Source of the DNA: a virus
IMG/VR virus record: IMGVR_UViG_3300044464_000005
Span: 1-38,585 of that record
DNA: 38,585 bases
Direction: 5' to 3' (one strand)
The notes beneath the pieces were generated by a model. It had not been told where the DNA came from. It saw only the letters and a list, made by a program, of their open reading frames with translations, and searched no databases. A program made the position numbers and the translations under genes. Positions 1 to 38,585 of this stretch are shown in pieces. How positions within the stretch are numbered: position 1 is the stretch's first letter; each line of letters opens with the position of its first letter.

Positions 1-298
1 GCAGCTCGACAAGTGGGACGCGCCGGAGATCGTGTGGCGGTGGCTGGAGACGGGGGACGAGTCCATCCGTGCCGCCGCGAGTGCCGCCGCGTGGGCCGCC
101 GCGAGTGCCGCCGCGAGGGCCGCCGCGAGTGCCGCCGCGAGGGACGCCGCGTGGGACGCCGCGTGGGACGCCGCGTGGGCCGCCGCGAGTGCCGCCGCGA
201 GGGCCGCCGCGAGTGCCGCCGCGAGGGCCGCCGCGAGTGCCGCCTACAACCTGGAGTTGGAGAAGCTGCTGCTGGCAGAGATGGGGCTCAAGCGATGA
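1..298 (+). CDS. Alanine-repeat protein, 5'-truncated by the window edge
   Basis: The frame is open from the window edge and ends at TGA 296-298, so the true start lies outside. The visible start reads QLDKWDAPEIVWRWLETGDE, followed by 14 tetrapeptides of the form AAAS/AAAR/AAAW/DAAW and a short helical tail ending EMGLKR. The whole visible part should be helical and probably forms a long amphipathic rod. Its stop overlaps the ATG of the next alanine-rich gene (ATGA), so the two are translationally coupled. Alanine-repeat proteins of this kind often sit next to Imm-5-like proteins in phage genomes, but I cannot assign a function. The repeat is strongly periodic in DNA, so copy number may vary between relatives or be mis-assembled. 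Confidence 0.7.
   Translation, partial: QLDKWDAPEIVWRWLETGDESIRAAASAAAWAAASAAARAAASAAARDAAWDAAWDAAWAAASAAARAAASAAARAAASAAYNLELEKLLLAEMGLKR
71..238 (+). repeat. 12-bp tandem repeat, 14 units, coding
   Basis: Fourteen consecutive 12-base units, mostly GCCGCCGCGAGT or GCCGCCGCGAGG with GACGCCGCGTGG variants, encode AAAS, AAAR, AAAW and DAAW. Period and reading frame coincide, so unit gain or loss would keep the protein in frame. Confidence 0.85.
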
Positions 299-939
299 CG
301 CGCGCCCTGCCGTCCGTGCTGGCTGAGATGGGCGCGTGTCGCGAGGCTGTCGCCTGGGTTGGCACGCGCACGCTCACCGAGGCGTGGGCGCAGTGCGAAC
401 GAGCCGACTGGATGCTCTGGCTAGCCGCGAAGGTGCTGGACCGGAAGCTCCTGGTTCTGGCGGCGTGTGCGTGTGCGAGGACGGCGCTCGTCCATGTACC
501 CCCGGGCGAGGACCGACCATTGCGCGCGATCGAAACAGCCGAGCGGTGGGCGCGTGGGGAAGCGACTGAGGAGGAGGTCGGGGTTGCCGTAGACGACGCC
601 TACGCCGCCTACGCCGCCGCCGCCGCCGCCTACGCCGCCGCCCACGCCGCCGACGCCGCCTACGCCGCCGCCTACGCCACCGCCTACGCCACCGACGCCG
701 TCCACGCCGCCGCCCACGCCGCCTACGCCGCCTACGCCGCCGCCCACGCCGCCTACGCCGCCGCCGCCGCCCACGCCGCCGACGCCGCCTACGCCGCCTA
801 CGCCGCCTACGCCGCCGCCCACGCCGCCTACGCCGCCGCCTACGCCGCTACTCGTGCGGCATCGCTACGCAGTCAGGCCGACTTGGTGCGCCGCGAGATC
901 CCGGTAGAGGTGATCGTCGCGGCAATGGAGGCGAAATGA
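295..939 (+). CDS. Imm-5-like putative immunity protein with alanine repeat
   Basis: This protein has 214 residues and starts at ATG 295, which overlaps the previous stop. The N-terminal 100 residues carry the conserved core of the phage and bacterial Imm-5-like family: EAWAQCERADWMLWLAAKV, then LVLAACACARTALVHVP and a stretch containing AIETAERWARGEAT. Residues 100-185 are nearly pure YAA, HAA and DAA tripeptides, and a short charged tail closes the protein. The family name comes from polymorphic-toxin immunity predictions, and its role in phages is not established. A long open reading through 13-294 in this frame looks like a shadow of the neighbouring alanine gene, so I chose the coupled ATG. 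The stop overlaps the next start (ATGA). Confidence 0.75.
   Translation: MTRALPSVLAEMGACREAVAWVGTRTLTEAWAQCERADWMLWLAAKVLDRKLLVLAACACARTALVHVPPGEDRPLRAIETAERWARGEATEEEVGVAVDDAYAAYAAAAAAYAAAHAADAAYAAAYATAYATDAVHAAAHAAYAAYAAAHAAYAAAAAHAADAAYAAYAAYAAAHAAYAAAYAATRAASLRSQADLVRREIPVEVIVAAMEAK
598..849 (+). repeat. GCC-TAC/CAC/GAC codon repeat tract, coding
   Basis: About 250 bases consist almost only of GCC codons interrupted by TAC, CAC, GAC and a few ACC or GTC codons. They encode YAA, HAA and DAA tripeptides at irregular 6-, 9- and 12-base spacing. The low complexity produces open frames on both strands here. Confidence 0.8.
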
Positions 940-1040
940 CCCGCGACTTGCCGTTGCTCATCCTGACGAGCGACCTCGTGGACATCATCGTCATCATCAG
1001 TTTCCTGATCCTCTGCTACATCCTCATGGCTGCGATCTAA
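936..1040 (+). CDS. Single-pass membrane micropeptide (34 aa)
   Basis: The 34-residue frame begins MTRDLPLLILTSDLVDIIVI and ends ILCYILMAAI with TAA at 1038-1040. Its ATG overlaps the stop of the Imm-5-like gene (ATGA), which supports real translation. Most of the sequence is hydrophobic (DIIVIISFLILCYILMAAI), enough for one membrane helix with a short N-terminal head. I do not recognise a family. Downstream, GGGAGG at 1041-1046 serves the next gene. It may be a membrane partner of the flanking accessory proteins or a tiny lysis or exclusion peptide; nothing here decides. Confidence 0.55.
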   Translation: MTRDLPLLILTSDLVDIIVIISFLILCYILMAAI

Positions 1041-1052
1041 GGGAGGTTCCAC

Positions 1053-1796
1053 GTGAAAAAGTGGTTCACGCGCGCCGGGCTGTTGCTTTTGCTGGTTTCG
1101 CTGGGCTGGTACTCGAAGACGAAATACTGCCAAGAGTTCCCCAACGAGCCGATCTGCGTCGCGCCGACTCCGGAGCCATCGCCTACGGCAACACCTACCC
1201 CCGTGCCGACTCCGACCGCGACTCCTGAGCCGACACCGAGCCCCTCGCCGGAACCGACGCCGGAACCGACGCCCACTCCTGGCCTGACCCCGTGCCCCAA
1301 GACGCCATCCGAGGGCGCCTACGTCTACCTCAACAACAAGCGGTACGGGAACGGGATCGACTCGACGGTGAGGATTTACGGCGATCAGGAGATGTGCATG
1401 TTGATCCACGGGGTAGCGGTCAACGACTGCCACTTCGAGGGGATGCAAGGCGACCGCGCGGCCTGCGAGATGTGGCTTGTCAAGAGGCAGACGGGCGCCT
1501 CCGGTGGCTGTCCCGTGTGGCAGTACAGCGAGGATGCACGGAGCGGTTTCGAGTGCCATCAGGCACCCAGCGATCCAGCCAGTTGCGATCACTACGGCGA
1601 TCCGGTCTATCGAGACGACCCGCAGACGCATGACGTGTTCGAGGGGCGCCCGGCAGAGTGCGGCCTTCAGCGCGACGCGGCTGGAGATCCGATGGCGGGT
1701 TTTTTCGTGATTCTGCACGGGCGAGTGTACGGGCGCGCGTGTCTCCCGGATTACAGTGGCTGCGGTCCATGGGTTCCAGGCAAGGATCTTCAGTGA
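1053..1796 (+). CDS. Membrane-anchored or exported Pro/Thr-rich protein
   Basis: The 247-residue protein starts at GTG 1053 behind GGGAGG (1041-1046). Residues 1-22 (KKWFTRAGLLLLLVSLGW) form a basic-plus-hydrophobic signal anchor. Residues 41-82 are a PTPEP/PTPTATP linker of the kind that spans an envelope, and residues 83-247 form a Cys-rich globular domain with about 14 cysteines, likely disulphide-bonded outside the cytoplasm. I know of no named function. The protein ends CGPWVPGKDLQ, and a second version of this ending lies after the HNH gene (2431-2469), so the gene's 3' end appears to have been replaced when the HNH gene arrived. The stop overlaps the HNH start (GTGA). Confidence 0.7.
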   Translation: MKKWFTRAGLLLLLVSLGWYSKTKYCQEFPNEPICVAPTPEPSPTATPTPVPTPTATPEPTPSPSPEPTPEPTPTPGLTPCPKTPSEGAYVYLNNKRYGNGIDSTVRIYGDQEMCMLIHGVAVNDCHFEGMQGDRAACEMWLVKRQTGASGGCPVWQYSEDARSGFECHQAPSDPASCDHYGDPVYRDDPQTHDVFEGRPAECGLQRDAAGDPMAGFFVILHGRVYGRACLPDYSGCGPWVPGKDLQ

Positions 1797-2434
1797 GAGC
1801 CTGCAGGCGCGGTCACAACTTCGATGAAACGGTTGAACGGATATGCCTTGAATGCCGTCGCATCAAGGCCAGATCCCCGGAGGGTCGAGCGAAAGCACGT
1901 AAGTACGAGAATGAGCACGCGGACAAGAGGCTCTCGTACAAGCGGAAATACTACACGGCCAATCCATCACAAACGCTTGAGCGGAATAGGCGCTGGCGCG
2001 ATGCAAATATCGACTCTGCGCGCAAGGCACAGCGAGAAGCCTACAGGGCGAACCCCGAGAAAACCCGCGAGGCCGCCCGTGAATACTATCGCGCCAACAC
2101 GATCAAGGCACGAGAGAAAGTTCGCGAGTGGCGGAAAGCCCACCCACTGAAGAAGCGCCAGTACGAGGCTTCCCGAAAGGCTCGGAGCCGATGTAATCCA
2201 ATCGAGAGGTTCTCAGAAAGCGATTGGATGCAAGTCGTAGAGTTCTACGGCGGCTGCTGTGCCTATTGCGGAATTACGAAGTGGGAACAGATGGATCACG
2301 TTGTCCCCCTGGCATCGGGTGGTAGGCACGCGCTAACCAACCTCGTACCGGCATGCGCTCACTGCAATCAAAAGAAGCACACGGCAACATGGGAGCCTCG
2401 CATGAGGCATCCACTAATGGAGAGTGCGGCATGA
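1793..2434 (+). CDS. HNH endonuclease with N-terminal zinc knuckle
   Basis: The protein has 213 residues. I chose GTG 1793 because it overlaps the upstream stop (GTGA) and begins at a complete zinc-binding module, CRRGH(N10)CLEC. Residues 30-135 are helical and basic with repeated R.Y..N / R.WR.AN patterns, a probable DNA-binding arm. The C-terminal HNH domain shows CAYCG, then DHVVPLASGG with the catalytic DH, then HALTNLVPACAHCNQKK, so the metal-binding and catalytic residues look intact. It resembles the HNH at 15573, especially in the HNH core. It is probably a free-standing homing endonuclease rather than a phage core gene. Its insertion next to the C-terminal coding end of the previous gene is treated as a finding. 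Confidence 0.88.
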   Translation: MRACRRGHNFDETVERICLECRRIKARSPEGRAKARKYENEHADKRLSYKRKYYTANPSQTLERNRRWRDANIDSARKAQREAYRANPEKTREAAREYYRANTIKAREKVREWRKAHPLKKRQYEASRKARSRCNPIERFSESDWMQVVEFYGGCCAYCGITKWEQMDHVVPLASGGRHALTNLVPACAHCNQKKHTATWEPRMRHPLMESAA

Positions 2435-2469
2435 GTGGACCGTGGGTTCTGGGGAAGGACGGGCAATGA
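2431..2469 (+). pseudogene. Orphan C-terminal end of the Pro/Thr-rich protein
   Basis: ATG 2431 overlaps the HNH stop and reads MSGPWVLGKDGQ then TGA. This matches the end of the gene at 1053-1796 (CGPWVPGKDLQ) at 8 of 10 residues over GPWV.GKD.Q, with a stop at the same place; the 33 aligned bases differ at about 10 positions, mostly third codon positions. The simplest reading is that this is the original 3' end of the 1053 gene, separated from its body by the HNH insertion. Translation as a 12-residue peptide is possible but not needed. Confidence 0.6.
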
Positions 2470-2470
2470 C

Positions 2471-2737
2471 ATGGCGATGTACATCCCGTCCCTCGCCGAC
2501 TTCGGAGACGACGCGCTCCCTCTCGATCGTCTCATTCACCGCAACCGACACTCGCACTGCAAAGTCCAGGCGCTCTACGCCGACCCGATGACGGAGCCGC
2601 AGCGGTTCCGACTCCTCCAGGCCCACTGCGCCAAGAGGGGACGCCGCCACGAGTTCGTCATCGAGTCCACCGACGGCCTCAAGTGCCTGTGGTGCGGGAT
2701 CGTGAAGGCGACACCAAGAGAGGAGATCAGAACGTGA
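2471..2737 (+). CDS. Hypothetical protein with a C-terminal CxxC
   Basis: The 88-residue frame starts at ATG 2471, two bases after the orphan C-terminal peptide; ATG 2477 is an alternative. GGGGAAGGA at about 2451-2459 may be the ribosome site. It contains HSHCK near residue 30, an HC pair mid-protein and GLKCLWCG near the C-terminus, so it could bind zinc. I do not recognise a family. The stop overlaps GTG 2734 of the next short gene (GTGA). Before the HNH insertion it would have followed the 1053 gene directly. Confidence 0.6.
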   Translation: MAMYIPSLADFGDDALPLDRLIHRNRHSHCKVQALYADPMTEPQRFRLLQAHCAKRGRRHEFVIESTDGLKCLWCGIVKATPREEIRT

Positions 2738-2850
2738 AGCTACCGATCGTTTGGATGGATACCGAGACGGGAGGATTGCGCCCCGAGCACGCGGACGTTC
2801 GCCTTTCCATCGAAGTCGCCAAGCGGCTGCTTCAGGAGATGAAGCGTTGA
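2734..2850 (+). pseudogene. DnaQ-like exonuclease reduced to its ExoI motif
   Basis: GTG 2734 overlaps the upstream stop, and the 38-residue frame begins MKLPIVWMDTETGGLRPEHA. IVWMDTETGGL is a good match to the ExoI motif (DxETxGL) of DEDD 3'-5' exonucleases, and it sits at the N-terminus, where that family has it. The rest of such a protein (ExoII and ExoIII motifs, about 150 further residues) is absent. The remaining 20 residues form a charged helix ending EVAKRLLQEMKR. I infer an internally deleted remnant, possibly still translated because its stop is coupled to the next start (TTGA). Confidence 0.5.
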
Positions 2851-3026
2851 GCGCAGAGACGCACCCGATCGACCCGCGGCTCCCGGTGATCGCCCAGATG
2901 GCCGCGGTGATCTACGCCGAGAAGGTGATCTACAACAGCAATAAGGAATCGCGGAGGCTCTCTGTGGACGAGGCATTCCTCCTCTACGGAGACATCGCCA
3001 TTCGGCTCGCGGAGAACGACCGATGA
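2847..3026 (+). CDS. Small hypothetical protein (59 aa)
   Basis: TTG 2847 overlaps the stop of the exonuclease stub (TTGA) and gives a 59-residue protein with the stretch IDPRLPVIAQMAAVIYAEKV followed by DEAFLLYGDIAIRLAENDR. It is soluble and largely helical. I do not recognise a family. It stops within the ATGA that starts the YqaJ exonuclease, so it belongs to the recombination operon and may be an accessory or regulatory peptide of it. The TTG start is supported only by the overlap pattern shared with its neighbours. Confidence 0.55.
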   Translation: MSAETHPIDPRLPVIAQMAAVIYAEKVIYNSNKESRRLSVDEAFLLYGDIAIRLAENDR

Positions 3027-3925
3027 AGGTCATTGAGTGCAAGGACGAGGCCGCTTGGTTGGAGGCTCGCAAGACCCTCCTGACCGCATCCGACGTGGCG
3101 TCCATCTTCGGAGCCAACCCATTCAAGTCGGAGCTTGCGCTTTGGGCCGAGAAGACCGGCGCCATCGAGTCCGCCGACCTGAGCGAGTCGGAGCCGGTCC
3201 AGTGGGGCAAGGAGTTCCAGGGCGCGATCGGTCGGCGCTTCGCCCAGAAGACCGGCCGTGAAGTCGAAGAGGCCGAACGGTTCAACATCTACGTCCACCC
3301 GGACGTGGACTTCCTCGGAGCCACGCTCGACTTCTGGGAGAACGACAAGGCGAAGGGGCGCGGCATCCTCGAAGCGAAGGCCACCGACTTCCAATGGGAA
3401 GAGGACGCCCCCGCGCACTACCAGATCCAACTCCAGTGCCAACTCGCGGTGACGCGCATCCCATACGGGACGCTCTGCGCGTTCAACGGGCTCAAGCGCC
3501 CCCCTGTCTGGATCGACTACGAGGCGCACCCCGAGTTCATCAAGCGCCTCGTCTCGAAGGCGGAGGCGTTCTGGTGGCGGGTCCAGAACAAGGTGGCGCC
3601 CCCCGTCGAGAATGACACGTCCGAGTCCACTAGGCAGGCTCTCGCCGCACTGTACCCGAGGGACACGGGCGTCCAGATCGCTCTGCCTCCCGAGGCGATA
3701 GACTGGAGTAAGGAACTCGACCAGTTCAAGGCCCAGGCAAAGGCCATCGAAGACCAGATCCGAGCCAGGGAGAACGCGCTGAAGGCGGCGATCGGTGAGG
3801 CGTCCTACGGCGTGCTCGCTGATGGGTCCGGCTGGAGTTGGAAGGAACAGGTTCGTATCGACCCGCCGAGGCCGGAACCGCGAGAGACGCGCTTCCGAGT
3901 GCTCAGAAGGGTCCGCGGCAAGTGA
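3023..3925 (+). CDS. YqaJ-like viral recombinase (lambda-type 5'-3' exonuclease)
   Basis: This 300-residue protein starts at ATG 3023 (ATGA overlap). It has the YqaJ/lambda exonuclease plan: W12...R16...TASD at 21-24, an acidic residue in the WGKEF segment (E64), D103 in GATLDFW, and E117-A-K119 in LEAKAT, followed by the helix HYQIQLQCQLAVT. Together D103 and E117xK119 form the PD-(D/E)xK active site. Such enzymes degrade one strand of duplex ends to leave 3' overhangs, and the RecT next door anneals them. The C-terminal 90 residues are a coiled coil plus an Arg-rich tail, probably for partner binding. It is a complete, ordinary member next to its usual partner. Confidence 0.9.
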   Translation: MKVIECKDEAAWLEARKTLLTASDVASIFGANPFKSELALWAEKTGAIESADLSESEPVQWGKEFQGAIGRRFAQKTGREVEEAERFNIYVHPDVDFLGATLDFWENDKAKGRGILEAKATDFQWEEDAPAHYQIQLQCQLAVTRIPYGTLCAFNGLKRPPVWIDYEAHPEFIKRLVSKAEAFWWRVQNKVAPPVENDTSESTRQALAALYPRDTGVQIALPPEAIDWSKELDQFKAQAKAIEDQIRARENALKAAIGEASYGVLADGSGWSWKEQVRIDPPRPEPRETRFRVLRRVRGK

Positions 3926-4005
3926 ACGTCTCAACGGACGCAGTTACCGCTACTGCTGGCCCTGTCAGTTGGAACTCAACAGAACACTTAGGGAGAAGAG
4001 AAAGA

Positions 4006-4947
4006 ATGAGCAGCGGACAACTCGTTAAGCAGTCTGACCAGCGCGTCTCGTACCGAGCACTTCTGGAGCAGAACAAGGGTTCCTTCGCACAGGCACTTCC
4101 GCAGCACATCGGCGTGGAGCGTTTCATCCGCGTGGCACTTACCGCCGCGGTGCAAAACCCCAACCTCCTCCGCTGCACCAAGGAGAGCATCATGGCGGCG
4201 CTGCTCCAGTCGGCGCAGCTTGGCCTCGTTCCAGACGGACTCCTGGGCCAAGCGTTCGTCATCCCCTACGGAGAGAAGGCCACCTTCCAAGTCGGAGCAC
4301 AGGGACTCTGTGAACTGGCAACACGTACCGGGCGCATCTCTGCGGTGATTCCCGATGTCGTCCACGAGAAGGACATCTTCGAGTTCTGGCGAGACGTGGA
4401 ACAGGATCACTTCAAGCACATCCCACACTCCGGCGCCGACGATCCCGGCAAGGTTACACATGCGTACTGCATTGTGCGCCGGACGGACAAGACCGCGAAG
4501 GTCGAAGTCCTTTCGGTTGGAAAGATCGAACGTGAGCATCGAGCCCACAGCAAGGCTCGCAACTCCGGCCCCTGGCAGACCCACTACGAAGCGATGTGCA
4601 AGAAGACGGCGGTGCTCGTCGCGCTCAAGTGGGAGTCGAAGTCGCCCGAGTTGGCCCGTGCCCTGGCGGTCGAGGAGAAGGTGGACATGGGCCTCGACAT
4701 TCCCCAGGAGCAGGAGGCCATACTCGACGCGGAGACGATCCCGCAGCCCTCCGCCCTCGACAAACTTGCCGGAAATACTCCGGCTGGAAGTCCCATCGAC
4801 AAGTCAAGCGCCGCGATGCGCTACGACGAGTCATCCAACGTCGCCCCGTGTGCGGGGTGCGCGTGCAACGTGCCGGCCCCTTCGGTCTCGGACGCCGAGG
4901 GCCGCGCTTTCCACAACGAGTGCCTTGCGGTCCTGAAGAAGAAGTAG
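4006..4947 (+). CDS. recT: RecT single-strand annealing protein
   Basis: The protein has 313 residues from ATG 4006. The RecT core is clear: FIRVALTAAVQNPNLLRCTK, then SIMAALLQSAQLGLVPDG, AFVIPYG and FQVGAQGLCELATRTGRI. It binds the 3' single strands made by the YqaJ exonuclease and promotes annealing and strand exchange. I chose ATG 4006 because a purine-rich ribosome site, AGGGAGAAGAGAAAGA, lies just upstream; a GTG at 3922 that overlaps the exonuclease stop (GTGA) would add 28 residues in frame. The tail past residue 280 has CAGCAC...H..C, a possible zinc knuckle not usual in RecT. The 80 bases at 3926-4005 hold only this leader or extension. Confidence 0.92.
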   Translation: MSSGQLVKQSDQRVSYRALLEQNKGSFAQALPQHIGVERFIRVALTAAVQNPNLLRCTKESIMAALLQSAQLGLVPDGLLGQAFVIPYGEKATFQVGAQGLCELATRTGRISAVIPDVVHEKDIFEFWRDVEQDHFKHIPHSGADDPGKVTHAYCIVRRTDKTAKVEVLSVGKIEREHRAHSKARNSGPWQTHYEAMCKKTAVLVALKWESKSPELARALAVEEKVDMGLDIPQEQEAILDAETIPQPSALDKLAGNTPAGSPIDKSSAAMRYDESSNVAPCAGCACNVPAPSVSDAEGRAFHNECLAVLKKK

Positions 4948-4953
4948 GGCGCG

Positions 4954-5247
4954 ATGGTGGAGGATCTCTTCGCCGTGGAAGTTCTCGCCTACTGGCAGGC
5001 CAAGAGCGGGCGCCAAGTTCGGTTGCCGAGCGTTCGAGCGTCGATCTTGGCGCGGATCACGAAGCGTCTGTCGGAGGGATTCACCCCTGCTGACCTGAAG
5101 CGGTGCGTGGACTTCGCCACCTTCGACGAGTTCTACACTTCGCGAGGGTACGCGAAGGATCCGACGGTGATCTGGCGAAATCGCGAGAGGGTCGAGTCGA
5201 TCCTGTCACGGTGCGCGCACGCGGCGTCGAGGCCGCTGCCGCTATGA
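4954..5247 (+). CDS. Phg_2220-type C-terminal domain protein
   Basis: The 97-residue protein matches the conserved phage C-terminal domain usually fused to DnaD-like or replication-organiser proteins (TIGR02220/PF09524): VLAYWQAKSGRQVRLP, then ARITKRLSEGFTPADLKRCV, then a DPTVIWRNRERVESIL segment in the place of the family's P.TLF...KFE. Here the domain stands alone, with only six residues before it, so the usual N-terminal DNA-binding part is missing or encoded elsewhere. It follows RecT by six bases and overlaps the next gene (ATGA). A role in replication initiation or helicase loading is inferred from the family. Confidence 0.65.
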   Translation: MVEDLFAVEVLAYWQAKSGRQVRLPSVRASILARITKRLSEGFTPADLKRCVDFATFDEFYTSRGYAKDPTVIWRNRERVESILSRCAHAASRPLPL

Positions 5248-5465
5248 ACTCCATCACCTCCTTCGTCGAGCGTGCGCTTCGGGGCCGCTGCATCATCTGC
5301 AACCGGCGGCTACCGAAGGCGAAGATCGCGCTCTACCACGCCTACGCGACGCACTGGGAGATCGGGATGAAGGAGAGCGAGGGCGGGACGGTGGAAGTCT
5401 GTGTCTGCGGGGAAAAGTGCCACAAGGCGTATGCTGATGGGAAGGACGCTCAGAAGGGAGAATGA
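5244..5465 (+). CDS. Small Cys-rich putative zinc protein
   Basis: The 73-residue frame starts at ATG 5244, overlapping the previous stop (ATGA). Residues 16-19 are CIIC and residues 52-59 are CVCGEKCH, so four or five cysteines plus a histidine could hold one zinc ion. Between them lies an aromatic stretch (LYHAYATHWEIG). It looks like a small zinc-ribbon fold, but I cannot name a family. It sits in a run of small coupled genes between the recombination and terminase genes. Confidence 0.6.
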   Translation: MNSITSFVERALRGRCIICNRRLPKAKIALYHAYATHWEIGMKESEGGTVEVCVCGEKCHKAYADGKDAQKGE

Positions 5466-5692
5466 CGATGGCAAAGGAAACTCAGGCGCACAAGGCGGAG
5501 CGGCTGGCGGAGGCGGCAATCAATCAGGCCGAGGAGAAGCGTGACGAGGCCCGCGAGGACGCTCGGGAGAAGGCCGCGGACGCGAAGCGCGAGGCGGAGA
5601 GGGAGCCCGAGGTCGTGACGCCTCCACCGGCGGCGGCACCGAAGCGCGTCTCCGTGATCGAGGACGGGCACACCGTCGTCAAGGACGTGTGA
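5462..5692 (+). CDS. Coiled-coil hypothetical protein
   Basis: The 76-residue frame starts at ATG 5462 (ATGA overlap); ATG 5468 is a possible alternative. Residues 8-48 are a dense Ala/Glu/Lys/Arg helix (KAERLAEAAINQAEEKRDEA and on), likely a coiled coil. They are followed by a Pro-rich hinge (TPPPAAAPK) and a short tail, VIEDGHTVVKDV. No family is recognised. The stop overlaps GTG 5689. Confidence 0.6.
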   Translation: MTMAKETQAHKAERLAEAAINQAEEKRDEAREDAREKAADAKREAEREPEVVTPPPAAAPKRVSVIEDGHTVVKDV

Positions 5693-5859
5693 CGATCCGA
5701 CTGATCGTGCCACAGCAGGGCGCCCGGCAGCGTATCCAGACGGCCGAGATGTACGCGCTGGATCGGAAGCTCGCGGTCGCCCGGCTGAAGGAGGAACTCG
5801 CGCCGAGGGTGAAGTGGTGGCGGGTGAAGCGGCTGCTGCGAAGGTGGCTCCATCAGTGA
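5689..5859 (+). CDS. Small basic hypothetical protein (56 aa)
   Basis: GTG 5689 overlaps the previous stop (GTGA), and the 56-residue product runs MTIRLIVPQQGARQRIQTAE to a strongly basic, Trp-rich end (VKWWRVKRLLRRWLHQ). The C-terminal amphipathic basic helix could bind nucleic acid or lie on a membrane. Its stop overlaps GTG 5856 of the nuclease gene. I recognise no family; the evidence is the unbroken overlap pattern on both sides. Confidence 0.5.
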   Translation: MTIRLIVPQQGARQRIQTAEMYALDRKLAVARLKEELAPRVKWWRVKRLLRRWLHQ

Positions 5860-6149
5860 GACGAGCCGGCAGGATCGACGAGAACCAGGGCCGCGTGGTG
5901 CAGGCACTTCGCAAGATCGGGGCATCGGTGGCGATCACGAGCGGAGCCGGCGCAGGACTTCCCGATCTGCTCTGTGGGTTCCACGGCGAGACGTTTCTGA
6001 TCGAGTTGAAAAATGGCGACAAGGTTCCCTCCGCGAAGAAGCTCACGCCGGCCGAGCAGCATTTCGTCGCGAACTGGAAGGGGCGCCCGGTGAAGATCGT
6101 CGAGTCGCCGGAGGAAGCGGTCAACTATCTGATCGCGAGCGTGACGTGA
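5856..6149 (+). CDS. VRR-NUC-like small nuclease
   Basis: GTG 5856 overlaps the upstream stop and gives 97 residues. The sequence shows a minimal PD-(D/E)xK core: ENQGRVVQALRKIGA (N-terminal helix with the acidic residue), GAGLPDLLCG (the PD of the active site), LIELKNG (ExK) and a later helix LTPAEQHFVANWKG. This is the plan and size of stand-alone phage VRR-NUC nucleases, which cut branched or structured DNA. It lies between the recombination genes and terminase, so a role in resolving recombination or packaging intermediates is plausible. All active-site residues appear present. Confidence 0.78.
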   Translation: MRRAGRIDENQGRVVQALRKIGASVAITSGAGAGLPDLLCGFHGETFLIELKNGDKVPSAKKLTPAEQHFVANWKGRPVKIVESPEEAVNYLIASVT

Positions 6150-6727
6150 GCGACAAGGAGCCGGCCAGCGCGAACAACCTCCGGCTCCTCGACGATGCCA
6201 CGAAGGCGGAACTCCTCGCGCTCTCGAAGGCCCTGCGCGGCGACGTGCAGAAGATGGGCGAGACGATCGCGGAGGAGGTCTTGTTCAAGGAGCGCCTCCT
6301 CGCGGCCACCGTGACCAAGCTCATCGAGGCAGCGAGCGACCCGGACATCACGTTGGAGGAGGCGGTCAAGGTGCTGACCGTGGCGAGCAAGCTCCACGGG
6401 GATTGGCAGACCGCCGTCGCCCCTATCGCGCGGCGCCTCGGAGAAGACATCCGCCGGATGCGGAAGGAACTGGCTGCGAAGGGGGGTGATCGCTCGCATG
6501 GGAAGACGCTACAGTCTGGACCCGCTGGCCGACTTGGTGACGGGATCGGCGGAGCAGGAAGACGAGGATCTACGCGAGCGCCCGGAACTCCGCCTGACGG
6601 ACCAGAGGCTCGAAGCCCTCGACCTGTGGAGCCGCGACCCGTGGACGTTCCTCACGGGGACCGACCCCGACACGAACGAGCCGATCATCCGCACGATCGA
6701 CCAGAAGGACAAGCGGAACCCGATTAA
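6146..6727 (+). CDS. Candidate small terminase subunit, unusual 3' end
   Basis: GTG 6146 overlaps the nuclease stop. Residues 1-114 (to RKELAAKGG) are a normal helical, charged protein lying directly before terL, which is the position of a small terminase, the DNA-recognition subunit. I see no sure HTH, so the name rests on position. Past residue 114 the frame stays open another 240 bases inside terL, but this part is Gly/Pro/Arg-rich and reads like a shadow. The switch occurs at six Gs (6481-6486): one base back, GGG is followed by TGA 6487-6489, which would overlap the terL GTG in the same way as neighbouring genes. A -1 slip or a missing G in the assembly would both explain it. Confidence 0.55.
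   Translation: MSDKEPASANNLRLLDDATKAELLALSKALRGDVQKMGETIAEEVLFKERLLAATVTKLIEAASDPDITLEEAVKVLTVASKLHGDWQTAVAPIARRLGEDIRRMRKELAAKGGDRSHGKTLQSGPAGRLGDGIGGAGRRGSTRAPGTPPDGPEARSPRPVEPRPVDVPHGDRPRHERADHPHDRPEGQAEPD
6481..6487 (+). other. G-GGG-GGT slippery heptamer at the terS-terL junction
   Basis: The bases fit the X-XXY-YYZ pattern in the upstream reading frame. A -1 slip places TGA (6487-6489) immediately next, ending the upstream product at 114 residues and overlapping the terL GTG at 6486. I see no clear downstream stimulatory structure. A seventh G in the real genome would give the same stop without slippage. Confidence 0.35.
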
Positions 6728-8294
6728 GGCGTTCCCGTCGCATCTCTCCTACCTCCACTACTACCTCGAAGTGATGGAGTCGGAGAAGTACATCCAGACG
6801 GAGAAGGCTTCGCAGATGATCGTCTCGACGGTCACTCTGTTGAGGAGCCTGTGGAAAGGCTCTTTCACGACCTCGTACAAGGCGCTGCTCTCCAAGCACA
6901 AGGAGGAGGAGGCCGCGCTCCTGCTCGACGAGAAGATCCGCCAGGTCTGGATGCTGATGCCGGACTGGCTCCGGGCCGCGCTGCCGCTCACGCTGAAGCC
7001 GAAGAACAAGATCACCTGGGGGAAGACGGGCGCTTCGATGCTGGGCCTGCCCGAGAACGCGGCGGCGGCGGATGCCCGCGGGCAGACCTATCACACCGGA
7101 CTCATCGACGAGGCCGAGTTTCAGGACGCGCTCTCCGACATCCTCACAGCGATGCTGCCCCGCGCCGGGCAAGTCATCTTCTGGTCTACGCCGGCATCTG
7201 GGGGCGAGGGCGCCCGGATCTTCCGGTCCTACCTGAAGGACGACCCGATCACGCTCCATCCGCGCCTCGTCGAGATCCGGAAGAAGTACGTCCATCTCAA
7301 GGGGATCAGCCTCCGGAGGAACGAGAGCAAGAACGTCACCATCGTCCGGATCGAGCACATCGCGGACCCGGCGAAGAGGTCGCCGGAGTGGGAGCGCGAG
7401 GCAGCGAAACCGTACCCGTCGATGGCCGACTTCCGCCGGGAGATGAAGATCGACCGGAGCAGCAACGCGGGGCGACCGTTCTACCCCGGCTTCGCTGAGA
7501 ACCCGAAGCGGTACGTCAAGGCGATCCCGCATCTGCTCGACTATCCGATCATCAGGGGGTGGGATGCAGGTCGCCGCAATCCGGCATGTTGCTGGATTCA
7601 GTATAACCGGAGGCAGCGTCGAGTCTGGGTCATCCGTGAGTTGAGCCCGAACGATGCCGATATGTTCGTGTTCCGCGACCTAGTGAAGTACCTCAGCGGG
7701 CAACTCGCCTACGACTCGCTCCTGGCTCACAACACGCCGAGCGGATCGAACCGCGCCTACGAGATCCTCAACGAGTTGAAGCAGGACGCGGACTACCCGG
7801 CGCAGCCGTGGTTCACTGGGAAGCATTCGTTCGTGGACTGCGGAGGCCACGAGTTCGTGCGTCCTGGGCCTGGGCTCACAAAGGCCGGAGAGCCACAGGT
7901 GGCAGCGGAGATCCTGGCCCTCGGCGACATCTTCATCCAGCCGCCGTATAGCTTCAAGAAGTCGCGCTACGAGATCATCCGCGGCCTGTCGAAGATCCGG
8001 AACGATGGGTTGCCTGGGATGTTCATCGACCCGGCGTGCCCCTTCCTGATCCGTGGGTTCACGCAAGGTGGCATCGTCTACGCGAAGGGGACGGACAAGA
8101 ACCCGGACCCGAACGAGCCGGCGGTGTCGGAGTGGTCGCACATCCACGATGCTCTCGGCTACGCGCTCGTCAATACGGTGGCGCTGGAGCACGCGGACTA
8201 CTTCGCGCCCGGCCCGGACGGCGAGATTCACTTGGACTTGGGCGGGGACGAGATCGAGATGATGGACTCGTATCTGACGGGAGGGGAGCTATGA
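6486..8294 (+). CDS. terL: Terminase large subunit
   Basis: This 602-residue protein is the packaging motor ATPase and nuclease. Walker B is LIDEAEF near residues 206-212, and a coupling motif, FWSTPASGG, follows at 232-240. The N-terminal adenine-binding and Walker A region around residues 80-125 is degenerate, as in many phage terminases. The RNase-H-like nuclease shows GWDAG at 358-362 (first catalytic Asp) and HDALGYA at 554-560 (last catalytic Asp). GTG 6486 gives the frame shown; ATG 6498, spaced about 11 bases after the G-run, is at least as likely and shortens it by four residues. It pumps DNA through the portal encoded at 10208. The stop overlaps the next ATG. Confidence 0.93.
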   Translation: MIARMGRRYSLDPLADLVTGSAEQEDEDLRERPELRLTDQRLEALDLWSRDPWTFLTGTDPDTNEPIIRTIDQKDKRNPIKAFPSHLSYLHYYLEVMESEKYIQTEKASQMIVSTVTLLRSLWKGSFTTSYKALLSKHKEEEAALLLDEKIRQVWMLMPDWLRAALPLTLKPKNKITWGKTGASMLGLPENAAAADARGQTYHTGLIDEAEFQDALSDILTAMLPRAGQVIFWSTPASGGEGARIFRSYLKDDPITLHPRLVEIRKKYVHLKGISLRRNESKNVTIVRIEHIADPAKRSPEWEREAAKPYPSMADFRREMKIDRSSNAGRPFYPGFAENPKRYVKAIPHLLDYPIIRGWDAGRRNPACCWIQYNRRQRRVWVIRELSPNDADMFVFRDLVKYLSGQLAYDSLLAHNTPSGSNRAYEILNELKQDADYPAQPWFTGKHSFVDCGGHEFVRPGPGLTKAGEPQVAAEILALGDIFIQPPYSFKKSRYEIIRGLSKIRNDGLPGMFIDPACPFLIRGFTQGGIVYAKGTDKNPDPNEPAVSEWSHIHDALGYALVNTVALEHADYFAPGPDGEIHLDLGGDEIEMMDSYLTGGEL

Positions 8295-8581
8295 GGCCAG
8301 CATGGATTGCGGCGGCAGTAGTGGTTCCCATCCTGGCACGGTGGCTGTGGCTGGACCGCCGGCCTCCCCTGTTCATCGACCTTAAGCGCGTGAACGACGA
8401 GGACCGCCGGGCGCACCACGTCGCGCTCTACGAGGACGTGGAGTACCGGAACCGGGTGAAGCGGCGGATGACCGAAGGGAAGGACTGCCCGCTGAAGCCG
8501 CTGTACGACCGGCCGGCGATTCTCAGGAGGAAGCGCAAGGCCAAGGTCTACACGATGCCGCTGGCGAGGGGGAAGCGATGA
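8291..8581 (+). CDS. Small membrane-anchored basic protein
   Basis: The 96-residue frame starts at ATG 8291, overlapping the terL stop (ATGA). Residues 4-20 (AWIAAAVVVPILARWLW) form one N-terminal membrane helix. The remaining 75 residues are very basic (KRKAKVY, LARGKR) with an acidic patch in the middle. No family is recognised. The next gene's ATG overlaps its stop. Confidence 0.6.
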   Translation: MRPAWIAAAVVVPILARWLWLDRRPPLFIDLKRVNDEDRRAHHVALYEDVEYRNRVKRRMTEGKDCPLKPLYDRPAILRRKRKAKVYTMPLARGKR

Positions 8582-8865
8582 GCGAGCCGGATTGGGCAGA
8601 CCAGAGAGCCCGGCAATGGTTGGACGCGGCGCAACAGGTTGAATGCATCTCCTCGGATGCCTTGGATGCCAGCCTCGCCACCCTACTGCGGGAGGCGGAG
8701 CAGGCGGGATGGATTGACGGGCACACGAACGGGTCCGAAGAAATGCTAGCCAAGGTCCGCGGCTCAGTCGAGTCCGTGCGCTCCCGCTACGCCTCCGAGA
8801 AAACCGCAGGGTGCGCCGATGCCGTCCTGGCCCTCGACGAAGTGCTCGCGGAGTTGCGGAAGTGA
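8578..8865 (+). CDS. Hypothetical helical protein (95 aa)
   Basis: ATG 8578 overlaps the previous stop. The 95 residues are soluble and helical, with LLREAEQAGWIDGHTNGSEE and a C-terminal helix ending VLAELRK. Short proteins with the pattern REAR..G...G are common in phages of high-GC hosts but are unnamed. The stop overlaps GTG 8862. Confidence 0.6.
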   Translation: MSEPDWADQRARQWLDAAQQVECISSDALDASLATLLREAEQAGWIDGHTNGSEEMLAKVRGSVESVRSRYASEKTAGCADAVLALDEVLAELRK

Positions 8866-9137
8866 GCGACGTTCTCCAGTTCCCGGTGCAGGGGAAGCCG
8901 TGCCGGACGTGCGGATTCGTGATGGATCGGGACGCCAAGAACGACGAGTGCTTCTGCTGTCTCCATCAAGTTCCGCTCCCGCTCGCCGTCCCAGCGAAGT
9001 CGGGCGAGCCCTGTCGCGAGTGCGCCGGGACGGGACACGTCTCGGTTCACATCTGCGAAGACGACAGGGAGTGCGCGCGGAAGTGCCCGGAGCAGCAGCA
9101 GTGCATCGCTTGTGGAGCCTCTGGGTTGACCCCGTGA
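8862..9137 (+). CDS. Cys-rich protein with DnaJ-like zinc knuckles
   Basis: GTG 8862 overlaps the previous stop; the product has 91 residues. Cysteines come in pairs: CRTCG (14-18), CFCC (30-33), CRECAGTGHV (50-59), CARKC (70-74) and CIACGASG (81-88). The last pairs match the CxxCxGxG zinc repeats of DnaJ, suggesting one or two zinc centres. It may be a nucleic-acid or protein-binding zinc protein, with no family certain. It ends by overlapping the HNH start at 9134. Confidence 0.62.
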   Translation: MSDVLQFPVQGKPCRTCGFVMDRDAKNDECFCCLHQVPLPLAVPAKSGEPCRECAGTGHVSVHICEDDRECARKCPEQQQCIACGASGLTP

Positions 9138-9520
9138 ACGAGAGGTTCTGGTCCCACATCGCCTATCAGGACGACTCCCCGGATTCCTGCGCGATCTGGT
9201 GCGGGAGCGTGGACGCCCTCGGATATGGCCGAGTGAGGGTCCACGGGCGCCTCAGAAGCGCGCACCGCGTCGCCTGGGAGTTGGCCTTCGGCCCGATCCC
9301 GGCGAACGCCCAGGTGAGGCAGCGGTGCCGCAGGAGCGACTGCTGCCGGCCGGAGCATCTCTACCTGTTCCCGGTGGTCCGGCTGACCCCGGAGGCGGTG
9401 CTCGCCATCCAGACATCCCCTCTGGGGTGCCGGAGGCTCGCTACGCTATGGTCGGTGTCGTGGAGGCACGCGGCCCGGCTAAGGGCTTCTCACTCAAGGG
9501 CTTCTGCCGCAGTGGTATAG
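9134..9520 (+). CDS. HNH_3-type endonuclease lacking the first catalytic His
   Basis: The product has 128 residues from GTG 9134 (GTGA overlap). The HNH_3 layout is clear: CAIWCGSVDALGYGRV, then SAHRVAWELAFGPIPANAQV and RQRCRRSDCCRPEHLYLF. In functional members the segment reads (v)(r)H.C.(n)..C..P.HL; here the His is Gln (VRQRC), while the final Cys and His are kept. A C-terminal HTH-like tail (LTPEAVLAIQTSPLGCRRLA) is also typical, but the last residues come from a 10-base direct repeat (9481-9490 and 9496-9505, AAGGGCTTCT) and look degenerate. It is probably a decaying homing endonuclease that may still bind DNA. It lies just upstream of a lysozyme fragment and the intact lysozyme. Confidence 0.75.
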   Translation: MNERFWSHIAYQDDSPDSCAIWCGSVDALGYGRVRVHGRLRSAHRVAWELAFGPIPANAQVRQRCRRSDCCRPEHLYLFPVVRLTPEAVLAIQTSPLGCRRLATLWSVSWRHAARLRASHSRASAAVV

Positions 9521-9581
9521 CGTCAGCGCCTTACTCTGATGATGGGCGCTATCTGTCGATACCCGTGCGCCCGAGGGTAGG

Positions 9582-9695
9582 ATGGGAGACTCCGAGCCTG
9601 GGTCCACCGCGGAAGACCTCATCATCGCCGAGGAGGGCTTCGTTCCCCACGCCTACGAGGACTCCGAGGGCTATCTAACGATCGGCTTCCGATGA
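9582..9695 (+). pseudogene. Lysozyme N-terminal fragment
   Basis: ATG 9582, behind GAGGGTAGG, gives 37 residues that end at TGA 9693-9695, overlapping the ATG of the intact lysozyme. Its second half holds EEGFVPHAYEDSEGYLTIGF, the catalytic segment of T4-type lysozymes. Glu, Asp and Thr are spaced 9 and 6 residues apart, exactly as in T4 lysozyme (E11, D20, T26). Everything after the TIG motif is missing. It is not a simple copy of the next gene, whose corresponding segment is FEACRLRRYADAGGVATIGW. I infer the remnant of a different lysozyme replaced or interrupted by recombination. Confidence 0.62.
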
Positions 9696-10159
9696 CTGAA
9701 ACCGGCGTGTCGATGATTCGGCTCTTCGAGGCGTGCCGACTGCGCCGGTATGCTGATGCTGGCGGCGTGGCGACAATCGGCTGGGGCCACGCGATCAAGC
9801 CCGGCGAAGGGATCGGCGTCACGATCACGCAGCGTCAGGCTGACGCGCTTCTCGTCGCGGACATCGCCGAGCGCGAGGCCGGGATGCAGGCTCTCGTGAC
9901 GGTGGACCTGACCGACCCCGAGGCAGACGCGCTTGGGAGCTTCGCGTTCAACGTGGGGGTGGGAGCGTTCTCGCGCTCCACGCTGTTGAAGCGCGTCAAC
10001 TCGGGCGCGACCCAGGACGCCGCGGACCAGTTCCTTCGGTGGGTATTCGCTGCGAAGGTTCGCCAGCGCGGGCTCGTTCGCAGGCGCAACGCCGAAGCGG
10101 CGCGGTACCTCGGCGCGTCCCTGCTCCTGGTCACGGCAATCTACGACGGTGCCGCGTGA
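9692..10159 (+). CDS. Phage lysozyme (endolysin)
   Basis: This 155-residue glycoside hydrolase of the phage lysozyme family cuts the MurNAc-GlcNAc bonds of peptidoglycan at the end of infection. The catalytic triad is visible as E13, D22 and T28 in FEACRLRRYADAGGVATIGW, with GH following, and the C-terminal half has the family pattern (SFAFNVGVGAFSRSTLLKRV and later GLVRRRNAEA). There is no signal peptide or SAR helix, so release should need a holin such as the membrane proteins at 12886-14387. ATG 9692 overlaps the stop of the lysozyme fragment. A 15-residue frame at 10156-10203 follows, which I do not count as a gene. Confidence 0.92.
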   Translation: MTETGVSMIRLFEACRLRRYADAGGVATIGWGHAIKPGEGIGVTITQRQADALLVADIAEREAGMQALVTVDLTDPEADALGSFAFNVGVGAFSRSTLLKRVNSGATQDAADQFLRWVFAAKVRQRGLVRRRNAEAARYLGASLLLVTAIYDGAA

Positions 10160-10207
10160 GACTAGGGCAGATGGAGACGGGCGTCTTCGAGCGGGAGGAC
10201 TGATCGG

Positions 10208-12349
10208 ATGCCTGTAGCGGTTCTTGGCTCCACGGACGACAAGGCCCACAAGGATCTCCTCGCAAAGCTCATCGAACAGTTCGAGTTCTACGCCAAGCAG
10301 CTCGATCCCATCAAGCACTCGATGAGTCGCTACACGCGGCTCTACCTCGGAGAGCGCAAGGATCCCAGGCGCGAGAACGAGAAGTGGCGATCAAACACTT
10401 GGCTCGGCGACCCCTTCCAGCAGACCGAGACGGAGGTAGCCGTCTGGATCTCGATCCTCAACTCGCAGACGCCGACAGTCACGGCCGAGGGTGTCGGCTC
10501 CGAGGATGAGTGGAAGGCGCGCGGCTTCACGAACGCCGTGGACTACATCCAGCGCGGGAATAGCTGGACGTATGGGCAGGAGCAGGCGCTTCGCAAGGTG
10601 TCCTACCAGGGCTGGACCGTCATCGAGCCCCGCTGGCGGGAACTTTCGTTCAAGGCGGTGCAGCCTCCGACCAAGGACGAGAAGGTCAAGTACGACATCG
10701 CCGTGAACGAGGTGATGAAGCAGGGCGCCCCTCCGCCACCGGACGCCGTGAACATGCCGGATCAGTTCGCGCTCTGGACGCAGCAGTTCGGCATCCAGCC
10801 GCCGCAGTACGGCCCTCGCGAGGTCGTCCAGTACCGGGGACCGTGGTGGGCGCGGAACTCGGATTACGACTACTACTTCGACCCCTTCCTTGAGGACTGG
10901 ACGGAGCAGGAGGTCTTCATCAAGCGCGTCCTGAAGCCGTGGGCGTGGCTTGAGAAGAACGCGGGACCGGAGGAGGGCAAGCGGTACGATCCCGAGAACC
11001 TCGCGAAGTGCAAGGGAGGGACGGGCGGAGGCGACCAGCAGCGGCTCTCACAGTGGGAGCGCGAGATCGCCGCCCGCCAAGGGCTGACGTTCCAAGAGAA
11101 CGACCCCATCTTCAAGAACGGGGCGGAGGTGCTGGAGTTCTGGCGCGTCAAGGAAGACCTCCCCTTCTGCACCGTCGTCAACCGTACCGCGATCGTCAAC
11201 AAGCGGCCCGACGTTCACCCGTATTGGCACGGGCAGCTCCCCTTCGTGCCGATCCGGAACATCCCTCTCGCCGGCCGCGCCTTGGGCATGTCGAGTTACT
11301 CCCAGATGGAGAAGCTGTTCGGGGACCGCGTGAAGTTCCGCGACCTCCTCTTCGACATGATGCTGATCTCGGTGATGCCGATCCTGCTGAAGAAGCGCGG
11401 GATGGGGCTGGCCGACATGCAGAAGCAGTGGCAACCGGGGATGGTGCTGGACGTGAACGAGCCCGGCGGCATCCAGCGTGCGATCGACCCTCCGAGCGGT
11501 TTCGCGGAGCTGGTGCAAGTCACGCAGATGATCCTTCAGGATCAGAACCTCATCCTCTCGACGGGTGAAAACGTGAGAGGCCAGCAGGCCCAGGTGGGGC
11601 GCGTCTCCGCGACGGAAGCCCAGGCGCGACTCACTCAGGCCCTTGTCAGGCACACGCAGAGGACGGTGCGGCTTGAGGAGGAGTTCAACCCGATCATCCC
11701 GCAGAGCCTCGCCCTCATCGGCCAGAAGTGGCCCTCCGACGACCAGAGCCTCGCGCAACTCCGAGCCAAGATGGTCGGGGCGAACGAGGCGGATCCGTGG
11801 GCCGACAAGGAAGTGACGAAGGAACTGTTCGTGGAAGCCCTCACGATGGACATCAAGTTCACGGGGGCGTCACGGACGCGGGATCTCCAACTCGCCGCCC
11901 AGCAGATCAAGGACTTCACGCAGTTCGGGGCTTCGATCCAAGTCGCTCCTGGGGTGCCGGCGCTGTCTGGGGTCGAGATCCGGAACCTCCTCCGCCGCAT
12001 GTACCGGACGCTGGGGCAGAAGGGCGTCGAGGAGGCCCTGACGACCGAGGGCGATCAGGCCGTGGCGCAGGCGACGCAACTGGCGCTGTCCAACTCGATG
12101 GCTCAGGCACAACTCCAGGCGCTCCAGTTCCAGCAGGGGATCCAGCAGCTTCAGAACCCGCAGCCGCCGCCGCAGGAGCCCGGCCCGGAGGCCACTATCC
12201 AGTACCGTGACACGCCCCCGGACGTGAAGCGGCAGTTGGAGCAGCGCGTCGGCCTCCAGCCGTCGCAGATGGGCGATCTGGAGGTGGCCGCACAGGTGCA
12301 GAAGGCACAGCCGCGGCCGATGCCGCAAGGGGGACCGCCCCGTGGATGA
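10208..12349 (+). CDS. Portal protein
   Basis: The 713-residue protein starts at ATG 10208 after GGGAGGAC. It has the podovirus-type portal features: an N-terminal helical region (HKDLLAKLIEQFEFYAKQLD), a middle domain with GPWWARNSDYDYYFDPFLED, the core GRALGMSSYSQMEKLFGDRV and RGQQAQVGRVSATEAQARLT, and a Gln/Pro-rich helical C-terminus (barrel or crown). It forms the dodecameric ring at the capsid vertex through which TerL packages DNA. The capsid and scaffold genes it must work with are on the opposite strand, about 24 kb away in the window. Confidence 0.9.
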   Translation: MPVAVLGSTDDKAHKDLLAKLIEQFEFYAKQLDPIKHSMSRYTRLYLGERKDPRRENEKWRSNTWLGDPFQQTETEVAVWISILNSQTPTVTAEGVGSEDEWKARGFTNAVDYIQRGNSWTYGQEQALRKVSYQGWTVIEPRWRELSFKAVQPPTKDEKVKYDIAVNEVMKQGAPPPPDAVNMPDQFALWTQQFGIQPPQYGPREVVQYRGPWWARNSDYDYYFDPFLEDWTEQEVFIKRVLKPWAWLEKNAGPEEGKRYDPENLAKCKGGTGGGDQQRLSQWEREIAARQGLTFQENDPIFKNGAEVLEFWRVKEDLPFCTVVNRTAIVNKRPDVHPYWHGQLPFVPIRNIPLAGRALGMSSYSQMEKLFGDRVKFRDLLFDMMLISVMPILLKKRGMGLADMQKQWQPGMVLDVNEPGGIQRAIDPPSGFAELVQVTQMILQDQNLILSTGENVRGQQAQVGRVSATEAQARLTQALVRHTQRTVRLEEEFNPIIPQSLALIGQKWPSDDQSLAQLRAKMVGANEADPWADKEVTKELFVEALTMDIKFTGASRTRDLQLAAQQIKDFTQFGASIQVAPGVPALSGVEIRNLLRRMYRTLGQKGVEEALTTEGDQAVAQATQLALSNSMAQAQLQALQFQQGIQQLQNPQPPPQEPGPEATIQYRDTPPDVKRQLEQRVGLQPSQMGDLEVAAQVQKAQPRPMPQGGPPRG

Positions 12350-12644
12350 CTTCGAGAGGCGTGTCGATGCGCGGGCGCTGGAGGAAATCCGCACCAGCAT
12401 GGGCTTCATGGCCCTGGAAAGGATCCTTCGGCGGATGCGCGAGGACGCGATTGAGACGCTGGCGTCGAACCCGACGGCATCGCGGAAGGAGACGAAGGGT
12501 AAGCTCCTGATCCTCGATCAGATCGTTGCGTCGGTGGACGAGGAGATCGCCTACGTCCGCGGCCTTGCCGAAGCCGAGCAGGAGACGCTCCGGATCTCGC
12601 GGGGAGTCGCCGTCGAGGGCGGGGGTACGGGAGACTTGACGTGA
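12342..12644 (+). CDS. Helical protein following portal
   Basis: GTG 12342 overlaps the portal end by eight bases, with AAGGGGG as ribosome site inside the portal gene. The 100 residues are helical and charged (ALEEIRTSMGFMALERILRR, then KLLILDQIVASVDEEIAYV) with a loose tail. Small helical proteins often follow portal in podoviruses, and some are head-completion or decoration proteins. I cannot name this one. Confidence 0.6.
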   Translation: MDDFERRVDARALEEIRTSMGFMALERILRRMREDAIETLASNPTASRKETKGKLLILDQIVASVDEEIAYVRGLAEAEQETLRISRGVAVEGGGTGDLT

Positions 12645-12853
12645 GCAACGACAGGCCGACGATTCCGGTGGGAGACGTGATCCGCAGCTTCAACGTACCG
12701 GGCTGGCTGCGCTGGCTCCTGAATCTGTTCAAGGGTACTCGAATCCCGGCGGGTCCGGTGGACATACTGCTCACGAAGGGTGGCGCGACTCCTCCGGGCA
12801 CTGGGCTCGATCAGCCGCATCGGCCTGGACCGCCGAGGGTGGGCCTGCGGTGA
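12641..12853 (+). CDS. Small hypothetical protein (70 aa)
   Basis: GTG 12641 overlaps the previous stop (GTGA). The 70 residues contain a Trp/Leu-rich amphipathic stretch (FNVPGWLRWLLNLFKGTRIP) that could lie on a membrane surface, then a Gly/Pro/Arg-rich end. No family is recognised. An 11-residue frame (12850-12885) fills the space to the next gene and is probably not a gene. Confidence 0.5.
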   Translation: MSNDRPTIPVGDVIRSFNVPGWLRWLLNLFKGTRIPAGPVDILLTKGGATPPGTGLDQPHRPGPPRVGLR

Positions 12854-12885
12854 CTGACACGCGCGAGGGATCGGAGGCGGCTTGA

Positions 12886-13695
12886 GTGAGCGTGAAGGAC
12901 TGGCCCTGGCTCGCGTGGCTCGGTCTGTTCCTGCTGGTCGAAGTGCCCGCAGCGATTCGCAAGCGCGGGGGAACACTGAGCGAGTGGACCTGGCGGGTGT
13001 TCGCGCTTCGTCCACCGGAGCGGACGTGGGGACCGGCGCGACGGGTCACGTTCGTCGTGTTCTGGATCGTGACCGGCGCTCACTTCGTCGTGCAAATCGA
13101 ATGGGGGTGGGTGGTCGGTGCCGCCGTTCCGTTCGTGGCGGTGATCGTCTACTCGGTCGGTTGGGAGCACGGCATGACCCGTGAACAGTGGGACGCGGAG
13201 TGGAAAGCCTGCTTCGAGCGACTGCGCGCGAAGGGGAGCGACATCCTCGTAGCGCAGAAAATCGCCGTGAACATCACGACGGCCCGCTACGGCCCGCGCC
13301 CTGCCGGTCTGTCCCTTCGGCTTCGTCTCGCGCTTGGATTTATCACGTCGAAACTGGCCGGGCTTCGCTCGGTGGAGGTTAGTCCGATGTTTCAGAGAAT
13401 CATCGTGGCTGTGACGTATGGGATCGGCGCCGCGAGCCCGGTCCTTGCTGCGGCCTTCCAAGACAGCACCATCACGGGAGCGGAGTGGAGCGGGATCGCC
13501 ACCGCGTTTTTCATCGCATTCTGGGGGACGTTCAAGTCCAACACGACGATCATCTCTCCGAACCGCACGGTCTGGACTGCGGAGGAGCGAGTGATTGAGA
13601 CGGCGAAGATGGACGCGGGCGTGCTGGTCGAGGATGCGAAGATCGTTGCCGCCGAGAAGATCGTCGACGCCAAGGCCGCGGCGCAGAAGCGGTAG
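12886..13695 (+). CDS. Membrane protein with a holin-like C-terminal half
   Basis: GTG 12886 gives 269 residues. Residues 1-110 have an N-terminal hydrophobic helix (WPWLAWLGLFLLVEVPAAI) and two more (FVVFWIVTGAHFVVQIEW and VVGAAVPFVAVIVYSVGW). Residues 168-269 begin MFQRIIVAVTYGIGAASPVL and continue with GAEWSGIATAFFIAFWGTF and SPNR, the pattern of two-helix phage holins, then an Ala-rich helix. An internal ATG at 13387 with GGAGG at 13374-13378 could make this half separately. Either one fused protein or two overlapping products is possible. The position after lysozyme and portal and before two more membrane proteins suggests a lysis cassette. Confidence 0.6.
   Translation: MSVKDWPWLAWLGLFLLVEVPAAIRKRGGTLSEWTWRVFALRPPERTWGPARRVTFVVFWIVTGAHFVVQIEWGWVVGAAVPFVAVIVYSVGWEHGMTREQWDAEWKACFERLRAKGSDILVAQKIAVNITTARYGPRPAGLSLRLRLALGFITSKLAGLRSVEVSPMFQRIIVAVTYGIGAASPVLAAAFQDSTITGAEWSGIATAFFIAFWGTFKSNTTIISPNRTVWTAEERVIETAKMDAGVLVEDAKIVAAEKIVDAKAAAQKR
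13374..13389 (+). promoter_or_regulatory. Internal ribosome site and ATG for a holin-like product
   Basis: GGAGG (13374-13378) is followed after eight bases by ATG 13387, in the frame of the longer gene. Translation from here would give a 102-residue two-helix holin-like protein. The match is better than the site in front of the 12886 GTG. Confidence 0.5.
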
Positions 13696-13701
13696 GACTA
13701 G

Positions 13702-14025
13702 GTGATCTTCACATTGGCTATTGACTCCTTTATCGCGGCGAATCCCGAGGTCGCCAAATGGATAATTGGGAGCCTATTAGCGGTTCTCGGGACTACCGTG
13801 GCAATCATCTGGGAAGTGGTCTACCACCGTCTCGGTGGGCTGTCGAAGAAGATCGACGAGGCTATTGAGCAGGCCCGCGAGGATGCGGTTGCGAACGCCG
13901 AGGCGCACGGAGAGATCATGGCCGAGGTTGCATTGGTCAAGGGGCAGAGCAAGTCCATTTCGGAGCGAATACCAAACGGCGAGATACAGCAGATCCTCAC
14001 GCTCTTGAGGAAGATTTCTCAATGA
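13702..14025 (+). CDS. Membrane-anchored coiled-coil protein
   Basis: The 107-residue frame starts at GTG 13702. Residues 16-42 contain a hydrophobic helix (WIIGSLLAVLGTTVAIIWEV), followed by a coiled-coil-like region (GLSKKIDEAIEQAREDAVAN). One membrane helix plus a periplasmic or cytoplasmic coil recalls i-spanins or antiholins, but no lipobox or o-spanin is visible nearby. The stop overlaps ATG 14022. Codon use is less GC-extreme at its start than in its neighbours. Confidence 0.6.
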   Translation: MIFTLAIDSFIAANPEVAKWIIGSLLAVLGTTVAIIWEVVYHRLGGLSKKIDEAIEQAREDAVANAEAHGEIMAEVALVKGQSKSISERIPNGEIQQILTLLRKISQ

Positions 14026-14387
14026 CTTCAAAGCGCGTCATTGCTGGCACGGCGGCGCTCGGTGGAGTTGCTGCGGTTGCCTCCGTCCATCTCAGGCTGC
14101 TGAGCCCTGAGCAAATCGGTGTCGCGGCGGCGATGATCGCCGGGGGTATCACGGTGCTCACTTCCGCAGTTGCCGCAATGAAGTCCGTCTCCACCGACAA
14201 GAAGGTGGACAACATCAGCGTCTTGGTGGACGGGCGTTACGGTGAGGTGCTCAGGGAGCTCGCAGATGTGCGAGGCATCCTGGCCCAGCGGTCAGGCTCG
14301 GAGAAGGACATAGAACGGGCAGTTTCGGCGCGCGCGGAGTCGGACGCACAGGTTGCGAGGGTGACAGCAGTGGAAGCGAAGAAGTAG
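14022..14387 (+). CDS. Membrane protein of the putative lysis cassette
   Basis: ATG 14022 overlaps the previous stop. The 121 residues carry two hydrophobic segments (VIAGTAALGGVAAVASV and IGVAAAMIAGGITVLTSAVA) and then a soluble helix with VDNISVLVDGRYGEVLRELA, a pattern seen in small phage membrane proteins of unknown role. It is plausibly a holin or holin partner by position. The gap 14388-14436 holds only a weak GCGCT/AGCGC inverted repeat and the strong ribosome site of the next gene. Confidence 0.58.
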   Translation: MTSKRVIAGTAALGGVAAVASVHLRLLSPEQIGVAAAMIAGGITVLTSAVAAMKSVSTDKKVDNISVLVDGRYGEVLRELADVRGILAQRSGSEKDIERAVSARAESDAQVARVTAVEAKK

Positions 14388-14436
14388 GGAAGGGTCGAGT
14401 GATGGAACGCGCTAGACAGCGCCACAAGGAGGAACC

Positions 14437-15576
14437 ATGAAGAAGCTCATCCTCGGGGCGCTGGCACTGTCCGCGCTCCTTCCTGTCGTTTCGGCGAACG
14501 CTCAGGAGATCCGCAAGACGGCGACGCTCGCCTACGCCTGGGACATGGACGGCGAGGCGGCCGACGACAATCAAGTCGTCGAAGCGGCCGGCGGAGTCAT
14601 AGTGGACAACGGGACTTCGGTCGCCGCCGCCAACTACACGATCACCGCCCAGCCCGATACCTGTCGCCTCCTCAACCTGACGATCTCCGACACGAACATG
14701 GGGGTCGGGGCCGGGACGATCACGGTGAACGGGATCGGCTGTCTCGGTGGGACGAAGACGTGCACATGGTCGGCGTGGACCGCCGCTGACGACGACGGCG
14801 TGAAGACGCTGACGTGCACGGACGGGATGGACGCCTACATGAAGGAGGTCACGAGCATCACGACCGGCGTGATGACCGGGGAGTCCGACGAGTATTTCCT
14901 CCTCGGCTATGCGGGCGTGAACTCGGTGAACGGGTGGCCGATGTACGGGCGGCTGACGCAACTCGGCCCGCTCGGAGAACAGGGGGTCGATCCCTTCGGC
15001 TCGTACCCGATCAACCTCCCGATCACGACCTCGGCGGCGTCCTCGACGACGGTGACGAGTGTCGGGTCGGCCGGCTCGTTCCAGAACGTAGCAGTAGGCG
15101 ACCTTCTCCTGATCCCACTCGGCGGCAAGACCTACGAGCGCAAGGTGACGGCCAGGGCCTCCGCGAACTCGATCACCGTAAATCAGGCGATGAACATCCC
15201 GACGGCAGGCGTCACCTTCGCCTACAAGAAGTTCTGGTTCTCGACGAACCCGGCGCAGGAGATGTTCATCCCCGTCTCCGGCTTCGACACCCTCCTCGTG
15301 AACTGGTCGGTGGATGCGAACGCGGATACCGGGGGAGTCGTGACGCTCCTCCAGTGCACCGACTCGAAGCAGCCTAACTTCCCGACGACCCCGTGGGTGC
15401 AGATGAGTACGTTCACCACCGCCACCGGAGTCGCGCAGGCCCCGATGACGGAGAGCGTCGATCTGACACAGCTCCCGTACCAGTTCTGCCGGATGGGCTT
15501 CCGATTCGGAACCGGGGACGATATTGATGGAGCTGACGAAAGTCTGAACGCCAGCATTGTCCTCTATAGGAAATGA
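14437..15576 (+). CDS. Secreted or virion-surface protein with Sec signal peptide
   Basis: The 379-residue protein starts at ATG 14437 behind a strong AAGGAGGAA. Residues 1-22 are a classic Sec signal (MKKLILGALALSALLPVVSA) with a likely ANA/Q cleavage site. The mature part is beta-rich and Thr/Ser/Gly-rich, with five or more cysteines (CRLLNLTISDTN, CLGGTKTC) that suggest disulphides. The pattern LNLTISDTN...GTITVNGIGCLGG resembles repeated phage structural proteins. The first 18 bases of coding sequence are identical to those of the - strand gene starting at 35092. A Sec signal on a protein coded among virion genes is unusual. The stop overlaps the HNH start (ATGA). Confidence 0.65.
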   Translation: MKKLILGALALSALLPVVSANAQEIRKTATLAYAWDMDGEAADDNQVVEAAGGVIVDNGTSVAAANYTITAQPDTCRLLNLTISDTNMGVGAGTITVNGIGCLGGTKTCTWSAWTAADDDGVKTLTCTDGMDAYMKEVTSITTGVMTGESDEYFLLGYAGVNSVNGWPMYGRLTQLGPLGEQGVDPFGSYPINLPITTSAASSTTVTSVGSAGSFQNVAVGDLLLIPLGGKTYERKVTARASANSITVNQAMNIPTAGVTFAYKKFWFSTNPAQEMFIPVSGFDTLLVNWSVDANADTGGVVTLLQCTDSKQPNFPTTPWVQMSTFTTATGVAQAPMTESVDLTQLPYQFCRMGFRFGTGDDIDGADESLNASIVLYRK

Positions 15577-16145
15577 AGACCTGCATCACCTGTCGGCAAC
15601 CGAAACCGCTGGAGGAATTCTTCCGTCGCACTGCCAGCAGGGACAGCCATGCGCCGCTTTGTAAGGCGTGCCACGGAGAGTACAAGCGCAAGTGGAATTC
15701 GGAGAACCGTGGCAGAGTCAGATCGAAACATCTCGTGCGGTCACGGTTGTACGTGATGAGGAATCCGGATACGCGGAGGGAGACAATGCGAGCCTACCGC
15801 GTAGCCAATCGCGAGAAGGTGAGGGCGTACAACGATGACTACGCCGCCAAGAATCCGCTGGTTCGCATCCAGATCAAACAGCGATACTGGGCGCGGCGCA
15901 AGGCATTGCCGTGTGAGCGAATCGATGTTGCCATGTTTGAGGCGAAACTTGCCGACTACGGCTTCCTCTGTGCCTATTGCCAAGATCGTCCGTATGAGCA
16001 CTGGGATCACGTCGTGCCCATTTCCAAGGGTGGTCCGCACGCGCTGAGCAATCTCGTTCCGTCGTGCGCTCACTGTAATCACACCAAGTGGGCACATCTC
16101 TGGCCGGCTCCTGCGCCGCCAGTGATGATTGCGTCGCCCTCTTAG
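15573..16145 (+). CDS. HNH endonuclease with N-terminal zinc ribbon
   Basis: The 190-residue protein starts at ATG 15573 (ATGA overlap). CITC and CKAC near residues 4-33 form a zinc ribbon. A basic helical arm with repeated R...N...R.Y patterns follows, then the HNH domain: CAYCQ, WDHVVPISKGG and HALSNLVPSCAHCNHTKW. The catalytic DH and the two CxxC metal pairs are intact. It is clearly paralogous to the HNH at 1793, down to the shared bases TGTGCCTATTGC at the first CxxC. It is probably a homing endonuclease inserted between two secreted-protein genes; no duplicated host-gene end is visible here. Confidence 0.88.
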   Translation: MKTCITCRQPKPLEEFFRRTASRDSHAPLCKACHGEYKRKWNSENRGRVRSKHLVRSRLYVMRNPDTRRETMRAYRVANREKVRAYNDDYAAKNPLVRIQIKQRYWARRKALPCERIDVAMFEAKLADYGFLCAYCQDRPYEHWDHVVPISKGGPHALSNLVPSCAHCNHTKWAHLWPAPAPPVMIASPS

Positions 16146-16157
16146 TAGGAGATCCAG

Positions 16158-17354
16158 ATGAAGAAGCTACTGCTCGCTGTCGTGTTCCTGCTCTCCGCCG
16201 CGTCGGGATGGGCGCAGCAGAGCGAGTGTCCTCCTCTCTGCTACTACCCTCCTGAGCATCTCAGCCTCACGGGCGGGACGCTGACGGGTAACGTCGAGTT
16301 GCGCGACCCGAGCCAGCTCGCTGGTGAGTCCCTGACGAATCCGAACCTGACGGGTGGAGCGAGCTGGACGCAGACCGCGGACTTCGCTCTGGCCGCCAAT
16401 GCCGCGACGTACACGCACGCCACTGGCGCGGGCAGCTTCCAGCAGACGAGCGCGGCTGGGGCTATCCCGTGGGCGCAAGCAGGGTCTAGCGGGTGGTTTA
16501 CCTTCACCTATACGGTGAGCGCCGTCACGGGAGCGCCGGTCTGCACGATCCCGAGCACGTTTGCCGTGGACGCTCAGACCCTTGCCAGTGTGGCTGGGGC
16601 GTACAGCGTGACGTTCCAGGCGAAACTCGTGCCTGCGGTGGGTGACTTCCAAGTCTCCTGCACCTCTGGCGCTGCGGCCACGATCACCTTCGACACGCTG
16701 AGCCTCAAGCAGATCACGGGCGGGACGTTGACGGTGGGCGGCCGAATCAGGGTAGGTGACGGGACGCTGGCCCTCCCGGCGATAGCGCCGGTTTCGGAAA
16801 CTGGCACCGGGATCTACTTCACGGACGGGCGCATCCTGTTCGGGACCAATGCGATTGCCCAATGGACTCTTGAGGGCACTCAGTTATACCCAACAGTGAC
16901 CGATGCCACCAACCTCGGGGCAACATCAAAACTGATCACGATAGGCTATTTCTCTCGCGGTTTCCAGGGCTCCAAGAGCAAGGCCCTCACCGACGCCGCC
17001 GCGGCGACACCATTCATGACTGTCGCAGTGCCTACAAATGGATGGGTCGGAGGCGAGTTGATCTGGACCGCGACGAGTCTCTCCGGGGCGGATCAGCTTG
17101 CCACCCAAGGTGCGATTCGGTTTGCTGGTGCCACGACCGGCGCCACGCCTGTCTGTACTGTGGGGGTGATTGGCACCGATCTCGCGGCTGTCTCGGGTGG
17201 AGCGAACACGCTGGTCTGCACATGGTCCAACGCCGTAGCGGCTCAGACGTGCGCGGTCTCGGTCACCTGCTCAAATAATTTGGCGGGGACGCAGGCGATT
17301 ACTCTGTACGGTCGTGCAGACCTCCCCATAGCAGCAACGCTGGTCTTCCCCTGA
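16158..17354 (+). CDS. Signal-peptide tail-fibre-like protein
   Basis: The 398-residue protein starts at ATG 16158 after GGAGATCC. Residues 1-20 (MKKLLLAVVFLLSAASGWAQ) form a Sec signal with a GWA/QQ site. The rest looks like a phage fibre: GGTLTGNVELRDPSQ, a Ser/Thr-rich jelly-roll-like middle, then the common fibre motif pattern in GDGTLALPAIAPVSETGTGI and NLGATSKLITIGYFSRGF, ending in a beta-rich tip. Fibres are normally assembled in the cytoplasm, so the signal peptide is odd. It lies between two nuclease genes and before the tailspike. The stop overlaps the next start (TGATG). Confidence 0.65.
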   Translation: MKKLLLAVVFLLSAASGWAQQSECPPLCYYPPEHLSLTGGTLTGNVELRDPSQLAGESLTNPNLTGGASWTQTADFALAANAATYTHATGAGSFQQTSAAGAIPWAQAGSSGWFTFTYTVSAVTGAPVCTIPSTFAVDAQTLASVAGAYSVTFQAKLVPAVGDFQVSCTSGAAATITFDTLSLKQITGGTLTVGGRIRVGDGTLALPAIAPVSETGTGIYFTDGRILFGTNAIAQWTLEGTQLYPTVTDATNLGATSKLITIGYFSRGFQGSKSKALTDAAAATPFMTVAVPTNGWVGGELIWTATSLSGADQLATQGAIRFAGATTGATPVCTVGVIGTDLAAVSGGANTLVCTWSNAVAAQTCAVSVTCSNNLAGTQAITLYGRADLPIAATLVFP

Positions 17355-17905
17355 TGGGAGTCTGTAGTCATTGCCACACGAGGCCGGTTTTGGATGGGCG
17401 AAAGAGTTGTGCTCGGTGTACTCACAACTCACGCAGGAGTGAACGCTCAAAGGTGCTGAGGAAGACTGCGCTGCTGTGCTCGCGGTGTGTGACCTACCCG
17501 CCGATGGTCGGCTCCAAGGCATGTGCCCGATGCACTCAGTACATGCGCGAATACAGGGTTCGCAATCTCGACAAGATCAAGGCGACAGCGAGGCGATTCA
17601 GCGCACGAAACCGTGAGGCCCTCCGAGACAGGCAGAGGATGATGCGCTACGGGCTAAGTGCCAGTGCCCTGCGTGAGTTGAAGGAAAAGCCACGGTGTGA
17701 TGCGTGTAACCACCCCTTTGATTCCGTATGCGGCAGCCAGCACTCGCGGCACATTGACCACGACCACGCAACCGGGGCAGTGCGCGGAGTTCTCTGCCAG
17801 CAGTGCAATCTCGCCCTTGGCTACCTCGAAGATTCACCCCAGCGCGCGGAGGCGTTGGCAGCGTACGTTCGGCGGCACGTCAGGCTACTGACCTCGGTGG
17901 CATAA
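17354..17905 (+). CDS. Recombination endonuclease VII family protein
   Basis: The 183-residue protein starts at ATG 17354 (TGATG overlap). The C-terminal half is a good match to T4 endonuclease VII-type HNH nucleases: YGLSASALRELKEKPRCDAC, HIDHDHATGAVRGVLCQQCN and LGYLEDSP near the end. The His-Asp-His core and the CxxC pairs are intact. The N-terminal half has two extra CxxC zinc pairs (CSHC/CARC and CSRC/CARC). T4 Endo VII resolves DNA branches before packaging; stand-alone copies between fibre genes, as here, are more often mobile endonucleases. Both roles remain possible. Confidence 0.88.
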   Translation: MGVCSHCHTRPVLDGRKSCARCTHNSRRSERSKVLRKTALLCSRCVTYPPMVGSKACARCTQYMREYRVRNLDKIKATARRFSARNREALRDRQRMMRYGLSASALRELKEKPRCDACNHPFDSVCGSQHSRHIDHDHATGAVRGVLCQQCNLALGYLEDSPQRAEALAAYVRRHVRLLTSVA

Positions 17906-17906
17906 C

Positions 17907-18956
17907 ATGGGCGATCAGTACGGAATCGTCAACGTGAAGGCATTTGGCGCTGTAGGTAACGGCGTCAAGGACGACACGGCGGCGATTCAGTCGGCGATCA
18001 CCGCAGCCACGACGGCGGGAGGGACCGTATACATCCCCTCGGGGGACTACCTGCTCAGCGGCTCGGGGGCACAACTCCTCCTCGTGCAGACAGGCATCAC
18101 GATCGTCGGACAGAACTGGGACAAGACGCAGCTCCTCATCGCGGCGTCCGTCCCGGCGACTACAGACGTAATCCGCTACTACCATCCTCTGGCCGGGCCA
18201 GCGTTTCGCAACTTCGCCCTGAGCGATCTGCGGATCATAGCCGTCTCCGGGATTCCGGCTCGGCACGCAGTCGTCGTGGACACGACAGACGGGGCCATCG
18301 CCCACGCCCGATTCGCTCGCCTTGCGGTGTACCCACTCGGCGGCAAGGCGTTCTACTCGGTCAATCCAACCCTCACCGATGGCTTCTACCTCGCCACGAT
18401 CGAGGAGTGCATGCTCAACGGGGGAGTCAAGCTCTCCAGGGCCGGCGACTCCATCACCCTGCGCCATAACGCGATCACCGGAGCCGGCATCGGCATTGAG
18501 GCGGACTTCGTCATCGGGGCCACGGCCTTCCTCATCGACTCGAACAACGTCACCTCAGCAGGCCCAGCCATTAGGATCGGGCTGGCGCAGCTCGTCGTCA
18601 TCCAGAACAACAACCTGGAGACGGTGGCGGGTGGCAACTACCCGGCTCAGCCGGTGATAGACATTCTCGGCGACATCGCGGTGAGGTGCGTCCCCTACGT
18701 GGTGGGCAACAACATCGGGGCGCTGGTAGCTGACACCGACGCAATCCGCCTCGACTATGCCTACGGAGCGTACATCGGCCCGAACGATGTGACCATCTAC
18801 GGGTCAGGTGCCGGAGTCAGGACGACGGTACACACGGTGGACGCCAAGATTGACCTCGACGCGATTCACTGGCGCGGCACGTCCACAACCAAAGTGGTCG
18901 ATGTGAGTGGGCAGGCGCGATCGCCCGCTTACGTAGCCACCGGGACACTGCTATGA
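17907..18956 (+). CDS. Tailspike with pectate-lyase-like beta-helix
   Basis: The 349-residue protein begins with the motif VKAFGAVGNGVKDDTAAIQS typical of the Pectate_lyase_3 superfamily at the start of phage tailspikes. GTVYIPSGDYLL and repeated beta-helix rungs follow (ITLRHNAITGAGIGIEADFV, FLIDSNNVTSAG, VVIQNNNLETV). Such spikes bind and often cleave host capsule or O-antigen polysaccharide. There is no N-terminal head-binding domain, so another protein must attach it to the tail. It starts one base after the Endo VII stop and ends at TGA 18954-18956, overlapping a short frame. Confidence 0.85.
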   Translation: MGDQYGIVNVKAFGAVGNGVKDDTAAIQSAITAATTAGGTVYIPSGDYLLSGSGAQLLLVQTGITIVGQNWDKTQLLIAASVPATTDVIRYYHPLAGPAFRNFALSDLRIIAVSGIPARHAVVVDTTDGAIAHARFARLAVYPLGGKAFYSVNPTLTDGFYLATIEECMLNGGVKLSRAGDSITLRHNAITGAGIGIEADFVIGATAFLIDSNNVTSAGPAIRIGLAQLVVIQNNNLETVAGGNYPAQPVIDILGDIAVRCVPYVVGNNIGALVADTDAIRLDYAYGAYIGPNDVTIYGSGAGVRTTVHTVDAKIDLDAIHWRGTSTTKVVDVSGQARSPAYVATGTLL

Positions 18957-19024
18957 GGAGACGCACGACGATGGGCACGATCTGGGGCCAAGGGCTCCGA
19001 GGATCACAGGTAGCCGAATTCTGA
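18953..19024 (+). CDS. Possible short peptide (23 aa) after the tailspike
   Basis: ATG 18953 overlaps the tailspike stop (ATGA) and reads MRRRTTMGTIWGQGLRGSQV then AEF and TGA. The overlap follows the local pattern, but the product is short, basic and unlike any family I know. It may be a truncated gene or leader before the promoter at 19028. Confidence 0.25.
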   Translation: MRRRTTMGTIWGQGLRGSQVAEF

Positions 19025-19027
19025 GTC

Positions 19028-19056
19028 TTGACGCAGTGGTTCGCGGGGCTTAGATT
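19028..19056 (+). promoter_or_regulatory. Predicted sigma70-type promoter
   Basis: TTGACG (19028-19033), a 17-base spacer and TAGATT (19051-19056) match the bacterial consensus at 9 of 12 positions with ideal spacing. Transcription would begin about 19063, at the GTG of the next gene, so the message may be leaderless. Confidence 0.45.
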
Positions 19057-19062
19057 CTGGGG

Positions 19063-19260
19063 GTGCGCTTCCTGCGAATCATCGGCATGAGTCTCCTCCT
19101 CGCAGTCCTTCAGGAGATCGCGCGCACCACACCCTACCTAGGACTCCCATTCGAGCCGAAGCCGGTGTTCATGGACTGTTACCCCCAAGCGCGATGGAAC
19201 GGGAAGGTCTACATCCCCACCGGCCGGACGATCTGCCTATCGGATTCCCAGGTCCCGTAG
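19063..19260 (+). CDS. Small protein with hydrophobic N-terminus
   Basis: GTG 19063 gives 65 residues; ATG 19087 is a shorter alternative. Residues 3-20 (FLRIIGMSLLLAVLQEIA) form a hydrophobic helix, a signal or anchor, and the remainder (PVFMDCYPQARWNGKVYIPT) is polar with two cysteines. No family is recognised. It is the last + strand gene, apparently with its own promoter, and its last 24 bases overlap the end of the convergent - strand gene at 19237. Confidence 0.5.
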   Translation: MRFLRIIGMSLLLAVLQEIARTTPYLGLPFEPKPVFMDCYPQARWNGKVYIPTGRTICLSDSQVP

Positions 19261-19632
19261 GTTCTGGTCGATTCCGCCCGCCCCGGTGGCGAGGATCCGC
19301 TTCAGCCCTTCGAGGAAGGACGGCTCCGAGGAGACCCCGGGGACGTGCTGGAGCGCCTCCGGGGCCAGCCGGTTGAGGGCCGGCACGTTCGCGAGCAGCG
19401 GCTTGAGCCCCATCTCGTAGGCCCCCGCGGCGCCCATAGCGGCGGCAGGACCGATCCCAGGCGGCAGCATCGAGGAGATGGCTCGTCCCTCGGCGTAACG
19501 GTCGTCCCGCGCCGCCGTGGGGCCTTTCTTGCCGGTCCTGCGCTCCATGTCGATCCGGGTGAAGTCCGGCCAGGGGTTGCGTCGATCTGAGCTTGAGTCC
19601 AGCGCATCTCGGATCGCGTCAAGGAAGGCCAT
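19237..19632 (-). CDS. Hypothetical virion-associated protein
   Basis: The 131-residue protein starts at ATG 19632 with AGGTAGG upstream. It begins MAFLDAIRDALDSSSDRRNP, is soluble and has a Gly/Ala-rich middle (GIGPAAAMGAAGAYEMG). The M.FLD start resembles those of the 21559 gene and other low-complexity genes upstream. It is the last gene of the - strand late block and follows the large internal virion protein by four bases, so a minor virion role is likely. Its stop region overlaps the convergent gene at 19063-19260, and I see no terminator hairpin between them. Confidence 0.6.
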   Translation of the reverse strand: MAFLDAIRDALDSSSDRRNPWPDFTRIDMERRTGKKGPTAARDDRYAEGRAISSMLPPGIGPAAAMGAAGAYEMGLKPLLANVPALNRLAPEALQHVPGVSSEPSFLEGLKRILATGAGGIDQNLRDLGIR

Positions 19633-19636
19633 CGTC

Positions 19637-21562
19637 CTACCTCGATTCGAGGAGGGCCATCAGTTCACGTTCCCGCTTGGCGCGGTCGTACTCGGAGGGG
19701 ACACGGGAGCCGGCGACACCGACACCCTGGACGAAGCGGCCTGGGATGACCGATGGACCGAAGCCCTTCGTGAGCCACTGCTGGCCGCCCTTCGAGCCGA
19801 GGAGGCGTGCCGTCCCGGCCTCCACCCCAGCTTCCCCGGCGACTCCCAGCGCTGCCGTCCCGCCCGTCAGGAGGGCCAGGAGGCCGCGCGCCGGGAGGTC
19901 GAGGTACTTCTTCGCCTGCCACAGCGGCGCCGTGGGGGAGCCCACCGTCGTCTTCGCCATCGCCTTCGAGAGTGTCGAGAGGTCGCGGAGTTGCTGGATC
20001 TGCTCCGGCTTCAGGACGATCGCCGCCTTCTTGCCCCAGGCGTTGAGGCCGCGCTCGATCTGCTTCGGCGTCACCTTGTCGGCGTTCCCGACGATCTGCT
20101 TCAGGACGGTCATCCGAAGCTGGTCCTGCGTCTGGGGGCTCACCACGTCCATGAGGCGCTGGAGGTCGGTGGCGGAGGCCGAGGGGCGGAGGAGGGCCTT
20201 CGGGATCTGGTCGAACTGGCCGCGGTCCCCGAAGGCGGAGACGGTCTTTCCCAGTTCCGACTCCGAGAGGTCGGCGTAGCGCCCGTAGGCTTCCTTCGCC
20301 TTGGCGAGCTGGGCGGCCTCCTGGGGGGCGGCTGTCGCGAGGTTGTCGGTGATGTCGGCCCCGAGGTTCCCGCGGAGGCGGTTCCCGAGGGCGGCGTCGC
20401 GTAGTGCGTTCGGCCCCCCGTACTCGATCCCCGCCTGCTGGGACATGAGGTCGGCCACGGAGCGGGGGGTGGGAGCGGCGGAGGCGATCCCGGCTTGCTG
20501 GAGGATCAACGCCTGCATCTTCGGGACGCTCTTGTACTGGTCGAGGAGCGCCTGCACGTCCAGCGGGATGTCGGGCGGCTTCGGAGCGACTGCCACCCGC
20601 AGCTTCTTCAGGTTCGCCAGCGTGTCGGGGTCGAGCGTCCCCTGCTGGATCAAACGATCCAGTTCGGCGAGCGTCTGCTGGGGGTCCGCAGCGATCCCGG
20701 TCAGATCGCCGACCTTGCCGTACTCGGCGTTCTTGATCCCCTGGAGGGAGGCCCGCTCCGCCCCGTAGTCGGCTGCTGCCTGCTGGCCGGCGAGCATCGG
20801 ATTCGCCCCGGCCCCCATCGCCCCGGCCTTGCTGGAGATGTCGTCCAGGGCCTTGAGTCCGCGCTCCTCAATGGGGGCGCCGCCCATCATGCGGGACGCC
20901 ATCTGCTCCAGCCCGCGAGCGCGCGAGGAGTTCGTGATCGCCCCGGCGGGCATCTCGACCCCGGACCTCGTGGCGGCGTCCACGACACCCTGATCGACGG
21001 CCTTGGCGAAGGGAGCCTTGGCGAAGGACATCCCGGCGTTCACTGCGGCCCCGGCGAAGGGAGACACCCCAGCCAGGGCGCCGCCGGTCAGTGCGGCTTC
21101 CGGAGAAGCCCCTTCTGAGAGGCTCTGGAGGCCCTGTAGCCCTCCCTGGATGATCCCTTGGGCCGGGAGCGACATTCCACCCGTCAGGTAGGCGGCGGCG
21201 GCTCCAGGGACCATTCTGGCGATCTGCCGGCCCGTCCGCTGCTCCTCCTCCCCCGGCTTGGCGCCCCCGAGGAGGTCGTTCATCCACTGCTCACGCGAGG
21301 CCCTTTCTTCGGCCAGGGCGGGATCCCACGGCTTCTTGCCCTGTGCCACGTCCTGCGCGATGCCCACCGCCCGCATCCCGATCAGCGGCAATTCCTGCGC
21401 GAAGCCCTTCGCCTGAGTCCCGATTCTGGACAGGAGCGACGGCTGGGGCTTGATCTGGGAGCCCGCGAGCGCCTTGAACGGATCGGCACCGCTGTCGTCC
21501 ACCTCCCACGGCGGGCTGTCCGTGGTATCGTCCACTTCCCACGGCGGCGCCTGATCGCTCAT
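19637..21562 (-). CDS. Large internal virion (ejection) protein candidate
   Basis: The 641-residue protein starts at ATG 21562, overlapping the upstream stop (ATGA). It opens with two copies of PPWEVDD (residues 6-12 and 17-23), related to the PPWEKY-type motif seen at the start of many podovirus internal proteins. Long Ala/Gly/Gln-rich helical segments follow, with hydrophobic patches (MVPGAAAAYLTGGMSLPA, LTGGALAGVSPFAGAAVNAG, LLALLTGGTAALGVAGEAG) that could insert in a membrane during DNA ejection. No catalytic motif (such as a transglycosylase) is visible. Its position at the end of the tail block fits a T7 gp16 or P22 gp20-like role, which is inference. Confidence 0.62.
   Translation of the reverse strand: MSDQAPPWEVDDTTDSPPWEVDDSGADPFKALAGSQIKPQPSLLSRIGTQAKGFAQELPLIGMRAVGIAQDVAQGKKPWDPALAEERASREQWMNDLLGGAKPGEEEQRTGRQIARMVPGAAAAYLTGGMSLPAQGIIQGGLQGLQSLSEGASPEAALTGGALAGVSPFAGAAVNAGMSFAKAPFAKAVDQGVVDAATRSGVEMPAGAITNSSRARGLEQMASRMMGGAPIEERGLKALDDISSKAGAMGAGANPMLAGQQAAADYGAERASLQGIKNAEYGKVGDLTGIAADPQQTLAELDRLIQQGTLDPDTLANLKKLRVAVAPKPPDIPLDVQALLDQYKSVPKMQALILQQAGIASAAPTPRSVADLMSQQAGIEYGGPNALRDAALGNRLRGNLGADITDNLATAAPQEAAQLAKAKEAYGRYADLSESELGKTVSAFGDRGQFDQIPKALLRPSASATDLQRLMDVVSPQTQDQLRMTVLKQIVGNADKVTPKQIERGLNAWGKKAAIVLKPEQIQQLRDLSTLSKAMAKTTVGSPTAPLWQAKKYLDLPARGLLALLTGGTAALGVAGEAGVEAGTARLLGSKGGQQWLTKGFGPSVIPGRFVQGVGVAGSRVPSEYDRAKRERELMALLESR
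21494..21547 (-). repeat. Tandem PPWEVDD-coding repeat
   Basis: Two copies of a 21-base stretch encoding PPWEVDD repeat with a 33-base period at the N-terminus of the large internal virion protein. The copies differ at few positions. Confidence 0.75.
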
Positions 21563-22668
21563 CGGATCAGCTCCCAGCTCGACTTGAGCTTCGGATTCGC
21601 CCCCGGCTTCAGTCGGTACTGGATCCCACCGAACGTGGCCGTCTGGCCTCCACCGCCTCCTCCGGCCGCAGCCGCTCCCTTCCGCCCCCCGTACTTCTGG
21701 AGCAGCTTGTTCGCGTAGTCCCCGAACAGGCGGACCTGTTCTTCAAGGTTCCCCTTCCCCCGGTCGGGGATCATGTCCCTCAAGATCCCCATCTCGGTCG
21801 CGTTGATCTGCTTGCCGGACTTGATGTACACGCTGTCGATGACGGCCTTCGCGTCGAAGTCGAACTCGCCCTCCTTCCCGTGAGGGCCGAGGAGCCACTG
21901 AGATCCCTTGCTGAGATTCCCCGCGACCCTGCCTGAAGACACGTCCGGAGCCAGCGCCTTCATCTCGTCCACGTTCCCGCGAACGGTGTCCGCCATTCCG
22001 CCGACCTGACGCTCGATGGCCGTCGGGGCGAGGGGGACGCCTTCCTGGCCCGGCGTGATCCAACTCCAGACCGCGTTTCCGTTCTCGTCCTCCGTCTGGA
22101 CCCGCTGGGGACGCCCCATCCCGCGGTTGAACCGCTCGTTCATGCCGGCCTGACCCTGTTGGAACCGAGAGTTCCGGCCCTGCTCGAACTCCTCAAGCTG
22201 CTGGAGTCTCGCTTTCTGGAACGCGCTCATCGGCTGATTCGCGGCGAGCTTTGACCGCAGCATTGCGAGTTCCTTGGCGTTGTCGCCCTGAGCGCCGATC
22301 TGGTCGAGCCGCTGCTGCCCGGCTCGCTCCTGTTTCGTGAAGTCGCGGTACGTCTTCTGGTCTTCGAGGGCCGACTGCGCCTGCGCCGACTGGCCGACCA
22401 TCCGGGCGATCCGAGCCTTCCTCTCGGCCTGACTGAGCCCCATCGGGAGCGTCGCCGCCAGATCGCCCTCGTCCAGCCCTCCCACCGCAGCCTCGGCGCC
22501 GGCCTTCGTGGCGTAGTCCTGATTCGCCTGATCCCACGCCTGCTGCTGCTGCTGGCGCGCGAGTTGCTCCTGCCGGCGCTTCTCGCGGAAGTCGAACCCG
22601 GACGTGTCGATCTGCTTCACGTCGTTGAAGCCGCCGAGGACCGTCCCGATGCTGTCGAGGAAACCCAT
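21559..22668 (-). CDS. Gln-rich helical internal virion protein candidate
   Basis: The 369-residue protein starts at ATG 22668 behind GGGGGGTAGG. It begins MGFLDSIGTVLGGFNDVKQI, has a strongly basic and Gln-rich coil (REKRRQEQLARQQQQQAWDQ), more helices to about residue 185, then a folded part (VQTEDENGNAVWSWITPGQE, LLQKYGG) and a Gly-rich stretch near the end. No enzyme motif is seen. Composition and position among similar genes suggest an ejected internal protein. Confidence 0.6.
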   Translation of the reverse strand: MGFLDSIGTVLGGFNDVKQIDTSGFDFREKRRQEQLARQQQQQAWDQANQDYATKAGAEAAVGGLDEGDLAATLPMGLSQAERKARIARMVGQSAQAQSALEDQKTYRDFTKQERAGQQRLDQIGAQGDNAKELAMLRSKLAANQPMSAFQKARLQQLEEFEQGRNSRFQQGQAGMNERFNRGMGRPQRVQTEDENGNAVWSWITPGQEGVPLAPTAIERQVGGMADTVRGNVDEMKALAPDVSSGRVAGNLSKGSQWLLGPHGKEGEFDFDAKAVIDSVYIKSGKQINATEMGILRDMIPDRGKGNLEEQVRLFGDYANKLLQKYGGRKGAAAAGGGGGGQTATFGGIQYRLKPGANPKLKSSWELIR

Positions 22669-22679
22669 GACCTACCCCC

Positions 22680-23327
22680 CTAGCCGACCGGCTTGTAGAC
22701 TCCGCCCTTGAGGCGATCGGTCAGCCCTTGAAGCGCGGTCGCCGGCCCTGCGCCTTGGAGCGCGCCGAGCCCGCCCTGGCCCGCCGCTACGTTCCCGGCA
22801 GACATGAGCGGGACGCTCGCTTTCGGTCCACCGAGCTTCGACGTGTCGAGATAGGACAGCGCATCGGTGACGCCGCCCAGAAAGTCCCAGCCGCCGCCGC
22901 CCTTCTCAGCCGTGGGCACGTAGGACGAGGTGCCGGTGTACTCCGGCATCGCACGCTGGCTCTGGTAATACTTCGCGATCGACGGCGGGATCTTGTCAAT
23001 CCCGCCCATCGCTCCGCCAAGCCGACCGAGTTGCATCGTGTTCTTGAAGCGTGCGGCCTGCGCGGCAGGGGAGTTCTGTTGGGTATCCCACTGCTGGCGC
23101 GCGAGCGTGTCGGCCTGCTGCGCCTCCAGCTTTTTCTGTTCCTCGGCCTGTTTCGCCGCAGCCTTCTTCTGCTTGCCGCCGATCAGATTGTCGACACCCT
23201 TCGCGATGACCGGCGCGAAAGCCGCGAGCAGAGGCAGGAACCCGGCAGAGTGCCCCTTCCGAGTCTCACGATCGAACAGACTCGCGAGTGCGAGTGGAAG
23301 CAGTGCGAAGAGAGAGAACTCCATCAT
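22680..23327 (-). CDS. Internal virion protein candidate with hydrophobic N-terminus
   Basis: The 215-residue frame starts at ATG 23327, or ATG 23324, behind GGAGG. Residues 3-17 (FSLFALLPLALASLF) and 29-48 (GFLPLLAAFAPVIAKGVDNL) are hydrophobic. They are followed by a basic Lys/Gln/Ala coil (KQKKAAAKQAEEQKKLEAQQ) and a Gly-rich C-terminal half. The pattern of a hydrophobic segment, then GGKQKK, then an Ala/Gln coil is common among phage internal core or ejection proteins. No specific family is assigned. Confidence 0.58.
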   Translation of the reverse strand: MMEFSLFALLPLALASLFDRETRKGHSAGFLPLLAAFAPVIAKGVDNLIGGKQKKAAAKQAEEQKKLEAQQADTLARQQWDTQQNSPAAQAARFKNTMQLGRLGGAMGGIDKIPPSIAKYYQSQRAMPEYTGTSSYVPTAEKGGGGWDFLGGVTDALSYLDTSKLGGPKASVPLMSAGNVAAGQGGLGALQGAGPATALQGLTDRLKGGVYKPVG

Positions 23328-23333
23328 GTCCTC

Positions 23334-23897
23334 CTAGTAGCCGCGGATCCGCCGCTGCTTCTGCGCCTCGTAGGGATCGCTGAACTCAGGCGGCGTCAGC
23401 GTTTGCTGAACCTGATCGAGAAATGGCTGCGGGGGTGGTCCGCCCTCCGCCATCCCCATCTGGGCGGCTCCAGGCGGAGGGGGCGGCGCCCCGCCCGGCG
23501 GCTGCATTCCTGGCTGTGGAGCCATATTCGGGCCACCGAACCGCTGCGCCATCGCGCTCGCGACGCCTCCGATTCCGCCCGGCATCCCAGGCGGCATCTG
23601 CCCCTGACCCGGCCCGCGCATCTGCGCCATCCCACGCATCGCGCCGGGGTCCGCCGGGATCCCGCCCTGCACGTCACCTCCTGGCATCCTTGACATTCCG
23701 AACGCCGCCGCCATCCCGGGCGGCATCATCTTCGGAGCGCCTCCAGATGGTCCGAGTCCCATCGTTGCAGCGTCGAGCGTCATGTTCCGAAGCGCCCCCT
23801 TGACGTTGCCTTTCGCGAGGTTCTTGCCGGCGCCTGCAATCGCCTTGAACGGCGTCAGTGGGTTGATCGCCTTCTTCAGAAAACTGCCAAAACTCAT
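23334..23897 (-). CDS. Met/Gly/Pro-rich virion protein candidate
   Basis: The 187-residue frame starts at ATG 23897 behind GGAGG; a GTG three bases earlier is also open. The first 35 residues (SFGSFLKKAINPLTPFKAIA, then GKNLAKGN) are amphipathic and basic. Residues 50-160 are low-complexity Met/Gly/Pro (MPPGMPGGIGGVASAMAQRF and similar), and the tail is charged. The N-terminal SFG.FLKK...PL pattern recurs in small phage proteins near ejection genes. The function is unknown. Confidence 0.55.
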   Translation of the reverse strand: MSFGSFLKKAINPLTPFKAIAGAGKNLAKGNVKGALRNMTLDAATMGLGPSGGAPKMMPPGMAAAFGMSRMPGGDVQGGIPADPGAMRGMAQMRGPGQGQMPPGMPGGIGGVASAMAQRFGGPNMAPQPGMQPPGGAPPPPPGAAQMGMAEGGPPPQPFLDQVQQTLTPPEFSDPYEAQKQRRIRGY

Positions 23898-23906
23898 CAC
23901 GTCCTC

Positions 23907-24758
23907 CTAGAACCAACTCTCGTCGAGGGTGTACTGCTGATTCGTTTCAGGATCCCAGTACTCGAAAGTGGATGGCTTCCCGGCGCCGGCCCTCGCCGCC
24001 GCGGCATCGGAACGCTCGTTCTGATACTGCTCCCAGGAACGATTCATCCCGAGGACCTTGCTCGCGACTCCCGCCGCGTTCTGCCGCCCCTGGATGTTCT
24101 GGTTCTCGGCGTTGTTGAGGATGTCGGAGACGCCGCGAGCCATCGCGCCCTGCGCCTGACCCTGGACGTTCGCGATGCCTTCGGCTGGGATTCCGGAGCG
24201 GAACAGGCCGCGGCGCACCGCGTCGTCGTTGATCTGGTTCGTGGCCTGTTTCGTCTGGCCCTGGACGGTGCGGAACACGTCGCCCTTCGCTCGCTGGATG
24301 AACTCCGGCGACACGGAGCCGTTGAAGGCGCCGCTCAGGTAGTTCTGGAGCTGGCCTTCGAGGTTCCATCCGCCGGCCTGTGGGTTCACGACGGGCGTCT
24401 GGCCGGAGGAGCCGGACGAGGAACTCGTGGACGTGGAGGCGACTCCGGGGGCTGGGGCGGGGGTGGGGGCCGGAGGGGGAGCCGGAGCGGGGGCGGGAAC
24501 GCCCTGTGGAACGGTAGAGATGGTTCCCCCCGGCGCCTTGTACGGACCCGCCGGCATTCCGGGCAGCGGGACGTTGATGGCGCCCGGCGCAGGACCGGGA
24601 TTTCCTTGCGCCACAGTCGGGCCGGCGACGAAGGGACGCAGAGGCGTCGTCATCGGCGTCTGCGGCATCCCGCCCTGGTTCCGCACGGGGAGGCCGTTGC
24701 GGGGCATGACCGGCTGCATGAGATCCGCGGGCGTCTGGGTCCGTCCGAAAGCTGCCAT
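23907..24758 (-). CDS. Pro-rich helical virion protein candidate
   Basis: The 283-residue protein starts at ATG 24758 behind AAAGGAG. Residues 1-135 are disordered, Pro/Ala-rich (PAPAPAPPPAPTPAPAPG) and Ser-rich. Residues 140-245 form a Gln/Asn-rich helical domain (QRAKGDVFRTVQGQTKQATN, then RGLFRSGIPAEG), and the end is aromatic (FEYWDPETNQQYTLDESWF). The SGIPAEG and Q/N helix pattern is frequent in minor virion proteins next to ejection proteins. No enzymatic motif is seen. Confidence 0.58.
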   Translation of the reverse strand: MAAFGRTQTPADLMQPVMPRNGLPVRNQGGMPQTPMTTPLRPFVAGPTVAQGNPGPAPGAINVPLPGMPAGPYKAPGGTISTVPQGVPAPAPAPPPAPTPAPAPGVASTSTSSSSGSSGQTPVVNPQAGGWNLEGQLQNYLSGAFNGSVSPEFIQRAKGDVFRTVQGQTKQATNQINDDAVRRGLFRSGIPAEGIANVQGQAQGAMARGVSDILNNAENQNIQGRQNAAGVASKVLGMNRSWEQYQNERSDAAAARAGAGKPSTFEYWDPETNQQYTLDESWF

Positions 24759-24773
24759 GTCACGTCTCCTTTG

Positions 24774-25334
24774 TCACGCGGCCTCGTCCACATAGTAGAA
24801 CCGTTTGGACAGCCGGACTGCTCCTGCGACGCGCGGGGAGCCGTGGTAGTAGCGGCGAACGGTCGTCGGTCCACTGCCGCCTCCAGTGGTGCCCGATGCG
24901 CTGAGGCTCAACGCGCCGAGAGTCTGCGCGAGCGATCCCGACACGGAGATTCCTCCGGAGCCGAGTGCGGTCAGCGTCCCGAGCGTCCGGGCGAGACTTC
25001 CTCCGACCGCCACGGCTCCGGTCCCGACTTCGGTCAGGACGCCGAGGGTCGCCGCTCCAGTTCCAGAGACCGCGACGGTCGCGGTCGCGGTTAGAGTCAG
25101 TGCGCCGAGGGTGAGGCCCGCCGATCCGGAGACTGCGACTCCGGCAGTGCCCGCGGCTATCAGGGCACCGAGGGTCTGGCTCAACGTGCCGCTGACGCCC
25201 CCGCCTCCCGCCGCGTTCTCCAGCGTGATCGGCGGATTCGGGTCGTGGCTCGTGAGCGTGGGTGCCCACTGGAGCCGCGCAGGGTTCCAGAGGCCTGCGC
25301 CCCAAAGCCCGCCGCGCCACGTCGAGAAGCTCAT
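24774..25334 (-). CDS. Repeat-containing structural protein
   Basis: The 186-residue protein starts at ATG 25334. A Trp/Gly-rich N-terminus (MSFSTWRGGLWGAGLWNPAR) leads into five 21-residue repeats of the form VSG(T/S)...TLG.L.......(V/I) (residues 47-151), likely beta strands, then a basic aromatic tail (RRYYHGSPRVAGAVRLSKRF). Similar TLGALTL..TG repeats occur in phage and prophage minor tail proteins. Five coupled beta repeats could form a short fibre or spike shaft. Confidence 0.6.
   Translation of the reverse strand: MSFSTWRGGLWGAGLWNPARLQWAPTLTSHDPNPPITLENAAGGGGVSGTLSQTLGALIAAGTAGVAVSGSAGLTLGALTLTATATVAVSGTGAATLGVLTEVGTGAVAVGGSLARTLGTLTALGSGGISVSGSLAQTLGALSLSASGTTGGGSGPTTVRRYYHGSPRVAGAVRLSKRFYYVDEAA
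24882..25196 (-). repeat. Five 63-bp tandem repeats, coding
   Basis: Five consecutive 21-codon units encode VSGTLSQTLGALIAAGTAGV and diverged relatives. Periodicity is strict in the protein, while the DNA copies are well diverged, so the repeat is old or maintained for structure. Confidence 0.75.
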
Positions 25335-25337
25335 GCC

Positions 25338-26456
25338 TTAACCATGCACAAGTACGACCCCTCCGTTGTACATCGTCGCGGTCGTCGCCGGCTTGCAGAC
25401 CTCCAGCCACGCGAGAGCCGCGCCGTCGAACACCCGGACGAGATTGAACGCGGTGTTGATTCCGTCGTACTGGCACGCGATGTTCGCCAGCGGCACCGGC
25501 ATGAACGCGAGAGGATGCCCTACCACCGCACACCCGACGCCGGTCGCCATCGCGGCGCTGCTCTGAATCTGGTCGAGGTCCATGACGCCGGTATCGTTGG
25601 TCGCCAGCGGAATGAACCACGAACACGTGGGGTGATCGAGACGGCGCACGATGGCACCCGAGTTACCAGCCATCGAAGGGAAGCTCTGCGCGTCTGTCCC
25701 GGCTTGGTTCCTGTACCGGCAGACCGTCCAGTTGTGCGCGGTCGCAGCGAGTGCCGTCACTCCGACCTCGATGAAGGCGAAGTTGCCGCCAGCATAGTCG
25801 GGGTCGGTCACGGTGCTCGATTGGTAGCGCGTCGGGACTCCCGTCACGCTCTGGGTCGCGTTGCTGTTCATGTTGATGGTGGCGTGGAAGAGGCGGTCAT
25901 AGAGCAGTAAGGTCTGCCCCGCTACCGACGCCAGAACCCACGCGGAGACGATGTGCCGGGTGTCGGTGCTCACGGCGTCGAGTCCGTACTGCGCGCCCGT
26001 GGTCGCACCAGTGGGAGCTTCTCCCCCAGGCAGCGCCGCCCCGTTGGCTCCCGCCGCCGGCTGAGCACCGAGCCCCCACAGGCTCGACGTCACAGCGATG
26101 ACTCCTGTTGGACCCGTCTTCTGGAAAACGATCTCGCGCCGTTTCCCAGCCGTCGCCTCCGCGATCAGGTCGGAGAGTGACGCGAAGCCGGCGTTCGCGG
26201 TCGCGCGCTGCCGCCGGGCGTACTCGCGGCCGATGCGCCGCGCGCGGGAGATCCCGAAGTCGAGCGCGGAGGCGAACTGCCCAGCCGCGATCCTCCCCCG
26301 GAAGTCTCCGCCCTTCATGGCCCAGACGTTCCCCGGCACGCCGGCCACGGCGATCGGAGGACCGTACCAGTCCCGCATGCCGTCGCTGATGCGGTTCACG
26401 GCGTCGGCTCCGATCCAGCGTTCCAAGCGGGATGCGTGCGTGCCCAGTGTCAGCAT
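25338..26456 (-). CDS. Putative structural (tail) protein
   Basis: The 372-residue protein starts at ATG 26456, overlapping the upstream stop (TGATG). Residues 1-110 are helical with a basic stretch (ISRARRIGREYARRQRATAN). The rest is beta-rich, with AVTSSLWGLGAQPAAGANG, a surface-like DRLFHATINMNSNATQSVTG segment and several cysteines. Proteins of this layout (a short helical base and a large beta domain with LLLYDRL) are found near tail genes in uncultured phages, without a named role. It is probably a baseplate or tail-tip component. Confidence 0.58.
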   Translation of the reverse strand: MLTLGTHASRLERWIGADAVNRISDGMRDWYGPPIAVAGVPGNVWAMKGGDFRGRIAAGQFASALDFGISRARRIGREYARRQRATANAGFASLSDLIAEATAGKRREIVFQKTGPTGVIAVTSSLWGLGAQPAAGANGAALPGGEAPTGATTGAQYGLDAVSTDTRHIVSAWVLASVAGQTLLLYDRLFHATINMNSNATQSVTGVPTRYQSSTVTDPDYAGGNFAFIEVGVTALAATAHNWTVCRYRNQAGTDAQSFPSMAGNSGAIVRRLDHPTCSWFIPLATNDTGVMDLDQIQSSAAMATGVGCAVVGHPLAFMPVPLANIACQYDGINTAFNLVRVFDGAALAWLEVCKPATTATMYNGGVVLVHG

Positions 26457-26869
26457 CAGGCGTTTGCCTCGTTAAGCGTGAACGCCGAGATCGTGACCGT
26501 CTGGCCGCTCGTGATCGTCCCGTTGAACGAGATGTCCCCGGATCCGATCCCGCAGCTTCCCTGCATGAAGCACGTCGTCCCGTCCATCGTCGCTTGGGAG
26601 TTGTAGAGGCGGAAGTGGCCCGGTGTCGCCGCAGCTCCTCCACTCGCCGCGACGCTCCAGACTCCGGCGAGCGCCTTCGCGCCCGCTGCGGCATCCCCCA
26701 TCCAGTCGGCAGGGAGAAGAATCGTCGCGAGGAGCGTGCCGGAGTTCGCCTGGGAGCAGTCGGCCGGCTGCGCTCCCGTGTAGATCCGCAGCGCGCAGCT
26801 CGCTCCGTTGAGAACCTCGATTTGGTTGAGCCGCGAGTTCCGAGTGAGGACGTTTTCTTGGATTGCCAT
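26456..26869 (-). CDS. Small beta-rich structural protein
   Basis: The 137-residue protein starts at ATG 26869. It has the recurring phage pattern LRIYTGAQPADCSQANSGTL, ILLPADWM, HFRLYNSQ, then QGSCGIGSGDISFNGTITSG, and GQTVTISAFT. This is a common small protein of phage tail or capsid-decoration regions, unnamed but widespread. It overlaps the next gene (TGATG) and follows the 26875 gene by five bases, so the two are probably co-translated. Confidence 0.65.
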   Translation of the reverse strand: MAIQENVLTRNSRLNQIEVLNGASCALRIYTGAQPADCSQANSGTLLATILLPADWMGDAAAGAKALAGVWSVAASGGAAATPGHFRLYNSQATMDGTTCFMQGSCGIGSGDISFNGTITSGQTVTISAFTLNEANA

Positions 26870-26874
26870 CTACT

Positions 26875-27228
26875 TCACCGAATCTGACTGACCCAGCCTG
26901 AGATGTTGATCGCGCTGCCGGTGCCCGAGAAAGCCTTGACTGACAGCCCTGCGTTCATTCCCTGTCCAAGCGCGATCGGAATCGGCCCGCTGTTCGCCGG
27001 GATCGAGTAGTTCTTCACGAGATGGTCGCCGGGATCGCTCGCTCCTCCGAACTCTACGGTGAGTGTGGCTGCGACGGCTGTCACGTTCGACGCGAACATG
27101 AAGATCACGTCCATGCTGACGTTGCCGCCGACGGCAACGTGGATCGTGGTGCCCGGGGTGCCCGTCGCTGCGACAGGGATCGGCCTCCCTCCCGTGCTGC
27201 CGGAGAAGTGCGCCCGAGTGATCGCCAT
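26875..27228 (-). CDS. Small structural protein
   Basis: The 117-residue protein starts at ATG 27228, chosen over a TTG 12 bases earlier because GGAGG lies at the right distance. It is beta-rich and Gly/Ala/Val-rich (HFSGSTGGRPIPVAATGTPG), ending INISGWVSQIR. No family is recognised with certainty. The context is tail genes downstream of the collagen-like fibre. Confidence 0.55.
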   Translation of the reverse strand: MAITRAHFSGSTGGRPIPVAATGTPGTTIHVAVGGNVSMDVIFMFASNVTAVAATLTVEFGGASDPGDHLVKNYSIPANSGPIPIALGQGMNAGLSVKAFSGTGSAINISGWVSQIR

Positions 27229-27229
27229 C

Positions 27230-27775
27230 TCAGCCTCCAAACACCTCTATGAACAGCATGATCTGGGCGGGGTCGTAGTCAACGAGGTCGCGCATCGAGT
27301 GGACGTGCGGATCGGGCTGCGATGAGAGCGGGGCAGGCTCGATCCCGAGCACGTCGCTCGCCAGATGGACGTGCGGAGGGGCGGAGAGGGCCTCGACGCG
27401 CTCCTCGAACCGCGCCTCAAGCCCGTACAGTTCCGCGGCGCCGTGGACGTGCGGAGTCGCGTCCGCCTGTTCCCCGTGCTGGACGTACTGAGGATGGTCG
27501 TCGTCGAGGAGTCCCGTCAGCGCCCCGTGATCGCTCACTCCGGGCGCTCCCGGCGCCCCCGGCAGTCCAGGCGATCCCGGCACTCCGGGGATTCCCGGCA
27601 GGGTGGACGGCGTACCCGACACGACACCGCTCGCGTGCTTCTCCAGGGTGATGAGCCGCTCGCCGATCTCGGAGGCCACGGTCTGCGTGAAGTCTCCGAT
27701 GGTCACGACGCTCCCGTCGGGGAGCTTGATCTGCTTCCGCGGAGCCTTGATCGTGCCGCGAACAGGGACGCTCAC
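27230..27775 (-). CDS. Short tail fibre with collagen-like and HPQY motifs
   Basis: GTG 27775 overlaps the nozzle gene stop (GTGA), giving 181 residues. Residues 1-50 (IKAPRKQIKLPDGSVVTIGD and a helix) are a likely attachment part. Residues 61-79 are six collagen-like triplets (GIPGVPGSPGLPGAPGAPG). LTGLLDDDHPQY at 86-97 is the phage fibre motif found at trimer junctions. Three HVH motifs (109-111, 135-137, 157-159) could bind metal along the trimer axis. It is probably a trimeric fibre or adaptor joining receptor-binding proteins to the tail. Confidence 0.78.
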   Translation of the reverse strand: MSVPVRGTIKAPRKQIKLPDGSVVTIGDFTQTVASEIGERLITLEKHASGVVSGTPSTLPGIPGVPGSPGLPGAPGAPGVSDHGALTGLLDDDHPQYVQHGEQADATPHVHGAAELYGLEARFEERVEALSAPPHVHLASDVLGIEPAPLSSQPDPHVHSMRDLVDYDPAQIMLFIEVFGG

Positions 27776-29538
27776 AGAATCCTCCCGACGCGCCGCGGCA
27801 ACTCGACGCCTTCGACTTGCACCTGATTGAGCTTCAACTGGACGGTCCCGGCGTACGCGATCTCGATCTGCTGGAGGAATCCGGGCTGGCCGGCGTTCAC
27901 GACGGCGATCCTCTTCCAGCCTGGACGGTTGAGCGACACGGTGCGCGGCGCCATCGTCACGCCGTCGATCTCGTTGATGACGCGAACCGTGATCTGCCCG
28001 ACGGTCTGCGGCGTCAGGAGCGAGACTCTCCGCACCGAATGGGCGATGCCCGGCGAACTGGTCGAGAACGCCTTGGAGCGCCATGTGCAGGAGATCGGCT
28101 GTCCGTTGTCGGTCGATCCGGTCAGGAACTCGGAGAGGATGTTGTCGGTCGCCCACGCGGCCAGGAGCACTTCGCTCTGGTCCGTCTTGATGAGGCGCTT
28201 GATCGTGTACGGGGCGTCCGGAATCGCAGCCCAGACGCCTTCTCCGTAGTCGTAGATGACGAGCCGCCGGCCCGAGGGGGTCTGCACCGTCCAGACGATC
28301 CACTTCCGCTCCGGCAGAACCTCGCCCTGCACGTCCCCCTTGTTCGCGTCGGGGATCGAGTTGATCGTCTCGCGAACGTTGTCCACGTTCGGGATGATCT
28401 GCGGGGCGCCGCCGTCGGAGCGCACGAAGTTCGTCCCGGTGTAGTAGTAGAGAACGCCATCCGCCACGACGATCGACTGACCGGCGGGCGAGCCGTGCTC
28501 TCCGGAGAGTTGGACGAGCGCCCCGTCGGTGCCGGGGTTCCCGCGGAACAGCATCGCGAGGTTCGGCTTCGTCACGACGAGGCCGTGATCCTCCCACCAC
28601 TTCAGCCCGGTCGGCTCGTAGCCGTCGTCCTTGCTGACCGGCGTGTACGACGACGCCTTGAAGCCCTGGAGCCTCCCGAGTTCGCTCCAGAACAGTCCGA
28701 GGGCGTTGACGACCCAGAGTCGCTCGCCTCCCACTTCGATCGCGAACGCCTGATCCGGCGGCAGTCCGTTCGTGCCGTCGTAGAGTGCTCCGTAGTCGTC
28801 CGGGGCCTTCGCGTTCTCGATGAACGTCGTCGTCACGTTGTCGTTGATCTGACCGACGAACGAGAACGTCCCCTCGTCGTCCGGAAGTGTCACGTAGATG
28901 CGACGAGCGTTGACCTCCAGGCTGGGCGAGATCCCGATGCTCGACGCGGCGAGTTGATGGTTCCCTCCGATCGTGACCGGCAACGAGATCGGCGACAGAT
29001 TCGACTCGGCCCCGGTGATCGTGTTGAAGAACGTGTAGGCGAGCCAATACTCGCCCGCGGCCTTCTGCCCCGCCCCGCCGTCCGCGATCTTTGGCTGGAG
29101 CGTCGGGGAAGCGATGCCTGCCTCCATGATCGAGTCGCCGTAGATGCGCTTCGGCCCACCGTTGCCCTTGCGTGCCGCGAACATCTCGTCGTTGTACTGG
29201 CGGAACCACCATCGGGTAGCGATCGACGGATAGACGCGGCCATCCGCGATCGAGAGCCCCTGGATCACGTTGCCGACGAGACGTGCGATGCTGGCATCGG
29301 CACCGATGATCGTGAACTCCTCCGGAGTGAAGGCCGGGTTGTAGCGTGCGATGGCGTTGATCCTCTCGGAGTACGCGAGAGCGATTGCGCGGGTGCCCTC
29401 GCGTTGCCAGAGGCTCGTCTTGCCGACCGGATAGAGGTTTTCGAGGACGGACGCTTCCCGATCCGCGATCGAGTCCGCGGCGCCCTCGTTGAGTCCTCCT
29501 CCGAGGTCGGTGAAGTTCAAGAGGAAGGGCTTCCCCAT
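27772..29538 (-). CDS. Tail nozzle-like (stabilisation) protein
   Basis: The 588-residue protein starts at ATG 29538, one base after the adaptor stop. It begins FLLNFTDLGGGLNEGAADSI, then AVLENLYPVG-like text (VLENLYPVGKTSLWQREGTR) typical of podovirus tube-tip proteins. Repeating beta segments with RLWVVNALGLFWSEL, VLYYYTGTNF and WIVWTVQTPSGRRLVIYDYG suggest a beta-propeller. Size and position (after the adaptor, before fibres) fit T7 gp12 or P22 gp10-like proteins that extend the portal-adaptor tube. Identity by fold is inferred. Confidence 0.62.
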   Translation of the reverse strand: MGKPFLLNFTDLGGGLNEGAADSIADREASVLENLYPVGKTSLWQREGTRAIALAYSERINAIARYNPAFTPEEFTIIGADASIARLVGNVIQGLSIADGRVYPSIATRWWFRQYNDEMFAARKGNGGPKRIYGDSIMEAGIASPTLQPKIADGGAGQKAAGEYWLAYTFFNTITGAESNLSPISLPVTIGGNHQLAASSIGISPSLEVNARRIYVTLPDDEGTFSFVGQINDNVTTTFIENAKAPDDYGALYDGTNGLPPDQAFAIEVGGERLWVVNALGLFWSELGRLQGFKASSYTPVSKDDGYEPTGLKWWEDHGLVVTKPNLAMLFRGNPGTDGALVQLSGEHGSPAGQSIVVADGVLYYYTGTNFVRSDGGAPQIIPNVDNVRETINSIPDANKGDVQGEVLPERKWIVWTVQTPSGRRLVIYDYGEGVWAAIPDAPYTIKRLIKTDQSEVLLAAWATDNILSEFLTGSTDNGQPISCTWRSKAFSTSSPGIAHSVRRVSLLTPQTVGQITVRVINEIDGVTMAPRTVSLNRPGWKRIAVVNAGQPGFLQQIEIAYAGTVQLKLNQVQVEGVELPRRVGRIL

Positions 29539-29539
29539 G

Positions 29540-30214
29540 TCAGTCCAGCTCGTAGTCCGCGCTGTAGTAGCCTATTGGTTCGATGAAGGATGGCTGCGTC
29601 GCCGAAAGGTAGAAGCGCGGCACCCGCTGTTCGAGCGCGCTGATCTCAGCCTCCAGCTTGTCGGTCGGCTCGTTCACGTCCATGCGCGCGTACTTCTCGG
29701 CGCACTTCAGGACGAGCGTCTCGTGCCCCGACGGGATCGGACACTGGCTCGTGTCCACCGACATGACAAGCGTCGGAGCGACGATCACGCGCAAGCCGTT
29801 GACGATGGGCGTCGAAGGAGGACGCGCCAGCATGAAGTGGTTCCGCGTGTAGTTGATGAAGGCTCCTCGCGACGGGATCGTGCCTTTCCGCGCGTTCGCG
29901 AGGGTGACTCGGTTGATCGGAACGAAGTTGACACCGTCGGTGCTCAGTGCGACCTCGATGACGGCCCACGTCCCCGCCGGCCACTCGTAGAGGGCGTCTA
30001 GTCCCGTCGCCGGAACTACGATGTTCGCGACATAGGTACACTTGAACGCCTCCGGATCGACCGCGATGATGATCTTCTCTGCCTCGCGCAGCCCCAGGTT
30101 GATGAAGCGGTTGAGCGCGATGTTCGTCCACTGACGTTCGGTGTCGAGCGCGCCCGCAGGGATCTTGTCTTGGAGCCAGCCGCGCAGCGTGTCCCTCATG
30201 TCCACAAGCAGCAT
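29540..30214 (-). CDS. Head-tail adaptor candidate
   Basis: The 224-residue protein starts at ATG 30214. The N-terminal helices carry DMRDTLRGWLQDKIPAGALD and QWTNIALNRFINLGLREAEK, the helical pattern of podovirus gatekeeper/adaptor proteins (T7 gp11-like), followed by a beta insertion and a C-terminal helix (KLEAEISALEQRVPRFY). The position directly before the nozzle candidate supports this. It would dock under the portal ring. Confidence 0.55.
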   Translation of the reverse strand: MLLVDMRDTLRGWLQDKIPAGALDTERQWTNIALNRFINLGLREAEKIIIAVDPEAFKCTYVANIVVPATGLDALYEWPAGTWAVIEVALSTDGVNFVPINRVTLANARKGTIPSRGAFINYTRNHFMLARPPSTPIVNGLRVIVAPTLVMSVDTSQCPIPSGHETLVLKCAEKYARMDVNEPTDKLEAEISALEQRVPRFYLSATQPSFIEPIGYYSADYELD

Positions 30215-30217
30215 TGG

Positions 30218-31159
30218 CTACACCCCCAGCGAGAATCCAGAACCACCGTTCCAGAGCGAAAGAATCTCTTGTTCGGTCAGTGCGCGATTCCAGAGCCCAA
30301 CGTGCTGGATCGAGCCGGTGAAGTAGGGGACTGGCGGTACAACATCTCCGGCACCAACTCGCCATTCCCCAATCTCTGCGAATCGCGGTGGTAGCCAAAG
30401 CGGGTCAGCGAACCCGGCTCCATCCGGAGAGACAATCGGAGGCGCACCATCGACGTAAAGCCGTACCTTGCCGTCGAGATCGTAGGTCATGGCGGCGAAA
30501 TGCCACAGACCGTCGGCGCAATCCACGGCTGTTTCGGTGGCAACCCAAGTACCGGCATTCCACGGATCATCCACGTGGTCCGTGCCGTACAACCAAGCGC
30601 GTGGTGTACCGAGCGCGCTCATAGAGATCGCTCTCGCAGACGTTGCCCCACCCAAGTCGCCGAGAAGAACCTGCCCGAATGCTGGTCTGTCGGAAGTCTT
30701 GAACCAGAGCGACCACGTTGCACCGATAGCAGATGCCGCGCCCGGCATGAGAGCGTCGGTCATCGGTGTCGCGAGGTAGTTCCCGTCGGCTCGATCGAAG
30801 ACCGCGGCCAGTCCTGCCGGCCCAGGCTCGGATCCTACGCCGGTCGGGTCCGACAGATTGTGGACGCCGAAGGTGTCGTGGCGGATGCCGCTCCTTTCGG
30901 TGAGCGGCCAGTATCCGACCAGCCCCTCCGGCAACACCATCACGACCACGGAGTCCGTGAACGTGTCGATCCCATTCGCGCTCGCGACGTTGAGCGTCAC
31001 GGTGTAGACGCCCGGCGTGTTGTAGAGATGAGGGGCTGGATTCTGGCCCTCGAACGTGGTGCCGTCGCCGAAGTCCCAGGCCCAGTACGTGATGTCTTCG
31101 GACGGCTCCGACGACTCCGTGAAGGTCACGACGAACGGTGGTGCTCCGTAGAGTGGCAT
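30218..31159 (-). CDS. PKD plus LamG domain protein
   Basis: The 313-residue protein starts at ATG 31159 (TGATG overlap). Residues 5-75 are a PKD fold, with WAWDFGDGTTFEGQNPAPHL and then GVYTVTLNVAS. Residues 80-305 are a LamG-type jelly roll: LVGYWPLTERSG, ATWSLWFKTSDRP, HFAAMTYDLDGKVRLYVDGA, then GSIQHVGLWNRALTEQEILS. LamG domains bind glycans or glycoproteins, so this is a good candidate for host-surface attachment. It sits next to another PKD protein, between likely tail and adaptor genes. Its family membership is firm, but its place in the virion is inferred. Confidence 0.8.
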   Translation of the reverse strand: MPLYGAPPFVVTFTESSEPSEDITYWAWDFGDGTTFEGQNPAPHLYNTPGVYTVTLNVASANGIDTFTDSVVVMVLPEGLVGYWPLTERSGIRHDTFGVHNLSDPTGVGSEPGPAGLAAVFDRADGNYLATPMTDALMPGAASAIGATWSLWFKTSDRPAFGQVLLGDLGGATSARAISMSALGTPRAWLYGTDHVDDPWNAGTWVATETAVDCADGLWHFAAMTYDLDGKVRLYVDGAPPIVSPDGAGFADPLWLPPRFAEIGEWRVGAGDVVPPVPYFTGSIQHVGLWNRALTEQEILSLWNGGSGFSLGV

Positions 31160-31668
31160 CAGACCGCCGCGATGTCGAACGTCTCCGAGTGAGTCGTCGT
31201 GGCACCGTAAGAGTCGGTCACTGTCAGTGTCGCGGTGAAGGTGCCCTGATCGTAGGTGTGGGTCGGGATCTCGTCGGTCGAGTGCGCTGTCGCGTCACCG
31301 AAGTCCCAGTCGTAGGAGTACGGCGCAAGACCAGGAGTCACGGTCGGAGTGAACGTGATCACTTCGTTCTGATCGACTACAACCTGTTGAGGATCGGGGT
31401 CCATCACGAACACGACGGCAAGTGGAAGCGTCTCTCCCGTCATGCCGAACCCGGCGGTCGGCCGCAGTCCGCACACGCAGTCCTCGGCGCCCACGAGCGT
31501 CCACTGCGTCGTCGGCGGCTTGATCTCGTCCCAGATGTACTCTCCAGGCTCGGGACTGCCGGGGCCGGTCACGGCGAATGGAATGAAGCCGAGACGGAAC
31601 GATCCGACACGCGCACGCCCGACACGAGCGGTGGTGAGCGCGAGGTCGGTGCCCGCGATCTTTCCCAT
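31159..31668 (-). CDS. PKD-domain structural protein
   Basis: The 169-residue protein starts at ATG 31668 (TGATG overlap). Residues 1-85 are a beta-rich module with CVCGLRPTAGFGMTGETLPL. Residues 95-165 form a PKD domain: APYSYDWDFGDATAHSTDEI, HTYDQGTFTATLTVTDSYGA. With the following gene it makes a pair of PKD domains in successive coupled proteins. It is probably a surface-exposed spacer or adhesion part of the tail or head. Confidence 0.75.
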   Translation of the reverse strand: MGKIAGTDLALTTARVGRARVGSFRLGFIPFAVTGPGSPEPGEYIWDEIKPPTTQWTLVGAEDCVCGLRPTAGFGMTGETLPLAVVFVMDPDPQQVVVDQNEVITFTPTVTPGLAPYSYDWDFGDATAHSTDEIPTHTYDQGTFTATLTVTDSYGATTTHSETFDIAAV

Positions 31669-32336
31669 CAGGCCACCGCGACGTGGCGCTCACGACGCCA
31701 CGCCCTCAGAGCGTCCGCGTACTCCGACGGCAGGATCAGCGTGCCGGTGCGACGCGCAATCGCCCGCGCGATCCCAGGCATGTCACGGAGCAGCAGCCCG
31801 GCACCGAGGGCGCCCATCAGGCACCCGACGAGATGCGCGAAGTTGGCCTCCGAGGTTCCCGCCGCGTAGACGAACGTGGTCAGCCGGTAGAACATCGTCA
31901 CCGAGACGGTCCACTTGTTCGCAGGCCCGCCGGACCCGAAGCCGATGAAACCGTGTTGGCCGTTCACCTGGGCAAGCGTCGGAGCCACTGCCGTATAGGC
32001 GGCATCTCCGATGTAGCCGGGGAACGAGTTGAAGAACTCACCCCAGTTCGATCCGACCTGGGCACCGTTGAAGTAGAGGTAGAAGATCCGCGCTCCGATG
32101 CCGGCGTCGAGTTGGCTTCCCCAGACTTGCAGGAGAGCCGACGTGACCGGATCGGTCACGCCCACGAGGGTCGGGAACGTGAAAAGCTGCACGTTCTGCA
32201 TCCCGCCGGACGAACTGTAGACGTAGGAGCCGTCCCCGTCGTGGGTTGCGACAGCCGCGACCTTCGATGGAGCGCCAGTGAGTCCCCAGTCGTCCCGACT
32301 TCCGATCCCGCTCGGAGCGTCGATCTGCGTCGGCAT
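31668..32336 (-). CDS. Structural protein with C-terminal hydrophobic segment
   Basis: The 222-residue protein starts at ATG 32336 (TGATG overlap with the previous gene); the open frame continues upstream to 33473 but that part reads like a shadow. The main domain is beta-rich (SGIGSRDDWGLTGAPSKVAA, GDGSYVYSSSGGMQNVQLFT). The end is unusual: a hydrophobic helix, HLVGCLMGALGAGLLL, then a basic tail, RDMPGIARAIARRTG to RRERHVAVA. The first part matches a recurrent but unnamed phage structural protein; the tail may be a recent addition. Confidence 0.6.
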   Translation of the reverse strand: MPTQIDAPSGIGSRDDWGLTGAPSKVAAVATHDGDGSYVYSSSGGMQNVQLFTFPTLVGVTDPVTSALLQVWGSQLDAGIGARIFYLYFNGAQVGSNWGEFFNSFPGYIGDAAYTAVAPTLAQVNGQHGFIGFGSGGPANKWTVSVTMFYRLTTFVYAAGTSEANFAHLVGCLMGALGAGLLLRDMPGIARAIARRTGTLILPSEYADALRAWRRERHVAVA

Positions 32337-33565
32337 CAGGAGGTCTGGAACCTTTCGAGTGGCGACTGGTACTCCAGGGCGCGGACCTCGATGCGGAGAT
32401 CCGACCCGGCGACGCCGGAACCGACCTGATCCACGTCGAACGTGATCTCTCCGCCTGTCGGCCGCGTCGCTCCGGAGTTCGCGGCGAAGCAGCGTCGCGC
32501 GTAGGTGGTGTCCGGCTGCGCTCCGCCCTGGAACAGCGTCGATCCGATCTGCGGGCGCGTCGAGAACATCGACGTGAGCGCTGCGCCGTCCCAGGTGTTC
32601 ACGTCCACGATGAGCGGCTGTCCGGTCGGGGCCGTCTTGATGAAGAGTTGCACGTCCTTCACGATGCCCGGCCTTCCCGGCTGGTAGCCGTGGATGTTCA
32701 ATGCCGCTCCCACGGCACCGCCCACCGAGAAGTGGATCGTCCCGACCTGTACCGGACACAGGAGTTCGTGCGGGAGGTTGAGGTCCGCGTCGATGATGAC
32801 GAGCGACAGACCGGAGAAGACGGCGTTCCCGGCGATGGCGTTGTTCACCTGGGGGATGATGTCGAGCCGAGTCGCCGCGAGGTTGATGAGCCTCGTCACC
32901 GGGAGCCACTCCCACGTCCCGCCCCCGGTGTGATAGGCGGAGTACGCGAAGCCGACGCCGTCGTAGACCGCGACTCGCGCCGCATTCGCCGTGGCGCAGT
33001 AGACCCAGGCGCCGCCGGCCGCGTAGCGTCCCTTCAGGAAGTCGGCGCGCGTGAAGGCGGCTGTGCCGAGGACCGTCCTCGTCAGCGTCGCGTCGATCGC
33101 GGCGCGCGTGACCTTCGCGGCGAAGTCGCCGACCTTGCGCGTCGTGTCGCCGAGGCCGGTTCCGACCCTCGCGACTGCGGCACCGCCACCACCGAGCGTG
33201 TAGCCATCCGGCGCCGCGGCGTCGCCCGCCGGCCAGACGAGGAAGTCGTCGTTCTGGACGAGATTGACGCCGCCGATGCCGCCGAGGAGTTGCGTGATCG
33301 TGGCATATCCGCTCTGCGCCTTGAGCGTGCCGTCCTCGTTGAGCGACACGTCGAGTCGGGCGTCCACCGACGCCTGCGTGCCGCGGGCCGCTACTACCTC
33401 GTCGATCGTGTCGGCCGGCTTGACGGTGGGGTTCGTCGCGCTCGCTGTCTGGATGTTGATCGCGTCGCGCCATGCGTCGAGGAACGCGGCATCAATGACA
33501 CTTCCGTCGCGGCCCGTCCCGCTGTCATCGACATATTGGGGCAGATCTGGATCAATCGCCGCCAC
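32336..33565 (-). CDS. Tail fibre or receptor-binding protein candidate
   Basis: GTG 33565 with GGAGG upstream gives 409 residues. The N-terminal part has FLDAWRDAINIQTASATNPT and RGTQASVDARLDVSLNEDGT, a signature found at the base of many phage fibre or neck-appendage proteins. From residue 100, NLVQNDDFLVWPAGDAAAPD opens a jelly-roll carbohydrate-binding-like domain, and a second beta domain follows. No enzyme motif is visible. The 63-base gap 33566-33628 upstream holds the ribosome site and nothing else I can identify. Confidence 0.6.
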   Translation of the reverse strand: MAAIDPDLPQYVDDSGTGRDGSVIDAAFLDAWRDAINIQTASATNPTVKPADTIDEVVAARGTQASVDARLDVSLNEDGTLKAQSGYATITQLLGGIGGVNLVQNDDFLVWPAGDAAAPDGYTLGGGGAAVARVGTGLGDTTRKVGDFAAKVTRAAIDATLTRTVLGTAAFTRADFLKGRYAAGGAWVYCATANAARVAVYDGVGFAYSAYHTGGGTWEWLPVTRLINLAATRLDIIPQVNNAIAGNAVFSGLSLVIIDADLNLPHELLCPVQVGTIHFSVGGAVGAALNIHGYQPGRPGIVKDVQLFIKTAPTGQPLIVDVNTWDGAALTSMFSTRPQIGSTLFQGGAQPDTTYARRCFAANSGATRPTGGEITFDVDQVGSGVAGSDLRIEVRALEYQSPLERFQTS

Positions 33566-33628
33566 GGTGGGCCTCCGGCCTCAGAACGTCCCTACGTGGA
33601 CCGCTTGGGTCGGAGTGCGAGGTCCGAG

Positions 33629-34222
33629 CTAGCGGGCGCGACTCCCCGGCACGGGAGCGGTCGCCGCTTCGAGTTCCTCCGGAGTCATGTCCTCGACCGA
33701 CGCCTGCGCTCGGGGCTGCGATACGGCCGGTGTCTTCGGCTGAACGTCCCAGTCCTTCTTGTCGGACGGGGTGAGTGCGACTTCCCTCGCGAGAGCGGGG
33801 TCCGAGGCGAGGACCGAACGGATCTCAACGGCGCGTGCCGCCCTCATCTCGGCCTGCTTGTCCTCGTAGCGCCAGCACAGCCCGTCGATCCCGAACACCT
33901 CGGGGTGCTTCTTGCCCATCGCGACCATCAGGGCGTCGATCTCGTCGTCGTCGTGCCGGAAGAAGTGGTCGGTGAACCGGATCATGTCGAGGCGGTTCCC
34001 CGCCGCCGACATCGGAGTCTCCTCCTCCTTGAACCCGGTCTGCGGATCCCAGTGGACCCTGCGGCGCGCGAGGCTCAGGACGAACGCCTGCTTGCGGCTC
34101 TGGTAGACGTACTTCGACTTCGAGTTGAGCTGAGCGGGGACCGAGAGGTCGGCCTCGACCCCGGCTTCGGCTGCTTCCCTGGACCCCACGGTGCGGAGTC
34201 CACCGACCTGAGTTTTCGCCAT
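33629..34222 (-). CDS. Hypothetical capsid-region protein
   Basis: The 197-residue protein starts at ATG 34222 behind AGGAGG. It is soluble and charged: VYQSRKQAFVLSLARRRVHW, then ETPMSAAGNRLDMIRFTDHF with FFRHDDDEIDALMVAMGKKH, and an acidic, Pro-rich tail (VEDMTPEELEAATAPVPGSR). The segment IRFTDHFFRHDDDEIDAL resembles small proteins found after the capsid gene in several podoviruses. It could be a head-completion protein, but no family can be named. Confidence 0.58.
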   Translation of the reverse strand: MAKTQVGGLRTVGSREAAEAGVEADLSVPAQLNSKSKYVYQSRKQAFVLSLARRRVHWDPQTGFKEEETPMSAAGNRLDMIRFTDHFFRHDDDEIDALMVAMGKKHPEVFGIDGLCWRYEDKQAEMRAARAVEIRSVLASDPALAREVALTPSDKKDWDVQPKTPAVSQPRAQASVEDMTPEELEAATAPVPGSRAR

Positions 34223-34234
34223 CGAGAACGCCTC

Positions 34235-35092
34235 CTACTGGATGGGCTTCTGGACGCCATACGCCTGCATGAAGTACGCGGACGACGCGCCCGTGTTGAG
34301 GATTCGACAGATCATCTTCTCGCCGGGCTTCGCGAGGAGGCCGAAATACTGGAACTGCGTCAGCGCCTTGTTCGTCCCCGAGGCACCGGCCGCTTCGGAC
34401 CACATCGTCGTCACGACCTCGGAACTGACGCCGGCCTTGTTGAGCACCTTGACCGAGAAGATCTGGAACGTGCCGGTCGTCGCATACGTCGAGAAGCCGG
34501 CGAGCCAGCGTAGCTCGGTCGTCTGGGCGGCGTGTGGGTTCGAGAGCAGTTGCCCCGAGGGCGTCATGAAGCAACGGATGTCGGTCTTGCACGACTCGGG
34601 GATCATCGCGATCGAAGTCGTCAGCGACACCCCCGAGTCGAAGTAGACCGGGATGCCTTCCGCCCTCTGAGCCGCGCTCACGGCGAACGTGGTCAGCGTG
34701 TTGTCGGACGAATCCGATCGCAAGCCGCTGACGAGGACCGCTCGCCAGTCCGAGCTGGAGTTGATGACATCGACGACCTCGCCCAGCGTGTCGCACGTCC
34801 CGGCGGGTGTCGAGAGGTCGAGAGTGCCGACGACGGCGCCGCAGACAGCGCCTCCCGCGGCGGTGTTCACGGTCGTCGAGGCGACGCCAGCGACTCGGAA
34901 CGACATGTCGCCGCCGGCCGCGACAGCCACGTCGGTCGTCGCGGAGCCGGCCGTCGTCCCGACGTACTTGATGAGCATCGCGACGGAGCCGGCGGTGTCG
35001 GACGAGACGTTCCCCGAGACGGGGTAGTTCGCCTGGGCGAACCCAGACGCGGCGAGTGCGACCAGCGCGAGAGTGAGGATGAGCTTCTTCAT
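34235..35092 (-). CDS. Signal-peptide protein next to major capsid
   Basis: The 285-residue protein starts at ATG 35092 behind AAGGGGGA. MKKLILTLALVALAASGFAQ is a Sec signal with a GFA/QA site. The first 18 bases are identical to those of the + strand gene at 14437. The mature part is Thr/Ser/Ala-rich and beta, with cysteines at VCGAVV, TCDTLGE, ESCKTDIRC and MICRI that could pair outside the cytoplasm. It lies between capsid and capsid-associated genes, where a decoration protein is expected, yet the leader predicts export. Either it leaves the cytoplasm or the leader has another use. Confidence 0.62.
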   Translation of the reverse strand: MKKLILTLALVALAASGFAQANYPVSGNVSSDTAGSVAMLIKYVGTTAGSATTDVAVAAGGDMSFRVAGVASTTVNTAAGGAVCGAVVGTLDLSTPAGTCDTLGEVVDVINSSSDWRAVLVSGLRSDSSDNTLTTFAVSAAQRAEGIPVYFDSGVSLTTSIAMIPESCKTDIRCFMTPSGQLLSNPHAAQTTELRWLAGFSTYATTGTFQIFSVKVLNKAGVSSEVVTTMWSEAAGASGTNKALTQFQYFGLLAKPGEKMICRILNTGASSAYFMQAYGVQKPIQ

Positions 35093-35105
35093 GGTCGTGT
35101 CCCCC

Positions 35106-36317
35106 TTACGCCGTGACCGGGCCGCCTTCGACCCAGCCGTGCGCCCTCTCGTCGCCGTTGAACTCCAGGCCGCAGTCCGTGTAGACGTGGTGCCGTCGCA
35201 CGGAGTCGCCGGGGAGCTGCACGTTCTCCTCGATCGTGGTGTCGAGGCCCTGGTGGTTGCGATACCGGATGTGGTTGAGGTCGAGGATCAGCATCTTGTC
35301 CCGATACCCCGGCTTCGCGAACAGCGGGTGCAGCTTCACCATCAGGCTCCCGACGGTGCACTGCATCTCGGAGACGGTGAGGCCCACCTTCTCGGATGTC
35401 TGGTAGACCTCCAGCTTGCCCTTGTTGAAGCTCTCCAGCAGGGCCAGCCACCACGGGGAGCAGAACGCGATCTTCTTCCCGACGCCGCCCCTTGAGAAGC
35501 CGCCCTCGCCGAACTCGAAGATGTAGGCGAGGTACTCGAAGAACTGCGCCTCGGTCGGAGCGTTGCCGCCCAGGTGCCAGTAGTTCGACTGGATCCAGTA
35601 GCGAGCGCCGCCCGTGAACGTGATCTCGGAGCCGTTCACCGCCCCGGCCGTCGAGTTCTGGTAGCGGTAGCCGTTGATGAACGCTTCCTCGATGTCCTGG
35701 TTGTGGCGGACCATCGCCTTCTTGCGCTCGACGACGGTATCCTTGCCCACGTAGGAGTCCGAGTTGCCGTCGCGGAGGGAGTACCCCCACACCGTCTCGA
35801 ACCACTGCGTGTAGTTGAAGAAGCTCGACTCGGCCTGCGAGCGGATCGCCGGCAGCGAGTGAACTTCCTCCTGCGCGTTCGAGATGATCCTGAGCGTGTC
35901 GCCCGCGTTCATGATCGCCGCGTTCGCGCGGGAGCCGATCGTGACCGTGGATGTCGTGGGTGTCGCGCCGACGAGGAAGATTTCCCCCGTCCGCGTGTTC
36001 ATGAGCTGCATCCCGGCGATGAGGTTCGCCCATTCCGTGATGGTGAGCGTCGTCGCCGCCGCGGTCGCCGCGGCCTCGTTCGTGAGGTCGCGCGGGTAGT
36101 CCTTGATGAACTTCCACTCGAACTTGCGCTGCGTCGCCGGCACCTTGCCCCTGATCGCCTTCGTGAAGGCCAGGAGCGGAGCCGCCTCGGCGTGCTCGAA
36201 CTGTACGTCGGTCGATACGTCTCGGATGAGCGAACCGGCTGCGTCGGTCTGCGTGACCGTTCGCGGGCCGGCGTTCACGGTCGGGGGGGTCGGAACTGGC
36301 GGGGCGAATCCACCCAC
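35106..36317 (-). CDS. Major capsid protein, SU10 type
   Basis: GTG 36317 behind AGGAGG gives 403 residues. The sequence has the SU10-type major capsid protein layout (HK97 fold): an N-terminal VTQTDAAGSLIRDVSTDVQF, KAIRGKVPATQRKFEWKFIK, EWANLIAGMQLMNTRTGEIF, then FNYTQWFETVWGYSLRDG, a peripheral domain with GGARYWIQSNYWHLGG, and C-terminal LHPLFAKPGYRDKMLILDLN. It assembles the procapsid with the scaffold encoded just upstream. It is a complete and ordinary member of its family; its strand relative to portal is the odd part. Confidence 0.88.
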   Translation of the reverse strand: MGGFAPPVPTPPTVNAGPRTVTQTDAAGSLIRDVSTDVQFEHAEAAPLLAFTKAIRGKVPATQRKFEWKFIKDYPRDLTNEAAATAAATTLTITEWANLIAGMQLMNTRTGEIFLVGATPTTSTVTIGSRANAAIMNAGDTLRIISNAQEEVHSLPAIRSQAESSFFNYTQWFETVWGYSLRDGNSDSYVGKDTVVERKKAMVRHNQDIEEAFINGYRYQNSTAGAVNGSEITFTGGARYWIQSNYWHLGGNAPTEAQFFEYLAYIFEFGEGGFSRGGVGKKIAFCSPWWLALLESFNKGKLEVYQTSEKVGLTVSEMQCTVGSLMVKLHPLFAKPGYRDKMLILDLNHIRYRNHQGLDTTIEENVQLPGDSVRRHHVYTDCGLEFNGDERAHGWVEGGPVTA

Positions 36318-36329
36318 GGGACCTCCTGC

Positions 36330-37430
36330 TTAGGCGGGGCCGAAGCCCAGATCCCTCCCGTTAGGAGCACGGAAAGTCGCTGGAGCCGCGGCGTTCTCAC
36401 GGCGGATTCGGTCTTCGGGCGTCTCCCCGTTCCCGCCAGTCGCACGCGGTCGCGGTGTTCCGGTCCCGTCGATCGGGGTTCCGGTAGCCGCGGCGAGCGC
36501 CTGTTGGGACGCAAGAGCCGCACGAGCCGAAGGACTGCCGCTCGTCCCAGGAGCCTGCGCAATCATCGGAGTCCCGTGCTGGTAGCGCGTGAGAAGCGCC
36601 GTAGCCAGCATCGCGAACTGCGGATTCTGCGCGACGAACTCCGGTGGAAACTGCTTCAGGTTCTCGACGAACGCCTGCTGGTGCTCCACCGCCTCGGCCG
36701 ACTGGTTCGTGGCGTCCAACTCGGGGAACGACTCGCCCAGGTTCCTCGCGACGCCCATCGCCGACCCCATCGTCCTCTCGAACTCACGCTGTCGGATGAT
36801 GGGCGCAATTTCTTCGCTTCGGACCTGTTCAAGACGCTCGTTCACCTCGCGGTCCACTCGGTCCATGAGTGCCACGGTGAACTTCTGGATCCCCTGATGG
36901 GGGTCGGGGTCGTTGAGTAGACCCGTGATGAACTCCAGATCCCCGGATTTCACGAACTTCTCGGCGAAGCTGTGGGGGCCGGCGGGCGCCTGCGGACCCT
37001 GCTGCGTCCCCTGTCCTTGCCCGCCAGGACCGCCCGAGAGGGACCGGCGAAGCGCCTGGATCTCAGCGTCACGCTCAGCCAACTGCTGCTGCGCGGCGGT
37101 GAGTTTCCCTTCCCAGTTCCGGCCGAAGTTCGCCTTGTAGGCTTCCTCGGCCTGCTTCTGCGTCTCCCACTCGCGCCCGGCGAACTTGAACTTCGACGGA
37201 GCCGGAACAGCGGACGCCAACTCCTGCGGAGCGCCCGGTGCTACCTCACCGCCGACGGCATCGACGCCGGAGACAGGAGCGGACCCGTCCCCGGCCGACG
37301 CCAACGAGTCAGTTCCACCCGCCGCGCCCGGTCCGACCGACCCCGTGGAAGTGCCTGAATCCGAGGGAGGAGCTGTCGATCCCCCACCCGGTTCCCCACC
37401 CGACGAAGCCGACGTGTCGCCTTCGAGCAT
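36330..37430 (-). CDS. Capsid scaffolding protein
   Basis: The 366-residue protein starts at ATG 37430. Residues 1-75 are disordered and Gly/Ser/Pro-rich. Then come FKFAGREWETQKQAEEAYKA and NWEGKLTAAQQQLAERDAEI (coiled coil), a helical middle (FAEKFVKSGDLEFITGLLND, RVDREVNERLEQVRSEEIAP) and an Ala/Pro-rich end. This is the usual composition of podovirus scaffolds, and it sits directly before the capsid gene, 12 bases upstream of it. It guides procapsid assembly and leaves the head. The assignment rests on composition and position. Confidence 0.75.
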   Translation of the reverse strand: MLEGDTSASSGGEPGGGSTAPPSDSGTSTGSVGPGAAGGTDSLASAGDGSAPVSGVDAVGGEVAPGAPQELASAVPAPSKFKFAGREWETQKQAEEAYKANFGRNWEGKLTAAQQQLAERDAEIQALRRSLSGGPGGQGQGTQQGPQAPAGPHSFAEKFVKSGDLEFITGLLNDPDPHQGIQKFTVALMDRVDREVNERLEQVRSEEIAPIIRQREFERTMGSAMGVARNLGESFPELDATNQSAEAVEHQQAFVENLKQFPPEFVAQNPQFAMLATALLTRYQHGTPMIAQAPGTSGSPSARAALASQQALAAATGTPIDGTGTPRPRATGGNGETPEDRIRRENAAAPATFRAPNGRDLGFGPA

Positions 37431-37451
37431 GCTGGTGCCTGTCTCCAGACA

Positions 37452-37772
37452 CTAGCGTGGGCGCTGACACCATCCCACTCGGGCGCGGCGCCCCGTGGCG
37501 CGAGACGCGGCGCTGGTCGTGAGCGCCGTCTGGAGTTCGGCCAGCTTCGCCGGGTCCGCCCCCGCGGCCTTGAGCGCGTCGGCGATCCCCTGGATCAGCA
37601 CGATAGCCGAGGCTTCGACTTCGATGTTCTTCGCGACCTGGGCTTCGAGTGCGTCGAGAGACAGGCTCATGTAATACGCTCCTCTGATTAGACTTCTGGT
37701 CAGTGCCATGTGACGTTCGAGGAGCCGCGTCAACCCGTCCAACTTCCCCTCGATCCGACGGAGTGGAGTCAA
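37452..37772 (-). CDS. Small helical phage protein
   Basis: TTG 37772 with AGGAGG seven bases upstream gives 106 residues; ATG 37670, preceded by GAGGAG, gives 72. The shorter form begins MSLSLDALEAQVAKNIEVEA and continues SAIVLIQGIADALKAAGADP, a match to a very common small phage protein (L..L...V......V..SAI.LI.GLA..I......D.A.L..L). The N-terminal extension (RRIEGKLDGLTRLLERHMAL) is a plausible helix, so either start, or both, may be used. The C-terminus (RARVGWCQRPR) falls on the repeated 17-base element. Confidence 0.65.
   Translation of the reverse strand: MTPLRRIEGKLDGLTRLLERHMALTRSLIRGAYYMSLSLDALEAQVAKNIEVEASAIVLIQGIADALKAAGADPAKLAELQTALTTSAASRATGRRARVGWCQRPR
37463..37479 (-). repeat. 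17-bp repeated element, copy 2
   Basis: On the - strand this reads AGTGGGATGGTGTCAGC. It matches the copy at 37809-37825 at 16 of 17 bases. It overlaps the end of the 37452 gene, about 33 bases before the scaffold ATG. Confidence 0.45.
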
Positions 37773-37808
37773 CGCTCGACCTCCTGCGCGTAGGAGTCTA
37801 ACATGCGG

Positions 37809-37825
37809 GCTGACGCCATCCCACT
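37809..37825 (-). repeat. 17-bp repeated element, copy 1
   Basis: On the - strand this reads AGTGGGATGGCGTCAGC, in the 93-base gap (37773-37865) before the TTG start of the small helical gene. It may be a regulatory site shared by two successive genes. The same gap holds an 11-residue frame, MLDSYAQEVER, whose TGA overlaps the TTG, and the AGGAGG ribosome site. Confidence 0.45.
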
Positions 37826-37865
37826 ACCGGGTCGGCCAGAACAGCCGGCGCCGACTTCGGGATCA

Positions 37866-38273
37866 TCACACCGTCCCACCGTCGTCATCCGAACCCGGCG
37901 CCTTGGCCTGCTTCCGGAGCGCCCGCAGCCGCTCGTCCCGCTCCCGTCTCGTCATCCTCGGCCTCGGTATCGTCGGAACCCCACCCCGAAGCCCTGTCGC
38001 CACCTTCCCGACCTCGGCGAGATAGACGAAAGCGTCCAATTCGCCGTATTCCGACAGCGGACACGCCGCCACCGCCCTCTCCCACGCCGACCTCTCCTCG
38101 CTGGACTCCCAAAACGGCTCAGAATAGATCAGAAGTGGACGATCGTCCGTCTGCTCCCATTCCTGCCTGAATCCGTCGCGAACTTGACCGTGTTTCGCGA
38201 TCTGCCAGCGGTCCCGGTCTTCCTTCGAGTCGAACCCGCCGCTCTCCGCGCTATTTTTTCGCCTTGTCGCCAT
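37866..38273 (-). CDS. Hypothetical charged protein (135 aa)
   Basis: ATG 38273 lies inside the end of the upstream gene (23-base overlap). The product is soluble and charged: KEDRDRWQIAKHGQVRDGFR, then YSEPFWESSEERSAWERAVA and a basic tail, MTRRERDERLRALRKQAKAP. No family is recognised. Its place before the scaffold gene could fit a small morphogenesis protein, but that is only positional. Confidence 0.6.
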   Translation of the reverse strand: MATRRKNSAESGGFDSKEDRDRWQIAKHGQVRDGFRQEWEQTDDRPLLIYSEPFWESSEERSAWERAVAACPLSEYGELDAFVYLAEVGKVATGLRGGVPTIPRPRMTRRERDERLRALRKQAKAPGSDDDGGTV

Positions 38274-38585
38274 CAGCCTTCGCTCCCGCGAGGTTTTCCT
38301 TGAGATCGTGCACCGTTCGGATCAGATGGTCGTCCGTCATCGTCTCCAGCCGAACCTTCGACCGGAACTCGCCGTCCTTCCCCTGCCACCTCGCCGCTTC
38401 CAACAAAATCTCCGTCGGATCCCGCTCCGGTTCCAAAGCGTTGATCTCCCGAATCAACCGGTAGCCTTCCGACTCGATTTCAGGCCGTCTCCCGGCGATC
38501 AATGGGTTCGCTGGCTGGCCTGCCTGCCTGCTTATACGTACTGGTGACGGAGACGGAGGCTTGATCTCGAACTGATCTCGAGTTG
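38251..38585 (-). CDS. Hypothetical protein, 5'-truncated by the window edge
   Basis: The frame runs without a stop from the right window edge (about 38583) to TAG at 38251, at least 110 residues. The visible part reads TRDQFEIKPPSPSPVRISRQ, then a linker and a helical domain (SEGYRLIREINALEPERDPT, ILLEAARWQGKDGEFRSKVR) ending in a Lys/Asp-rich tail. A TTG at 38502 could be a start, but it has no ribosome site and the frame upstream looks coding, so I treat the gene as truncated. No family is recognised. Confidence 0.6.
   Translation of the reverse strand, partial: TRDQFEIKPPSPSPVRISRQAGQPANPLIAGRRPEIESEGYRLIREINALEPERDPTEILLEAARWQGKDGEFRSKVRLETMTDDHLIRTVHDLKENLAGAKADGDKAKK

Follow-up and report, generated by a model that had tools for sequence, protein, structure and literature searches.

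An HNH endonuclease gene between two versions of its neighbour's 3' end in a phage genome: a probable homing element carrying a recoded gene end

How an endonuclease gene can settle in the coding end of another gene is the question raised by a stretch of phage DNA of 38,585 nucleotides (IMG/VR record IMGVR_UViG_3300044464_000005, positions 1-38,585), hereafter called the window. Its first 900 positions hold long, overlapping repetitive frames rich in Ala/Tyr and in Ala/Ser/Arg (AAYAAYAAA...; ASAAARAAASAAARDAAWDAAW). The initial annotation had described an HNH gene flanked by two versions of the C-terminal coding end of its neighbour, and this description was confirmed, coordinates included (Table 1). 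The neighbour, referred to below as the host gene, matched no family in a Pfam search of 1053-1796; its product ends in GCGPWVPGKDLQ (1758-1796 with the stop codon; in the longer form, ...DYSGCGPWVPGKDLQ). The HNH reading frame is open since 1658, and the natural start is most likely the GTG at 1793, which overlaps the host stop (GTGA). In a profile search the HNH protein scored 47 bits against PF01844 (cut-off 21.4), and its domain has the catalytic and zinc-binding residues characteristic of phage HNH endonucleases; the protein is predicted to cleave DNA and to mediate homing. The second gene end is a 12-codon ORF, MSGPWVLGKDGQ, whose ATG overlaps the HNH stop codon at 2432-2434 (ATGA). We refer to the upstream copy as the joined end and to the downstream copy as the stranded end.

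Table 1. Features of the HNH locus and of the two control loci in the window
Feature	Position	Strand	Description
Host gene	1053..1796	+	247 aa; N-terminal hydrophobic segment, Pro/Thr-rich stretch, Cys-rich C-terminal domain
Joined gene end GPWVPGKDLQ and stop	1764..1796	+	Taken as element-borne and recoded
AAGGA within GKD codons	1782..1786	+	6 nt 5' of the HNH GTG; likely the HNH ribosome-binding site (putative)
HNH endonuclease gene	1793..2434	+	213 aa; PF01844 E 2.8e-12, phrog_1035 E 1.5e-18
HNH domain CAYCG...DHVVPLASGGRHALTNLVPACAHCN	2258..2383	+	Residues 156-197; motif intact
Stranded end, 12-codon ORF	2431..2469	+	Homologous part 2437-2469; read as native end
AAGGA within stranded GKD codons	2455..2459	+	11 nt 5' of the next ATG
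Next gene	2471..2737	+	88 aa, ATG 2471
Second HNH gene (HNH2)	15573..16145	+	Overlaps upstream stop (ATGA); internal control
Third endonuclease gene (HNH3; Endonuclease_7)	17354..17905	+	Overlaps upstream stop by 1 nt (TGATG); internal control

We compared the two ends in detail. When the window was scanned in six frames with GPWVPGKDLQ and its stop, the stranded copy matched at 9/11 positions (stop counted), and no site elsewhere, apart from the query's own copy, exceeded 5/11. Between 1764-1793 and 2437-2466, 10/30 nucleotides differ; three codons are identical, five differ synonymously and two non-synonymously, in agreement with the earlier remark that the differences are mostly synonymous. 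At the DNA level the repeat is modest, its local alignment score being equalled in 4/300 shuffles, so that its significance lies in a protein match that is in frame and located where it would be expected. The GC content of the joined and stranded ends is 0.567 vs 0.667 and their GC3 0.40 vs 0.70, although 30 nt are too short for a firm call as to which copy is foreign.

To find close relatives of the window phage that lack the HNH gene, we searched viral contigs, plasmids, phages and GTDB genomes. The queries were the host gene and, separately, its C-terminal domain, an alignment of two sequences, the YqaJ nuclease encoded nearby and degenerate nucleotide patterns for the gene end; they recovered only the same species and a single contig, L035. 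A portal protein search found no phage relative. The same arrangement is present in two near-identical IMG/VR contigs (L032 and L033), which belong to the same phage species as the window and are therefore not independent evidence. The window and L032 are otherwise more than 99% identical, and they differ by a strongly divergent patch at 2666-3003 and, within the host gene, by six substitutions in the 12 bases 1677-1688; these are apparent recombination tracts flanking the HNH gene on either side. Twenty loci considered as host-gene homologues were rejected, their match being confined to the Pro/Thr-rich stretch.

The sole true homologue from a degenerate GPWVxGKD pattern search is L035, an AT-rich phage contig whose protein is 65% identical to the host gene product over the C-terminal domain. 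No HNH gene is present in L035, and its single end, CGPWVAGKDKS and a stop, lies 2 nt before the next gene. An AAGGA stands 12 nt 5' of the next ATG, an arrangement like that of the stranded end in the window (11 nt). The expectation that an HNH-less relative would run from the gene body straight into one end thus holds in this one homologue. Since the motif occurs once in this HNH-free contig, it represents the natural end of the gene. L035 differs by 11/30 nt from each window end, so that neither direction of transfer is favoured. No close HNH-free relative of the window phage was detected among viral contigs, phage records, plasmids and GTDB genomes, and the exact 2437-2469 sequence was not found joined to a gene body in the collections searched. 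Outside the species of the window phage, these collections yielded no HNH-bearing homologue whose pre-HNH end could be compared with the joined end.

We then looked at other HNH loci. A first test for repeated neighbour ends covered 20 phage HNH loci and three loci of the window, and a broader one covered 58 HNH loci (24 phage records, with some redundancy and relatedness). HNH2 and HNH3 were negative for duplicated neighbour ends, which counts against the homing-element reading, as does the length of the duplication in the window (33 bp only). An N-end score of 34 for HNH2 came from a short match (SAASGWAQQSE) and carries no weight, and the scores of four other loci (L076, L104, L105 and L117) were rejected because they came from Arg/Ser-rich out-of-frame translations. 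In Xanthomonas phage FoX1, an HNH-type protein encoded beside the small terminase gene (L052:595-1167) carries the name glycolate dehydrogenase GlcF in its annotation, which seems to be a mistake. The 58-locus scan yielded three independent parallels with close HNH-free relatives: Streptomyces phage Forrest, Mycobacterium phage SpikeBT, and the Streptomyces phages Samisti12 and EGole.

In Forrest (L124), the product of the host gene, putatively macro-domain-like by motif, ends in GLAGGDWNVIESIINRTLTLRDVSVTVYDL; the HNH gene follows, and then GLAGGDWNVVESIINRTLTLRDVDVTVYDLP and a stop. In the HNH-free phage Gilson, this second version is joined to the gene body, and over 1194 bp the stranded end of Forrest and its flank share 99.9% identity with Gilson. 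In codons 1-128 the two host genes differ at 3/384 nt, vs 33/99 nt over codons 129-161 (23 synonymous and three non-synonymous codons). Forrest contains an abrupt, mostly synonymous divergent block whose onset lies at the insertion point. Between its recoded end and the HNH start, a perfect-looking promoter (TTGACA-N17-TATGAT) is present at L124:1298-1326.

The locus in SpikeBT (L122, reverse strand) concerns a DnaB-like helicase ending in ADPSGRLYAELKFKGETMSIKDYG, with the HNH start codon within the helicase stop (TTGA). The C-terminal tail of the SpikeBT HNH protein is the native helicase end, ADPSGRLYAELKFDGSKMEIKDF. Compared with Nepal, the helicase end preceding the HNH gene differs at 18/69 nt, with five amino-acid changes, and the stranded end at 6/69 nt, all synonymous. 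Nepal and PascalRango lack the HNH gene, and their helicase gene, with its native end, directly precedes a glutaredoxin gene.

In Samisti12 and EGole the layout is mirrored: a gene for a DUF2637-type membrane protein has its native 5' end (MKTPNVKRILDWRGSISFGVVLIVALALSWW) stranded upstream, and past the HNH gene its body carries another 5' end (MKYLKKFKVGWLGFAIVLVVSLALSWW). The stranded 5' end is identical to that of HNH-free Peebs at 93/93 nt, and the replacement end differs from Peebs at 25/57 nt over its last 19 codons. The four HNH-free phages examined (Peebs, Cross, Warpy and Coruscant) all have the native 5' end. Among the tblastn matches listed, records other than Samisti12 and EGole align only from residue 35 or 36 and thus lack the replacement 5' end. 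The stranded native 5' ends, with a few insert codons, are annotated as 42-aa genes (Samisti12 gp30, L047:1580-1708; EGole gp31, L066:437-565).

The loci have a common anatomy: on one side of the HNH gene, the body of the gene entered is fused to a divergent version of one of its ends, and the native version lies on the opposite side. Where close HNH-free relatives are available, at the three resolved loci, they have a single copy of the end; it agrees with the stranded copy and differs from the joined one, which marks the joined copy as an imported, apparently foreign end; at the level of sequence comparison, insertion with end replacement is shown at these three other phage loci. GC content is lower in the joined than in the stranded end in 4/4 cases (the window, Forrest, SpikeBT and Samisti12/EGole). 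From the anatomy and the three resolved parallels, we infer that the upstream copy in the window is foreign too. The window is a fourth, less resolved case beside the cultured-phage parallels.

We consider it likely that approximately positions 1764-2434 form a homing element, made of the HNH gene and a recoded host-gene end, that would restore the gene and probably resist cleavage. The HNH gene would be start/stop-coupled to the recoded 3' end that precedes it. According to this model, the nuclease would cut alleles lacking the element, close to where the native end encodes GPWV, and the break would be repaired from an element-bearing phage during co-infection. The recipient gene would thereby gain the recoded end, its protein staying full length, and the HNH gene would enter behind that end. 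The native end, displaced downstream, would supply the right-hand homology and a ribosome-binding site for the next gene. Because the AAGGA of the stranded end precedes gene 2471, it probably keeps this gene translated, which may be why the stranded end has survived. The synonymous differences could shield the element's own copy from cutting, and the window element may be mobile at present.

A longer replacement, in which the HNH gene brought much or all of a foreign host-gene copy by long co-conversion and the stranded end arose on the right side as an accident of illegitimate joining, seems improbable to us. It would fit the GC3 profile of the host gene, which is about 0.9 at 1293-1443 and drops to some 0.6 in the final 300 nt, and the divergent tract of SpikeBT, which begins about 80 nt upstream of the stranded part. 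However, in Forrest the onset of divergence coincides with the onset of the stranded end, and three unrelated genes share the layout. If the gene end had first been duplicated in tandem and an HNH gene had later entered between the copies, the layout in the window would be identical, but this would not account for relatives that match the stranded rather than the joined copy at the three resolved loci, a sign of an imported end; moreover, the collections searched yielded no HNH-free homologue in which the end is doubled, L035 having one, and we regard such a history as very unlikely. That the downstream ORF resembles the gene end by chance or convergence, merely through a shared ribosome-binding AAGGA, is barely credible: it is true that the codons GGN AAG GAY contain an AAGGA upstream of the following start codon in both copies and in L035, and that the DNA-level similarity is modest, but GPWV lies outside AAGGA and the 9/11 match is in frame right behind the HNH stop.

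The preferred reading, that the HNH gene came with its own version of the host gene's 3' end, had already been put forward in the initial annotation. It is supported by the two in-frame ends around an intact HNH gene, by L035 and, through sequence comparison, by the three parallels, but the design has precedents (PMC7282813, PMC3630166): the architecture is already known outside phages, in yeast and in fungal mitochondria. WHO elements occupy the yeast aldolase gene FBA1 in Torulaspora and Lachancea; in experiments the WHO endonuclease cleaved the sensitive allele and left the resistant one uncut, and the proposal is that every homing event exchanges the 3' end (PMC7282813). They share with the window an endonuclease gene with a replacement host 3' end upstream and the older 3' end displaced downstream. 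In WHO elements, as would by analogy hold for the phage ones, allele divergence is confined to the replaced part, and resistance is conferred by sequence differences. WHO endonucleases are, however, of the HO/VDE type and lie in tandem clusters in the yeast nuclear genome, whereas the phage elements have an HNH nuclease, are single insertions, occupy several unrelated target genes and include 5'-end versions. Given its HNH nuclease and unrelated phage target, the window element is not a WHO member and resembles these elements in working only.

The mORF elements of fungal mitochondria, known from Allomyces atp6 and from Glomus atp6, atp9, cox2 and nad3 (PMC3630166), likewise have a host gene that runs into a foreign C-terminal coding end, together with an endonuclease ORF and a native end stranded downstream. 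Their stranded end is nearer to relatives than the joined end, as in Forrest, SpikeBT and Samisti12. Their nucleases are LAGLIDADG or GIY-YIG enzymes, they are mitochondrial and some inserts are in frame with the host gene, whereas the window has a phage HNH nuclease and falls outside this class. A 5'-end version is not described in the available text of the papers on yeast WHO and mitochondrial mORF elements (PMC7282813, PMC3630166). Free-standing phage HNH homing endonucleases, such as the T4 mob genes (PMC2988022) and mycobacteriophage HNH genes (PMC3706429), share the nuclease class, the setting and, as far as the available text of these papers goes, break-repair homing with co-conversion of flanks. 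In that text they are described as intergenic or far from the cut site, with no mention of a replacement gene end and a stranded native end (PMC2988022, PMC3706429). No phage precedent for an HNH gene with a replacement gene end was found in the open-access literature, as available, including mycobacteriophage and lactococcal HNH surveys.

Homing nucleases are usually held to avoid damage by their location, in introns, in inteins or between genes. The element described here enters coding sequence, the cost being met with a spare gene end, a simple way for mobile nucleases to invade essential phage genes such as the SpikeBT helicase gene. On balance, we lean towards the view that phages hold an unrecognised class of homing elements, composed of an HNH nuclease and a recoded replacement end (3' or 5'), a natural analogue of recoded-rescue gene drives that would have originated repeatedly at unrelated genes. 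Pairs of cultured phages differ by the element (SpikeBT/Nepal, Forrest/Gilson and Samisti12/Peebs). Such elements would account for odd tiny ORFs adjoining HNH genes and for abrupt, mostly synonymous blocks of divergence at gene ends.
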